A stretch of DNA of 64,000 nucleotides from Sugiyamaella lignohabitans (lineage: Eukaryota; Ascomycota; Dipodascomycetes; Dipodascales; Trichomonascaceae): the NCBI RefSeq assembly GCF_001640025.1, contig NC_031671.1:2709602-2773601 (forward strand), given 5' to 3'. The position numbers and the translations under genes are program-made. Below are positions 1 through 64,000 of the stretch, piece by piece. How positions within the stretch are numbered: the stretch's first letter is position 1; every line of letters starts with the position of its first letter. The notes under the pieces are model-generated. The model saw nothing but the letters and a program-made list of their open reading frames with translations. It was not told the origin of the DNA and ran no database searches.

Positions 1-254
1 TGTCGGATCCTGGAATAGATGCTACTCGTCAAACAATTATCTACCATTTAAATATAATGACGTTGAAACACCTCATGACATTCAGTCGAACAAACATATC
101 TCTAATCTTCTACAGTCTCTCACTTGATCAATCTCTAATCCATAGATGAGCCGGCGGTGTAACATACTTGGACGTTCTTGGAACCAAGGTGAACTTGGGC
201 AGCCAACAAAAGTTGGGCGTCTTCTTGAGTAAGTTCAAACAGCTTGTCGGACAT
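1..254 (-). CDS. RPS0: RPS0 (uS2), 40S ribosomal protein, first exon only; gene runs off the left edge
   Basis: Structural protein of the small ribosomal subunit, needed for 40S maturation. Only exon 1 is in the window: 254 down to 168, 29 codons, beginning MSDKLFELTQED and ending LGSKNVQ. This matches the N-terminus of yeast Rps0 (DLTPEDAQLLLAA...). The exon is followed directly by the donor GTATGT (162-167 on the plus strand), after the Gln of NVQ. S. cerevisiae RPS0A/B carry an intron at the same codon (after codon 30), so the splice position is conserved. No branch point or acceptor is found in the remaining 161 bases, so the intron exceeds 160 nt, longer than the other introns here; exon 2 lies beyond position 1. 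The frame is open upstream to about 380, but the ATG at 254 fits the family length. The identity is firm; the rest of the gene is unseen. Confidence 0.85.
168..254 (-). other. RPS0: RPS0 exon 1 with GTATGT donor at 167-162
   Basis: Exact coding exon of the partial RPS0 gene: 87 nt, 29 codons, ending in phase 0 before a consensus yeast 5' splice site. Confidence 0.82.
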
Positions 255-526
255 TATTCCTGTTGACTCTGTGTATATGTCGGCGTACTGGTCGAGCAAT
301 ATTGGTGAAGGGATTTGGAATATGAGTACAGTAGGTTTGAAAATTGAGTCTGCCTGTCGTGAAAGAGTGGTCAGACGCATCTTGTCGCCGTAAGCGGTAA
401 TCCTCTGTCGCTCTCACTCTTTTGCACAGTGACTGTTATATTTCCTATTTAGGCAACATGCTATATTGCACTTTTCAGCTGATAATGCATCTACGATCGG
501 CAAAAGATAATACCTCAGGGGGTGTT

Positions 527-647
527 GCTGCCTCCGGCGGCTGGGGCTCCGCCCCAGACCCCGCTGCTCCTCTCGCTACGCTCGAGTCGTTACACCTACG
601 GTCCTAGCAACTTCTGCGAAGCAGGAGCCCAGCTGCCGGAGGCAGCA
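527..647. repeat. GC-rich fold-back element, copy 1
   Basis: The left end reads GCTGCCTCCGGCGGCTGGGG and the right end is its near inverted complement, AGCTGCCGGAGGCAGC. Inside are a GGGGC-TCC-GCCCC hairpin followed by CAGACCCC, the block CTCGAGTCG, and a terminal 7-bp hairpin CTTCTGC-GAA-GCAGGAG (611-627, one T-G wobble). The right arm lacks the GGGTCTGGGGC block present in copies 3 and 4, so this copy is shortened. Confidence 0.8.
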
Positions 648-2057
648 GCGCCCCAGATGACTGTCGGGGTAGTTTCTAGGTCAAGCAATATTAAATCACA
701 AGGGTATTAGCTTTGTCGGTTCTCGTATGAACTGAATAGAAATAGGTTCAAGTGGCATGCGAGAGCTCTATATTCGGTCAACTGAGGAGCTGAAATTCGA
801 TAGTCCCTTCAGGGACGGTATGACTCCTGATCAATGCAAAAAATTTCACATGACATATTATCCCAGTTAATCTTTCCAAACCATCAGTATTCTTGATTAT
901 GTTGAAGTGGTCAGGTGGAAAATGGTTTTGAATTTGTGGTATGAATATACGTCATAGTTGTACAGGACTACGACTGGTTACGAGTGATTCTTGCACTCGG
1001 CTGTCATCTGTGATATTATTTTTTCACATCATTTTTCCCGTTTCCAATATTAGCAAGAACTCAGAAGGATGTGACAAATGAACTCCAGGGCCTCGTGATG
1101 TTAGTTTAAAAGTATTTTTATGTCTTGCTATATATGGCGTAGTCTACCACACCCGTACCGATGACAGGTTAAATAGGGTCCAGACCAAAATTTGATTTCT
1201 CAGGATAAAACTTCAGATGCACCCAGCTAGAGTATAAGTTGAGTCACAAATAAACACGAGCAAAGTTTGTAGAACGGTGGCAGGAATAGTGGATCACGTA
1301 TTTTGGGTAATTTGATCACACTCAGCAAGACGGAAGAGGGTCAGAAAGTTAGATATCTCAACTTGTCTTCTAAACAGATTAATCTAGTGACTGGATGGGG
1401 CCACTGAGGGTAAATTGAGTTAATGAATATGACTTTAGAAACGGGTTTGATAGGGTCATTTGATCAATATTGTGCTTCATGTGGTTGGTCTGTTTTTTTT
1501 ACTGAACACAATTCTATTCCCTGAATAATTTTATTCTGACAAACTCAGATACCAGACCCCATTCTGCTTACTGAGGCTGAAAGAATTTAAGGTCTCAAAT
1601 TCTATTCATGGCTTTCCTGTGAGCATGCTGGATATAGCTTGCCCTGAATATCTCATCGATCATTTCCCTTTTTATCTAACGATAGGCAGCTAGTTGCATG
1701 ACATCTTAACCAAATTATATCAGATAGGACCACTCAAAGGGATTCGAAAGGACTAAAAAGCATCTGATTTCATCTGATAAGCTAACAATTAGACAACAAG
1801 AAGGAACTTTTGTATTAGGTCTGAGTTTGTCGATGAAATATTGTGAATATTCACGTGGAGCAAAGATGTCAGAAATGAACCGAAAAAACGAGGCATGGTG
1901 ACAGCGTTTTCTACAGTGATTAGACCATGACTCTGTGAGGAACGTATTACGAAGATAGCTCCTTTCCAACGAAGAGAACAGTAATATTTTAGTTTAATAA
2001 TGTGCCTCTTGTGGGTCCAGATTCAGACCTGTCAGTGCCTTATTGCAGAAGTTGGAG

Positions 2058-2133
2058 GGGCCGTGGACGAAACGACTCGAGCGCAGCGAGAGGAGCAGCG
2101 GGGTCTGGGGCGGAGCCCCAGCCGCCGGAGGCC
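2058..2133. repeat. GC-rich element, copy 2 (half element)
   Basis: Carries GACTCGAGCGCAGCGAGAGG, then GGGGTCTGGGGCGGAGCCCC and the end motif GCCGCCGGAGGC. This is the reverse orientation of the left arm of copy 1. No matching second arm is present, so this is a solo arm. Confidence 0.8.
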
Positions 2134-3149
2134 GGTCTAGCACCAGCTGGTCCGTTTGAACCAGATGCATGCCGGAAAGCGGATAGTTCAGTTGTGTGAT
2201 ATGCAGATAACAACAGTCCCCCTGAAAAGTGCTGCATTGAGCGAGTTTATTTAAACCTTAAACTTTATAGTGGAAGTTGGTGTGAAAGTGGAGATATTAG
2301 AAGCTATTGGCAGAGGAACTCGGGAAGGAGCTTTTATCACAGTTCATAAAAGGAATATCACAGCTGACAGAGCAGAAGAGCAGGTTCCAGATGCGACAGT
2401 TGAGGCAGCGGCAGAAAAAATATATTGGGGCAATCTGTCAAACAGGTGAAACCGCAGCGGCCAGACTGGGTGCATTCGCATTTGCATTTGGCATCCGCAT
2501 TTCGCATTTGCAGTTCACATGTGTTTTGTAAAAAAATCACGGCCTAACCCACATGCAACCAAAGTTGGTCAAGTACATTTAAAGATCAAAACAGATCGAC
2601 ACAAACTACATAGTCGGGACGACAAATCGTAGCGAAGCGACGCTTGTTCCATTCCAAACAAACCTTACAAAGAAGCTTGAGGTTAGATTATTTAATGTTA
2701 GCGTTTGAACTTTAGATAATTTATCTTTAACACATTGTGGTGACTGTCGATTTGAGCTTTTTTGCCTCATAGGTTTGATTGGTGGTTGGTGGCGTAAGCA
2801 GCAGCAGCAGCAGGTGTGAGCAGGGTGCCGGTTGCCAGTGCTTCATCGTACAACCAATTTCTTGTTGCTGTTGTCGGCTCTAAAAATAGTTTGCATAAAA
2901 AAGAGTGGCCAAAGTGAATCGCAAAAAAAAGAACGATCAGTAAACTGACTGCTACACTAATACAAATCAAGCTGGTCAGATTGCATACAAACCTGCAAAC
3001 CTAGGTTGTATGTAAGTCTGCGACACATCAAGCATAATACGGTGGGCTAAAGCCAAGGTTAACATTATAGACGGCTCAATAAGCATAAGCCTCTGAGTGG
3101 GTGCGGGCAAAATAATATATTTTATTTTTAAGGGAGATAACTGGGAAAA

Positions 3150-4622
3150 ATGACGAGTATAGGTCCGGTCTCTCGTGATGCCGATAACCCCTTTTTATTC
3201 AACTTGGATGTAGCGTCAGCGTCCGCATCTGCGTGTTTTTCAGCATCTCTTTCAACATCGACCTCAGCTTCATCTTTGGTATCGACTACAACATCACCTT
3301 CAGTATCGACTTCAGTACCAACTCCAGTTTCATCATCAGTTCCATCGTCAGTAGCGGTAACTGCTCCTTCATCACCGTCCCTAGCTCTTGACAGGATCCC
3401 GATTCTTGCTCCTCCTAAACGGATCAGAAGAGCAGAGACTGTTTCATTGCCGTCTACACCTCGTCTTAGTAGGGTCCGACCTGGCAGAAATTCCATATCA
3501 GAACTGGGACCTGGTTCACCCAAGGGCTCTTCAGTATCATCATTAGCATCAAATCCAGCTCCAGCTTCAGCTTCAGTATCAGCATTAGCATCATCACTTT
3601 CTGGGTCAGCGATCTTAGCTGAGTCGTCATTGCATCCAAATACAAATAAAAATACAAATACAGCTTCACTGGGAAGCGGAGAATCTAGAAGAGGGTCGGA
3701 GTCGGTTGGCAACTCGGTCTCAAGATCAAGTTCACCACTACGGCAGAATACAAAAAACGCAACCGCTTCAGTTGTGCCTTTAGGACCCCGGCCATTCACA
3801 CAATATCACTTTGGCAGTGAAACGTCACCGGCAAGTCCAGAATACAAGTTCCCATCAGCATCAGCATTACAACACATCAGTTCTCCAAGTCTAGAAAAAG
3901 ACCTACTACTGCATAGCATTCACGTCGACAGCGAGTCTGAGTCCGATTCATCCAACATGTCGATGTTCATGTCTGATTTCTCAATAACAACATCCGACAA
4001 GTCGGTGCACCTATCACCTCCATCATTTTTATTTGGAATTGTTGTGGGTGTGATTCTTGTGTTCATGAAACCCACGTTTGAGTTTTACATGGAAATCGGA
4101 GCCAAGTTCCTCATCGTAGTCCTAAAATATTCATTAATTGGAGGTACCATGGGACTTATCATCTATGGATTAATCAAGTTCCTCGTCCAAAGCAACACAG
4201 CTACATCACAATCTGCTGTTAGCAATGGAGCTACCAGTACAACTACAACAGCGTCTACTGTATCAGCTTCGATTGCACCGTCTTCCCCATTATCATCATC
4301 TTCGTACTCGAAGCACTCCCCGCCCATGGCGTCTCCACCCGCATTCAAGCACACATCCTCGTACCCGTCGAACTCGCCAAGACTGCGAAGAAAGTACTCT
4401 AACGACTCAATGGCATCCGGTTCGTCAGCGGCATCGTCCACCGTCTCGGCAGCATCCATCGACGACAAGTACTCATACCGTCCCTACAACCCACGACACC
4501 GATCGACCAATGACTTGGATATCATTAGCGGGGACGACATCTCCATCCTCGAAAAGCCCGCGGGGCAAAGCGCATTCCGGCTCCCTAGAAAGAACTACGG
4601 GGGCCACCTAACCGTGTACTAA
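3150..4622 (+). CDS. Unknown Ser/Thr/Ala-rich protein with two predicted membrane segments
   Basis: A 490-residue protein that I do not recognise. The first 280 residues are low complexity, rich in Ser, Ala and Thr, with PxxSP/SPxR-type sites that could be phosphorylated. Two hydrophobic stretches follow at about 290-310 (FLFGIVVGVILVFM) and 320-346 (FLIVVLKYSLIGG...IIYGLIKFLV), then another Ser-rich tail of about 140 residues with basic and SPR motifs. There is no N-terminal signal peptide, so a two-pass membrane anchor between two disordered cytosolic arms is plausible. The ATG at 3150 is the first in this frame and is preceded by an A-run (GGGAAAAATG). Codon-position bias and the clear hydrophobic pair argue for a real gene; the long antisense frames over it are by-products of its composition. 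Nothing in the neighbours points to a function. Confidence 0.7.
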   Translation: MTSIGPVSRDADNPFLFNLDVASASASACFSASLSTSTSASSLVSTTTSPSVSTSVPTPVSSSVPSSVAVTAPSSPSLALDRIPILAPPKRIRRAETVSLPSTPRLSRVRPGRNSISELGPGSPKGSSVSSLASNPAPASASVSALASSLSGSAILAESSLHPNTNKNTNTASLGSGESRRGSESVGNSVSRSSSPLRQNTKNATASVVPLGPRPFTQYHFGSETSPASPEYKFPSASALQHISSPSLEKDLLLHSIHVDSESESDSSNMSMFMSDFSITTSDKSVHLSPPSFLFGIVVGVILVFMKPTFEFYMEIGAKFLIVVLKYSLIGGTMGLIIYGLIKFLVQSNTATSQSAVSNGATSTTTTASTVSASIAPSSPLSSSSYSKHSPPMASPPAFKHTSSYPSNSPRLRRKYSNDSMASGSSAASSTVSAASIDDKYSYRPYNPRHRSTNDLDIISGDDISILEKPAGQSAFRLPRKNYGGHLTVY

Positions 4623-4647
4623 ATAATTTATTCAATTGACGTGACAC

Positions 4648-4788
4648 GCTGCCTCCGGCGGCTGGGGCTCTACCCCAGACCCCGTAGCTCCTGCTTCGCA
4701 GGAGTTGCCGGGACCGTAGACCTAACGACTCGAGCGCAGCGAGAGGAGCAGCGGGGTCTGGGGCGGAGCCCCAGCTGCCGGAGGCAGG
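4648..4788. repeat. GC-rich fold-back element, copy 3 (most complete)
   Basis: Terminal inverted repeats of about 36 bp: GCTGCCTCCGGCGGCTGGGG...CAGACCCCG on the left and its near complement GGGGTCTGGGGC...CAGCTGCCGGAGGCAGG on the right. The interior has the perfect hairpin CTCCTGC-TTC-GCAGGAG (4688-4704) and the block CGACTCGAGCGCAGCGAG. It starts 25 bp after the stop codon of the upstream gene, so it may be transcribed in its 3' UTR. No ORF. Confidence 0.85.
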
Positions 4789-5047
4789 TGGAATCCGGGG
4801 AAGAATTATAACAATTTAGTCTTTTGAACTATGAATACATTAACAATAGAAGAAAGGGGAGCAAAAAACAACATCCAGTGGACCAGACCTCGATGACAAT
4901 TTTTTTCGGGATGTCTTTCTTAGATTATTTTCAGTCGTGTGTGTTGTGTTGAGAGAGAAGGTCCAATATTTTTCATAAGCATTTTTTTGGTGATGTTTTT
5001 AAATTAATTTCATTTTATTCGGCTTTTTTTTCTAAATAAAAATTAAT

Positions 5048-5626
5048 TTAAAAGACCTCACCTTGAACAGAGGGAACCTCGAAAACAACTTGCTTACCAG
5101 TCAACTTGTTGTAGACAGATTGGAAAGAGTCGAGCTTGTGCTCCAAAGTAGTGATGTCCTTGGAGTCCAAGATGACCTTTTGGAGCTTGGAACCACCAAC
5201 TTGGTATCTGACACGCTTGCCAATGATCTCGGTGGGGAAAACAAGGTCCTCAAGGAGAGCATCGTGGACAGCAGTCAAAGTTCTGGATCTAGGTCTCTTT
5301 TGGGTTTGTCTAGATCTACGGCCGGGCTTGGGCAAGATACGTCTCTCGGCAAGGAAGATAACGTAACGGTCAGAGAATTTCTTTTCGAGCTCACGGGTGA
5401 GTCTTTGTTGGACCTTGTGGAAAGAGTTGAGAGAAGGAACGGGGACGAAGATGACAATGGCCTTCTTACCGCCGGAAACCTCGATTTCACGGACAGCCTT
5501 GAATTGAAGGGGTCTGAGGTCGGCCTTCAAGTCGGCAGAAGAGTTCTCAAGGTCGATGAAAGCTTGAGCAACTTGGAGCTCGAGCTCAGAAGGCTCGGCT
5601 TTGAGGATCTTATTGGCAGCAGACAT
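5048..5626 (-). CDS. RPS7: RPS7 (eS7), 40S ribosomal protein
   Basis: Component of the small ribosomal subunit with a role in 18S maturation. The 192-residue product is collinear with yeast Rps7 (190 aa): [76 protein letters not shown] and [14 protein letters not shown] are all recognisable. Codon use is strongly biased, as expected for a highly expressed gene, and this bias opens an antisense frame across the whole gene that should be ignored. No intron is needed for the coding region. The upstream region contains GTTGTCG (5655-5661, read as CGACAAC in the gene's orientation) and TGTCGCC (5700-5706); the latter is shared with the RPS0 upstream region. Confidence 0.95.
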
Positions 5627-5858
5627 TTTGGGTTATTTGGTTTAAGCACACAACAAGTTGTCGAACTGACTTTTTTCAATGATATTGTCCAACTCGATAT
5701 GTCGCCAGTAGTGTATGCAATTTGGCATGTTTGTGAGTCGCTTCCTCCTTACCATATATTTCCTAATATGGCAATATGTGACTGTTGGGAGTTGACCTTT
5801 AATCTGGGCTAGGGCGCTTGCGGGATCGCCTGATGCAGGGGTGAGTCGATCGGACCCT

Positions 5859-6035
5859 GACTGCCTCCGGCGGCTGGGGCTGTGCCCCAGACCCCCTGGC
5901 TCCTCTTGCTGCGCTCGAGTCGGGCGTGGGGGTCAGATATATTCCTGCGAATCGTCTGAACTCAACGGTCCTAGCAGTCTCCTGCAAAGCAGGAGCCACG
6001 GGGTCTGGGGCGCAGCCCCAGCCGCCGGAGGCAGC
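5859..6035. repeat. GC-rich fold-back element, copy 4
   Basis: Left arm CTGCCTCCGGCGGCTGGGGC...CAGACCCC; right arm GGGGTCTGGGGCGCAGCCCC then GCCGCCGGAGGCAGC. The interior hairpin is CTCCTGC-AAA-GCAGGAG (5979-5995), with loop AAA instead of GAA. The centre is longer than in copy 3 and contains about 40 bp of unrelated sequence. It lies between RPS7 and the 3' end of the GAS gene. Confidence 0.82.
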
Positions 6036-6136
6036 TCCCTCCCCCAGAGAAGTAGTCCATTAATTATTTATTTTGTAACGTACAATATAACCGGTATATA
6101 TGTATGAGAGAATTAGAAGCGGCCGGGCTGAAAAGT

Positions 6137-7510
6137 CTATAAAGCGAGGCCAATGGCAAAGAAAACGGTGATGTAGGCCCCGGCTCCGAGAACGGTAGTG
6201 GTCAGGAAATGGGGAACCTCGACGTGACCAGCTGCTCCTTTGGAGGTGTGAGTGGCTTTGGCACTAGCGGTGGAAGAGCCACCTGAGCTGGCAGCACCGG
6301 ATGATGCAGTGGCTGAAGCAGAGGCTGAAGAGGACCCGTTGTCGTCGTCGCTGCTGCTGCCGAATTGGGTGGATGGACCGCTGAGACCGAGAGGCTTACC
6401 GGCTCCGTTCTTGATATATGTCTCAGCACCAGATGGAAGAGCAGGCAGACTGGACGAAGGGTCAACTTCCCAAAGTCCTGATTGGAATGGAGGACAGCTG
6501 GCTGCGGAATTAGTGGTAGAGGCACCGCCAGCACCCGTAGGATCGGGGTATTTTGCCAATTGAGATTTCAATGCGTCGTAGTCTGACAAGGTGGTCACAT
6601 TGGATCCTGTGATGTTCACAAGTCCATAGTCGTTACCTTCGCTGCTGTACTCGTAGACAAGACCTCCAGAATACACAGAGGTCATTTCCGTATTATAAAT
6701 AGCAGAGATCTCGGGGAAAGTACGGGGTTGGACGGTGTTACATCCGTATTCAGAGAAAAAGAGTGGAAGAGAATAGTTACCATAGTTCTGGACATTGGCT
6801 TGGTATCCTGAAATTTGGAAGGACGAGGCAGGTCCACACCAAGAATAGTCGTTCATACCGAACAGATCAATTCGTTCACTGTCATCTCCACAGTTGAAAT
6901 ACTCCATTTGTTGCCATCTGTTTTGGGCAATGTCGGCAGCAGAGTATCCAACAGGAATAGCACGTTTGGATTGTGCACTGATATAGCTCTTCATATCACG
7001 GACAACAGCCTTGACATAGGGGGCAGGGCCTGTGGTGTTAACACTGTTGATAACCTCATTACCAGCGAAAAAGCCCAGAACATTATCATAGCCCTTGAAT
7101 GCATCAATAGTAGCAAACACTGCTTGTAGATAGTCAGCATTGTATGAAGGAGCGGGGTCGGCTCGGTTGATCGAGTTCTTGGGTGTATTGACATCAAGCA
7201 ACAGATAAATGCCTGCGTCGCTTAATTCTTGCATACATTCATCGTGGTTGGCCGAGTTGTCGACTGTATAAACACGGATAGTGTTGAGACCAAGGTCTTT
7301 AAAGTAAGGAACATCTCTCTTACAGTTGTCGGCATCTGCCAACGGATCAATAGCTTTGGACGAACCACCGGGTTGATAGTCGACTCCTCGAATATAGAAC
7401 CGGTCGTTACCTTGGTAAAAGGCATTTCCCTTGACTGTGATAGGATCAAGAGACGATGCCAGTGATGCTAAACAAATAGCTGTGGATAACAGAAAAGATG
7501 TAGTCTTCAT
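6137..7510 (-). CDS. GPI-anchored 1,3-beta-glucanosyltransferase, GAS family (GH72, no CBM43)
   Basis: A cell-wall enzyme that cleaves and re-ligates beta-1,3-glucan chains at the plasma membrane surface. The 457-residue product has a signal peptide (MKTTSFLLSTAICLASLASS), a GH72 domain (about 22-330) with acid/base Glu152 in FFAGNEVINS and nucleophile Glu254 in FFSEYGCN, and the conserved NxIRVY and DVNTP segments. The Cys-rich CBM43/X8 module of Gas1/Gas2 is absent; the catalytic domain is followed by a Ser/Ala linker and a hydrophobic tail (TTTVLGAGAYITVFFAIGLAL) fitting a GPI-attachment signal. That makes it a Gas3/4/5-type member; which one cannot be settled by eye. The ATG at 7510 gives the signal peptide. 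Confidence 0.92.
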   Translation of the reverse strand: MKTTSFLLSTAICLASLASSLDPITVKGNAFYQGNDRFYIRGVDYQPGGSSKAIDPLADADNCKRDVPYFKDLGLNTIRVYTVDNSANHDECMQELSDAGIYLLLDVNTPKNSINRADPAPSYNADYLQAVFATIDAFKGYDNVLGFFAGNEVINSVNTTGPAPYVKAVVRDMKSYISAQSKRAIPVGYSAADIAQNRWQQMEYFNCGDDSERIDLFGMNDYSWCGPASSFQISGYQANVQNYGNYSLPLFFSEYGCNTVQPRTFPEISAIYNTEMTSVYSGGLVYEYSSEGNDYGLVNITGSNVTTLSDYDALKSQLAKYPDPTGAGGASTTNSAASCPPFQSGLWEVDPSSSLPALPSGAETYIKNGAGKPLGLSGPSTQFGSSSDDDNGSSSASASATASSGAASSGGSSTASAKATHTSKGAAGHVEVPHFLTTTVLGAGAYITVFFAIGLAL

Positions 7511-8189
7511 GTTTACTGATCTAAAAATAATCCCGGGATTTTTGGTTACACTGCCGGTAAATTAGACAAAGTGCGAAGGAAATGATTCCAAATTATTTCG
7601 CTGGGTATCTAACGAACGTGCAAGATGTACAAAAGTGGGTTGAAAACCAGCTTCAACTCCTGTTTCACTTGTCTTGTGTCGAGACTCAAAAATAGGGGGA
7701 AAATGCCTTTAGGGATCATGTAGCATATTTATATTTGGAACATTATGCTTAAAAACCTCGTCCGTACCAAAAGAGACGTCTCGGAATGCATGCTTCTGTA
7801 CTGACGCCGACCCCGATCATTCCCGCATACAGCGGTTCCCCCTATTCGAATATGCAGATTCCGTGGGTTGTAGACTCCAAAACATCATGTCCGCTCCAAT
7901 GGAATAGACTCTAATACCCGATTTTTGATTCTCAGCCTCAGCTGCCGATTAATATGCTATTAATATGCTACTTTTCATCCGAAAAATAGAATTTTTCAAA
8001 AATAGCCTTACCAGAACTAGTCGTCCGTCAAATAGCAACAACTAGTCCACTTTGGGACCTATCTGAACATAAAACGTTGGACGATTGCCGAAACTAGCAG
8101 CTGTATTGCTTTTTCCGACGATAAGCGAGATCTGTAGATATGGATCGATGCCTTGCCTGCATATTCACCACCATGGGCTTTTTTGTCCC

Positions 8190-8208
8190 TATATATATAT
8201 ATATATAC
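8190..8208. repeat. (TA)n microsatellite
   Basis: An uninterrupted alternation of T and A over about 17-19 bases in the AIM21-GAS spacer. Confidence 0.9.
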
Positions 8209-8243
8209 TCTGTCTCCTGACCCCTTATAATATGGGTGTGTTT

Positions 8244-8308
8244 CTGCCTCCGGCGGCTGGGGCGCTGCCCCAGACCCCGTTGTGCTCCGCTTCGCGGAGC
8301 GGCTCGGA
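8244..8308. repeat. GC-rich element, copy 5 (half element)
   Basis: CTGCCTCCGGCGGCTGGGGC, GCTGCCCCAGACCCC, then the perfect hairpin GCTCCGC-TTC-GCGGAGC (8284-8300). The stem sequence differs from the other copies but stays fully paired. No second arm. Confidence 0.8.
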
Positions 8309-8831
8309 TTTTGGGGGGATTTTTTTTTCGAAAAACCTATGAATATTGTGTGATTATTTGATGGGTCGGCGTTAGTGGGCGTCAGCTGGCTTGTCTTCGT
8401 CAGAGATAAATCATGGCTAAATAAAATTTAAAGACCTCACATTGAGTTCATGTGGGCTGTGTAAGTGTGTATTGTGTGTATCTGAACCCATCTGTTCGAT
8501 CGCCGCTGCTATGAGCACATTAACCGCCTGTCAGAACCCCCCTGAATATCACTTGCTAAATTACTGTTCTCGGAGTATTAGCGAATATCGCCCTGCTCGA
8601 GGCGAGAAATTTATCACCGGAAGATCTCGACCGTGTAGGGTGATCTTTTCAACCAATCTATTCTATGTCTTATGTAGTATGCCGAACAATATTTATTCAT
8701 TTAGTTTATGACGTCAGGGATCTACGCATGTCTGGATCCAAACTTGCCTATCACTCACTGTCTGATATTCAGGACTCAATCTCAGTTGCAGTTGCTGCTG
8801 AACTATTCGAAGATGCGAGTGTCGATACAAA

Positions 8832-11530
8832 CTATTCATCTTCTCCCTCAACTTCTTCAAGCTTCTCTTGATTAGAATGTTGATCATCGGCTTCTGTGTG
8901 AATGATACTCTCAGGCTCCACAACTGTCTGCTTTAAGTCCTGGTTGTGCTCAGTTTCCAGAAGAGCATGAATATCTTTAACACTCTCTTGCCCAGCAATG
9001 TTAATGGATTCGGATTTGACATCCTCAACTGATGCTTCTGTGCCTATACCACTGTGACTAGTAACTGTACTCGATTCTTGTGCTTGTTCTGGTTCTGGTT
9101 CAAGGTCTAGCTTCCTGGTGACCTCGGGCTCAGACTGCTGTTCAATCTGCTTGGGAACCTCATGCACTTCTTGTTGTAGTTCGACAGGACGAGTAGAAAC
9201 AGGTTCGGCCAATGGCTTAACCTCGAAATCAAACTCAGGCTCAGCTTGCGATTTTGTTTCGAGTGCTGCTTCAGGCTCAACATGAGACTCGAGTACTAGC
9301 TCATGCTCAAGTTCAGACTCTGGACCACGCTTTTGTTCATGTTCTACCTCTACCTTAGAATTGGATTCAGGTAGTGCTTCTACCACAGGTTCGGCATCAA
9401 CATTGATGGATTCACTACCCTCAACATTGCTCTTCGAGCTGTTATCCTCAATACCATCTGTAGTCTTTTGTAGCTCAATATCATCAGTTTTAGCTTCAGA
9501 CTTAGCTTTAGGCTCTAATTCCCAGACGTGGTCGACTATAATAGTAAACTCACTCTTAGCACTGGTAGGCAGACGACGTCCACGAGGGCCCTTTGCTCTC
9601 GACTTGCGGGCATCATTAGTACTGGTTGGAGCAGGAGCTTTTTCAGTCGCATCTTCTTGCTGTGGCTTCTTATCGTCATCTTCTTGTTCTTCACTTGACA
9701 CGGGTTTCATAGGAAAGCCACCTGGTGGTGGTGGACCTCTAGCCATCATGTTGTTGAGATCGTTGAACAGGGACGCTCGAAGAGACCCAATTTTAGATCC
9801 TACTGGTGGCTTGGGTTTAGGCTTAGAACTGACTTGTTCTGAAGTCGCTGCAATAAAAGACGAGGCTATTTTTGAAGTAGGACGAGCTGGGACAATCGGC
9901 TTTGGCTTTGAGGCTGGAGGAGCTGGAGCCTTGACAGCCTGCTCGGATCTTTGTGGTCTCTGCGAGGGTCTAGGAGGAGCTTTAGGGATGGATTCCGTTG
10001 TAATTGACTCTGTACTCTTTTCTGCTGTCTCTGATATCTCCTTAGTTGAGTCGGCAGCGAGTAAAGGGCTGTCAGACTTCTCAGGAGACTTAGATGGTCT
10101 TGCAGGAATAACAGGAGAAGCATGTGGACTTGGTTCGGTTTCGACTGGAAGCACAGTTTCTTTATCTTGAATTTCTTTCTCAGAAATGCTGTCTTTGCCA
10201 TCTGTCGATAGTATCTCACGCTCTGCTACTTTAGTTTCAATAGCAGTTTGGTTTTCCTCGGCAATAACTGAAGGAGTTGTCTCACCTGCTACCTCAGTGT
10301 CTTCCGACACTGGTACGACAGTATTCTCAACTGCTGAATCAGGAATTTTCTGGCTGTCATCTTTATCAGGAGCATCAACATCATCTGATGACTTTGGATT
10401 CCTAATATTATCAACTTCTGAAGCCGGGGTAATATTTTTTAGAGCTTCTACTGGGGATGTAGATGGCTGCTCTGTTACTGGCTGTAGCGTTTGCTCGCTC
10501 TCTGAGAGTGGTTCCTTTATGAATGAAGCATTTGCTTCTGTAAAATCTGAAGAGCTGTTGGAAGATACGGGTTCCTCTGCTTCAGCGGGTTGAACTTCGA
10601 CTGGGCTCGTACCCGTTAAATTTTCCTTTACATCAGACAGTTCACCAGAGACAGATGCAGTAGAAGAAGCCGAAATATCATCTGAAATAATAGTCTCAGC
10701 AGATTCTGATGGTCTTTTAGAAGTAGATTGGGGTCTTGAGGATGGAATTGCAGGCACAGCACGTTCGGTGCTCTGGCTTGCATCTGACGAGCTGGTGGGT
10801 CTTGGCCTGGAAGGGATAGCTGGCAAGTCTGGAGTTGAGGTCGCAATGGGTCTATTAGGGACAGGAGGCTGTTCAACAGCATCAGATGTAGTAGAGAATT
10901 GGGTTTCAGAACTTGTCGTTAACGGGGCAGACGGCCGATCTGGAACGTTAGGTGGCTGTGAAGTATGCAAAGAAGGACGGGAAGGAACGACAGGAGCTTC
11001 TAATTCTGCACCTGAATCACGCAGTATATTACTATCATCTTCAGGTTGTGCCTGTTTAGAGGGTCTAGAAGGTATCTGTGGCAATGCACTTGGTTCGGTT
11101 GTACTTGCAGGGGCAACAGCATCGCCTACAGCATCCTCAGTGGGTTCAGTAATTGTAGATGTGCTTTCAACTTCATCAGCAGGTGGTCTTGAAGAAGCTT
11201 TAGCTGGTCTCTTGGGGATTGATGGGACTGGTGAAGCAGTAACGGGAGGGGTGGCATCGTCGCTGGCAGATCTCGAGCTGGAAGGTGGCCGTACTGGGAT
11301 TACAGGGATCGCATTGGAAGAGGTACTTGACAAATCAGACAGAGTAGGGCTTGCTGATGGTCGGCTCTCTGGTCGCTTGGGAATATTGGGGATATCAGAG
11401 GCGACTGGCTAGAGATGAGTTAGATATGAATAATATGTTTGGTACAGCCATTACTTACACTTGGGGAAGAATTGTCTGTCACAGGTCTCGGTCTGGCAGG
11501 AATTGATGGCAAATCTGAGGAATCCGACAT
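8832..11530 (-). CDS. AIM21: AIM21-like actin-patch protein, two exons
   Basis: Likely ortholog of yeast Aim21, which with Tda2 controls actin assembly at barbed ends in endocytic patches. Exon 1 is 11530-11459 (MSDSSDLPSIPARPRP..., 24 codons); the 50-nt intron is 11458-11409 (GTAAGT...TATCTAACTCATCTCTAG); exon 2 is 11408-8832; 882 residues in all. The N-terminal half is an array of proline motifs of the form IPxRPS, typical SH3 ligands. A conserved-looking middle block contains KIGSLRASLFNDLNNMM, then KSRAKGPRGRRLPTS and a segment ending in VDHVWELEP. The last 230 residues are acidic, Glu-rich and low in complexity. The family assignment rests on the proline array plus the RAKGP-GRRLP block; it could be another SH3-ligand scaffold. 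Without the intron, the N-terminus would lack an ATG. Confidence 0.68.
11409..11458 (-). other. Intron of AIM21-like gene (50 nt)
   Basis: Donor GTAAGT, branch CTAAC, acceptor CTAG. Removal joins phase-0 exons (SSPS|PVASD) and supplies an ATG. Confidence 0.8.
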
Positions 11531-11762
11531 GGCTGTAATTTATATTTCCAATAGGTCTAATGTGAATCACAAACCAGTCTTCAGATTGACTCTATCTCTT
11601 CTTAAATGAAGCTGCTTGGCGGGGTAAACATGGCCGCAGCATGATAGCCACATATTACAGACATCACGTGCAGACCACGAACCAGTTAACGGCCCTGACT
11701 ACTTCACTGGATTTACAGTGAGAATGTCCTTTAAATTTTTAAAAAAAGCTAGGGACCAGACG

Positions 11763-11820
11763 AACTACTGCGAAGCAGTAGCTACGGGGTCTGGGGCAGA
11801 GCCCCAGCCGCCGGAGGTAG
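11763..11820. repeat. GC-rich element, copy 6 (half element)
   Basis: Perfect hairpin CTACTGC-GAA-GCAGTAG (11765-11781), then ACGGGGTCTGGGGCAGAGCC and GCCGCCGGAGG. The stem differs from copy 3 at one pair (C-G becomes A-T), a compensatory change. It lies in the spacer between the acyltransferase 3' end and the AIM21-like gene. Confidence 0.8.
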
Positions 11821-11928
11821 TCTAAAAAAACACACCGGCTACGAGGGTTACTAAATGCTATATTATACAACAAAATACTATAGAAATACAATAAATATCT
11901 CGAAGCTTGGCTAAGAAAGGCTCGATTA

Positions 11929-14208
11929 TTATAGCTTGGCGACTTCCAGCTTCTGGCCAACCTCACGTAGAAGTTCAAATACACGGCTAGTCATGCCTGG
12001 GATGAGACTGTGCCTAAGGGGTCTGTTTCGCGACATAGCAATGGCTTCAGAGAACTCGTAGAGCTTTCCGGAGGGAATGAAATGACCCTTACTGTCTACC
12101 TTGGGAATCCACTCTTGTGCGAGCGAAACATCGGCTTTACGATTCTCATCAACATGTCGGATTAGAATACCCTGTTGCTCAAAGTACTGGAAGGCATCCT
12201 TCAACATCTCTTTGTTCACAGCCTCATAATGAGCGATGACGCCTTCGTGGTAAAGAGTCTTTGCCAGGGTCTGCGCCATGTTATAAAACAAGTTGGCAGG
12301 AACCCGTTTGTAGGGAGCCAATGCAAATAGTGTAATCGAAGCTGTCCAATAGCCGTCAATAAAGGGCCATAATAGATAGCAGTAGAAATCGAACACTTCG
12401 CCCTCACGAATCATCTCGGCATTCGACATCTCTACAATATCACTTGCCTCGTCATGTGCAGTTAGAATGCCCTGTCTGTGCAATGAGCTTAGAGTATCAT
12501 TGATGTTATTGTCCAGGCCATCTGGTTTGAACACAAACTCTCCTGCTAGCAATGTCGATAAGAACTGTACCTGAGAGTGCACAGCCGCTTTGGATACTAT
12601 TACATTGCCAGTACGACGGATTTGTGTGAATATAGCAATGGAGCCAATCGCTTCGGATATAAACAAATGGATAACCTGATTACGGTAGTAGCTGAGTCTG
12701 AATGCATCCTTTGGATAATACGTAGTCTCCAGCAGCCCCTTTTCTTCAACACCGACTAAATCAGTTCCCAAGACTCGTAGGGCATTCAGAATGACAGCTT
12801 CGGGGTCTTTGAAATGAGGATCGCTACCGCTATTGTAATTAGTTGTCAGAGTACCAATTCTGCCACCAGCTTCGTGGACTTTGGTAATGAGCCAGTCAAT
12901 TCTTCGACTCAGTTGATTCATACTCAAACCTCTCTCTGAACAGGTCAACAGAATAGTACCCACTAAAGAAGTGGGCATGACAACCGATACTTTGTTAATA
13001 TCCGCCAAAATTCGGTAACCTAACGATCTCAAGACTTTAGTATGGGTGTTCTTTGCCAGTGGTCTCTCTAACGGGAAGCTTAGAGCTCTGATTTCAGCGT
13101 CAGACGAAAGCTGGTCAATGACCCAGCCTTTCAAAGACCAAGGATCGTGGAATCGCACGTCTAGTCGGCCCATTCGTAAAGATAGCACTTTACGGGAATC
13201 CAGGAATCCCATTAATGACTCTTGGATTTTTTCTTTTCCAAGAAGCTCAGTTGCATAGGAGTTGGCTTCAACTACCTTGTCATATTGGGTAGACACAGGA
13301 CAAATCCACGTGTCTTGGATATGTCCGTTCAGAATGGAATCGAGAATATACTTCAGAATACCGAATTTAGGAGGCAGGAGTTTTCCAGATCTGGATCTAG
13401 TACCCTCAATAAAACATTGAAGATTATATCCTTCTTTGAGGATAGTTTCAAGATATGATTGTACGACACCCTGATACAAGTAGTCCTGGGACCAGTTGCC
13501 TCTACGGATGAACATTGCACCCACTTGTTGAAGCATATAACCAAGAATGGGCAGATTCAAGTTTTCACCGGCAACCACTACAGGGAGTGATAGTCCTATA
13601 CGGAAACAAATGAATTGCATGGCCATGTAGTCGAAATGCGACTTATGACATGGTAGGAATACAAGACTCTGCTTTTTGGCTTGTAATTCTTTGGCCTTGG
13701 CTCTTATTCTAGCAACCTCTTCGGAGTTTATATGAACACCTTGATGATAACAACGAGCAAAAATTTGTCCCACAACAAAGTACATGAACTTCAAAATCGA
13801 TTTATGATCATAGGTAGCTATTCCTTTAGCAATTAGGCCCTCGGCGATATACGTGATCCAAGACGTAAACTCTTCCTTTCGCGCTAATCGCTGGTTGGCA
13901 GTCAATATCCAGCTCTGTTCCTTTTGCATCCTGATCTCCACAAGATCTTTGATACGCTTCTGGAGAACTGGATGATGGAGAGTTCGGTTAATCACGTCTT
14001 CTGTGACCTCTGGATAATACAATGGATGACCAAAATACTCATCATAACCACGCCATGAGGAGCCGGCAATGTGCTGATTGAGGTTCTTCATAAACTGAAC
14101 AGGATCTTTCCGGAATCGAATCATATCAGAGACAATATTCATCTCTTCCTTGTTGTCGGAAGGGGCCTCATTATGGCCTGTCGAGTCTAGAATGTCAACA
14201 TCGACCAT
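11929..14208 (-). CDS. PlsB/GNPAT-type glycerol-3-phosphate or dihydroxyacetone-phosphate acyltransferase
   Basis: Transfers an acyl chain to glycerol-3-phosphate or DHAP, the first step of glycerolipid (or ether-lipid) synthesis. The 759-residue protein has the acyltransferase motifs in order: block I HKSHFDY (H-x4-D, about residue 190), a block around MFIRRGN, block III FIEGTRSRSGK, and block IV ICPVSTQYDKVVE. These are the spacing and sequence of the bacterial PlsB/animal GNPAT/GPAM family, not of the Gat1/Gat2 enzymes of S. cerevisiae. No signal peptide is visible; the C-terminal 400 residues are the helical extension typical of the family. A C-terminal AKL tripeptide (...VAKL) resembles a peroxisomal PTS1, which would suit a DHAP acyltransferase. 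Substrate choice between G3P and DHAP cannot be read from sequence. ATG at 14208. Confidence 0.88.
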   Translation of the reverse strand: MVDVDILDSTGHNEAPSDNKEEMNIVSDMIRFRKDPVQFMKNLNQHIAGSSWRGYDEYFGHPLYYPEVTEDVINRTLHHPVLQKRIKDLVEIRMQKEQSWILTANQRLARKEEFTSWITYIAEGLIAKGIATYDHKSILKFMYFVVGQIFARCYHQGVHINSEEVARIRAKAKELQAKKQSLVFLPCHKSHFDYMAMQFICFRIGLSLPVVVAGENLNLPILGYMLQQVGAMFIRRGNWSQDYLYQGVVQSYLETILKEGYNLQCFIEGTRSRSGKLLPPKFGILKYILDSILNGHIQDTWICPVSTQYDKVVEANSYATELLGKEKIQESLMGFLDSRKVLSLRMGRLDVRFHDPWSLKGWVIDQLSSDAEIRALSFPLERPLAKNTHTKVLRSLGYRILADINKVSVVMPTSLVGTILLTCSERGLSMNQLSRRIDWLITKVHEAGGRIGTLTTNYNSGSDPHFKDPEAVILNALRVLGTDLVGVEEKGLLETTYYPKDAFRLSYYRNQVIHLFISEAIGSIAIFTQIRRTGNVIVSKAAVHSQVQFLSTLLAGEFVFKPDGLDNNINDTLSSLHRQGILTAHDEASDIVEMSNAEMIREGEVFDFYCYLLWPFIDGYWTASITLFALAPYKRVPANLFYNMAQTLAKTLYHEGVIAHYEAVNKEMLKDAFQYFEQQGILIRHVDENRKADVSLAQEWIPKVDSKGHFIPSGKLYEFSEAIAMSRNRPLRHSLIPGMTSRVFELLREVGQKLEVAKL

Positions 14209-14892
14209 TTTTAATTCTAGAATATCTATTTTTCTTAGCTGACCACTGGGATACTGTTGTGCCAGACCAACTGGCCAGAATTCTGTTTTGTGAGATGTGT
14301 GTCTGGAATGTTTATATATATATTTGAACTCCCGATGCGTCTACCTCGGCAATTTTATGCTTGATACCTCTAAATGCACAATTCAACTATACTAGCTGAT
14401 CCTCCAGGGGCAACTAGTATCAAGGGACTAGCCAAGGTAGTATTTTTAGTATATGGGTCAACTTCAAAAAACGATAATTGAAATGTGTAGGAAGTCACCT
14501 CATTTATAACCTCTGTACTCGTTTGCTCCGAGTTTATTCAGATCACAACTCTAATGTGGGGAAAATGTCGACATTTTGTTGGGTGGTAAATCGGCCTCTG
14601 ATGTTGGGCAGGGAATATCACTGCCAAGTTGCATTAAAAGTGAATTTTAAGTTGCACCAATGTGGGGTACAGAAGCCGAAGAGCATTTTTCGAGCATCAG
14701 ATCTGGTTCAGCTTATACCGCGGTAACTGGTTGGCTGGTGATGATTTCCTGGAATTCTTCTGAAAGTTCTCTGATAATGAATAAGTGCAGATAAACCAAG
14801 GGAAATTGCCAGAGGAAAAGTCTCTGACTCGAAATAAGGAAAAGCAAAATTATTTATTTTCAGGTATACAAGACCTAGTTGATGTTTATATA
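14209..14892. other. Intergenic, nothing recognised
   Basis: About 680 bases between the acyltransferase promoter side and the 3' end of the GH35 gene. Short ORFs only. Confidence 0.6.
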
Positions 14893-16503
14893 TCATGGAA
14901 ACATACCATACAAATTTTTGTGAACATAAATGTTACAAATAGAAAGACCGGTAGTAGCTGGATAACACAGAGGAACGTGATAATCGCCATAGTCAGGATT
15001 TACAGAAGCAAATTGCCAGCGCGAGTTCGAGGCAGTTTCATCTCCATTCAACAACCGAGTCTGCTCCCAGTCTCCATCGACATAGCGTCCTTCCTCAACA
15101 GACATGATCTCAACACGATGGTCAGTACTGGAAGAGAACTGAACGGTATAACCATATCCAATACCTACGAACTTGTTATCACTGGTTTGCATGATCAGTC
15201 CAAAGCCAGATTGAGGTTTACCATAACTGTGTATACGGTCGATATGGGCTGTTATATTGCCAAACGAATGTACTAAGGGTCTGGACACAGCACGGTCATC
15301 GAAATGGAACCCAAAAATTTTATTCTTGGCTTGAGCCTCGAGGATCTGAGAGGAAACCTGTTTCAGAAGACCAAAGTGAGTCTTGTAGAGAGCGCTCTCC
15401 TCCCATACACTATCAATGCCGAAGGGAGACACGCCAATTGCTTTGCATTTGCCATAGGCGTAGAACACCCGCTCTGCAGCATAATAATCACGTCTTGTTT
15501 CAGGAATCAAGAGCGGATTTCCTCCATGACGATAAGCATCGCAAAACTCTTCAAATTCGTCTGCGTAGATATCTGGACTGTACATATCGATATGGGATGT
15601 AGCAGCATTATAAATATCCATAGTATGTGGCAAAACCCCACCACTAGGATATTGATTAGGTCGCTTCCAAACCTTACTTGGCAACGAGTCGGCAATATTC
15701 AATGCCACATTGATAAAGAGAGGAATTGGATAGACCTTCTTGCCAGCAGCTGCTACACGGTCGATATATTTAGCATAGTACCAGGACATGAAAAGCTCCT
15801 CGGTGTTTTCACCCCTACCAAAGACACTTTCCCAAGACCCAGACTCAGACACTTTGGGGAATCGAGTCTTAAACTGTTGTGCCAATTGCGCTGTTTCCAA
15901 ATGAGATAGAAGTTCCTTAGGGACATTCTCCTTATAGAGCTTATTGGAGATATCAGATCTGTCACGAGAATCCCACAAGACACCAGATTCATTTTCAACC
16001 TGGACCATGATAACTGTATTGTCCTTGTCAGTGGCCTCTAGGTGTCCCATAAGACGCTGGAATGCCTTGGCATCTGCCTCCACATTGTTCTCATGAAACA
16101 CAGACAATGTCTTGGTCGTAGTCAAATAACCATCTTTCCAAATAACGGACCGAGGAAATCTTTCGGGATTTTGTTTAACCCATGTAGGTACATAGGCTGA
16201 TTCACCGTTCTTGAAAGACCCAAACCAAAGCAATCCGATATGGAATCCATGGCTTCTGACGCTTTCAATAACACCATCCAAGAGATTGAAGTTAAAAGTC
16301 CCTTCCTCCGGTTCAATATGCTCCCATGAGACAGGCAAGAAAATTGTGTTGATGCTATATTCAACGAGGCGGGGTAAAACCGACTGCAGAAACTTGACAT
16401 TAGAGGCTGTCGAGTTGTGCAATTCAGCTCCTAGGACAAGAAATGGCTTGTCCTGAACATACAATTGACTAGTGTCACCAACTTTCTTAAGATGGGGATG
16501 CAT
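14893..16503 (-). CDS. GH35 beta-galactosidase-like enzyme (DUF5597 type), copy A
   Basis: Predicted to release terminal beta-linked galactose from an oligosaccharide. The 536-residue protein has a TIM-barrel start (INTIFLPVSWEHIEPEEGTF), the acid/base Glu in IMVQVENESGV, the nucleophile Glu in LLIPETRRD, and a C-terminal beta domain (GFGLIMQ..., LLNGDETAS) as in the DUF5597 GH35 enzymes known mainly from bacteria and filamentous fungi. There is no signal peptide, so it should act in the cytosol on imported sugar. It is divergent from and paralogous to the gene at 16865, sharing about 360 bp of promoter, and sits beside a sugar porter and a zinc-cluster regulator. The gene is intronless. Enzyme family is firm; substrate (lactose, galactosyl-xyloside, other) is unknown. 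Confidence 0.85.
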   Translation of the reverse strand: MHPHLKKVGDTSQLYVQDKPFLVLGAELHNSTASNVKFLQSVLPRLVEYSINTIFLPVSWEHIEPEEGTFNFNLLDGVIESVRSHGFHIGLLWFGSFKNGESAYVPTWVKQNPERFPRSVIWKDGYLTTTKTLSVFHENNVEADAKAFQRLMGHLEATDKDNTVIMVQVENESGVLWDSRDRSDISNKLYKENVPKELLSHLETAQLAQQFKTRFPKVSESGSWESVFGRGENTEELFMSWYYAKYIDRVAAAGKKVYPIPLFINVALNIADSLPSKVWKRPNQYPSGGVLPHTMDIYNAATSHIDMYSPDIYADEFEEFCDAYRHGGNPLLIPETRRDYYAAERVFYAYGKCKAIGVSPFGIDSVWEESALYKTHFGLLKQVSSQILEAQAKNKIFGFHFDDRAVSRPLVHSFGNITAHIDRIHSYGKPQSGFGLIMQTSDNKFVGIGYGYTVQFSSSTDHRVEIMSVEEGRYVDGDWEQTRLLNGDETASNSRWQFASVNPDYGDYHVPLCYPATTGLSICNIYVHKNLYGMFP

Positions 16504-16864
16504 TGTTAAGTATCCACCGAATTGTTGAATGATGCTTCTTGTTAATGAAGAACCAGGGCTTATTTATATTCTTCAAAAGATATGACCCGGCCCTGCATTG
16601 ATGTACAGGTCGTTGAATGTGGGGTGCATAATGCACACTGAGGGGCACGCTGGTCATAACCCCCACGCGCTAAACTCGCAGCATCGGCTTTGACGCCCTT
16701 TAACTGGCTAGTTAATCTAAGATCCACGTCTGCAGATCAGACTATCAATTCTTATCTAATTACCGGGCGGATGTTTCCTAAGTATAGAAATGATTTATAT
16801 CGGACCTTCGAACACTTATCAATGGATAAAATAAGGAGTGGTCCTATTGATTTCTAATCTCAAT
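16504..16864. promoter_or_regulatory. Shared divergent promoter of the two GH35 genes
   Basis: A 361-bp spacer between divergent starts. It contains an inverted repeat GTGCAT-A-ATGCAC (16624-16636), GC-rich blocks (CCCCACGCGC, TACCGGGCGG) and TATA-like TTATAT at about 16795. An ATG at 16822 would start an 11-codon out-of-frame uORF for the rightward gene if transcripts begin upstream of it. The arrangement would allow co-induction of both glycosidases. Confidence 0.55.
16624..16636. promoter_or_regulatory. Palindrome GTGCAT-A-ATGCAC
   Basis: A perfect 6-bp inverted repeat around one base, in the middle of the shared GH35 promoter. It is a candidate operator for a dimeric factor; no known factor is assigned. 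Confidence 0.4.
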
Positions 16865-18547
16865 ATGAAGCTTACAAACTATTTATACAGTTCGGTATAT
16901 CCGAATTCACAAGAACAACCAGCAATGATTGAAATTAGAAACAGATTACTCTATATTAACAATTCACCATTTGTCGTGCGCGGTGGAGAGCTTCAGAACT
17001 CGTCAATGAGTTCTGCTGCTCATATGCGGCCAATTTGGAAAAGTCTAAGTGATTCCAATTTGAATACTGTTTTAGGCGCTGTCACCTGGGAACAAATTGA
17101 ACCTGAGGAGGGCAATTTTGATTTCAAAGAACTAGATGCCTGCATTAGAGATGCAAGAGCTGCTGGGTTGAAGTTGGTGCTTCTTTGGTTTGGTGCTTTT
17201 AAAAACGGCATGTCCTCATATGCTCCGAGCTGGGTCAAATCAAACCCTCACCGCTTCCCACGGGTTGTAGTTAAAAGGCCCGACGGAAAACTGAGGTTCA
17301 CTGAAGTTTTATCAATCTTAAGTGGTGATGAAACCAAAGATGCTGACTCTATTGCCTTTGCAAAACTCATGTCTCATATACGTCGGATTGACGAAAAGCA
17401 CTGCACTGTGATTATGGTCCAATGTGAAAATGAAGTTGGACTACTTTCAGATAGCATTGATCGTTCGTCAATGGCTGAGGAACAATTTCAATCTGCTGTT
17501 CCCGAAGATTTGTTAAACTTTCTTAGAGAGGACTGGAATTCTTTGCATCCACTATTCAAGGAGAAGTTTTCCAAACCCAGTGTGACTAGTAATGGGGGTA
17601 ACTGGGAGCAGGTCTTCGGAGAATCACCATTCACAAACGAATTATTTATGGCCTACCACTATGCGAAGTACGTAGACCATGTAGCATTGTCCGGTAGAAA
17701 GGAATATAATATTCCTATTTACACCAATGTTTGGCAGAACCAGTATGGCAAACAGGGTGCAGCAGCAGGTGGTGGTAAACCTGGAGAGTATCCTAGCGGT
17801 GGTGCTATTGGCGGTGTACTCGATATTTGGATGCGATTTGCTCCTACATTGGATTTTATTTCCCCTGACATTTACGTCAATGACTATGATGAAAGATGTC
17901 AATGGTACTCCCACAAGAACCAACCACTTTTCATTCCCGAGCAAAGAAGAGATGAATATGGAGCTAGAAGAATGTGGAGAGCCATTGGAGAATATAAAGC
18001 CATTGGAGCTTGTCCTTTTGGCATTGACAGTCTAGAATATGATACCTGGAAGAAACATTATAAGTTGCTTAAGGAGGTTGAACCTCTGTTAATTGATGCA
18101 TATAAAAATGATCATCCAATGACGGGATTCTTTTTCGACGAGTTTAATTCTAAGGCACCGGCAGATGTCATTCACCACAATTTCCCTAAGTATCGCGTCA
18201 CTATTGAAAGGTCTCGTGTATTCGGGGTGCCAGATGTGGGCTATGGAATAATTATAAATTATAGTCCTGATTCCTTCGTGCTAGTAGGTACAGGATTCCA
18301 GGTCACCCTTACCGCTGCAGATAACCAACTACAAGCTGGAATTGCTAAGGTACAAGAGATTTATTTTGAAAACGAAAATCTAAGAACTCTCAGATGGATG
18401 AATGGAGATGAAACTCAGTCGGGTGCTTGTATTATGATGCCAAGTGAAAAAATCGACTATGGCGACTTTCCAGTTGCTATCTCAATTCCTGCCGGATCTA
18501 AAATGGCCATAGCTCACGCTTACACCATTCCATCTTATGAAGGTTGA
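16865..18547 (+). CDS. GH35 beta-galactosidase-like enzyme (DUF5597 type), copy B
   Basis: Paralog of copy A with the same layout: VTWEQIEPEEGNF, LLWFGAFKNGMSS, acid/base Glu in IMVQCENEVGL, nucleophile Glu in LFIPEQRRD, and the C-terminal domain with GYGIIINYSPDSF and MNGDETQSG. From the ATG at 16865 it is 560 residues; the ATG at 16925 (MIEIRNRLLYI) would give 540, closer to copy A (536), and alignment of LYINNSPFVV with LYVQDKPFLV makes that start equally credible. No signal peptide, so cytosolic. Copy B has a Gly/Ala-rich insertion (QGAAAGGGKPGEYP) where copy A has a shorter loop. The two copies are clearly diverged, so the duplication is not recent or they were acquired separately. Confidence 0.85.
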   Translation: MKLTNYLYSSVYPNSQEQPAMIEIRNRLLYINNSPFVVRGGELQNSSMSSAAHMRPIWKSLSDSNLNTVLGAVTWEQIEPEEGNFDFKELDACIRDARAAGLKLVLLWFGAFKNGMSSYAPSWVKSNPHRFPRVVVKRPDGKLRFTEVLSILSGDETKDADSIAFAKLMSHIRRIDEKHCTVIMVQCENEVGLLSDSIDRSSMAEEQFQSAVPEDLLNFLREDWNSLHPLFKEKFSKPSVTSNGGNWEQVFGESPFTNELFMAYHYAKYVDHVALSGRKEYNIPIYTNVWQNQYGKQGAAAGGGKPGEYPSGGAIGGVLDIWMRFAPTLDFISPDIYVNDYDERCQWYSHKNQPLFIPEQRRDEYGARRMWRAIGEYKAIGACPFGIDSLEYDTWKKHYKLLKEVEPLLIDAYKNDHPMTGFFFDEFNSKAPADVIHHNFPKYRVTIERSRVFGVPDVGYGIIINYSPDSFVLVGTGFQVTLTAADNQLQAGIAKVQEIYFENENLRTLRWMNGDETQSGACIMMPSEKIDYGDFPVAISIPAGSKMAIAHAYTIPSYEG

Positions 18548-18931
18548 TATGAATGTCCAATTCTATTGGAATTTGAACTTCGAAACCAAGTATTCTTATA
18601 TCCCTATATGGTCTAAATGTTCTACCACCCCCCTATTCAAGGTAGTTATGTTCTTAGAGCTAAGAAATATATTTACATTCCCTATATACAGAAATTTACC
18701 AGCCCAGTAACCAAGTCATAAGCTGCATACATCGCATTCCCTATTAGAAATAAGCATATATAGATCAATTTCTCCTCCTGGAGCTAGATAACGACGACAT
18801 ACATTGAAACAAATATTTTCAAGATATTTGCTCTTAAAACTCAGTAACTAAGGTATACATTGAATTTTACTTTACATTTCCTATTTAAATCGACCTATAT
18901 CAAGCAATGAGTGTGTTTAATAATTGAGTAT

Positions 18932-20613
18932 TTAAGCGTCGTTGACGTATTCTACATGAGAATAAACGTCCTTAACACCATGTAACTCCATTTCTTTCCT
19001 AGTCATCTCTAGGCCACCACCGACAAGAGCGTCATCGCCATCAAAGATCTTAGCGATTTCTTCCAAAGCCACGCCCTTAGTTTCAATAAAAAAGAAGTAT
19101 ACAAAGATAGCCTCAAAACCATCCCAAATGCAGTAGAAAATATAGTACTTCCAGTTCAAATTTGCCATAGCAATAGGATTGACGTAGGTGTTTATAAATT
19201 GGAAGACACTTTGTATAAAAAACACCAATCCAAAACCTTTTGCTCGTAAATTGTATGGGAAAATCTCCAAAGAATAGTTATAGAGCAGACCTCCCCAAGC
19301 AATGCTGTAAAATACACCAAAAAGGAATACTGCCGCAAGCATGGCCCTACCAGCTGACTCCGCGCCTGTATTAGTGTAAATAGATGAAGAAATAGTCATG
19401 GCAACTACATTCAAACAGATTGCAGTCGAACCAAAGATAAATAGAGGGCGGCGTCCAACTCTTTCAACAGATAATGCCATAGCTATACCTGTGAAAAAAG
19501 ACAGAATACTGTTACAGCCATTAATAAGATTTTGCTGTTTTTGATCAGTGTATCCGATCTGGTCTAGAACTGTGTGGAGGTAATAGGCAATAATTGCATT
19601 TCCAGAAAATTGCGAGAAAATACCCAAAGCAGCAGCAAGCATTACACGGTATCTGTTTCCTTTAGTTGCAAACAGTTCCTTTACGCTAGTTTTAGCAAAT
19701 TGCTTCTGGAGCTCTATTGTATCATTTATCTCCTGGAACTCATACTCCACAAACTCAGCTCCAGAAGCAGGCTCATGATACTTCATCAAGATAGCTCGGG
19801 CTTGAGACACTTTACCAATATTGATTAAATAACGGGGTGACTCTGGAACCTAATAACTTTGTTAACATTTGCAAATATAAAGTTGAATATTAATATTTGA
19901 GAACTTACCCAGAATAAAAATGCTAGCTGGATCACCGACGGGAAGGCCTGGAGAACAGAAGGTAATCTCCATGACCAGTTGGATTTGATTTCTAAACTTC
20001 CATAATTTGTCCAAGCAGCAGTGATACCTCCAATTCCGTACATACAATCATATAGAGTAGTGATTACGGCACGGTGTTGTGGATGTGCTATTTCAGCAAT
20101 CAGCACAGGAGCAGCACCACGGGCAAATGCTGTTCCAAAACCAATAAGAAATCTGGCAACAATAAACATACTAATATTAACAGAGGCACTTTGAACAGTT
20201 ACGCCAATAAAGATCACGATACTGCCAATGAATACAGTCCATTTTCTGCCGATTTTGTCAGCGAAAAATGGCGCAATGGGTACTGCTAGAGTGCTACCGA
20301 CCGAGATAATGGCATTGAGTAAACCCAACGTCGGAGGGTTTGGATAGTTAAAGTACTCTTGCCAGAGGTCCAATGTCTGCAGTCCATTCATCATACTTGA
20401 ATCGAACCCCGTAGTGGTAGAGGTCAGAATCAATACAAAACAATGAAAATACAGAAAACGGAGTGATTTGTTTTTCCACCAACGAACTCGAGGGAAGTGC
20501 CGTCCTCCGAGCTCGAAGGTTTCGGACGGCACATCATCGTCAGGGGGTGCGATAGTGACCGCTGTAGTCACAGTAGTCTTCGCGAGGTGGTCGTTATCTT
20601 GGTTAGTGGTCAT
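18932..20613 (-). CDS. MFS sugar porter, LAC12-like, two exons
   Basis: Plasma-membrane proton/sugar symporter of the fungal sugar-porter family. Exon 1 is 20613-19909 (235 codons); the 59-nt intron is 19908-19850 (GTAAGT...TTATTAG); exon 2 is 19849-18932; 540 residues. Splicing rebuilds the family signature: exon 1 ends FLFW and exon 2 begins VPESPRYL. Other hallmarks are GFDSSMMNGLQ, DKIGRKW, the loop motif VERVGRRP, and the terminal FIETKGVALEEIAKIF. The segment around FSQFSGNAIIAYYL resembles lactose permease Lac12 and cellodextrin/galactoside porters more than hexose carriers. It converges with GH35 copy B and is divergent from the zinc-cluster gene, so the natural reading is import of a galactoside for the two cytosolic GH35 enzymes. 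Substrate is inferred. Confidence 0.9.
19850..19908 (-). other. Intron of the sugar porter gene (59 nt)
   Basis: Donor GTAAGT, acceptor TTAG. It interrupts the conserved W-V-P-E-S-P-R motif in phase 0; removal restores it exactly. Confidence 0.9.
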
Positions 20614-21200
20614 TAAGGGATTTAATTATCTGTGTTCCTGATCTGAAAAATCGAAGATAGATATAGCACTATTTATGTCTTTTCTTCAGATGCGGGGTAA
20701 ACCTGGAGAAGATTATCACGATATTTACACTTCGCTAAATTCAACTAATTTCTTGTACTTCCGGATAAATCAACATCAGTGTTAAAGTTATCTATATGCG
20801 ATTGAAAGCGAGATGCCCAGCACCACAACACGTTCATCCTTGCATGCGCACAGACTCTATTCAAGAAGTGCTCAGCGGCATCTCATGTTGAAATGTTTTG
20901 GAGCCAATAATATTCGTTCAAAGCCGGACGCGGGGGGGTCAAGCAAGTTTTTGGTGACCCCACACCCCCTGAAAATGCATGCACCTCCCCACGCTCAACT
21001 GTCAATAGTGGGGTATTTGCGGCAGATCAACCAATCAAATTAAGTGAAGACCGACAAAGTCTAGATGCTTACTATGATTATGACTTTTGGTTTAGATTTC
21101 GGAGGTTTTATTCCACAAGGAGTTATTGGAAATTTAGCAAGGAATTATTGGATATATTCAAGTTGATTCTAATCCTAAAGTCTCTTGCGAGTAATTGAAT

Positions 21201-22763
21201 ATGAGGATCGCCAAGTCCTGCTTGCAATGCCGACAAGCTAAAAAAAAATGCCAGAGTTCTAAGGATATGCCGTCTGCGGCCTGTGGCGAGTGTGCAAAGA
21301 GGAGATTAAGTTGCTCACTTGACCGACGCCATAGACAAATCTTGAAGAGCGTACCATTGGAGCAGGCTCCAGATTTGCCCTTACCTGACCGAGATATACT
21401 TTTTGATGTCGTTGACAAGTACTTTATATACCTTCATGACCAACCACATTCGTTATTTCATAAGAAATCGTTTATGGAAAAGCTTGATAATGGAACCATC
21501 CATAAAACTATAATATATGCTATGGTGGCCCTAGCGGCTAGATTTTCAATTAAGTTTAAATCGGTAAGCCGGTATTCTGAAAGACAATACATGTCCTATT
21601 GCAAAAAATTGCTTCTCTGTGATGCGGAAAATATATGCCTAGAAAATATTCAGGCTTGTATTTTGACTCTTAATGTATGCTTTGCGTTAAGCTCGCCAGA
21701 GCATGAGTCGCTCTTCGCAGGAATTGGGATAAGAATGGCCCAGATTCTTCACCTTGATGGCCACATACCGACGGATACAATTATTCTCCGCGAGACTAAA
21801 CGAAGGGTATGCCTGTCTCTGTACATGGCAGATAGATGGTCAGGTGCTAATACCGGTCTTCCAACAACCATGCCCAGGTTAAGTAACTATGACCATCAGA
21901 GGATGGGCGAATTGGCATTTCAGAATTTTGGCGAGAAACGATCTTCGAGCTCTGTAAGGGCCTACGAGAATATTTCTTTCTGGGATGAAATGGTAGAATT
22001 GGCACGAATTTTTGGCAATATTCAAGATCTGAATAGGGAATTGGTGATGGGGAAGTTGTTGCAATATGATGATTTGATAAATCGAGTGACAGATCTGTCC
22101 AGTCAACTCGAAAGTTGGTACACAAGCCTACCAGAACACATAAAATTTAGTGAAGAGAATCTCGATAGATTTAGAGGTGTGGGAGTGGCCCGTACTTTTC
22201 TCGCATTACACATAGGCTATCATCATTATGGCTCGATTCTGTACTTTCAGTTTCTTGATGAAACCCAGTCACCAACCGAGGTTAGAAAGCATTTCTCCTC
22301 ATTATGCGCATACCATGCCTTTTCACTTAGTAGACTGATAATGCTAAGTTCACATCCGAAAAGAGAGTGCATGCCTCTATACAATGCAGTTGGCCACTGC
22401 GTCGTTGTATCATCATCGGTATTGCTTCATAAGCTTTTATTTGGAGAGGTCGAAGAGATTCCGACTACGAGGGATCACCTTGAATCTAATTTTGCAGCGC
22501 TAATACTGCTAAGAAAATATTGGTCTAATATCGACACCATGATAAATCGCTTGCAGGTGTTCCAAAACGCCTGTAAGTTGTCCAGTGACAAAGCATTCCA
22601 GCTAGATAATCGAATGTTAAGGTTTCTTCTTCAATATTCCATGTCGGTAGAAGAAAAAACAGATGTCGACACCTTTATTGAGCAATCAAACAAGATCGAT
22701 AGGCATATCGGTATTGGAGATAGTTTGATGGCGTCATTGCTAGAGTCGCAACAAAGTAATTAA
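21201..22763 (+). CDS. Zn2Cys6 transcription factor, likely regulator of the galactoside cluster
   Basis: DNA-binding regulator of 520 residues. The N-terminus is a binuclear zinc cluster C7-x2-C10-x6-C17-x10-C28-x2-C31-x6-C38 with the basic run RQAKKKC, expected to bind CGG-type half sites. A fungal-specific middle homology domain follows: CILTLNVCFAL, GIGIRMAQILHLDG and RETKRRVCLSLYMADRW are its usual signature blocks. The ATG at 21201 starts just before the zinc cluster, as is common. Codon use is unbiased, as for low-expressed regulators. It is transcribed away from the porter with about 590 bp between them. A regulatory link to the porter and glycosidases is inferred from position only. 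Confidence 0.88.
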   Translation: MRIAKSCLQCRQAKKKCQSSKDMPSAACGECAKRRLSCSLDRRHRQILKSVPLEQAPDLPLPDRDILFDVVDKYFIYLHDQPHSLFHKKSFMEKLDNGTIHKTIIYAMVALAARFSIKFKSVSRYSERQYMSYCKKLLLCDAENICLENIQACILTLNVCFALSSPEHESLFAGIGIRMAQILHLDGHIPTDTIILRETKRRVCLSLYMADRWSGANTGLPTTMPRLSNYDHQRMGELAFQNFGEKRSSSSVRAYENISFWDEMVELARIFGNIQDLNRELVMGKLLQYDDLINRVTDLSSQLESWYTSLPEHIKFSEENLDRFRGVGVARTFLALHIGYHHYGSILYFQFLDETQSPTEVRKHFSSLCAYHAFSLSRLIMLSSHPKRECMPLYNAVGHCVVVSSSVLLHKLLFGEVEEIPTTRDHLESNFAALILLRKYWSNIDTMINRLQVFQNACKLSSDKAFQLDNRMLRFLLQYSMSVEEKTDVDTFIEQSNKIDRHIGIGDSLMASLLESQQSN

Positions 22764-23598
22764 TATCTGCTAATGTCATATTGGCCGGTGGAAATGTGAG
22801 TCTGATTCACTATGAGGCACTCGTTATCAGAATGGCACAATTTGTAAAGGAGATCTTCAAATATCGTGAATCATCTGAGTACTAAACATGGTATTCACAA
22901 ATGGTAATTTAACTTAATGTTAAAAGCAGTTGAAAACCAAGCTAGCACTGAACTGCGTTCACTATTGTCCAATAGAGCATTAACTATTAGTCTCTTGATG
23001 TCATGCAGAGTTTCATGATAATTGCTAATCTTAGTTCGAATAAGGTTCGCTGGGCCGGGGAACATATTTCGTATGTTTGTGATGATAACAGACGTCCAAT
23101 AACATGGGTGGCAATCCAAGAGCTTGCGTCCTGCCAAGACTTTCAATAGGCAGGGGATATCGTGAAACGCACTGATAACTGGATTATATCTTGTAATGTC
23201 AAACAAAAAGACAGACGAGATCTCATGTGTGTCTAATTATAGGCATTGCAAAGAGAGGGCTTAGTGAGCAAATAGAAGAGACAGCTAATCTCAAATGCGT
23301 GATAGATGTTTCGTCTCGGTAATTTCATCGATTGGAGGCACGAACTTGATAATGTGAGGTTCTATACGGTAAAGTCTCAATTGCTCGCAATACATGGCCT
23401 AAATCCCTTATCATTGGAAGCCTGAAGATGGGCTGGAAAACCAGGAGTCGAAAACTATATAAGAGGCAGTAAATTTCTAATTTGTATTGAAGTCTCCATC
23501 CCAATTCACTCATTCGGATAATCCACTAGTATCTTCAAAGCTACTCTATTCTTTACACTCTCTCTTAACAACTTTTAAACCACTCTCAATCCTTAACA
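22764..23598. other. Intergenic; promoter of the secreted-protein gene at its right end
   Basis: A TATA box (TATATAAG, 23456-23463) sits 136 bp before the next ATG. A 103-codon minus-strand frame at 23206-22895 has a segment (CYWTSVIITNIRNMF) faintly like the C-terminus of zinc-cluster factors; I do not call it a gene. Confidence 0.5.
23456..23463 (+). promoter_or_regulatory. TATA box of secreted-protein gene
   Basis: TATATAAG, 136 bp upstream of the start codon of a gene with highly biased codons, followed by pyrimidine-rich sequence up to the ATG. Confidence 0.6.
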
Positions 23599-24369
23599 AT
23601 GTTTTCCATGAAGTCTCTCTTTGTTTTGGCTACTGCCCTCCTTGCTGCTGCTTCTCAAGCTGCTCCTGCCCCCGCTTCCAGCAACGATGTTGTCTCTGCT
23701 CTCAAGCAAGCCACTCCCGATGACCTTAACATCTTGGGAACTGTTTTGACCAACGGTATCAACGGTGTTATTCAACTCTCTCAATCTGCTAAGACTGACC
23801 AAACCAGCACCTTGGAGAACTACGTGTCTTCTATGAGCTCGAACATTGATGCTATCAAGCAGGCCAAGGGTGACTCGAGCGTCCCAGCCCAACTTGACGG
23901 TGCCTTCAACTCTCTCCAGAACTATGTCAAGAACTACAAGGCTCCTACTCCTTCCATCAATGCCCGTGAGTACAACCCCACTGACCTTGCCACCCACCAA
24001 ACCGGTATTGTTGGTAACTCTGAGGGTACTGAGATGGCTGCTCCTCTTGCCAACGATATCAATGGTCTCTTGCAAAGCAACAGTGCTGCTGGCAACATCT
24101 ACAAGGGTTTCGACAATGTCGATCAAGTTGCTGATGCCACTGTCGGTGCTATTGGTAACTTCCTTGCTCCCGTCACCTTGGGTGCCAGCAAGGCTGTTAC
24201 CAACTTCCTTACTGGTCCAGTTGTCCAATCCTTGACTCACGGTACTTATGATGCCATTGCTCACCTTGTCGGTAACCCCATTGACAACATGACTGGTGCT
24301 TCTCAGCTCTCTCCTTCTGACACTGCGGCTAAGCAAGCTCAACAGGCTCAACAACAAGCCCACCAGTAA
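23599..24369 (+). CDS. Unknown secreted protein, probably highly expressed
   Basis: A 256-residue protein beginning with a clear signal peptide (MFSMKSLFVLATALLAAASQ, cleavage likely after AA at about 20-22). The mature part is hydrophilic and mostly helical-looking: repeated Ala/Asn/Gln-rich stretches, NGINGVIQLSQSAK, TGIVGNSEGTEMAAPLANDI, FLAPVTLGASKAVTNFL, and a Gln/Ala-rich end (AKQAQQAQQQAHQ). There is no GPI signal, no Cys in the mature chain and no catalytic motif I know. Codon use is extremely biased to C/T-ending optimal codons, like RPS7 here, implying high expression; this bias also opens an antisense frame over almost the whole gene. A strong TATA box lies upstream. It may be an abundant cell-wall or culture-fluid protein; function unknown. 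Confidence 0.85.
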   Translation: MFSMKSLFVLATALLAAASQAAPAPASSNDVVSALKQATPDDLNILGTVLTNGINGVIQLSQSAKTDQTSTLENYVSSMSSNIDAIKQAKGDSSVPAQLDGAFNSLQNYVKNYKAPTPSINAREYNPTDLATHQTGIVGNSEGTEMAAPLANDINGLLQSNSAAGNIYKGFDNVDQVADATVGAIGNFLAPVTLGASKAVTNFLTGPVVQSLTHGTYDAIAHLVGNPIDNMTGASQLSPSDTAAKQAQQAQQQAHQ

Positions 24370-26941
24370 ATTGCTGACCCTCTCTGACGGCTGATCAATA
24401 TCTTTTTCTTTTCTTTCTCTAATTTTACTGGGCGAATGGTATTCTCTAAGTAGCTTTTATATTGGAATAAACTTTATATTTTTTTTCTCATGTTCTCATC
24501 GCTATCTGACTCCATGCGTATGCGCGATTATGCGAGATATGCAAGATAAGAGTTTAGCTTCTGAACCAATATTATGAGGTAAAAGCGTTGATCGAAAATA
24601 TAGCTATATGTAGGCGTTCTCAGGATCGAAATATTTTCAGGAATAGAACTAGTGTGCAAAGGAGCACGAGAAATTCTTCTCTTTCGTCAATTCGCGAAGT
24701 GTACCATCTGAGACCACATCACATATTCGAATAATTTGCACCCATTTTCGGTGTAGTTCTACAGATTTTTTGATACCCAATTCCCACTTGATATACTTTG
24801 CATAATTCCTATTGTCAATTTTTATCAACAGAAGCTAGGAAGATGCTAAAGGACTAATGTTGATGATCGACATGACCGGAGGTAACTAAAAATACACAAT
24901 ATGCGGCTGTAGCTGTATTGCGCGGTATTTGCTAACTGTTGATGCGAGTGTGAGTACCTAGTGAGTCAACTAGCGTTAAAGTTTTAATCACGCACTTTAG
25001 TGGCAAAGAACGAAATGAATCGTTATTTATATAAAGACCTAGCTTCACCATTCTAGACTTTTAGTAAATTTTGGTTTTTCAAAGTTTTAAAGCTTTTATA
25101 AGCTGACGATTATGAAGCTACGTGAAGCAGTTAAATTCCCTCTCAGGAGTGGCATATTTGCGAAGGTACTATTATTTTGGATATTATGAACCAGTCATAA
25201 TAATACTACCGAACTGACGGTAATCACGGGATATTCTCGTTCTCGTTACACGGCTATTCCCCTGCCGATAGACACGGACGCTGAGATGGCCGCGAATCGT
25301 CCCCGATGTCGGGGGCAGATCCGATGAGATGGAAACAAACGTATTACCCCTGTGGGAGGTCTGCCGAAGTCGCTGAATTGTGAGGCAAGTGGTGAATATA
25401 CGGCACCAAATGATCGACAGGTGGTCTTACAGCATAACAGGGGCTATGGCTCTAGTTCCTGTGTACTTATCGGAAGGGGCGGCATGCCAGTTAACGACTT
25501 TAGCACCCAAGTGCGGAGAAGCGTGGTTGTGAAAAGATACTATGTGATTTCAGTGGTCCATTTTGCTATCTAGACTTGTCTTTTTCTCATAGAGAGTTGC
25601 ATTGAATGGCACTTTTCGTAGAATGCACGGCACCATCTGCACTTCTCTTAATGCAGGCCGTATGCAAACTGTAATGCAAGGTCGTTGATTACTGATGTCT
25701 TATCTGATATCCCTGGCGATTGAAAATTTGGTGCAAGGTGAAAACTCAGAAAATTTCTAGCAGATATTCAGGGCGAAAAGTCAATCTGATTTTAGCTCAA
25801 ATCCAAGATGGAAGCTTATTCAAATCATTTCCTCAGGAGTCAGACTTACATAACGATTGATGAGAAATAGGATTTATGCGGGGAAGCCAGGCATCTCAAG
25901 ACCCAAGCCAAGAACTATCCAAGGGACCGTACGTTGGGAAAATTGAAGGCGATTCCTACGAAAATATCCCATCTCACCGCCATCCCAGACAGGATCAGCA
26001 AAAATAACCTGTTTTTAATTTGGGCGTTTGCACTTTACAGAGATAAGAGAGACATTATGCAGAAAGCCCGCATAATATTTGGTGAACTTGTTTGGTGCCG
26101 TGCTGATAAAGTCGATGAGCACTGGATCATCAGACTTAAAGAAGATTGACATGTTAATGTGCCAAGAGCGTTTACGCTGTTGATTCTATCCGTTCTGCGC
26201 TGTCAATGGCGGGAGATGTCGAATACGGGATATGATTTGCAGGACCAAACCAGGGCTCACTCCCCAGTCGGCGTGAAGTGGGGGAATGAATTGTTTCCGT
26301 GCCTGAACGGTCCGATGATTTAGAATAATACATCGCCGAACTATGAGACAAGCAAGGTTCCAGTCAAATTTCCCTATTGATTCAAGTGCTTCAAAATTAA
26401 TTGGGAACTCCAATTGGTAGCTAATGAGGAGGAATTTTTATCAAATTTACCGATACCCCATCGTGATCTGGGAATTATTCAACGTCTTCTACCATTGGCT
26501 CTCCTGTTGTTGATCAACTTTAATTCAAATTGCTCTTAAGCGCGTAAAGATTTGCCTATGGCGAAGAAGATCTTACTCCGCAAAAGAAATTTTAACCGCC
26601 AGCATTATTTATTCCTACTTGGATAAATTAGTATTTGTTTTTTAGCCACTTGGCACACAGAAAACTGATTATCTGCTCTCCCTCTATCCTTTCGCATATC
26701 GTGCCGTGCGTACTCAAACGACCAATATCTCGTTTGCAGGTGAACTTGGCGTAGTTATGGTGCCGTGTCCTGCATGATATACACTGTTTGATTCGTTATC
26801 TCCTATCAATTTTGTATCATACTATTTGATGCAACGAAGAGAGGAATAAGCTACATCGATCATGTGGAAAGAGATAAAAGACGGATCCTTCCCAGGTTCC
26901 AAACACTTGTTTTTTTGAAGATTCCACACCAACAAATCAAT
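24370..26941. other. 2.5 kb gene-poor interval, possibly with gene relics
   Basis: No complete gene. Near 25343-25480 a frame open from a stop at 25325 contains VVLQHNRGYGSS, reminiscent of the LQHN-G-GG end of thiolase-fold enzymes, but lacks the rest of the domain. A TATA-like TTATATAAAG at about 25030 precedes an ATG at 25112 that opens only 25 codons. A 71-codon frame at 25934-26149 is unassigned. The last 500 bases should hold the OPT promoter; several GATA/TTATC motifs occur there. Confidence 0.45.
26862..26918 (+). promoter_or_regulatory. Possible uORF of the OPT transporter gene
   Basis: ATG at 26862 opens an 18-codon frame (MWKEIKDGSFPG...) ending at TGA 26916-26918, 23 nt before the main ATG and in a different frame. 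It matters only if transcripts start upstream of 26862. Confidence 0.35.
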
Positions 26942-29497
26942 ATGTCTGCTTCTTCGACTGACGAAAAGGCTGTCGACATTAAGGTAGCAAGTGGTGAGAT
27001 CTATGATCCTGATCTCATCAACCGTATTGAGACCACCGCTTCTCTTTTGGGAATCGAGCTCAATATTGATGAAGTCAACTTCGTTGCTAGCCGAATCAAT
27101 GTTCGTCCCTGGCAAGAGGCTGTCCAACTTCTGAAGGAAGCCTACGAGTATCACGAAGAAGATATCAACATCGATTATGATGCTTTGATGAGAATCAAGA
27201 GACTTTCAGAGGGTCCTGAAGGTTCTCCTGATGTGCCTCAAGAAGAGTTTGAGTTTGAAGCTCTTTTTGAGGCTGTCATTGTTAGTGACTGGTCTCCATA
27301 CGCAGAGGTTCGTGCTGCCACCAGTTTCATTAATGACGACCATATGCCAGCTGAGACCATTAGAATGTACATTGTGGGTCTTTGTTATGCCAATGTTGGT
27401 GCTATTGTTGGTACCTTCTTTGGTAACCGTTATCCTGCTATTTCTCTGGGTTTCTTGTCCCTCCAACTTATTATCTATCCTACCGGTAAATTCCTTGAGT
27501 ATATTCTTCCTGATTGGGGATTCAAGTGGGGTGGAAAGCGTTACTCTTTGAACCCCGGTCCTTGGTCTTTCAAGGAGCAAATGTTGGCTACTCAAATGAT
27601 GAGTGCTGTCGACGGTCCTCCATTCTCTTTCACTGTAATCACTCTTCAAAGAGCTACCCAATTTTTCAATGAGAGCTGGGCTAGTAACTACGGTTACATG
27701 TTTTTGCTCTCTGTCAGTGCCTCATTCACTGGTTATGGTATTGCTGGTCTCTTGAGAGGTTTGTTGGTTTACCCTGTTCGTTGTATGTGGTATGGTGTCT
27801 TGCCATTGCTTTCCATGAATCGTTCTCTTGCCACTCAAGAAGTTGCCAAGGAGAATGTTCACGGTTGGACTCTCTCTCGTTACAGATTCCTTCTTATCTT
27901 CGTTCTCGTCAGTTTCTGTTACTACTGGTTCCCCGAGTTCGTCTTCCAAGCCCTTTCTTATTTCAACTGGACCACTTGGATTTCTCCTAACAATGTTACT
28001 TTGGCTGCTGTTACTGGTGTTTTCAGTGGTCTTGGTTTCAACCCCATCTCTACCTTCGATTGGTCTGTTATTACTGGTGCTGGTATGGTCAACCCCTTCT
28101 ACACTACTTATACTGCCTACATTGGTCAACTTCTTGGTTTCATCTGTATTGTGGCCATTTACTTCTCCAAGTCCTTCTACACTCAATACCTTCCCATCAA
28201 TGACCCTGGTGTGTTTGATAACACCGGTGCTCCTTACAACATTTCTCGTATCTTGACTCCCCAAGGCACTTTTGATGCCGAGGGTTACACCAATTACTCT
28301 CCAGCCTTCTTGAGTGCTGGTAACTTGATCACTTTTGGTGCTAACTTTGCCATTTTCACTGCTTCCATTGTTTATGCCATTCTCCACTACAGAAAGCCCA
28401 TTCAAGCCAGTATGAAGTCAATGTGGATCTCTTTCAGAAGTTCCAACAAGGCCAGAAAGTTGTACAACGATCCTTTCACCAGAAACCTTCAAGTCCACCC
28501 CGAGGTCCCTGAGTGGTGGTTTATCCTCACTTTGTGTGTTTCCTTGGCTATGTTCATTATTATGGTCAAGGTTTTCCCCGATACCGACACTCCTGTCTGG
28601 ACTGTCTTCTTCGGTATCGCTGTCAACTTGGTTTTCATTATCCCATTCGGTCTTCTTTATGCCACTACCAACGTTTTCCTTGAGGTTGGTGTCTTGGTTC
28701 AAGTCTTCCTTGGTTACATGATTCCTCACAATGCCAATGCCATGATGATCGGTCAATGTGTTGCTAACAACTTCTGGGAGCAAGCTCAAAACTATATCAC
28801 CAATCAAAAGCAAACCCACTATGCTCGTATTCCTTCCAGAGCTTTGTTCAGAGTTCAATATACCGGTACTTTGGTCACCATTTTCACCACCTTGGCTATC
28901 TTGAGTTGGGAGTTCACTGGTATCAAGGACTACTGTGATCCTCTTCAACCTCAAAAGTTCTCCTGTGCTACTGCTAGATCCAGTTTCGCTTCCAACGTTC
29001 TCTGGGGTACCCTTGGTCCTCGTATCTACTTGAACGGTATTTACACTGCCTTGAAGTGGTCGTTCTTGATTGGTTGTTTCCTTCCTGTTCCTTTCTATTT
29101 CTTGCAACGCAAGTGGCCCGATACATGGAGACGTTGGAACGTTCTGGTCTTGCTCAGTGGTTTCGCTACTTGGGCTCCTTCCAACCTTTACTATACCACT
29201 GGTAACTTCTACATTGGTGCTCTCTTCAACTGGTACATTAGAAAGTACTACTTGGGTTGGTGGAGAAAGTATAACTACATTCTTTACGCTGCTTTGAACA
29301 CTGGTGTTGCTTGGGCTCAAATCATTGTGTTCTTTGCTACCAGTTACAACCACATCGTTGGTATCAACTGGTGGGGTAACTGGGTTTTCACTGGTGGTGT
29401 CAATGCTACTGGTGCCGACTACAACAGTATTCCTTTGGAGGCTCCTCCAGCTGTTGGCTACTTTGGACCTGCTCCAGGCCACTTTCCCAGTGCATAG
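26942..29497 (+). CDS. Oligopeptide transporter, OPT family (OPT2-like)
   Basis: Proton-coupled importer of small peptides (or glutathione-type compounds) in the plasma membrane or an endomembrane. From the ATG at 26942 it has 851 residues, close to yeast Opt2 (877). It has an acidic cytosolic N-terminus, then SDWSPYAEVRAAT, the OPT signature SLNPGPWSFKEQ, about 14-16 hydrophobic segments, a large central loop (YNISRILTPQGTF), IPHNANAMMIGQ and a C-terminal W-rich segment (YYLGWWRKYNYILYAALN). An upstream GTG in the same frame could extend the reading by 26 codons but has no ATG. Codon use is highly biased, so the gene is likely strongly expressed. OPT family is certain; the OPT2 sub-type is by length and general likeness. 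Confidence 0.9.
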   Translation: MSASSTDEKAVDIKVASGEIYDPDLINRIETTASLLGIELNIDEVNFVASRINVRPWQEAVQLLKEAYEYHEEDINIDYDALMRIKRLSEGPEGSPDVPQEEFEFEALFEAVIVSDWSPYAEVRAATSFINDDHMPAETIRMYIVGLCYANVGAIVGTFFGNRYPAISLGFLSLQLIIYPTGKFLEYILPDWGFKWGGKRYSLNPGPWSFKEQMLATQMMSAVDGPPFSFTVITLQRATQFFNESWASNYGYMFLLSVSASFTGYGIAGLLRGLLVYPVRCMWYGVLPLLSMNRSLATQEVAKENVHGWTLSRYRFLLIFVLVSFCYYWFPEFVFQALSYFNWTTWISPNNVTLAAVTGVFSGLGFNPISTFDWSVITGAGMVNPFYTTYTAYIGQLLGFICIVAIYFSKSFYTQYLPINDPGVFDNTGAPYNISRILTPQGTFDAEGYTNYSPAFLSAGNLITFGANFAIFTASIVYAILHYRKPIQASMKSMWISFRSSNKARKLYNDPFTRNLQVHPEVPEWWFILTLCVSLAMFIIMVKVFPDTDTPVWTVFFGIAVNLVFIIPFGLLYATTNVFLEVGVLVQVFLGYMIPHNANAMMIGQCVANNFWEQAQNYITNQKQTHYARIPSRALFRVQYTGTLVTIFTTLAILSWEFTGIKDYCDPLQPQKFSCATARSSFASNVLWGTLGPRIYLNGIYTALKWSFLIGCFLPVPFYFLQRKWPDTWRRWNVLVLLSGFATWAPSNLYYTTGNFYIGALFNWYIRKYYLGWWRKYNYILYAALNTGVAWAQIIVFFATSYNHIVGINWWGNWVFTGGVNATGADYNSIPLEAPPAVGYFGPAPGHFPSA

Positions 29498-29847
29498 TAT
29501 ATTTTTGAATATATTTTTATAGTTTTTAGTTCAGCTTAATGATGCAATGTTAATAATAATAATATGCAATGAAAAAAATTCAAAATACTCTCTAATTCCC
29601 TCGCTCGCTTTTAGTAGTGATATTGTGCTTTATACTTTACTTGCCTCGATGTTCAGTAAGTGACCGTCTATGCAACCCAAAAGATAAGATAACGACAATG
29701 CAGATCAAATTTTTAGATAATACCCATCTAGTCATGTGATTTCTATTGGTAAGTTTAGCCGTGCGTGAATTTTTTTAATTTATCTGCTGTTATCAAGTCT
29801 TAATTTTTTGTTTTTTTGTTTTTTGGTATCACATACAAAAAAAAAGA

Positions 29848-32800
29848 ATGGCACCCCCCAAATACAAACCATTCAATCCCGATGCTGGGAAGTCGTTCAC
29901 TCCTGGTGGCTATAACCAGGGCTTGAATAACGACTTTCAGGCCGGAGGCTATCAGGGTGGTTACCAGGGTGGTTACCAAGGGGGCTACCAGGGTGGCTAC
30001 CAAAACTATCAGAGTGGTTATCAAGGTGGCTATCAGGGTGGCTACCAAGGAGGTTATCAAGGAGGTTATCAATCTGGTGTCAAGAGCTCCTATGGATCAG
30101 GTCAGAATACTCCTAATGGAGCTTCTACTCCTTTGTCAGTCAACTCATCGACCACCTCTTTATCTTCGTTGGCCTCAGCTTTGAAGGAAATTGAAAAGTC
30201 GCCTATTTCTGAGTTCTTTGAGTCGATTCGTGATGCCAAGTCTCTAGCTGATGTCAAAACGGCGGCAAGCTCGATTTCTGAGGTCCTGGCTAAAGACGGA
30301 GCTGACAAAATCGAAGAATACAGCGTCCATGAGCATGTGACTAGTTTATCAAAGACCAAGGGTTCAGCTCTTCACCGTGAGGCCGCTCTGATTGTCTTGT
30401 CAACCATTGCTCGTAAATTTGGCTCTGAGTCACCAGCCCAAGCTTATTTGCTTCAGGATTTTACATTACCTTTGGACTTACTAGCTGATAAGGAGAATTC
30501 TGTTAAGAGAGCTGCCCAAACAACATCTGACAGTTTAGTGACTGTTTATGGAAATGAAGCCTTGGTTTCAGCAGTTTTGTCGAAGCTTTTAAAATACTTG
30601 GATTCTTCTGCCAAATGGCAAAGTAAGATCGGGGCATTGAAGATCGTTGAGAAGATTCTTCAAACTGTTCCACAAGATTATCTTGAATCCAGATTCGTTG
30701 ATGCTTTACCAGTCTTGACTAATGTTATGCATGATATGAAGCCTGAACTATCAAAAGCAGGTACCAAGACCTTGACTGATTTTGCTAACAAAGTGGATAA
30801 CCAAGATATTGTCCCTCGTATTCCCGTCATTATCAAGACCTTGGCAGATCCAAAAAATGTTCAAGATTGCATCAAGACTCTATCTCATGTCACTTTCGTC
30901 ACTGAAGTACAGGAGCCTACTCTTGCCATTTTGGTTCCTATTTTAAATCGTGCATTGAACTTAAGCTCTACCTCGCAAGATGCTCTCCGTCAGACTGTTA
31001 TTGTTGTTGAAAACTTGACAAGATTGGTGCACAATCCTGCTGAAGTCAAGCATTTCATTCCTCAATTACTTCCTGGTGTTAAAAAAGTTGTCGATACCGC
31101 CGCTCAGCCAGAAGTTAGAGAACTTGCCTCAAAGGCTCTCAAAGTACTTGAAGATGCTGAGAAAGAAACTCCTAATAAAACCAAAATAAGCATCGACGAG
31201 GCGTCTCAAAAAGTTTCTTCTACCGATAGTACTTTAAGTACCTACGGTTCACAGTTGGTTGCTATTGCCGTCAACACCCGTGAGTTCCAAAACCTGTTGA
31301 ATATTTACACTACCATTCTCGGTGTTCCTGAAGACCAAGCTGCTGAGAATGTCCACTATTTCAAATCGCTTTTTAAGGACACTGTTGTTCAAGATGATGG
31401 TGAAGAAGGTATTGAGATTGTCAACGCTAATTTCTCATTGGCTTACGGTGGTAGAATGCTTCTGAATAAGACTGTCCTTCGATTATTCAAGGGTCATCGT
31501 TACGGTCTTTGTGGTCGTAATGGTGCTGGTAAGTCAACTTTGATGAGATCTATTGCTGATGGCAAGTTGGAGGGTTTCCCCGACAAGTCTGAACTTCGTA
31601 GTTGTTTTGTTGAGCACAAGTTACAAGGAGCTGAAACTGATATGGACTTGGTTAGCTTTATTGCTTCCGATCCAGAGCTTTCTCATGTCGAAAAGTCTGA
31701 TATTGCAGGTGCTCTTGCTGATGTCGGTTTCGATGAAGAACGTCGCGCCCAAAATGTTGGTGCTTTGAGTGGTGGTTGGAAGATGAAGCTCGAATTGGCT
31801 AGAGCCATGCTCATGAAGGCCGACATTCTTCTCTTAGACGAACCTACCAATCACTTGGATGTTGCTAATGTGAAGTGGCTCGAAGATTACTTAAACAAGC
31901 ATACCGAAATTACCAGTTTAATTGTTTCCCACGACTCTGGTTTCTTGGATGCTGTTTGTACTGACATTATTCACTATGAAACTAAGAAATTGGTTTACTA
32001 CAAGGGTAATCTTTCCGAGTTTGTAAAGGTCAAGCCTGAGGGAAAGTCTTATTATACTCTTACAGACTCTAACGTTAAAATGGCATTCCCTCCTCCAGGT
32101 ATTCTTACTGGTGTAAGATCTAATACCCGTGCTATTGCTAGGATGTCACATGTAACTTTCACCTATCCTGGTGCTAGTAAGGTTTCATTGGCTGATGTTT
32201 CTTGTACTCTGTCACTTTCGTCGCGTGTGGCCATTCTTGGACCCAATGGTGCAGGTAAATCTACTCTTATCAAGCTCTTGACTGGTGAGTTGATTCCCAA
32301 CGAAGGTACTGTTGAGAAGCATCCTAATCTACGTATCGGATATATCGCACAGCACGCTTTGCAGCATGTTGAGCTCCACAAGGAGAAGACTGCCAATCAA
32401 TATCTGCAATGGAGATATGCTAATGGTGATGACCGTGAGGTACATCTCAAACAGACCAGAAAGATGAGCGACGAAGAGAAGGAGATCATGGCTAAGCCTA
32501 TAGACATCAAGGACGGTCGAGGCCCTCGTAGAGTAGAGGCTATTATTGGCCGTTCTAAGCTCAAGAAGTCGTTCCAATATGAAATCAAATGGGTTGGCTG
32601 GTTACCCAAATTCAACTCGTTCATTCCTCGTGAGGACCTTCTTGGATACGGTTTCCATAAACTCATTCAAGAATTTGATGATCACGAGGCTTCAAGAGAG
32701 GGTCTTGGTTATAGAGAATTATCCCCTCCTGTTATTAGAAAACATTTTGAAGATGTCGGACTCGATGGTGATATCGCAGACCACACTCCATTGGGAAGTT

Positions 32801-33291
32801 TATCTGGTGGCCAATTGGTCAAGGTTGTCATCGCTGGTGCTATGTGGAACAATCCCCATTTGCTTGTGTTGGATGAGCCTACCAATTATCTCGATCGTGA
32901 CTCGTTGGGTGGTCTTGCCGTTGCCATTAGGGATTGGTCTGGTGGTGTAATTATGATTTCCCACAACAACGAATTTGTTGGCGCTTTGTGTCCTGAGCAA
33001 TGGATTGTTCAAGATGGTAAAGTTGTCCAAAAGGGCAAGTCTGAGGTTGCCAGTGACCGATTTGAAGACTCTGGGTCGTCTGCGCCATCAACTGCTCCTT
33101 CAACTGCTGCCAACTCTGACGCTGAGGATAGTGCTTCTCCTTTGAATATCAAGATCAAAAAGAAGAAGAAGAAGCTGACGAGAAACGAGATTAAAGAACG
33201 AGATGCTCGTCGTCGTAAGAGATATCTTGAGTGGTTGAGCACTCCAAAGGGTACTCCCCGTCCTCCTGACACTGATGATGAGGATGAATAA
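29848..33291 (+). CDS. NEW1: NEW1, eEF3-like ABCF ATPase with prion-like N-terminal repeats
   Basis: Ribosome-associated ABC-F ATPase that tunes translation termination/recycling. The 1147-residue product has: (1) an N-terminal disordered domain, residues about 31-85, with nine GGYQ units plus NYQ and SGYQ; (2) a HEAT-repeat/four-helix region (about 120-460) like eEF3; (3) ABC1 with Walker A GRNGAGKST, signature LSGGWKMKLELARAM and Walker B ILLLDEPTNHLD; (4) ABC2 with Walker A GPNGAGKST, a chromodomain-like insertion (FQYEIKWVGWLP) unique to eEF3/New1, signature LSGGQLVKVVIAGAM and LVLDEPTNYLD; (5) a basic tail (KIKKKKKKLTR). The prion-like N-terminus separates New1 from eEF3. In S. cerevisiae NEW1 neighbours YPL225W, as here with FPY1 between. 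Confidence 0.93.
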   Translation: MAPPKYKPFNPDAGKSFTPGGYNQGLNNDFQAGGYQGGYQGGYQGGYQGGYQNYQSGYQGGYQGGYQGGYQGGYQSGVKSSYGSGQNTPNGASTPLSVNSSTTSLSSLASALKEIEKSPISEFFESIRDAKSLADVKTAASSISEVLAKDGADKIEEYSVHEHVTSLSKTKGSALHREAALIVLSTIARKFGSESPAQAYLLQDFTLPLDLLADKENSVKRAAQTTSDSLVTVYGNEALVSAVLSKLLKYLDSSAKWQSKIGALKIVEKILQTVPQDYLESRFVDALPVLTNVMHDMKPELSKAGTKTLTDFANKVDNQDIVPRIPVIIKTLADPKNVQDCIKTLSHVTFVTEVQEPTLAILVPILNRALNLSSTSQDALRQTVIVVENLTRLVHNPAEVKHFIPQLLPGVKKVVDTAAQPEVRELASKALKVLEDAEKETPNKTKISIDEASQKVSSTDSTLSTYGSQLVAIAVNTREFQNLLNIYTTILGVPEDQAAENVHYFKSLFKDTVVQDDGEEGIEIVNANFSLAYGGRMLLNKTVLRLFKGHRYGLCGRNGAGKSTLMRSIADGKLEGFPDKSELRSCFVEHKLQGAETDMDLVSFIASDPELSHVEKSDIAGALADVGFDEERRAQNVGALSGGWKMKLELARAMLMKADILLLDEPTNHLDVANVKWLEDYLNKHTEITSLIVSHDSGFLDAVCTDIIHYETKKLVYYKGNLSEFVKVKPEGKSYYTLTDSNVKMAFPPPGILTGVRSNTRAIARMSHVTFTYPGASKVSLADVSCTLSLSSRVAILGPNGAGKSTLIKLLTGELIPNEGTVEKHPNLRIGYIAQHALQHVELHKEKTANQYLQWRYANGDDREVHLKQTRKMSDEEKEIMAKPIDIKDGRGPRRVEAIIGRSKLKKSFQYEIKWVGWLPKFNSFIPREDLLGYGFHKLIQEFDDHEASREGLGYRELSPPVIRKHFEDVGLDGDIADHTPLGSLSGGQLVKVVIAGAMWNNPHLLVLDEPTNYLDRDSLGGLAVAIRDWSGGVIMISHNNEFVGALCPEQWIVQDGKVVQKGKSEVASDRFEDSGSSAPSTAPSTAANSDAEDSASPLNIKIKKKKKKLTRNEIKERDARRRKRYLEWLSTPKGTPRPPDTDDEDE
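29941..30078 (+). repeat. 12-bp tandem repeat encoding GGYQ units
   Basis: In-frame 12-nt units (GGTGGTTACCAG and synonymous variants) in the NEW1 5' coding region. Third positions vary (TAC/TAT, CAG/CAA, GGT/GGC/GGA), so the amino-acid repeat is retained while the DNA drifts. Confidence 0.9.
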
Positions 33292-33420
33292 AATATATCA
33301 ACGTACTAGATGTTTAGAGGCGAATTATAGAATTGGGTTGTTTTATCGCATTAAATTATTAATATATTATTGACATTAAATTTCTTACGATTTATACAGA
33401 CTAGAAATGTACATCTATAC

Positions 33421-34239
33421 TCAGACATCCAAGCTTAAAGCTTCCTCTTCAGCTGAAATTTCGGTGCCAGAAGTGTTCTTAGAAACATCCTTCACAATTT
33501 CTCTCAGCTTGTGATCGCGGCTTTTTGGTCCAATGATACTAACTGTGACAAGCTTTTGTTTAAAATGAGGATAACTTCCAATTTTGATGTTACTATCTAC
33601 AGAGTTCTGCAGGTTACGGAGATAAGGGGCAATTTGTGATTCAATCAATTTAGTGCTAACAAAATAACGCACTTGGGCTTGATCTTGGGATACACGCCCT
33701 TTGATTTCAACCAGCAGCGCATCTAACAAATCTTGAAATATTGATGGGACGCCCGGTAGAATGAATATTTTAGAGTCAATTGATACCACTGGCACCCATG
33801 AAGTCTCTATCAGATATAAATATTCCACATTGGAGCCAGCTGGTAAAGTGGCCATGCGCAATTGAGCATCCTTAACTTCTTGAGGCGCAGTTTCTAGCTG
33901 GCTTTTCGAGCTAGACAAATTTTTCATTCTTTGTGCAGTTGTTGCATGAAGCACCACAGGGAGGTCAAATGCTTTGCCAATGGCATCATAAGTGATATCA
34001 TCATGAGTGGATCCGATTCCACCGGAAGTTACGATGAAGTCGTACTTTGGCGCCAATCTTTTCACAGCTTGGACAATGTCCTCCTCCTCATCTGGTACCA
34101 CCGTAATATGTTTCAGATCAATACCAACCTCAAAGCATTTTTTGGCAAAATAGTTTGAGTTGGTGTCCTGTATTTTACCGTTCAATATCTCATCGCCGAT
34201 AATCAAGCAGGCAGCGGTTGAAATACTTCGTCTCGACAT
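33421..34239 (-). CDS. FPY1: FPY1-like FAD/ADP-ribose pyrophosphatase (COG1058, MoCF-fold)
   Basis: Hydrolyses nucleotide cofactors such as FAD; homolog of S. cerevisiae Fpy1 (YMR178W, 274 aa). From the ATG at 34239 it has 272 residues: MSRRSISTAACLIIGDEILN, KIQDTNSNYFAKKC, and the molybdopterin-binding-fold signature TSGGIGSTHDDITYDAI, followed by IFILPGVPSIFQDLL and YFVSTKLIESQIAPYL. The frame stays open upstream; an in-frame ATG at 34371 would add 44 residues rich in Lys, Arg, Ser and Leu with one acidic residue, like a mitochondrial presequence. The shorter start is chosen on family length. Convergent with NEW1 (129 bp between stops) and divergent from CHP1. S. cerevisiae FPY1 is next to MMT1, so the neighbourhood is conserved. 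Confidence 0.85.
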   Translation of the reverse strand: MSRRSISTAACLIIGDEILNGKIQDTNSNYFAKKCFEVGIDLKHITVVPDEEEDIVQAVKRLAPKYDFIVTSGGIGSTHDDITYDAIGKAFDLPVVLHATTAQRMKNLSSSKSQLETAPQEVKDAQLRMATLPAGSNVEYLYLIETSWVPVVSIDSKIFILPGVPSIFQDLLDALLVEIKGRVSQDQAQVRYFVSTKLIESQIAPYLRNLQNSVDSNIKIGSYPHFKQKLVTVSIIGPKSRDHKLREIVKDVSKNTSGTEISAEEEALSLDV

Positions 34240-34878
34240 AACAAAAGACTGTGTAGCTGTGGATGCTCGAATATAGTTACTAAGAAAGGGCAATGCCTTG
34301 ACTGTTTTTAACGATAGATACCGGTCTAGACAAAAAGTGCTGCTATGTTTAAACAGCCCTCTTTTGATCATTAGCAGAATCGTGTCAGGCTGATGTAGAA
34401 GCTGCGTCAAGTGTGGGGCAACACCGTTCTGTGAGGCTGCAAATTGAAAAATACTGATGCCCAAGTATATATCTAAAAACCGAGCTACAGACAAGTTGTA
34501 TGTCGGAAATAGAAAGACAGCAACCCTCAATGAGATATGCAGGGACTATAACTTGAGACGCAGATTATACATGCATCTGATGTTGCGATTCTCCTCTCTA
34601 AAGAATACAGAGCAAACAGCATTAGTAGCTTTAGAAGCTCTCTAATTTTAAATAAGATGAAATACTCATACCTCCTTCTGATTAAACTGAAAAGTCATAC
34701 AACAAAAAAAAGCAAGCTTTTTTAATATTTAGATGAAAATTGTTCTCGAAAGCTGTAGATTGGTGTAGAAGATAAGAATGATAAGATCAAATGATCGACA
34801 ACGCAGCCGTTCGCAAATTTATATATTGAGATCACCCCGAAACCTCTGTTGAGTTCAAACAACTGAGTTCATATCAAA

Positions 34879-35434
34879 ATGTCAAAAAAGTTTAACGCCG
34901 AGGAAGCCGAGAATCTCGAGGATGTAAGTTAATGGCTTATGAATGTGAATTTTGTTCTCGCTTTACTAACAAATACAGATCGAAAAGCAATTCGCTGTCA
35001 AGGCAGTTTTGCAAGCTCGTAAGTGATTGACAATGATGTCATCTTTTGAGAGCCTACTAACAATTGAAGAAACCTATTGGAATCTTTTGGAAAAAGTCCC
35101 TGCCAGCTCTCTGAGACTGACAAAGATCGATGATGAGATCTACGAGCATCTTCTCAAAGATTTCCCCGAGTTTGAGAACACTGAATACGGATTGATCATT
35201 AACGAAGATGAAATGAAGTCTGTCACTGGAAAGGCTAGATGGAGAAAGTTTATGAACACTTATGAGAATACTGTAGATGACTTCAACTTTGGAACTTTAT
35301 TAAGAACTAATTCCAAGGGTGAATACAGTGAGGAGAACACTATCTTCGTTCCTAGAATGCAATTCTACGCTGTTGAAATTTTCAGAAACAAGCGTGGTCT
35401 CAACGACTGGGTCAAAGAGAACGCCAGCAAATAG
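34879..35434 (+). CDS. CHP1: YPL225W/PBDC1 family, eEF1A chaperone Chp1, three exons
   Basis: Small ribosome-associated chaperone for eEF1A folding (yeast Ypl225w/Chp1, human PBDC1). Exons are 34879-34923, 34979-35018 and 35070-35434; introns of 55 and 51 nt both have GTAAGT donors and perfect TACTAAC branch points. The joined protein has 149 residues (S. cerevisiae 146): exon 1 MSKKFNAEEAENLED, exon 2 IEKQFAVKAVLQA, exon 3 QTYWNLLEKVPASSLRLTKI, then DDEIYEHLLKDFPEFE, RWRKFMNTYEN and EVFRNKRGLND-like segments. All joints keep frame. It lies between FPY1 and MMT; the same MMT neighbour occurs in S. cerevisiae (MMT2 next to YPL225W). A 15-codon first exon is easily missed. Confidence 0.92.
34924..34978 (+). 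other. CHP1 intron 1 (55 nt)
   Basis: GTAAGT ... TACTAAC-AAATACAG; phase 0. Confidence 0.92.
35019..35069 (+). other. CHP1 intron 2 (51 nt)
   Basis: GTAAGT ... TACTAAC-AATTGAAG; phase 1 (C|AA makes Gln). Confidence 0.9.
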
Positions 35435-35702
35435 ACCACGGAAAATATCAAAATAAATTATATTCATGTTTGAGCTGTCGGAATTCCATGCAATTTGTTG
35501 AAATATGATGTCTAATTTTTGAGATGGGAGCAGAGCCCCAGTCCCAGTTCATAAGAAACCTTGTGAAATTCTTGAGTAAAAGACAAACCACATGGAAAGC
35601 AACAATATAGTGTATGATGTAAAGGTAAAAAGTGGTCTAGCATTGACAATCATAAATTAGAAACATTCCACTAGGAATTATATGCTTGTCATCTATGTAA
35701 AT

Positions 35703-37124
35703 CTATTTGCCAGTTTTATCTTCTTTAGTTCCATCGTAACAAATGTACACTCTTTTGAGACCCCTATCGTGTGATATTAGATCTTCGCGAAGCAGCTTAG
35801 CAGTCTCGCTAAACGTATCTAAAGATCTATTAGAGGAATCGGATCGCAGTGCAAGTTCAACATACGACAGAAAGTTTGGTCCCGAAGGCATAAGCTCAGC
35901 TTTCTTCAGAATGAAATCAGTTCCGATAAGGTCAAGAGTATCTTTGATTCTCTCTTCGTGAGACTTGAGCTTATGGATATCTGTCTCCATGAGCTGTCTG
36001 TTATTGTCAATCAGCTCGTAGATTGCGCTTTTAGCAGAATTATAACCTGCTCTGACGATTATAGAGGAGACCAAAAGCCCACCCAAAGGATCCATCCAGC
36101 CAATATTGAAGAAATGCCCACTACCAATAGTAGCTACAGCTACGATCGACACCAAACTGTCTACTCGATGGTGCCATGCATTGGCGACCAAAACTGGGGA
36201 ACCCGTTTTATCGGCTACCTTGAGCGTAGCCTTGAATAGCCATTCTTTGATAATAATAGAGCCCAATGCAATCCATGCAGCATTTAAAGAGGCAACTTCT
36301 GCCACTCCTTCGGCGTCGTGAGCGTGCGAATGCGAGTGACCATGTCCGCCAATACTCCTCAATGCTTCCAACCACTGAGAATCCCCGACCATATGTGTTA
36401 TCATTGTGAATAATCCATCCCAGCCCATGCTCAATCCTGCCAGTACAAGAATTCCTGATACTCCTAACGATCCCAACGTTTCGACTTTTCCATATCCATT
36501 CGGAAAATACTGTGATGCAGGCTTGGATCCAATAGAAACCGTTGCCAATGTTAAAAAGTCAGATACCAAATCTGAAATTGCATGTACACTATCAGCTAAT
36601 AGTGCTTGCGAATGAAATACGACGCCTCCAACTCCTTTACCGATAGCCATGCCAACATTGACTAGTAAACCTACCCAAGTAATGCGAATAGCTGGGTTTG
36701 AAAGACCCCCTTTTTCCTGAAGAAATACATTATCTTCAGTCGAATGACTATGCGAATGCCCAAATATAGAATGGCTATGACCGTCGTGTTCACTATGCTT
36801 ATGACTATGAATGTGGGAATGTTGTTCCTTATGGTCGTGTGACCTTAGAGTAGCACGCCCATGCTCATCCGCACTATGACCAGTATTGTCTCTAAGTCTT
36901 TCATCGGCGTTGGGTTTGGTCTTCATCGAGTTCTTGTTTGACAAATCCTTGAAGGTTAACGGGGAGGTCGCAAAACAACGCCTTCGAGTGAATATTGATT
37001 GCTGGGTCCTTAATCGGAGCGAGTATCGAGCACCCAACCTCTGAAAACATTTTTCAAAATTTTGTACATTAGAGACTGGTATAGACATACTTGAGCGATA
37101 TACAAAAAACATATTGCCTATCAT
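35703..37124 (-). CDS. MMT1/MMT2-like mitochondrial metal transporter (cation diffusion facilitator)
   Basis: Exports iron or another divalent metal across the mitochondrial membrane. The 473-residue protein starts with a mitochondrial-type leader (RLGARYSLRLRTQQSIFTRRR), then a very His-rich loop (HSHIHSHKHSEHDGHSHS...) and a CDF domain with six membrane segments. Metal-site residues appear in ADSVHAISDLVSD (H-x3-D) and NAWHHRVDSLVS (H-x3-D); a second His-rich loop (GGHGHSHSHAHD) lies between helices 4 and 5. The cytosolic-type CDF C-terminal domain follows. S. cerevisiae has two copies from the whole-genome duplication, MMT1 (beside FPY1 and ECM5) and MMT2 (beside YPL225W). This single gene has both sets of neighbours, so it represents the unduplicated form. 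ATG at 37124. Confidence 0.9.
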   Translation of the reverse strand: MIGNMFFVYRSSMSIPVSNVQNFEKCFQRLGARYSLRLRTQQSIFTRRRCFATSPLTFKDLSNKNSMKTKPNADERLRDNTGHSADEHGRATLRSHDHKEQHSHIHSHKHSEHDGHSHSIFGHSHSHSTEDNVFLQEKGGLSNPAIRITWVGLLVNVGMAIGKGVGGVVFHSQALLADSVHAISDLVSDFLTLATVSIGSKPASQYFPNGYGKVETLGSLGVSGILVLAGLSMGWDGLFTMITHMVGDSQWLEALRSIGGHGHSHSHAHDAEGVAEVASLNAAWIALGSIIIKEWLFKATLKVADKTGSPVLVANAWHHRVDSLVSIVAVATIGSGHFFNIGWMDPLGGLLVSSIIVRAGYNSAKSAIYELIDNNRQLMETDIHKLKSHEERIKDTLDLIGTDFILKKAELMPSGPNFLSYVELALRSDSSNRSLDTFSETAKLLREDLISHDRGLKRVYICYDGTKEDKTGK

Positions 37125-37604
37125 CTATTTCTGAATCGACCAGGTTGGATCTGTTGTGTTAGCTCCAGAATGCGTAGCCGAGTCTCGGTCTAACGCGTCC
37201 GAGAAGTTCCGGTAACTGATTATCGTCGGAATGATTTATACAAAATTTGTTCGAATTTCACAATACGATCATAAACAATTCTCTGCTAAGAGTAGACATT
37301 AACGAACGTGAAATACTTTTGAGTTTAATCAATAATACTGCTTTACCGCATTCTCTAAATGTTGCCTGAGCTTCGCAGATGGGAGTGGTTAAGGGTTCAA
37401 TCTACATCTTATCGATCAGATAAGATAACGCGAGTACATCAATGTATGTAAAACTAATGAATCATTCTATAACCCAGTATATAATCTCTATTCATCAATT
37501 AAATTTATTCTATTTTGATATCATAATTGTTTTATACAGGAAATGCTTAAATCTCAATAGTAGAGAATGACACCCGAAATTAAATAGTAATTTTGACTTG
37601 ACGG

Positions 37605-40600
37605 CTACACAGCCTGAGGTGCCTCGGTATCAGCTTGTGAGCTAACCGTGTCAGGCAACACAGAATATTTAACCTCTGTCGCCAAAGGCGTTGTTACAGG
37701 CGCTGTTACAGGTATCCCAATGTTATTGGAAGAAATTGGACTACTGTCTTTCTCGCCATTTCTGACAGCTGGTTGTGGACCTTCATAATCAGGTAGTTGG
37801 GTTTCAATCTGATTCTCAGCTTCGTTAGTTGTTCCAAGCTCTAACGGTAATACAAAAGATGCATCTTCTGTAACTTTACTTTCTTTCGTCTCTTCAGAAA
37901 CGGGGTCTTGAAAGGAGCCTTTGTTTGTTGGTTGCACACTGTTACCACCAACCATTGGAGGTGCCTCCTCAGGATATAACGGAGCTAACCTATGAAGCTC
38001 GCTCTCGAGGATATCAGTTTCTTCAACCAGAACTACTTCACTTCCCTTCAATTTGGTAAGATAAAAGCGAATTTCCTTAACATCTGATTCCTGAAAGGGG
38101 GCTCGTTGTAACAATGGCTTCAAAAATTCTTGAAACTTTGCGGATACCTCGACAGTTTTTCTGAGCACTTCTACTTCATCGGCTCTTATTCGCAGGCCAA
38201 GAGCAAGGTCAAGTAGAGATCTAAGAGCCTCTAAATTGGGCCTAGCAGCATCTCTAGGAACCAAGGTTTTCCAATCGCAAACAGGACATACAAACCTTTC
38301 ATTATCCTTGAATTTGCTACGGCCAACCTTTAGGCATTTTCCATGGAACCATTCGTGGCAGACATCACATTCAACCATCATACCAGACTCACGCAAACGA
38401 CAGATACAAAAGACCTTGTTGATATCATCGTCGTTCTCGACAGCAGCTGGATCGAATTTATCACTTAGGGAAAAGGCATGTCGTGTTTTCTGCTCTATTG
38501 TTGCCAAATGACTGGCAAATATGTACATTGGAGCGTTCCCTTTCCCAATGATACGTTTCCCTTGTCGCATCCAATCTTCAATGAGTCTAAAATCTTTCTC
38601 AATCAAAGAAAATTTGGGTCTTGTATTAAGGCCCTGTGCTTCATCAATTACTTTCTTGACGACCTTGTATGTGGGCCTTTTATCGAAGGAATCGTTTTGC
38701 ATTTCGGCGTGAAGGTTATCTACCTGTTTAATGACGGAGAGATGCCTCTGGTGGACCTGTTTAGCCATTTTGACAGTCTGCTCTTTGGCAGGGCAGGTCA
38801 ATGATTCTGCTATCAGTTGCTCCAAATATTCAATCTCAACAAAATCTGACAAAACCGCTTGTCTGATTCTGGTATCCAGATCGAGGCCCTGCTTCTGTTG
38901 GAGGCGCAACTGAAGAAGATTGTCGTCTGCTTCGTCAATCCCTGCATCCATGCCCTCGTTGATCAGCGATTCCAAGTCATCCAAAGAGATGTATTTAGAG
39001 TTTATCTCCTTGGCAGCCTTTTCGATCCATTGCATTCTGGCAACAATCTTTGATAACAGCTCAGTTTCTGAGAGTGATACGTTAAGGTTGCGGCCGACGT
39101 CCAATGCATCTTCAAATTCCTGCAACGGCTTATTTGGCTGCGTCAGCAGTTTTTCAACGAGCTTTTGATAGTTGACTATTTCGATCCCTCTATCATAAAG
39201 TTGTCCAATCTCAGATGTCCAAAATGGTAGTAGACGTGCTTCATCCAAAAGCCGCTGGAAGTATTCGCGATTCTTCGGTTCTTCAATCTCCGGAGAAGTG
39301 CTATTCTTATGACCCTTACCAGTTCTATCATTAGGACGACGAATTTGAGACTTCCTGGTTAACAATGCCTGTACTTCTTCTTGCCAGTTTGTAGCAACTT
39401 CGGTAAATTCTTTGAGAGCAATTAAGCTGGGCATTGGAACTGGGATTTTCTCTCCTTCTGTGACAAGGGTTTTGAGGCCCTTCAGAGAAGGGCGAGGGGT
39501 ATTCGTCATGAATTGACTAAGTTTAGAATACCATTGAGCAGGCAGCGAAGCTTTGTCAGTGAGCTGTCTGCAAAGCTTGCTTAGTTCATTATTATCATAA
39601 CGTAAAATAAGGCGATAATCTTCTATTTCATCCTCATCAATGTCCAACTCAATAAACTTTTTCAGCGAAACCACATCTTCAGTCAAAGTGTGAACAACTC
39701 GGGACAAATAACATATATCCCTAGTATAACTACAATAATGACTTTCAATTTGACCGCTCTCGTTATTTCTTTCCAGTTTGTCATCATGCTCTTGTACTTT
39801 CAAAGAAGGATACTTCTGTAATATTTTGTTCCTTAGTTTCATCTCCTCAGTATACATCCTTCCCATTAACGGTGATAATCTAAGAATAAAAGTTAGGTTG
39901 TTGTACTCCTCAGCTCTCTTAAATGATACTTACACTTGAGCAACAGAAATATTTGCCGTATTCGAAGAAATACTCAATAACAACCTTTGAATAGAAAATG
40001 GAGGGTCCTTTCGATATCGAGTATAAAGTTCGGCACATTGAATTCCATAATCAAGCCAATCAAATGTAGGAAAGAAACGAACTGATTCAGTGAGATTGAA
40101 TCCATGATTAAAACTAGCAGTATAAGCTTTGGGAAAGGTAAAAATATACTCACCAGCCTGTTGGTCAACAGAATAGCATTCAATCCCATGTTTAATTAAC
40201 TCTTCGGGTGATAGCATGCAGTTTGACTCCAATAATAAAGATGGATTGGCATCAATGGCCTCAGCTCCTATTGTCTTTGTTAGAAGAGACTGGAACTTAT
40301 CAAAATCTTTTTCAGGGATCGAGTACCAAGTTTTTGCTTCGCCAAAGTGATGATAATTTGCCATATATGAGAAAAAGTCTTCGAAATGCCATGTGTCTGC
40401 TGAGAACATCATTCCCACATGAACCCAAGGTTGAACAAGAAATGGAACAGATTCTGCTATGTATCGACAATATGAGTTGGCATTGAATGGCAGAGCGTTT
40501 AAATTCCAAGGATCTCTCGAATAGTCTACATTGGAAATATTGCGCTCAATTTGAGGTGATGGGGACCCTTGTACTGACGAATGTATATCACAGCCCTCTT

Positions 40601-42836
40601 CAACTTCAATACTCTGGTTTGGATCATTTACCAATTTCCAGAACTCTTTCTCGATAGTTGCTTCGTTAACCATGGATCTATGTATATTGTTGGATCGAAA
40701 ATACTTTTCACGGAAACAGTCTGCTTTCTGTTGAAATTGCCGTAAATTATAAGTGGGTGCAGCTTTATACTTTTCAGAGCAGTTGTCTAAGTCAATAAGC
40801 TCCAAGCCCTTATGCCAGTTGTCGAAGGGAGGAAGCGCTGGGTCACTGGGTATTGATGCAGTAGAGGTATATGGCCTCAAACGATAGAGATTTCTGTGCC
40901 CATTAGATATACATGGGAATGCGGAAGAACTTGTGACGCCCAAAGCTATCTCAGTTCCATTATCAAGGCGAAGTCTCTTTATACCCGAAGCTCTACCGGT
41001 TGATTCATCATCAGGATGGGGTCTCTTAGAGCCCAAGAAGTACTCTGCCTCGCTGTCAGGTGCTCTAAAAGTAACCAAAGCAGTACCCGCCGTTACTTCA
41101 TCAGCACCTTGAGTTGATAGATAAACATCATAACCCCACAATAACCTTGTATAAGCAATCTTCAACGAAGTAGAAAGGGAAGTCATAATTTTTCCGCTGT
41201 ATCCAAGCTCACGGCCAATCTGCGCCCAAAGTTTCTTTTTACATACTTCTTCATAGCCTCCTCTTAAGCGAACACAGTTGTGTAAATGATACAGGTCCAA
41301 TGGTCGTTTATCGATCGATGGAACCTTGTTAATGGTATTTCCATTTATTGTGTGGAAATAGTAAAGACTATCAACAAATGAGTCCTCAACTTCTTTAGCG
41401 ACCGCTGTAGAGTTGAACGACATGCGCTTGGTTTTGAACCAGAACATTTCGGTATCCAAGCAGAACGGCAAATCCCATGATTTAGGAGGAATTATTTTAA
41501 CTGCTCCAAACTTCTTTCCAAGCGAAGCAATAGACTGCAAGTATGCAAATGGATCTGAAAACTCCTCTTCCGAAGGATTTAAGGTGGGTATTTGTTGTGT
41601 AATAAATTTTGGTGTAGCGGTGGAGTCGTTAGAGTTTACTCCCCGTACTATATCATGATTTACATCTTTCCGGCGTTTGACTGTTGTTAAATCCAATGGA
41701 GGATTTGCTCTGGACCGTTGTTGAGGGAAAATGTATGGGTTCCCATGATGCGTAGTTGTAAAAGTATTGCCATCTGTTTTGAGCTGCCTAATAGTAGGTG
41801 GAACAGACTCATCTACCTCCATGAGTACATGAGATGCCATAGATTTGCTTTTAGAGGTTTCCTTTTGTGGGCCCTTTGTTTTATGCGACTTTTGAGTTGG
41901 GGTTGGAATGCTATCTTTTTCGACGATGGACGGTATTGTTTGAAGAGGCGCTTCTGTGGTGGATTCCAGAACTGTGTTAGGATCTGACAACGGCGTTGTT
42001 GAAGGTGCTTGTACAGTCTCCTCAGCAGCCGGAATTGTTTTTGCTACAGCTTCGACTGGTGCTTCAACTGGTGCTTCGACTGGTGCGTCAACTCGTATCT
42101 CGACTGGTGCCTCGACTGGTGCCTCGACTGGTTCCTCGACTATTGGCTCGACCGCCTCTACGGGATTTTCGACTGAACTTTCGGCCGGAACTACACCTGG
42201 TATTAAGTTTTGTGCCTCAGGTTCTATGTGCGTCTCAAGTGCTGGCGCCGATACTGGGTTTAATGCTATTTCCTCAGATATCACTTGATCACTAGAAACT
42301 AGTGCTGAAACTGGTGTTGATCCATTTACTGGGAATAACTTGGACTCATATTCTGGCCCTACCGTTTCTTCAGAAGTAGGTAACAAGGGCATCACTTTCG
42401 GACCAGGTTCTTCCCTTCTTTCTAGAGTCTGTTTATATGCTAGGACAGATGCTGTAGTGGGCGCTGGAGATGATGCTGCAGGGAGCTGCGAGTTCTCGAT
42501 ATGTGTTTCTTGCTCCGATTGAGATAACTGTGCAACGTCGGTATTATTCGTTTGGCTCGAGATATTGTTACCATTAACATTCCCTGGAAGTGTAACACTT
42601 TTATCTGACATTTTTATCTTCTCCTGACTACCACCTGCCGCAAAATCCATTACTACGGCATCATCTTTCCCGGGCACAACCGACGTTTCATCGGCAACTG
42701 CCGTCAGATCAGGAGGAACAGTTGCAGGTTTTATTGATTCGCTTTCATCTTTCGACTCATTCGAAATCTCCATCTGAACTTTCGTTGGCAATTCTAGCGA
42801 TGTACTGCTGCTATTTATCGATGTAAAGCCTACCAT
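37605..42836 (-). CDS. ECM5: ECM5-like JmjN-ARID-JmjC-PHD chromatin protein, two exons
   Basis: Subunit of a histone-deacetylase-associated reader complex in yeast (with Snt2 and Rpd3). Exon 1 is 42836-39934; the 54-nt intron is 39933-39880 (GTAAGT...CCTAACTTTTATTCTTAG); exon 2 is 39879-37605; 1725 residues. The joint reads ISVAQ|VLSPLMGR in one frame. Domains: a disordered N-terminus with (V)EAP repeats (about 220-260), JmjN (about 420-455, FSDPFAYLQSI...GAVKIIPP), ARID (about 480-570, VRLRGGYEEVCKKKLW), JmjC (about 775-925, HVGMMFSADTWHFEDFF), a helical PLU-1-like region, and a C4HC3 PHD finger (about 1457-1505, FCICRLRESGMMVECDVCHE). The JmjC third iron ligand is replaced: AYTASFNHG instead of AYHxGFNxG, so the demethylase is predicted inactive, as thought for S. 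cerevisiae Ecm5. The start is the first ATG, MVGFTS. Confidence 0.88.
39880..39933 (-). other. ECM5 intron (54 nt)
   Basis: GTAAGT donor, CTAAC branch, CTTAG acceptor. It joins two long frames that otherwise look like two genes (973 and 753 codons). Confidence 0.88.
42047..42165 (-). repeat. 12-bp tandem repeat encoding VEAP units in ECM5
   Basis: Units of the form GACTGGTGCCTC (plus strand) in the N-terminal disordered region, giving repeated E-A-P-V. Coding repeat with imperfect units. Confidence 0.8.
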
Positions 42837-43773
42837 TTTGAAAGGTACCAACCAGATGCGAACTAAACAACCCCACTATCGAACTGATTGCTGGGAATGT
42901 GTTAGTATATATGACCCATGAATAAAAAGAGGACTGAATGGAGTAACCAGCCAACTTACGATGCAAAATATTAAAGGCCAGAAACTTTCATAAGCGTTGT
43001 TCGATTTAATGTATGTAAGCAACGATGACCCAAAATAGTTCAGTTGATTAATTAAGTCTGGCAGAAAAAAGGGCTCGAGATCGGTATGTAAATACAGAAA
43101 TAGCTCTCCTTATACACATTAAACAGGTAGTCCAACAAATATACTTTATTAAATGTCACGATTGCAAAGAACCCTAAATTGGGATATCCCAGCAATTTTT
43201 CGTTTGCGAATCCAAAGTAAGCCAGTTATGTCTCCCTGATCTTTGCACATCGCCTTGGTGTGCATATAAGCAGTTATAAATTTCATGTTGGCAGCAGGGC
43301 AGGGGCATCTGCAGATGACCCGAGTTTCAAAGAAGTATGATCTCAAGTGTCGAACCGTCAAGATTTCAGCCAGTCTGTTAGCGTTCCGCAAGCGGAAAGC
43401 ATCTCTCCTTCAGACTGCTCTACTCTTCTTCTGTGCTGCCTTTCAATGCAAACTGGATAACTCGCCTTGTCCAGCAGGGCGTGTCTTGAATTGGTCCCAT
43501 TAACTCCCAGTGCCTGGATAATAACTGTCTACTTTAAATTCTGAGCATTCAGGCTGGCTCGGCGGAAGGATCCGAGTTAACACAATTTTGGCATCTCTCA
43601 TAATTATCCAAGTTCACTGTCTTGAATAGAGCCCAGAAAGTGCCCTAGGCAAACTACGTGAGGCTGACATATGCATTGATTACCCCTGAGAAGCACGATT
43701 AAAATATAAATAAAAATCAATTCAATACATTGTTAACAAGTATATAGAATTCTGACTGGTGACAAGCGACTGT
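42837..43773. other. Intergenic, ECM5 promoter and DDR48-like 3' side
   Basis: Nothing recognised. Short frames at 43149-43503 on both strands lack family likeness. In S. cerevisiae this position holds PAI3 and SIP18; neither is seen. Confidence 0.55.
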
Positions 43774-44400
43774 TTAGTAGTTGTTGTCGTTGTTGTTGCT
43801 ACCGTAAGAGTCACCACCACGGCCACCACGGTTGTTATCACCGAACGAAGAATCGTTGTTGCCAGAGCCGTAAGAGTCGTTGTTGTTTCCTCCGAAAGAA
43901 GAGTCGTTACCGCCACGGCCAGATCCGTAAGAGTCGTTACCACCTTGGTTACCACCGAAGGAAGAGTCGTTGTTACCGGAGCCGTAGGAGTCGTTGTTGC
44001 TACCTCCGAAAGAAGAGTCATTGCCTCCACGGCCAGAACCGTAAGAATCGTTACCACCTTGGTTACCACCGAAGGAGGAGTCATTGTTACCAGAGCCGTA
44101 AGAGTCGTTACCACCACGGCCACCTTGGTTACCACCAAAGGAAGAATCGTTGTTACCAGATCCGTAAGAATCGTTGTTGTTACCAGATCCATAAGAATCA
44201 CTGTTGCTGTTACCAGATCCATAAGAATCACTGTTGCTGTTGCCAGATCCATAGGAATCATTGTTGTTACCAGATCCATAGGAGTCATTGTTGTTACCAG
44301 ATCCGTAAGAATCATTGTTGTTACCAGATCCATAAGAATCGTCGTTATTGTTGTTCTTGTTCTTGCCAAAGGCGTTAGCGATTTCACTTCCTAAACCCAT
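43774..44400 (-). CDS. DDR48: DDR48-like stress protein with NDSYGSG repeats
   Basis: Hydrophilic, intrinsically disordered stress protein of the yeast Ddr48 type. The 208 residues are a short head (MGLGSEIANAFGKNKNNNN) followed by about 16-18 units of two kinds, NNNDSYGSG and NNDSSFGGNQGG, with some RGG. S. cerevisiae Ddr48 is built of similar SNN(N/D)DSYGS repeats. The gene lies next to ECM5, as DDR48 lies near ECM5 in S. cerevisiae, which supports orthology despite low complexity. The promoter has a TATA box and four STRE (AGGGG) elements. Two other frames over the gene are open because of the repeat and are not coding. Confidence 0.82.
   Translation of the reverse strand: MGLGSEIANAFGKNKNNNNDDSYGSGNNNDSYGSGNNNDSYGSGNNNDSYGSGNSNSDSYGSGNSNSDSYGSGNNNDSYGSGNNDSSFGGNQGGRGGNDSYGSGNNDSSFGGNQGGNDSYGSGRGGNDSSFGGSNNDSYGSGNNDSSFGGNQGGNDSYGSGRGGNDSSFGGNNNDSYGSGNNDSSFGDNNRGGRGGDSYGSNNNDNNY
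43795..44352 (-). repeat. Tandem coding repeat of the DDR48-like gene
   Basis: Units of 24-30 nt (for example GATTCTTATGGATCTGGTAA) encoding DSYGSG and DSSFGG. The 5' half of the gene has nearly identical DSYGSG units (recent expansion); the 3' half alternates DSYGSG with DSSFGG. Confidence 0.85.
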
Positions 44401-44496
44401 TGTTGCTGTGTAGTTTTTGTGTAATGATTTGTGTGTGATATATAATCAATCCAAAAGAATATGATGAAGAGGAAAAAAGAAGAAACCTAATTTTCG

Positions 44497-44642
44497 AGGG
44501 GGACATTGGGTCCTTATATAGTCTTGGGACCACGATCTAACCCCTTAAGACCCGCCGATGCCGCAATTGTCTACGTATCAAGGTGGGCATGGACCAGCAT
44601 GGACAATGATGCAAACTAAGGCGTCGAGTTCCCCCTCCCCCT
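44497..44642 (-). promoter_or_regulatory. Stress-response promoter: TATA box and four STREs upstream of DDR48-like gene
   Basis: TATA box TATATAA in the gene's orientation at 44520-44514, 114 bp before the ATG. STRE cores AGGGG/CCCCT at 44497-44501, 44541-44545, 44632-44636 and 44638-44642. This density is what Msn2/Msn4-type stress induction would need. Confidence 0.6.
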
Positions 44643-47600
44643 GGTTATGCTATTAAAGTTCTTAATCTTCCTAACTACATTGAAAGACCATATGAGACGC
44701 TGTATAATCTAAAAGGACGAAGATCAACTAATATCACGCATAATGACATAGCCGGATTGAGGAGCTATGATTTCTTTTTCCGGCACCCTCCAGACTCTCA
44801 ACCAAAATACCCCAAAAAACCTCGAGAATCACACACGCCCCGGATTCGAGATCAAAATGCGGGTGATGTAATTACATTCTGAAATCGGCAGACGTGTTTT
44901 CGTGGCTCAATGGCACTGCCAGCCCGACAAATTATTTTCAGCAACATTGGATGTATGTAGCTACCGTAAAAGGTTTCACAAGGCGATTGAACGCTCAATT
45001 GCATGTTATCGCAATCGCGACTGCCCGGTTTCTCTCAATTGCATTTATTCTCTAAATTTTTTAGCGAACTCACAAATCAATTGGTTTAACTGTACTGGCT
45101 GTAATTAACGGAAAGGTATAAACACGGTACAGTCAGCAGCAGGAGATGCTACTGCTGTAACCACAGCGGCAGGCGGCAGTGGTAGTTACATCCGTAACAC
45201 GCCCCGGCTTTTGGTGTCTAAACAATCACGAGTCGGGACCCGTAGCTAAGTTTCGAAACTATTCTTTCCCACTTTACCTTTTTTGTTACGAATTAAAACT
45301 GAAAAAAACAAATACTGGTACTGGAAAAATAAAATAAAAAGTCTATACATAAACTGAAAAACCAAAAAAAGTGATGTCTTATTTTGTTGCTGCCGAAAGG
45401 AGCAAAGGTACGGTATTGTAAGTCGTATCATCTGGCCCACAGTCAATTACCCCTAGCACTTCAGTTAAACCAGCGGATCCCGGATATCATCTTATTAGTT
45501 AAAATCCGCTATTGTAGTGGTGGATATAGTTCGTCGGTCGTCCGAATCGTAGAAGCATTATCTCATTAACGCATGTTCCCGATCTCGCCCCACGTTGCCG
45601 AACCTGACATTCTCAATTGACAATACTTTCTTTTACAATGTGGTGCGGTGTGCATGTTAGGCTCAGTGGATCACGAATCACCTTTTCATCACAGACCTCC
45701 TCTATATTAACCGATCCTTGCTGTGAGCTTATTATGCATGAAATCTGACCGGGATGCACGTGGATCAGAAGGCTCAACACGCACCTGGCTCGATACGCGA
45801 GAACCACCCAGTTATTGCCAGAGTCCAAGCGAACACTGTGTCGGGGGGTCTCAACTACGAAATGAGTACAAGTCTTGTTCCAGTTGCTCTCTTGCGCATA
45901 TAATAAATGATCGTAATGAGACTAGTTCTGATGCGCCATTGTCAAGGTCGCAAAGATTAGTTGGTGGCATCAATTTCAGGAAAAAAGAAACTATGAACAA
46001 GGGGGTAACAGTAATTATTGGCTACCATTGTCGAAATTTGCGGAGGATCAGCCTAGATCAGCACCACAGCCAAAAATCATAGATCGCAATAATCACAATA
46101 TGATCTCCTCATGACGTAAAACTAGCAATTGTGTTCTAGATGAAATATGACATTTGCTACCGTACTGAATTGTTTATTTCGCTATTATTGGAATTGCATT
46201 CAATAGCTGATAATTAGCACATGTCGGTGCAGGTTGACGGAATTGAGCGATCCAGATATTGCGGATGGAAGACATTTCGGAGTTCGGAGCAGAGGATTCA
46301 TGGTTTTTGATAGTCAGGTCAAAGCCGACATGTGCATCTGCGGCCAGTAGCCACTTCAACCTCCAAGTTTAGTCGTTTGCGTCGTTAACTCGGGTCTACT
46401 CTGCCTTGTGGAATGTTGCGACGCCTGTAAGAGTTTTGCTCGAGCTATAGGTTAATAGGCTCCGCAGCAGTGGTAGCCATTCTAAGACCTACACATTGTC
46501 ACATGCATGTAATAATTTCAACAGATTACCTCACACATGAGTTTCTAGGAAGCTCAAACAGCTAAATCGTGACCTCAGAATTATAAGCTTGGAATCACTG
46601 TGGGCTAAATAATTCCCCCTTGTTTGCATCGAATAACCTTTAGTTCGCAGATTAAATCGCCGTTTACTCGGATACAAGTAGACAGGTTATAGAGACTGTT
46701 TTTGACGGGTTTATCTCCTGATCTGGCCATATAATAATACACTTTCTGGCGTTGCATCCTGCTGCAGTGCTCCGCATGTCAAAACGTAACGTTCTAGTAG
46801 CGTTGATAATATAGTACTGGCTTCACTTGATCATTATAATAGCCGATCTCACGGGGGCTTTCTCGGCGAAGTACCATATCTGCAATTACACGATCGGTCA
46901 TATTTAATATTATATACCCGTAGTATTCAACAACTCCCCAATAGAATTATTTGTTGGGTAGCGGTAGGGTATGCAATGGATGCCGTAGGTATCAAGACAA
47001 TTGATCACTGTTAATTAATTCTCAAATATTATTAACCGATTTTAAATATAATGGTAAGTGGCATAATAGTAGTGCTAACTAGCTTGACCCCTTCAATATT
47101 TGGTACCTTTCATAGTCGATGCCGCCATGACAGGTGAGTGGTCTATTGTGTAACGTCGACCCCTGCAGCTCCACACGCCTCCAAGTATGGAATGTTTTAG
47201 TTGCTTAAGTTACCTGTAGATCTGGCTTTGCATTTTCACCCGCAACAAGGCTTGGCTCCTGAATTGCCACTTGTCCCCACTGCATTGTAATGCTTCCGTA
47301 CATCTCTGAGTATCATGCCGTCTCAGGTTCGGCTGAGCCCCCTCTCAATTCTTGCAACCGCAGACGTCTGCCCATGTTTGCTGGACGCCAGATTAACTGG
47401 CGTGGATTGCTGGCATTATACGCCTTGCTGCCGTCAGTAAGCTGCCCAGAGAGTAAGTACGTCAATTAACATTTAATCGGGGCGTACACACCTATAACCA
47501 AATACGCCTCCAGACCTTCCCCCCTGCTCTTAGGAGGATGTATGATATTTTCCACTAGCAGGGGAGAGAATAGTGTGTCGGGGAATTAGAGAATCATGTG

Positions 47601-47800
47601 CCTGTTCGCATCCTCTATTTTCACAGCCTGTTAACCTATCTTCATGCGTCAGCATGAACTTTTCTCAGTATCCTAAATGTGATACCATAGTTTAGCTATA
47701 ATGTTACAAACAGTATATCTATATAATTATTACGTAGTGCGATGTTATTTGGTCCTATGGCCAGATTAAAATATGATATATCTTCACCATTGAGGTCAGC
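44643..47800. other. 3.2 kb gene-poor interval
   Basis: No gene, tRNA or known ncRNA found on either strand. The longest frame (119 codons at 45723) has random-looking composition. A CAG/CTG-type inverted stretch lies near 45137-45160 and AT-rich patches occur at 46600-47050. The right end must hold the phospholipase B promoter. Confidence 0.5.
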
Positions 47801-49994
47801 ATGGTCCTTTTATCAAGGCATGATACATGTTACTATATCTTTCTAGCCATTCTGGTGTTTCTTGTTCCGATAGCTCTGGCAAGATCTCCAACAAATGATT
47901 ATGCGCCAGCATATGTAGCGTGTCCAGACCGACCCCTGGTCAGGTCAGCAGAGGTAAGACCAACGAGCACAGGTCGTCACTGTTCGAGATTCTAACGTTT
48001 AGTCGGGACAAGATGTCCGAGAGCGTCTGTATATAGAATCGAGGAAACCAAAGGTACAAGAAGCATTGAGGATATTCTTTGAAACGATAAATATACCTGG
48101 CATGGACTATACCAGATTAACAAAAGATGGCAGCATTCCGGTTATAGGCATCGCTTTCTCTGGAGGAGGCTATCGCTCACTTTTAACTGGTGCTGGTGCT
48201 CTAGCAGCTATTGACGGCCGCCAGCACGATACCAGTTGCTTACAGGGATTGCTCTCCACTAATCTTGACCTAGACAGAGAAGACGATGAAGACGACGAAG
48301 GTGAAGACATAAGCATGGCATATGTTCCGAACAATGACAAGGAACCTCATAAAGCAGCACAGGATGAGATCGCTCCAACGAAAGCAAGAGGGCTGGAAGG
48401 AATACTCCAGGCTGTTTCATATGTGTCAGGCCTTTCCGGAGGTAGCTGGCTTATCGGATCGTTTCTACTGAATAACATGGTCTCTGTCTTCCACCTCGCA
48501 GCATGTTCATCTCTTTGGGATTTTCAAATGAACCTTGCCATTGGTGATCACCTAGATATGAGACAACTGATCCTGTCTGACTTCAATTTCTCCTCAGTGG
48601 ATGACCTTTATCCAAGCAGGAAACGGCCTCAAGGAATGGCATATCATTACAAAACTGAAACAGTCAGAAGAACAGCTGAGGCCCAGCAATTCGTTGAGTA
48701 TCATGAGCGCATTATGGAGGAGGTATCAAAAAAGCGACAAGCAGGATTTGCTATTTCTCTCACTGATTACTGGGCCAGAGCGCTATCTAGAAAACTGTTG
48801 GACATAAGAGGCGATCCTGGTATTACTTGGAGCGATATTACGACAACCGGTACATTTATCAAGCATGAAGCGCCGTTTCCAATTGCAATTGCACTTGTGC
48901 ATGATCCCCGATTAGCTATTCATAGTAGTCATTCCACTATCATTGAGTTTACTCCATATGAATTTGGAAGTTGGGATCGTAAAGTCGGCGCCTTTTCAGA
49001 CATTCAATATTTGGGTACTGATATGATAGACTGGGAACCTGTCAACGATAAATGCGTTCGTGGATATGATAACGCCAGTTTTATAATGGCGACTTCTTCA
49101 TCGCTCTTCAATGACCTATTATTACTCGCTATTCGACATACAAATGGATTGTCTCAAAAGGTCTTGAGCAAGTTCAGAAAATTACTTGATGGCATTCCTG
49201 GGCCATTGTATAACAGAGAATACGCTTTGTATAAGAATCCCTTTTATAGCCCTCCAAAGCCATTGTCCCATCTAACTCACACATCTGCAAATGTAAATAT
49301 CAACGGTGAAATGAAAGACCAGAAAAATCAACAAATAGAATTGACAGAAAAGTCTAGCGACCGTGCTGCATTTAATAGGGAGACTCTTAACAAATACAGC
49401 GAGAGTTTCAATAACCCGTTCAAAAATTCAAAGCTGCTCCTTCTGGGAGACGGGGGTCAGGATGGCCAGAACTTGCCATTGGACCCGTTGTTAAGGCCAG
49501 AAAGAAAGCTCGATATCATTTTCGCGATTGATGCCAGTTCGGACGTTCATAACTATCCAAATGGAACAGCACTTCGCCGTCCTGTTGGTAGGTATCACTC
49601 TCAAGATGATTATATGAGAGTTCCATATCCTGAAATCCCGCCAGAAGAGGTACTGGTGGAGCTTAATCCCAATAATGAACCCAAGTTTTTTGGCTGTAGT
49701 TTGGATAGCTATCCCACTTGGGATCCTCAGTCTGAGACTCTACCACCATTGATTGTGTATGTCCCTAATCGGCAGTATACATTTAATTCCAATACTTCGA
49801 CAACTAAATTGACTTATTCTCGCCAGGAGTCATTTGCAATGGTTGAAAATGGATATTACCTCATGAGCAATCCCTTTGCAAAGAATTGGCCAAAGTGTGT
49901 CGGATGTGCCATAGTCTCCAGAGGGATGTATAGGAACGGTATTGAGCCTCCTTCATATTGTGAAAAATGCTTCCGAAAATATTGCATAAATTAA
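47801..49994 (+). CDS. Phospholipase B / lysophospholipase, secreted, two exons
   Basis: Deacylates phospholipids and lysophospholipids at the cell surface or periplasm. Exon 1 is 47801-47953 (51 codons, signal peptide YIFLAILVFLVPIALA); the 49-nt intron is 47954-48002 (GTAAGA...TCTAACGTTTAG); exon 2 is 48003-49994; 714 residues. Mature N-terminus RSPTNDYAPAYVACPDRPLV matches the SPxNxYxPxxVxCP start of yeast Plb1-3. Catalytic elements are SGGGYRS (Arg109), GLSGGSW (Ser196) and GDGGQDGQNLPL (about Asp534). An acidic insertion (DLDREDDEDDEGEDIS) separates the first two motifs, where Plb1 has only a short linker. The Cys-rich end (CVGCAIV...CEKCFRKYC) is present but no GPI tail follows, so a soluble secreted form is likely. 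Without the intron, the frame begins after the signal peptide. Confidence 0.9.
47954..48002 (+). other. Intron of phospholipase B gene (49 nt)
   Basis: GTAAGA donor, CTAAC branch 4 nt before the TAG acceptor; phase 0. Confidence 0.85.
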
Positions 49995-50159
49995 GTTTAA
50001 CCCATAGTTTTCGTATGTATCAATTCAAAAAGCATGAGCCTCCAGCGGTTAGATCTGAGCCCACCGCAATAACCTCGTTTTTTTAAGGCTTGACTCGAGA
50101 TTCAGGCAATATGCTGTTATTTCACTCTACAAATAAATAGTCATGCTATACAAAATAAA

Positions 50160-50610
50160 TCAAAAGAGCAATCTTCTTTGAGTTTCTGATTTTTCAGATC
50201 CATTGGGACGACCATATCGTTTATCCGCCAAATAAACCTATATTTCGGTTAGTATAGTTCGATGGCGTCTATAGGGTAGAACTTACCCTAGCTCCAGACC
50301 AACCCCATCTGAATCCTAGCTCATGGGCAAAGATCTCTCCAAATCCTAGCATCAAGCCATTGATGAATGGTAAAAACAGATTAATTGCAGAAGTTTCTAA
50401 TATAGACCAGATGGAGTTTGCTTTGTTTCTTAAAACTACCGTTGTTGAAAGATCTGGTGTTGAGCCAGTCTCGGTGTCTGATTCACTTTCTGTAGTAGCT
50501 GTGGTATTATCATCTCCCACAATTATCCGCTCTCTAGTAATCACTTCCTCGGAAACGATTTCTAGTTTTACGTCTTGGGGCTGATTTACTGCTTCACCCA
50601 AGTCTTCCAT
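50160..50610 (-). CDS. MIM1: MIM1, mitochondrial outer-membrane insertase subunit, two exons
   Basis: Part of the MIM complex that inserts alpha-helical proteins in the mitochondrial outer membrane and helps assemble TOM. Exon 1 is 50610-50287 (108 codons); the 49-nt intron is 50286-50238 (GTAAGT...TACTAACCGAAATATAG); exon 2 is 50237-50160; 133 residues (S. cerevisiae 113). The acidic cytosolic N-terminus leads to the conserved membrane segment NLFLPFINGLMLGFGEIFAH with GxxxG (GLMLG) helix-packing motifs, then ELGFRWGWSGAR. Exon 2 adds VYLADKRYGRPNGSEKS... Reading through the intron would instead give a short VSSTL end; the textbook branch point favours splicing. Head-to-head with HAT2, 227 bp between start codons. 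Confidence 0.88.
50238..50286 (-). other. MIM1 intron (49 nt)
   Basis: GTAAGT donor, TACTAAC branch, ATATAG acceptor; phase 0. Confidence 0.85.
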
Positions 50611-50837
50611 TTTGAACTAGCTATTTGTCGAATGTCGTTCAGTTCGACTCAGGAAGATATGCATATGGATGGTGAGATATGATGGGTCAAACATGTATGC
50701 TTTTAAGCGACGTTTATGCATCTAGTGGTTCATGCTGCGAGATGTTAATTGCGACGTGCATAAACGCGACATTGACGCGATCATTTTGTAGATATGAGAA
50801 CGAACGACTATAGACAGTATTCCAACCAGTTATATCC

Positions 50838-52191
50838 ATGACTCAAACATCAGCTAATGAGCCTACGACGCTAATGGATGGCGAAGAGCCATCAACTATT
50901 GATGAAGAAACACGAAATGGTATGAATCTACAATTTTATTAGTGAAAGTGTGAGGGGTGAGAGGATCATTTCTGTCTAACATTTTTTAGAGTACAGAGTA
51001 TGGAAGAAGAATTCGATGTATTTATATGACTTTATGCTATCCAGTGCACTCCCATGGCCGTCATTAACCGTTGAATGGTTTCCCGATGTGGAGTTATCCA
51101 ACCGTAAAACTCCTGCCGTGAAGAAGCAACGACTTTTATTAGGAACCCGTACGGCAGGTCAAGGAGATGAATTCCTCCGTATCGCTGACACTACTCTTCC
51201 AGATTTTGAGGCGGACAAGAAAAAAACACCAGATCTGTATAAGTTTGATTCTGATTTAGGAGAAGTTGCGAGTTACACCGACGCTTTCAACACTCAAGTG
51301 AATATTACTCAGAGGATCAATCATAATGGTGAAATCAACAGAGCACGATTTATGCCGCAAAATCCCAATATAATAGCTACCCTCAGCTCGACTGGAGCAA
51401 CATATGTATTTGATAGGAGCAAGCATTCATTAAGTCCTGGTAGAGACTTCAGACCCGATATTAGCTTGAACCATCATAAGGAAGAAGGTTACGGACTATG
51501 CTGGAATACATTTGATAGGGGCCTATTGTTGACGGGATCCGGAGATTCCACTGTTGCACTTTGGGATGTTAACCAGGTCACATCTGCAAATTCTTCACTT
51601 TCGCCTAAGGAAGTTTTTAAATTCCATACACAGATTGTTAACGAAGTGGAATGGCACCCATTTCATAGCAATTTGTTTGGAAGTGTATCAGACGATTCTG
51701 TGTTCCGAATCACGGATATACGGTCACCTCAAAGTGCTATCACAAGCACAACGCCATCATATACTTCAGAGGCGATCAACACTCTGGCTTTTAACTTGGC
51801 TAATGAGTACCTTATTGCCACTGGATCTTCATCAAAAGACATCACACTTTGGGATACGCGTAAAATTCCAAGCCCATTGCATAATATGAGCGGTCATACC
51901 GATGGAATAACCTCTCTCCAGTGGAGTCCGCATTTCCCCTCAGTTATTGCTAGTGCATCTCCTGATAAGAGGGTAATCATATGGGATATAGCGATGATGG
52001 GTGAAGAGCAGACCCCAGAAGAAGCTGCAGAGGGTCCCCCAGAGCTATTATTTGTCCACGGGGGTCATACTGATAGCGTGTTTGATATTTCTTGGAATCC
52101 AGATGTTCCATGGATGATGGCAAGTGTTGCAGACGATAATCAGTTACATATTTGGCGCCCCTCCAGCACTATTGTAGATTTAGAACCTTGA
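50838..52191 (+). CDS. HAT2: HAT2-like WD40 histone chaperone (RbAp46/48 family), two exons
   Basis: Histone H4-binding subunit of the Hat1 acetyltransferase complex. Exon 1 is 50838-50919 (27 codons plus one base); the 70-nt intron is 50920-50989 (GTATGA...GTCTAACATTTTTTAG); exon 2 is 50990-52191; 427 residues. Splicing creates EYRVWKKNSMYLYDFMLS, the RbAp-type N-terminal helix. Then ALPWPSLTVEWFPD, the binding-loop region, and WD repeats including VALWDVNQ, ITLWDTRK, VIIWDIAMMGEEQTPEEA and LHIWRPSS. The EEQTPEEAxEGPPELLFVHGGH block and the short C-terminus match Hat2 rather than Msi1. Without exon 1 the protein would lack its N-terminal helix. Confidence 0.88.
50920..50989 (+). other. HAT2 intron (70 nt)
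   Basis: GTATGA donor, CTAAC branch, TTTTTTAG acceptor; phase 1. Confidence 0.82.
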
Positions 52192-52423
52192 TTATACTAC
52201 TCGTAAATTGTGCACGCGCGAAGATTATTTAACGAGGATGCAATAGCTGAGGATTCTATTATTTAAAAATTGAGACACAAAAATTGACGTAAAATACATT
52301 TCATGGCACATTTGAATTGACTAGAAAACAAATTTGAAAAGCATCTAAATACTTTGTTCATATACTATAATCAGACCTCTATGACAAGTGATCATGTCAA
52401 TTGCATACTCTGTGGGAATCAAC

Positions 52424-53857
52424 TCAGATTCCCAGGATGGGGAATATTAAACCACATACGCACACGGATATAACAGCAATGCCACAATAAACAACGAGTT
52501 TCGTTACAACTTCAACATCGTATCTAACACGCGGAACCACAACAGTAGATAAAAGATCAGGCTGTTGTGAGTTTTCTCGAACACTGTTTGAGGGAAGAGC
52601 AGAAGACACTCCCTGTGGCCGATGTTGAAGATTCTGTTGGGCCATGGACTCGTATAAGTCAGCAGTAGATTGAGGTCCCACTGAATCGGATCGGGCGCGA
52701 CCGGCGCGCGAAAAAATCGAAGTGATTTCATGTGTCTCAAAGAGCGTTGTATCAGGAATAGATGAAGGAATGTCAGAGTACTCTGAAGCAGAAATAAAAT
52801 ACTTTCTGGGCATTGCAAGGCCAATCTTTTCAATAAATCGGAATGCAGGAGGTAGAACTTCGTGTAGAATACGTTTCATATTGTGACGCCATGTGACAAC
52901 AAGACCGACACCAATAACGAATCTTAATGCAGTACCAACAATACCCGACATCTGAGGGTCATAATAGATACATCCATTGCTACCTGGAATGACTCTGGTA
53001 AGAATCCATTGACCAACTATCTCTCCCATAAGAACACCCAGAAAAGCTACACCGTCATCAAAACACGGGCAGTCATCAACAGGCTCTGGGTGGACTCTCA
53101 CGAGGAAGAGAGTCAAGGGAACAATTAACAATGGGTAGTAGGAAGATGAAGTACGTAATGCAGTCATGAATCCAGAAAACAGCGTCAAAGCCCAGAGACC
53201 AGCTCCAATCAATGCTCCTATAACGACATCAGCAAAACCGTGCATACCACAATATATGCGACCTGCTACAATGCTAAATACAAAAATAGCATTAAGCAGT
53301 TGATAAACTGGTCCCTGAAGTTTGGTAGATAGAAGCAAAAACACGCCTACAGCATTTGCTGTATGAGTACTGGGAAATCCATATTCGAGAGCTGCACTTC
53401 CCGACATGGTAATTCTATGCAAAGGTGGAGATAGTGGTCTAGGAAGACATAACAGATCCTTCAAGAATCCTGTCAAATACACGCCCATGGCAAGAATAAA
53501 TGTCAAATCACGAGCAGTGGAGGTCCCTCCGTACCAGTAACTGACTGGCAGCATAATAACGTAAAAGGTATGTGTTCCTAGGTTCGCAGACAGTGCGAAA
53601 TATATATCAATGAGTGGATGACGGAGTGTACTTTGAAGACGTGCCAAATGAGGTGTTTCCCATCGGATTATTGGTAACATGGCATTCCGTAGTTTGAATC
53701 TCCATAAAGGAAGTCGTGTTGCGTAGTGGTCTTCTGATTTATTACCAGCGTCTTTTTCGGCACATGGTTCCTTCTCAGCAGCCTTCAATAGGGCTATAAA
53801 TGAATTTGACCTTGACAAATCAGATTTGACATCTACTTTAGTCTGTTCCGAAGACAT
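52424..53857 (-). CDS. LCB3: LCB3/YSR3-like long-chain-base-1-phosphate phosphatase
   Basis: ER phosphatase that removes phosphate from sphingoid base 1-phosphates, feeding ceramide synthesis. The 477-residue protein has the three PAP2 lipid-phosphatase motifs: K133-x6-RP (KDLLCLPRP), PSTH (162-165), and GR-x5-H-x3-D (GRIYCGMHGFAD, 200-210). The LCB3/SPP1 family spelling (KDLLCLPRP...GSAALEYGFPSTHT) is retained. About eight hydrophobic segments, the last at the extreme C-terminus (IAVISVCVCGLIFPI). The region 370-440 is a hydrophilic Ser/Gln insert. Longer than S. cerevisiae Lcb3 (409 aa) mainly because of that insert. ATG at 53857; intronless. Convergent with HAT2. Confidence 0.9.
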   Translation of the reverse strand: MSSEQTKVDVKSDLSRSNSFIALLKAAEKEPCAEKDAGNKSEDHYATRLPLWRFKLRNAMLPIIRWETPHLARLQSTLRHPLIDIYFALSANLGTHTFYVIMLPVSYWYGGTSTARDLTFILAMGVYLTGFLKDLLCLPRPLSPPLHRITMSGSAALEYGFPSTHTANAVGVFLLLSTKLQGPVYQLLNAIFVFSIVAGRIYCGMHGFADVVIGALIGAGLWALTLFSGFMTALRTSSSYYPLLIVPLTLFLVRVHPEPVDDCPCFDDGVAFLGVLMGEIVGQWILTRVIPGSNGCIYYDPQMSGIVGTALRFVIGVGLVVTWRHNMKRILHEVLPPAFRFIEKIGLAMPRKYFISASEYSDIPSSIPDTTLFETHEITSIFSRAGRARSDSVGPQSTADLYESMAQQNLQHRPQGVSSALPSNSVRENSQQPDLLSTVVVPRVRYDVEVVTKLVVYCGIAVISVCVCGLIFPILGI

Positions 53858-55322
53858 CGTGAATTATGTATATATGGTGACAGAACTTATAGTTTGACAT
53901 CAAATTAGGAAAAAAAAATGTGGTTTGTTTTTGACTCCGACTTCATATAATACTGTTGTTGCCAAACAAAAATATATACAAATGTATCTATTCAAGAATT
54001 ACCAAGGTTCGGTACCATTTAATATGATCTAATGCAATGATTCCGGGATTTTGATCGAGAATTAAATATTATCGCATTAACGACCAATCTCCACGATTCA
54101 ACGGTTTCTATGATATTAGTCTGTTTATATTAAACCCGTGTACTAAATGAAACTTTTTGTTTGCAGCATGCTGTTTTTAGCGCCGCACAGTTCGCGTAGA
54201 GACCAATTAACAGAATAGGAACCTAGGCATGTCGCTCGGCTATCTATCTAGAGATTGAGAACGAACAATCAGATCTAATTTTTTTTCCTCTCAAATATAA
54301 GAAAACGTCGTTGTAAAGTGTTTGCTGAAATAATTAACTGATTTTCGTGGGTATTATCGATAGACCATATAACTCGTTCGGACATAATTAGTTGTATGCA
54401 GACCTATTGTAGTTTATTCATCTTGATAACTTCATTGATCTCCAAAGGAGTATAATACCTATAAAGTATATTCTCTACAGCTGGATGTCGGTAACTGTAT
54501 CTGCTATGGTCAGTGTTCCTGGTACGTACGTCACGGAATGGTCTCTTCAGCTGCATTGAGTAGGTCGTCACTGCCCTGAAACATGATCTACCTGCGGTAG
54601 GAATGATTACTGTTAACGCAGGAGCCAATTCTCAATTGAGCCATCTTAACGAAGAGCATAGTTCTTGTATTTTTCTTTTCACTCAATAGCGTTAAAATAT
54701 TATCACCACAGGCGAGAATTCCAATAACATCATCGAAAGCTATTTGATCAGATTTGAAGGTTTGTTCACCAATTATTTGGATCACAGTAACTAGCGCTTC
54801 AGCATACGCCTCAGTAATCGTGCATTTTAAATACCCTTCACGTGATTCTGCATCTCAGAGTAGCATGCTAGATTGAAGCAGTATCTAAACATTGGCGACA
54901 ATCCTAGTAATCAGTGTCGAACTAATAATATCTTTATCCAAATTTTCTTAAATCCGATCTCGTCATAGCTAAGTGAAGCGGCTTTCAAAATATTAGCAAA
55001 TAAAGTCATTCGACTATTTATACCTCATCATCATATTACATTGGTATCTTTATCATCTTGAATCTGATTGTGCCGTGTATTAGAGTTTATCTCTTTTCTA
55101 GGTGTTTCTATTGCCGTCATTTTGAATTGATTTTTTCGATTTGGGCAAACTGAAAAGAACTTTTTTGTCGAGTGTTTCTAGAAGGAGCTGTTGAAAGCAT
55201 TGAGTCCAATTACGCAGTGGCTGGCATCGTAGAGATAGTACGATTATTAGTACTAGTCTTATCTGTTTCAAACGTCTCAGGTTGCTGTATTGTTGAACCG
55301 GTAATAAAAACTAAACAGCACA
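53858..55322. other. Intergenic, 1.46 kb; a possible coding relic at 54404-54830
   Basis: On the minus strand a frame from about 54845 to 54588 (no good ATG at its start) encodes a helical-looking stretch with FKSDQIAFDDVIGILACGDN, followed in another frame by 54628-54404 (NILYRYYTPLEINEVIK). They might be exons or a decayed gene; no family recognised. The rest includes the RHO4 promoter. Confidence 0.4.
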
Positions 55323-56252
55323 ATGTCATTTCCTAAGCCAAGGGGGCCAAGGCCTTCTACACCTAGCTCTCCACAAAAACGCTTTTCGTTATCAGGAAAA
55401 CCTTCGTCACTTTCATACAGTGATCCAATTTTTGTACAAGACTCGTCTGGAAATATCTCATCTAGCAGGGCTTCGACATCGAGCCCTGAAGTAGACGTAT
55501 CTTCTGCATCTACACCGGACTACCATGTGAAAATTGTCTGTGTTGGTGATGGAGGCTGTGGAAAAACCTGCATGTTACAAACATATGCTATGGGAGAATT
55601 CCCTCTAACATACGTTCCAACGGTGTTTGAAAACTATTTTACCAAAATCAAGACACCGGGTGGAAAAAACGTTGAATTAGCGTTGTGGGATACTGCCGGT
55701 CAAGAAGAATATGACAGGCTTAGAGCTTTGAGTTATCCAGAAGTAGATATTGTGCTCATATGTTTTTCTGTCGACTCTCCTGCTTCACTGGATAATGTGT
55801 ATGATAAGTGGATCCCAGAAGTCAGTCATTACTGTCAAGGGGTGCCGTTCATTCTTGTTGGATTGAAAACCGATCTACGACAGGACCTCACTACCATTCA
55901 GCATTTACAATCTAGAGGGTTAAGGCCCATCACACCTGATGAAGGCAAAGCCGTAGCTAAACGTTACGGAGCATATAAGTATATGGAATGTTCATCAAAA
56001 ACAATGACAGGCGTCAAGGATATTTTCAACACCTCCATAGGTGTGGTTGTCAAAGAAAAGGTTTACCTACCACGAAAACTAGTGGAATCAAGTATTCCCA
56101 GTAGCAGCATTGGTAGTGATAGCGGAAGCCACAGAAATACCAGCAATACGCCTAAACCAGTCACCAAATCTGCTAGGGTACCAGTAAGCTCCAATTCCAA
56201 AGATAACCCTAAAACGATAGAAAAGAAAAAGAAAAAATGTATCATTCTCTAA
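55323..56252 (+). CDS. RHO4: RHO4-like Rho GTPase
   Basis: Small GTPase for septum/actin and polarised growth at the plasma membrane. The 309-residue protein has a Ser/Pro-rich N-terminal extension of about 65 residues, typical of Rho4, then the G domain: P-loop GDGGCGKT (about 74-81), switch I YVPTVFENY, switch II DTAGQEEYDRL, a GLKTDL motif in place of TKxD, and ECSSKT as G5. A Ser/Thr-rich hypervariable stretch leads to the polybasic KKKKK and the CaaX box CIIL, whose terminal Leu predicts geranylgeranylation. S. cerevisiae Rho4 (291 aa) ends CIIM. LALWDTAGQEEY and the extended N-terminus support Rho4 over Rho3. Confidence 0.88.
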   Translation: MSFPKPRGPRPSTPSSPQKRFSLSGKPSSLSYSDPIFVQDSSGNISSSRASTSSPEVDVSSASTPDYHVKIVCVGDGGCGKTCMLQTYAMGEFPLTYVPTVFENYFTKIKTPGGKNVELALWDTAGQEEYDRLRALSYPEVDIVLICFSVDSPASLDNVYDKWIPEVSHYCQGVPFILVGLKTDLRQDLTTIQHLQSRGLRPITPDEGKAVAKRYGAYKYMECSSKTMTGVKDIFNTSIGVVVKEKVYLPRKLVESSIPSSSIGSDSGSHRNTSNTPKPVTKSARVPVSSNSKDNPKTIEKKKKKCIIL

Positions 56253-56428
56253 TAGCATTTATAGTATTGCATAGAATCTTAGCATCTTTAGTATTAATTT
56301 ATTGAACCGGTTTGTATAAGACCCTATTTCAATTTAAGTGATTGAAAAGATAAGATATGGGCTAGGGTGTGGTTGTCGCTAGATAAGACGCGTTCGTACC
56401 TTCGAAACACTCGTCTTTGCAAAGAACA

Positions 56429-56757
56429 ATGTCGTCCTCGACTTATTTCGAGGAGCAACGAGATGCTCTTTTGGGAGAGATATCTATGGTAGGTCAAAGA
56501 AATATTGCAATATTTATGACGATAAAGCACTGCTAACTGACTCCCAGAATATGGAATCTGTCCTCACAAACCTGGCCACCCTCAACCAATCGCTAGAAGG
56601 TGTTGTTGCAGTTGGCAAGGAGTTTGAGAGCGTGTCCAAACTGTGGAATAATTTCTATAGTGATTTGAATCAACCTCAAATGAGTCCTCAGCTTGTCGTT
56701 AAGGACCAAGAACGAGAAAGTGCTCAGGGGACACAAGAGCCATCCCACGAAAATTGA
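56429..56757 (+). CDS. DAD1: DAD1, DASH kinetochore complex subunit, two exons
   Basis: Outer-kinetochore protein of the DASH/Dam1 ring that couples chromosomes to microtubules. Exon 1 is 56429-56488 (MSSSTYFEEQRDALLGEISM); the 59-nt intron is 56489-56547 (GTAGGT...GCTAACTGACTCCCAG); exon 2 is 56548-56757; 89 residues (S. cerevisiae 94). The joined sequence follows the Dad1 pattern: YFEEQRDALLGEI, then NMESVLTNLATLNQSLEGV and VGKEFESVSKLW. Either exon alone would be dismissed as a short ORF. The donor GTAGGT is less usual, but the joint restores the Dad1 family alignment. Confidence 0.92.
56489..56547 (+). other. DAD1 intron (59 nt)
   Basis: GTAGGT donor, CTAAC branch, CCCAG acceptor; phase 0. 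Confidence 0.85.
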
Positions 56758-57230
56758 GAGCATCCCAGTTTCGATAATCAGCACTGACCAAGATGGGTTT
56801 ATTTATTTTATAGCATTTCTTACCAAGCATATTAAATCATCTTAAGGGTTATCACCAAGTCTAGAAGCTGAGACCCTGCTCAGCTTATGGTTTCAAGTGC
56901 CGTTATTTACCACGGCTGTTGCAGGATCACGACATGTGTGTGCACTTAGAACGTATCGTTTGACATTGTGACAAAGGTCTTATATGCGTACATAGATTGT
57001 AATTTGATGGTTCATCAACCAATGCTTGATTTCTTTCAATCAGCGATACTTTGGTTGTTTCATTTTATTAATGACTCTTTAGAAACAGCCAGTTAAAGAC
57101 TATGAGCTCGAATCAGTCATCGATATTATACATGCATATGCAAGATCTTTCACAATGCTACTGGAATATTTATTCCCCCTGAGCTGCATCTACAACTTAT
57201 TTTTCTGGCGTCGTAGATTCTGTAGATAAA

Positions 57231-57884
57231 ATGGATTCACAAAAGGTTGGGTTGGAACTTGGCGATGATAGCCAAATAGACCTAAAAATTGACTTGTTTG
57301 GGGATTATTATTTGACACCACTAAGTCTTAACGATACTCAGGATTTCTGTAATGACTTTAACAACACAGAAATCACTCAGTATTTGCGATCACCACGGAC
57401 TATCCCGTATACATTAGACGATGCTAGAGAACAAATAGAAAAAATGATTACTACAAAAGACGGGACTTTTCCATTCTGCTGGGGGATTAGAGATGTACAG
57501 CGTCCTCACAGTCTTATTGGCAATATTGTTATTCACATCTCCAGTATGGTTGGTGAAATGAAATACGTGCCTAACCCTGAGCTTCGTGAAGTTTTCGCCA
57601 GCTTTGGATTCTATTTGAATCCAAAATACCAATCCAAGGGAATTATGACTGCTTGTCTCAAGGCAGTCATCCAAAAAATCGGCGTCGAGAGATACGGCAT
57701 CAAGCATTATTACGGGGAGTGTTTTGCTGGTAATATAGGAAGCCGGAAAACTTTTGAAAAGTGTGGCTTCAAGTACATTAGAACAATCAAAGACGGAGTC
57801 GTCAAATACAATCCCCGCCAGGTAAAAGATTCGGAAGTATTCGAACTAGTTTTGACTGGGGAAAATTCCTTGCTTGTATTATGA
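57231..57884 (+). CDS. GNAT-family N-acetyltransferase (RimJ/RimL-like)
   Basis: Predicted acetyl-CoA-dependent acetyltransferase of 217 residues. The fold is seen as DYYLTPLSLNDTQDFCNDFN at the start, a middle strand with CWGIRDVQRPHSLIGNIVIH, the acetyl-CoA loop FGFYLNPKYQSKGIMTACL (motif A, with Q-S-K-G-I in place of Q/RxxGxG/A), and NIGSRKTFEKCGFKY, the N-x-S/A-S-x4-F-E-K-x-G-F signature. This layout matches small-substrate and ribosomal-protein acetyltransferases of the RimJ/RimL type. No signal peptide or membrane segment; cytosolic. The substrate is unknown. ATG at 57231, preceded by a purine-rich context. Confidence 0.8.
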   Translation: MDSQKVGLELGDDSQIDLKIDLFGDYYLTPLSLNDTQDFCNDFNNTEITQYLRSPRTIPYTLDDAREQIEKMITTKDGTFPFCWGIRDVQRPHSLIGNIVIHISSMVGEMKYVPNPELREVFASFGFYLNPKYQSKGIMTACLKAVIQKIGVERYGIKHYYGECFAGNIGSRKTFEKCGFKYIRTIKDGVVKYNPRQVKDSEVFELVLTGENSLLVL

Positions 57885-58834
57885 CCGTATATTAACGACA
57901 ACTATTCCTGTATTAATAACAATTTAACTATGGAGCCAAACTACTGTCCACATTAGAGGAGATAGGAGATAAGCATTCCATGTGGATTATAGAAGCTGTT
58001 TGAAAGAGATATCAGACCCGTTTGGCTCGAAGCCATTCCCGGGCTTGTTGATATCCGCTATCCGCAGTTCCTGCATATAATATACCCCGCATTTTGAACC
58101 GGTATGATAAACATAACCTCGGTCAAGCTGCAGTGTCAAAATGATTCTGTCTGGGATGCATCTGTGTCAGCATTTCCCTGGTAATATGAGATCTGTTCCT
58201 GAACTAGTAACAGTTGTAATGGGAAGGGGTATAATCTGAAAGAGCGCTAGTAGGTTAGAATGGAGGAACTTTTGACCGTACCACTGAATCTAAAGATGCA
58301 GCAGTGAACCGGTAAGCTATGTTTAATGGGAATTCATAGACGAAGTTTCAGATTTTGTATTATTAAATAATAAATGACACTCACTTGGAGGTCTAAAATA
58401 CGGATACTGCCTAATAAGGATGTCAATTGTTTGTTGTAGAAAGTAATATCTGGACTCTTGACTACTATATTCACACGGCTGATCCCGAGAGCCTCATCAG
58501 TTCTCCGCATATGACAGTCCCCGATCGCTGATCTTCATTCAACTATATAAGTGCTGCCATTTCAGCTTAGTTTTGAGTTTTTTAATAATCTAATCACTCA
58601 CTGAAAAATATTTATTTTGAAGTGAATTGCTATTTCCAATTGGTTCGTCTAAGATTTTTGTGTTAATAGTTTCAATTCGACTGTTAAACTTGATCAGGTT
58701 CATTTCAGTGATTTTCCTATCGGGCCGAATTAGAACCGAAAATTAAAGTTAGTTCAACTCAATAACTTGCGATCCTCAACTTCTTGTCTACCATAACATC
58801 AAATTTTCCAAAGTTTTGTCCTGTTGTATTAAAT
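57885..58834. other. Intergenic, HFD1 promoter region
   Basis: 950 bases without an ORF of note. AT-rich, with pyrimidine-rich tracts in the last 250 bases. An in-frame but ATG-less extension of HFD1 begins at 58784. Confidence 0.55.
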
Positions 58835-60406
58835 ATGGGTAGACCTAAAGCTGTTTTTACCTCTTTTGAGGATGTTCCTATGAACACATCTCAAGAACAA
58901 ATTCTTGAGAAGCACAAGCTTATCACAGACACATTTTTGTCCAACAAAACCATTCCTTTGGACTACAGACTGGAGCAGATTCGTAATATCTACTGGGCAA
59001 TTCTCGACAACGTTGAATTTTTGAAAGATGCTCTTTATAAGGATTTCTATCGTCCCCATGATGAGACTGAGATTCTTGAGCTCCATGGTGTTTTTGCTGA
59101 GCTGGATAGTATTATGAACCACTTACCCCAATGGGCTAAAGATGAGCCTATTTCTGGTGGACTCAAGTCAATGTCATCTCACCCAGTTGTAAAGAGACAA
59201 CCATATGGTACTGTGTTAATCATTTCGCCCTGGAACTACCCTTACTTCTTGGCCGTCAATCCTATTGCCACAGCCATTGCTGCTGGTAACACTGTGATTT
59301 GGAAGCCCACTGAAATCGCCCCTAATTCATCTCGTGCTTTGACCAAGGTCCTTCAGCATGCTATTGATCCAAGTATCTTCCAGGTTGTTAATGGTGCCAT
59401 AGATGAGTCTACTTCTCTTCTCAATTTACGTTTCGACAAAATCATGTTAACTGGAAGTACCACTGTCGGCAAAATCGTAGCCTCTGCTGCCGCAAAAAAT
59501 CTCACTCCTACCTTGTTGGAATTAGGTGGCAAGTCACCTGTTCTTGTTGATAGAGATCTCAAAGATTATAAGACTGTTGCTAAGCGTATTGCATGGGGAA
59601 AATTTGTTAATGCTGGCCAGACCTGTGTTGCCCCTGACTATATTCTTGTCGATGCCAAAGTTGAACATAAATTTATTGCTGCCCTTAAGGATGCTATTGC
59701 TGAGCTTTATCCCAATCTCAATAAGGATACTCCCGACTACTGTCATATTGTAAGTGACCGTATGTATAACAGACTGTCCTCTCTTGTCGATACTACTGAG
59801 GGAAATGTTGAGTTCCAACATGGAGTTCCTGATGAAAAGACTCGTTTCTTGCCACCTACGATTGTTTCAGGGGTTAAACCTACCGACTCTTTGATGAAGG
59901 ATGAGCTTTTTGGTCCTTTGTTGCCTATTATTGCCGTAAATGATATTTCTTCTGAAGGTGTTGATTTTATTGTAGAGAATCATGACCATCCATTGGCTCT
60001 TTATGTTTTCACTGCTGATCAAAAGAAAGCCGATAGTATCTTGGCTCGTACTCGTTCAGGTGGCGCTATTTGGAATGATACCATTATTCATGTAGGCGTT
60101 ACTGAGGCTCCTTTCGGTGGTATTGGTGAATCTGGTTCTGGTGCTTATCATGGCAAGTATGGGTTTGACGAGTTCAGCCATAAACGTACTATACTTAAGC
60201 AACCATTCTATGTCGAGTTCCTTCTCAAGTTAAGATACCCTCCATATACCAAGGGAAATGTCAAGAAACTCACAAAGCTTTCCTACTCCAAAAACCCTTG
60301 GTATAGTCGTGATGGTCCCGTTAGACGATCGCTCATCCGCCGTATTTTTACTAGCAAGATACTTTTCTTGCTTGCTGCTATTGCTGGTCTCTTCTTTATT
60401 TTTTAA
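58835..60406 (+). CDS. HFD1: HFD1-like fatty aldehyde dehydrogenase
   Basis: Membrane-anchored NAD(P)-dependent aldehyde dehydrogenase that oxidises long-chain aldehydes; in yeast Hfd1 serves sphingosine breakdown (hexadecenal) and coenzyme Q head-group synthesis. From the ATG at 58835 it has 523 residues (yeast 532). Hallmarks: ISPWNYPYFLAV, AAGNTVIWKPTE, GSTTVGK, the catalytic Glu229 in LELGGKSPV and Cys264 in NAGQTCVAPDYIL, and EAPFGGIGESGSG. The last 20 residues (ILFLLAAIAGLFFIF) form a C-terminal membrane anchor, as in Hfd1/ALDH3A2. Seventeen upstream in-frame codons begin with TTG and are not counted. Together with LCB3 the window holds two steps of sphingoid base metabolism, which is probably coincidence. 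Confidence 0.92.
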   Translation: MGRPKAVFTSFEDVPMNTSQEQILEKHKLITDTFLSNKTIPLDYRLEQIRNIYWAILDNVEFLKDALYKDFYRPHDETEILELHGVFAELDSIMNHLPQWAKDEPISGGLKSMSSHPVVKRQPYGTVLIISPWNYPYFLAVNPIATAIAAGNTVIWKPTEIAPNSSRALTKVLQHAIDPSIFQVVNGAIDESTSLLNLRFDKIMLTGSTTVGKIVASAAAKNLTPTLLELGGKSPVLVDRDLKDYKTVAKRIAWGKFVNAGQTCVAPDYILVDAKVEHKFIAALKDAIAELYPNLNKDTPDYCHIVSDRMYNRLSSLVDTTEGNVEFQHGVPDEKTRFLPPTIVSGVKPTDSLMKDELFGPLLPIIAVNDISSEGVDFIVENHDHPLALYVFTADQKKADSILARTRSGGAIWNDTIIHVGVTEAPFGGIGESGSGAYHGKYGFDEFSHKRTILKQPFYVEFLLKLRYPPYTKGNVKKLTKLSYSKNPWYSRDGPVRRSLIRRIFTSKILFLLAAIAGLFFIF

Positions 60407-60578
60407 ACTATGATATACTTAATTACATGACTTAATAACGAGATTTTAAACGAAAGTCTGGCACCTGCTCGTATAGGAAGGAGCTCGGAGAATACGAACG
60501 AAAAAGATCCAGTCACGTGATTTTAACATGAACATTTGAACTTCACATCCTCATGTCCTAAGACTATGTCCACACAAA

Positions 60579-62282
60579 ATGTCTCTAGCGGAGGAGCTGT
60601 TGGCTGATCTAGGAAGCGACGATGATGATTTCGAATCCCAGATTGAGGCATACAATAATGGCGAAGATGAAGATATGGTGGATGCTGTTGAAACCAATGG
60701 CTCGTTTTCACAGGAACCAACACATACAAATCCCGAAGAGTACGCCAATGCCAAAGAAGTAGCGGCCCGGATGGACCTGAAAGGTAAAGATGTAAAACAA
60801 TTATCGAATTTAATGACAAAATTGGAACCAATTCTCGCTAGAATAGATGCGTCTCCTATGCCCGATAAGGAGTCATCAAACTCGTCATTTTCAACAATAG
60901 AGGCCAACCCTATATATCAATTGCTAGTAGAAGCGAATGAATATTCGGTAGAGATTGACAACGAAATAGCTGTTGTTCACGAATTCATTAAAGAAAATTA
61001 CTCAAAAAGGTTTGATGAGTTGGGGTCCTTGGTACCTAATGCTATCGACTATGCCAAGACTGTGAAAGCCATTGGAAACGATTTAGCCAAATTAGACAAC
61101 GAACTAAAAAGTAAATTGGGAGAATTTCTCACGGGTGCAACACTAATGATTATTACAATGTCTGCTTTTGAGAACCATGGAAAGCCACTCTCGGAGTATG
61201 AGTTAGACCAGGTAAATCAAGCCTGTGATTTACTTCTCAAGCTTGATGACGCGAAAAATAAAATTACAAATTTTGTTTCTGAACGCTTATCAATATTTGC
61301 TCCTAATCTCACTCAGATTATTTCTTCACATACTGCAGCCCAGCTCATGGGATTTGCAGGAGGGTTGAGTGGGTTGGCAAAGACACCGTCGGCGAATATT
61401 CCAAGTTTGGGTTCTAAGCGTCGCGTGGCAATGGGATTTGGCCACATTGGCATAAGGCAACAGGGTTTCTTGTATCATAGTGATCTTATTCAATCGGCTC
61501 CTGCCGAGATTAGAAAACAGGCTATGAGAATTGTGTCTGGCAGATTAGTCCTTGCGGCTAGAGTGGATTTAGTTCATTCATCTATAGATGGATCTCAAGG
61601 GAAAAAGTGGAGAGAGGAAATCAATGAAAGGCTAGAAAAGCTTGTAGAACCTCCAGAAAATAAAGGTACAAAGGCTCTTCGCCTTCCTGAAGACAAACCC
61701 TCGAAGAAACGTGGAGGGCGAAGGATCCGCAAATATAAAGAACAGTTTAAGCAAACGGAGCTTCAAAAAGCACAAAATAGGATGGCTTTCGGAAAAGAAG
61801 AAGAGGAAGTCGGGGCTTATGATGAATCTATTGGTCTAGGAATGGCTGGTACAAGTGGTTCAAGTGGACAAGTGAGGTCACTTGCCGTTGACAGCAAGAC
61901 TCGAGCAAAGATTTCGAAGGGTATGCAATCTCGCTTGAACAACGTTACTCAAGGTAAGCCTCAGGGCGGAATGTCGTCATCTCTTCATAGACTAAAATCG
62001 GTTTCACAGCAAAGTGGATTGGCTTCCTCGCTTTCATTTACACCTGTTCAAGGAATAGAGCTAGTAGACCCAGGTAAGCTGGTCAAGCCAAATAGTGTAG
62101 GAGGCGATAGTGATCGGTGGTTCAAAAGTGGGACATTCACACAAATCAAACCAAGTTCTGGCTTACATCTGGGACCTGGCACAAATCCAAGCGACAGCAC
62201 TCTGCCTATGGCCCCTCCAAGCAAGCGAAAACGAACAAACGATCTTCCTTCAGTTGAAACCAAAAAGCCTAAGCCTAATTAA
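60579..62282 (+). CDS. PRP31: PRP31, U4/U6.U5 snRNP splicing factor
   Basis: Spliceosome protein that bridges U4/U6 and U5 in the tri-snRNP. The 567-residue product starts MSLAEELLADLGSDDDD, very close to human PRPF31. It has the acidic N-terminus, the NOSIC/Nop coiled region (LAKLDNELKSKLGEFL), and the Nop RNP-binding domain (ILARID... through LIQSAPAEIRKQAMRIVSGRLVLAARVDL). The PRPF31-specific C-terminal block includes KKRGGRRIRKYKEQF, FGKEEEEVG and VDSKTRAKISKGMQ. Better conserved relative to human than S. cerevisiae Prp31, consistent with an intron-richer yeast. A CTG codon encodes the conserved Leu of EELLADL, so CTG is Leu here. Two tiny upstream ATGs (60553, 60566) precede the start at 60579. 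Confidence 0.94.
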   Translation: MSLAEELLADLGSDDDDFESQIEAYNNGEDEDMVDAVETNGSFSQEPTHTNPEEYANAKEVAARMDLKGKDVKQLSNLMTKLEPILARIDASPMPDKESSNSSFSTIEANPIYQLLVEANEYSVEIDNEIAVVHEFIKENYSKRFDELGSLVPNAIDYAKTVKAIGNDLAKLDNELKSKLGEFLTGATLMIITMSAFENHGKPLSEYELDQVNQACDLLLKLDDAKNKITNFVSERLSIFAPNLTQIISSHTAAQLMGFAGGLSGLAKTPSANIPSLGSKRRVAMGFGHIGIRQQGFLYHSDLIQSAPAEIRKQAMRIVSGRLVLAARVDLVHSSIDGSQGKKWREEINERLEKLVEPPENKGTKALRLPEDKPSKKRGGRRIRKYKEQFKQTELQKAQNRMAFGKEEEEVGAYDESIGLGMAGTSGSSGQVRSLAVDSKTRAKISKGMQSRLNNVTQGKPQGGMSSSLHRLKSVSQQSGLASSLSFTPVQGIELVDPGKLVKPNSVGGDSDRWFKSGTFTQIKPSSGLHLGPGTNPSDSTLPMAPPSKRKRTNDLPSVETKKPKPN

Positions 62283-62514
62283 TTAACGAGATTACGATTA
62301 CTTGAAACATTAGCTAAATAATTTTTTTTACGCTGTGAATTATACTCCTTTAAATATAGACTCTCCATTTCGGTTATTTGGTATGTTCTTACTTGTTTGG
62401 TCTCAATAATGCCTTTTAAGCAATCAGTGCAAGTCTAGTGAGTTCTAAATTTGATTCCAAGGCCCATATCTATTTCCTTAGATATCTTGGATTCTAAGGT
62501 TGCATAAAACTGTC
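62283..62514. other. PRP31 3' flank up to the rDNA junction
   Basis: A 232-bp AT-rich spacer with no recognised feature; its right end is where similarity to 18S rRNA stops. Confidence 0.6.
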
Positions 62515-62597
62515 CGCTGTATAGATTGCTTATACTTAGACATGCATGGCTTAATCTTTGAGACAAGCATATGACTACTGGCAGGATCAACCAGATA
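62515..62597 (-). rRNA. 5' end of 18S rRNA, truncated (about 83 nt)
   Basis: Reading the minus strand from 62597 gives TATCTGGTTGATCCTGCCAG, then TAGTCATATGCTTGTCTCAA, AGATTAAGCCATGCATGTCT and AAGTATAAGCAATCTATACA. This is the universal 5' start of eukaryotic SSU rRNA. Similarity ends after ACAGCG (62515), where AAACTGCGAATGGC would be expected. So only helices at the very 5' end are present and this copy cannot make an 18S rRNA. Transcription would run leftwards toward PRP31; the external spacer lies to the right. Confidence 0.93.
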
Positions 62598-62607
62598 ACT
62601 ATCTTTA

Positions 62608-62659
62608 TAGTCCTTAAAAAATAAGGACTAAAAAGAGTAAAGATCGTGAGATCTTTACT
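62608..62659. other. Two adjacent perfect hairpins upstream of 18S
   Basis: TAGTCCTTA-AAAAA-TAAGGACTA (62608-62630, 9-bp stem) and AGTAAAGATC-GTGA-GATCTTTACT (62636-62659, 10-bp stem). Both are within 65 nt of the 18S 5' end and would fold in the pre-rRNA 5' ETS. Confidence 0.75.
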
Positions 62660-63353
62660 GAAGTTAGTTAAAGGTTAAGAAATCAAAATACTAAAGCATC
62701 TTGAATTCTACAGAAATTCTAATAGTACTGTTTTAAGGTACTATCAAATTTGTCTGCATCCATATAGCCTTCTTTGAATTCCTCAGTTAATTTCCGAATA
62801 AGTAGATTATAGTAAATAATACCATAAAAACTTTTCATCATTAACTTGAGAGGAGGTTACCATAAACAAATCACAGCTTTTTTCAAAACCGGCTATTTGT
62901 CCAGGCAGGCCCTAACTCCATCCCGCTGTTGGCAATCCACGTAACAACTAGGCTTCAGACACAAATACAGTCAAAAAGGCAGATGCCTAGAGGCAAGGCG
63001 AAGCGCTCGAAGACAGGATCGCAATAGCAGGTAGCGATTATGGTAGGTGTTCGGCGTAAGAGATATTGGTCGATGGGGTGATTAGAGGAGCATGTGGTAT
63101 TTAGTTGGGGACATAGTGGAGTTGGTGGTTTCTTGGTAGTTGAATAGGAAGTCAGGGGTATAGAAGAGCAATATAGCGCACGCAGATGAACATGCATACG
63201 TACAGTGGTAGGTTTTCACAGTCATTTCAGGTAGGTGTTCAGAGTATTTTCAAAGTTGATTTGATGTTTGCATGAGTGTAGTTGTTCGGATAGGGTTCAT
63301 GGAATAGTTGGGTTTAGATGACATAGGAGTGCAGTGCAGTGTAACAGTGGATG

Positions 63354-63386
63354 TAGGATAGGATATAGGATATAGGATATATAGGG
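63354..63386. repeat. ATATAGG microrepeat
   Basis: Short tandem units GGATATA/GGATAT repeated about four times in the rDNA spacer. Confidence 0.75.
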
Positions 63387-63429
63387 AGAGAATAGGTTGT
63401 GTATAGCAGTTGGGAGAATAGGGTTAGGA

Positions 63430-63604
63430 AATCTAACGCTCTTTAACATTCTTAACATTTTGCGAAGCAAAATGACGCTCTTATAACAATATTTAGGCGA
63501 AGCCTGAATATTGTAAGTCGAAAATTTCGAAGAAATTTTCGCTCTAAGTAGCGTTAACGCTCTTAAAACAAATTTTTGGCGAAGCCTAAAATTTGTAGTA
63601 GGGA
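63430..63604. repeat. Four-hairpin spacer module, copy A
   Basis: Four consecutive stem-loops, each with loop GAA on the plus strand: CATTTTGC/GCAAAATG (63456-63474, 8 bp); ACAATATTTAGGC/GCCTGAATATTGT (63486-63514, 13 positions with one T-G wobble); CGAAAATTTC/GAAATTTTCG (63519-63541, 10 bp); ACAAATTTTTGGC/GCCTAAAATTTGT (63568-63596, 13 positions with one T-T mismatch). Between them runs the recurring phrase ACGCTCTTA. Confidence 0.9.
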
Positions 63605-63698
63605 TATCAATAGTAACAGAAGGAATTTTAAAAGAAGAGTAACAGTAAGAAAGGGATCTTAAAGGGTAACGGAATCAGCGGAATTCGTATAGTAAGAG

Positions 63699-63756
63699 TT
63701 GGGAGTTGGAGTTGGGAGTTGGAGTTGGGAGTTGGAGTTGGGAGTTGGAGTTGGGA
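63699..63756 (+). repeat. 13-bp G-rich minisatellite
   Basis: About 4.5 tandem copies of TTGGGAGTTGGAG in the rDNA spacer, lying between the two hairpin modules. Alternating GGG and GG runs on the plus strand could form two-layer G-quadruplexes. Confidence 0.9.
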
Positions 63757-63760
63757 TACT

Positions 63761-63945
63761 AGGGTTAGGATATTAACAACGCTCTTAAACATTCTTAACA
63801 TTTTGCGAAGCAAAATGACGCTCTTATAACAATATCTAGGCGAAGCCTAGATATTGTAAGTAGAAAATTTCGAAGAAATTTTCGCTCTACTAGCGTTAAC
63901 GCTCTTAAAACAAATTTTAGGCGAAGCCTAAAATTTGTAGTAGGG
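63761..63945. repeat. Four-hairpin spacer module, copy B
   Basis: Same order as copy A, about 342 bp to the right: hairpins at 63799-63817 (8 bp), 63829-63857 (13 bp, perfect), 63863-63883 (9 bp) and 63910-63938 (13 bp, perfect), all with GAA loops. Relative to copy A, the second stem has a C-G pair where A has T-G, and the fourth an A-T pair where A has a T-T mismatch. Both modules are preceded by GGGTTAGGA. Confidence 0.9.
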
Positions 63946-64000
63946 ACGTAGAAGGTAACAGAAGGAAGGGATCTTAAGGGTAACAGAAAGGAAAGGGATA

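Follow-up and report, generated by a model that had tools for sequence, protein, structure and literature searches.

The right end of contig C3

The window, that is, the whole 64-kb stretch of Sugiyamaella lignohabitans DNA under study, is the right end of contig C3, and the contig stops at 64000. Its last gene is a PRP31, whose matches, among the best 120 of 1093, include Geotrichum candidum (52% identity) and Trichomonascus ciferrii (54%). Beyond 62282 no reading frame of at least 200 codons is present in the window, and the C3 right end therefore carries no Y'-type gene. Farther inside (14893-18547), two adjacent divergent reading frames specify similar proteins that resemble glycoside hydrolases, presumably of family 35. 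The features toward the contig end are collected in Table 1.

Table 1. Features of the C3 right end, in window coordinates
Feature	Position	Strand	Remark
18S rRNA gene, first 81 nt, truncated	62517..62597	-	100% identical to C2 rDNA; 18S start via Rfam match on L037
rDNA upstream of 18S (5' external spacer side), 315 nt	62598..62912	-	rest of the 396-bp, 100%-identical block
Segment ~76% similar to rDNA spacer further upstream	62936..63016	+	relatives at the other six module-bearing ends
X-like subtelomeric region	63027..63430	+	common to 7/7 module-bearing ends
AGGGTTAGG	63420..63428	+	directly inside module copy 1
Module copy 1 (proximal)	63435..63603	+
Hairpin 1, copy 1	63456..63474	+	GCGAAGC tip
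Hairpin 2, copy 1	63486..63514	+	GCGAAGC tip, one T.G pair
Hairpin 3, copy 1	63520..63540	+	C-GAA-G tip
Hairpin 4, copy 1	63568..63596	+	GCGAAGC tip, one T.T mismatch
Variable purine-rich linker, degenerate repeated pieces	63604..63695	+	short direct repeats
Perfect 13-bp tandem tract, 4.7 x GAGTTGGGAGTTG	63696..63756	+	G-rich strand toward chromosome end; candidate interstitial telomeric tract
AGGGTTAGG	63761..63769	+	directly inside module copy 2
Module copy 2 (distal type)	63778..63945	+	including flanks, equals C1 right copy b over 242 alignment columns
Hairpin 1, copy 2	63799..63817	+
Hairpin 2, copy 2	63829..63857	+	perfect
Hairpin 3, copy 2	63863..63883	+
Hairpin 4, copy 2	63910..63938	+	perfect
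Next degenerate repeat stretch begins	63942..64000	+	25-bp period, 2.2 copies; C3 end at 64000

The dominant feature of this region is a module of 168-169 bp that occurs twice within the final 566 bases of the window, the second copy being offset by 343 bp and then by 342 bp from the first (63435-63603 vs 63778-63945). The copies are 96% identical over the first 112 nt and 91% identical across a 77-nt stretch from 63549. Both contain four hairpins in the same order (H1, 8 bp; H2, 13 bp; H3, 9-10 bp; H4, 13 bp), each of them closed by a triloop, as had been described in the sequence-only reading, which placed two copies about 342 bp apart with four stem-loops each; that description is confirmed. 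Its further statement that every loop is GAA is true of the window (8/8) but not of the genome, where, among the ten copies presented below, one has a TTA and two have a TTT loop in H3. The stem 4 difference between the copies (T.T versus A-T) was read correctly; the stem 2 difference, given as T-G versus C-G, actually involves two pairs: at pair 8, T-A of copy 1 is replaced by C-G in copy 2, and at pair 9, T.G by T-A.

The 64-kb window contains six perfect triloop stems of 8 bp or longer, and every one of them has a GAA loop and lies inside the two module copies. Against this stands a background, obtained from 20 first-order Markov sequences of the window, of 1.05 such stems on average and 0.1 with a GAA or TTC loop. 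Likewise, the number of GAA stems of at least 6 bp expected in 63430-63945 is 0.004, with a maximum of 1 in 2000 simulations. Compared with shuffled sequences, copy 1 folds as DNA with z = -7.7 on the outward strand and z = -6.1 on the other, the fold energies being -38.5 and -36.0; the better fold of the outward strand is due to the T.G pair and not to the loops. GAA and TTC tips have equal energy in the model used (-5.7 for H1 and -5.1 for H3, on both strands), and the model alone therefore shows no strand preference. The hairpins are thereby confirmed as real and non-random.

No Rfam family exceeds its gathering score in the window, and plasmid and phage records hold no relative of module copy 1 at E 0.01. 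Among viral contigs, an exact 17-mer is matched in one stretch (L065), by rough estimate no more than chance would give, and an exact 21-mer pattern finds no match. Among the titles and abstract openings listed in a literature search, none describes the element.

Distribution over the chromosome ends and relation to rDNA

The genome examined comprises four contigs (C1-C4; 15,932,016 bases), and excerpts of PMC5499181 give four chromosomes and 16.0 Mb for S. lignohabitans CBS 10342. A DNA search of this genome with a 211-base query retrieves ten copies of the module at seven of the eight contig ends, all pointing outward, together with one short internal fragment. Single copies are found at C1 left, C2 left, C3 left, C4 left, and C4 right, two at C3 right, and three at C1 right. 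With ten copies at seven chromosome ends, the module is more than the simple local duplication to which the two copies of the window might have been reduced. Short patterns give the same picture: the H1 core has ten exact genome matches and the H3 stem, with any loop allowed, occurs at ten places, all of them at contig ends, while 14 of the 15 matches to TNGGCGAAGCCNAA are at ends; the reversed control gives 0 in each of the three cases. The sequence around a match to TNGGCGAAGCCNAA at C2:4633176 looks unrelated, and we do not count it as a relative of the module. AGGGTTAGG, which presumably has a weak likeness to a Tbf1 site, stands ahead of all ten module copies.

The internal fragment (C3:238296-238351, plus about 40 bp beyond) has a match that starts within the loop of hairpin 4. 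It adjoins a minisatellite of GTGAACGGGCATGTCA-like units and is perhaps a chromosome end captured at a break.

The eighth end, C2 right, is an rDNA array with units of about 8.62 kb, in which the genome DNA search finds no module. The array stops at base 4,950,000, and such an exact figure makes it probable that C2 right is not a chromosome end. Between C2:4895000 and 4950000, rDNA with long N gaps fills all three stretches examined, the gap being 5000 bases where it is seen whole. The module is absent from the readable rDNA spacer (L037 214-2201, within 30 kb of C2 rDNA, L037-L039), the rest of the unit being masked by the 5000-N runs; by our estimate, the masked part perhaps includes about 0.9 kb of spacer beside the 25S gene. 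A short dispersed repeat lies on the inner side of the rDNA (L039 1816-1909, C2:4896815-4896908) and has several matches, in both orientations, in L015 (C4 right) between 930 and 3662.

Pieces of rDNA are nevertheless present at the module-bearing ends. Besides the scrap in the window (62517-62912), C4 right holds 168 bases of the same 18S-side sequence at 97.6%. The start of the X-like region occurs twice there (L015, ~8078-8480), and the inner one continues into these 168 bp. A second stretch of rDNA spacer has counterparts at all seven ends. At the four left ends and at C4 right these measure 195-210 bases (74-77%), and C1 right has two pieces of 98 and 78 bp (79 and 82%). A shorter counterpart, of 94-98 bases (76-78%), occurs in C3 right, where it covers 94 bp at 76%, and at another place in C4 right. 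These scraps and spacer-like segments indicate that the ends and the rDNA have exchanged sequence. In what can be read of the rDNA unit, the module itself is missing. Its earlier designation as an rDNA-spacer module is therefore not supported, since it sits at seven of eight contig ends and is absent from the readable spacer, and since the rDNA of the window amounts to a 396-bp scrap, 100% identical to the array; an origin in the rDNA spacer was rejected, no module being found in the C2 rDNA as far as it can be read. Yarrowia lipolytica likewise has rDNA sequence at chromosome ends, according to excerpts of PMC5499181 and PMC4022394; the difference is that here the array is at C2 right only, with scraps at C3 right and C4 right.

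Tandem units and the telomere

At two ends the modules are arranged in tandem with a unit of about 340 bp (spacing 337-343), the three copies of C1 right being spaced by 341 and 337 bp. Each spacer between tandem copies combines purine-rich sequence of degenerate character with a perfect G-rich tract of 13-bp units and with AGGGTTAGG; periods of 25-27 bp were also detected at 63942-63999 and in C1 right. The perfect 13-bp tract is present in all three tandem spacers with its G-rich strand outward, and the 13-mer that we weighed as a candidate telomeric repeat is GGAGTTGGGAGTT. A 14-mer of the tract has nine genome matches, seven of them at ends. The backward pattern also matches five times, so that the word itself is not rare and what is noteworthy is the perfect tandem tract in each spacer. 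The 13-bp tracts may be interstitial telomere remnants. They are unlike the printed repeats of relatives, namely TAGAACGGG in Trichomonascus vanleenenianus (excerpt of PMC13130702) and TTNNNNAGGG in the Yarrowia clade (excerpt of PMC6746865).

The two internal 14-mer matches were considered as possible telomerase RNA loci, and neither yielded a credible candidate. The one at C2:1016071 lies inside a 751-codon open frame. That at C1:624554 belongs to a C-rich minisatellite, through which open frames of 108 and 129 codons run, and we make no claim for it; none of three Sm-like patterns occurs on either strand of this 3-kb locus. The minisatellite, which is probably noncoding, contains two 13-mer units and lies about 26 kb from the telomerase gene. 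The gene for the telomerase reverse transcriptase is present, as judged by a 1068-codon open frame that matches the telomerase RNA-binding domain with E 5.4e-34, and this match makes chromosome ends maintained without telomerase unlikely.

At none of the seven module-bearing ends does the assembly contain a terminal telomeric repeat, and the term subtelomeric thus rests on the position of the module at contig ends. The contigs stop at a nearly constant distance past the last module, 48-55 nt at six of the seven ends and 17 nt at the remaining one; when stops were placed at random in a 340-bp unit, none of 200,000 draws put six of seven within 8 bp. Either a real boundary, the unassembled telomere, comes next, or the assembler always fails at this point.

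Proposed spreading of the module and significance of its hairpins

Over 242 alignment columns, no difference separates C1 right b from C3 right b, and a single one separates C1 right c from them. The inner copies are more distant from this distal type, C1 right a by 22-23 columns and C3 right a by 38-39. The single copies of the other five ends are 15-43 columns apart (15-34 if the shortened C2 left copy is set aside), and these mutual differences imply that the module is real at each end. Judged from the sequences, the combination of identical outer and divergent inner copies would be a sign of recombinational spreading, or else of one consensus placed twice by the assembler. Across the seven inner copies, the module shows 3.2% substitutions and 0.9% gaps, and the tail 24% and 20%; the X-like region (63038-63396) diverges between ends by 7.1% substitutions and 6.6% gaps. 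On average, no part of the last 600 bp is better conserved than the module, although the X-like region has some 40-base bins with equal or smaller values (0.9% and 1.4%).

Based on the above data, we consider it likely that the module is the outermost part, as assembled, of a subtelomeric repeat that recombination has carried from one end to another, and that its hairpins are, most likely, a by-product. The module would have been spread and homogenised by ectopic recombination among chromosome ends, through break-induced or rolling-circle copying, and the copying of one variant outward onto several ends would yield the identical distal copies. The hairpins would at most promote fork stalling, breakage, or recombination at the end. 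One hint of this is the internal fragment at C3:238296, a single case, whose match begins in the loop of hairpin 4.

By analogy, such spreading would work as it does for the TelKO and Y' elements, in a yeast that possesses telomerase. Excerpts of PMC12408736 describe TelKO of Naumovozyma castellii as an element of 220 or 445 bp, which in ALT cells forms arrays with a 325-bp unit, composed of the element and a telomeric tract and identical on different ends. The likeness lies in a short subtelomeric element, which in N. castellii stands just inside the telomere, and in arrays with a unit of 325 bp as compared with 337-343 here, one variant being present on all ends in the ALT cells (excerpts of PMC12408736). 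The difference, taken from the same excerpts, is that TelKO arrays arise in telomerase-negative cells and that 7 of 18 wild-type ends lack TelKO, the two elements being likened here by description; the main text of that paper contains neither "hairpin" nor "palindrom-" (PMC12408736). Tandem units and one variant shared by different chromosomes, both of which characterise TelKO and Y', are found here in C1 right and C3 right as assembled. In Saccharomyces cerevisiae, X is present at all 32 ends and Y' at 17 (excerpt of PMC11042809), and remnant TTAGGG sites occur in both (excerpt of PMC6410037). Here, WTTTAYRTTTW is absent from the outward strand over the terminal 1.2 kb of all seven module-bearing ends. 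Tandem Y' copies are separated by telomeric tracts, and we know of no four-hairpin module in the S. cerevisiae X and Y' elements.

An alternative is that selection acts on the hairpins as DNA structures. Placed on the outward strand, from which resection makes the 3' overhang, GCGAAGC hairpins could withstand nucleases, cause forks to stall, or prime fold-back, and in this way might help to protect eroded ends or to seed them anew. The heptamer d(GCGAAGC), known from oligonucleotide work, is the tip of H1, H2, and H4, and excerpts of PMC4686876 report that its mini-hairpins melt at 78 C, are nuclease-resistant, and shield 3' ends from exonuclease; among the titles listed in a literature search, none concerns a natural use at chromosome ends. 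These tips are kept in all ten copies, within a module whose average conservation is the highest of the last 600 bp, and stem columns vary less than the other module columns (5/86 vs 14/87; Fisher p = 0.05, neighbouring columns being non-independent). H2 and H4 of one module are paralogues with a 5' flank in common at 10 of 11 letters; they differ at two pairs, or three with the distal H2, and each time both sides have changed and pairing is kept, the comparison being made with the A-T form of H4 (5/10 copies; the remaining copies have the T.T mismatch). Template-switching correction of imperfect palindromes would also yield compensated pairs.

Several observations weigh against such selection. 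Both-sided changes across the ten copies affect one of 43 pairs, which is matched by 253 of 500 shuffles, and we therefore do not accept covariation between copies as proof of structure; over the ten copies no covariation beyond chance is detected, since 54 of 500 shuffles attain the covariation score. Pairing is absent at pair 8 of H2 in two of the ten copies, at pair 10 of H4 in five, and at pair 1 of H4 in one, and all four hairpins are perfect only in C1 right b and C3 right b. The H3 loop departs from GAA in three of ten copies, the fold advantage of the outward strand comes from the T.G pair instead of the loops, and parts of the X-like region are equally conserved in 40-base bins. Moreover, the S. 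cerevisiae X and Y' elements can be deleted with little effect (excerpt of PMC11042809). The earlier suggestion that structure is maintained is thus weak. In its favour are the compensated H2/H4 differences, in the A-T form of H4; against it are the insignificant covariation among the ten copies and the three pairs broken in some of them: the structure is real and its selection unproved. We regard selected DNA hairpins as unlikely. That ultra-stable mini-hairpins on the 3' overhang strand might serve as a built-in backup cap or recombination seed once the telomere is worn is a proposal to which we give little credence; it is suggested by the heat and nuclease resistance of GCGAAGC (excerpts of PMC4686876) and by the strand and place of the heptamers.

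Other origins and roles were weighed against recombinational spreading of a subtelomeric repeat. The AT-rich module, with its repeated linkers and GC-tipped palindromes, looks, we presume, like the GC clusters or hairpin elements of fungal mitochondria, and 8 of 19 CGCTCT on the plus strand of the window fall in its two copies; yet no analysis here directly supports an insertion of mitochondrial DNA at one end followed by spreading, which we hold to be rather improbable. A function of the hairpins in a subtelomeric, TERRA-like RNA would agree with the RNA fold of copy 1 (z = -6.8 outward, -4.7 on the other strand) but not with the insignificant covariation and with the failure of every Rfam family to pass its gathering score in the window, and is very unlikely. 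Assembly artefacts could explain the tandem and the identical distal copies, given contigs that end in the repeat, the occurrence of these copies on two contigs, and rDNA padded with 5000-N gaps; the single copies at five further ends, 15-43 columns apart, show the module itself to be real at each end. We hold this explanation to be highly improbable. The chance that the module is an rDNA-spacer element after all is slighter still: an rDNA scrap with the 18S start does end about 520 bp inside the module, and another spacer stretch is related to a segment at all seven ends (74-82%), but the module is missing from the readable spacer, of which about 0.9 kb may lie under a 5000-N gap, and is carried by seven ends that have no rDNA array.

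These results lead us to re-read the C3 end as an rDNA scrap plus a subtelomere instead of an rDNA spacer. If the hairpins matter, natural chromosome ends would use a DNA motif that is mainly familiar from oligonucleotide chemistry. If the proposed spreading is true, the assembly would show arrays of end repeats resembling those that ALT survivors of N. castellii carry, in a yeast only distantly related to Saccharomyces.
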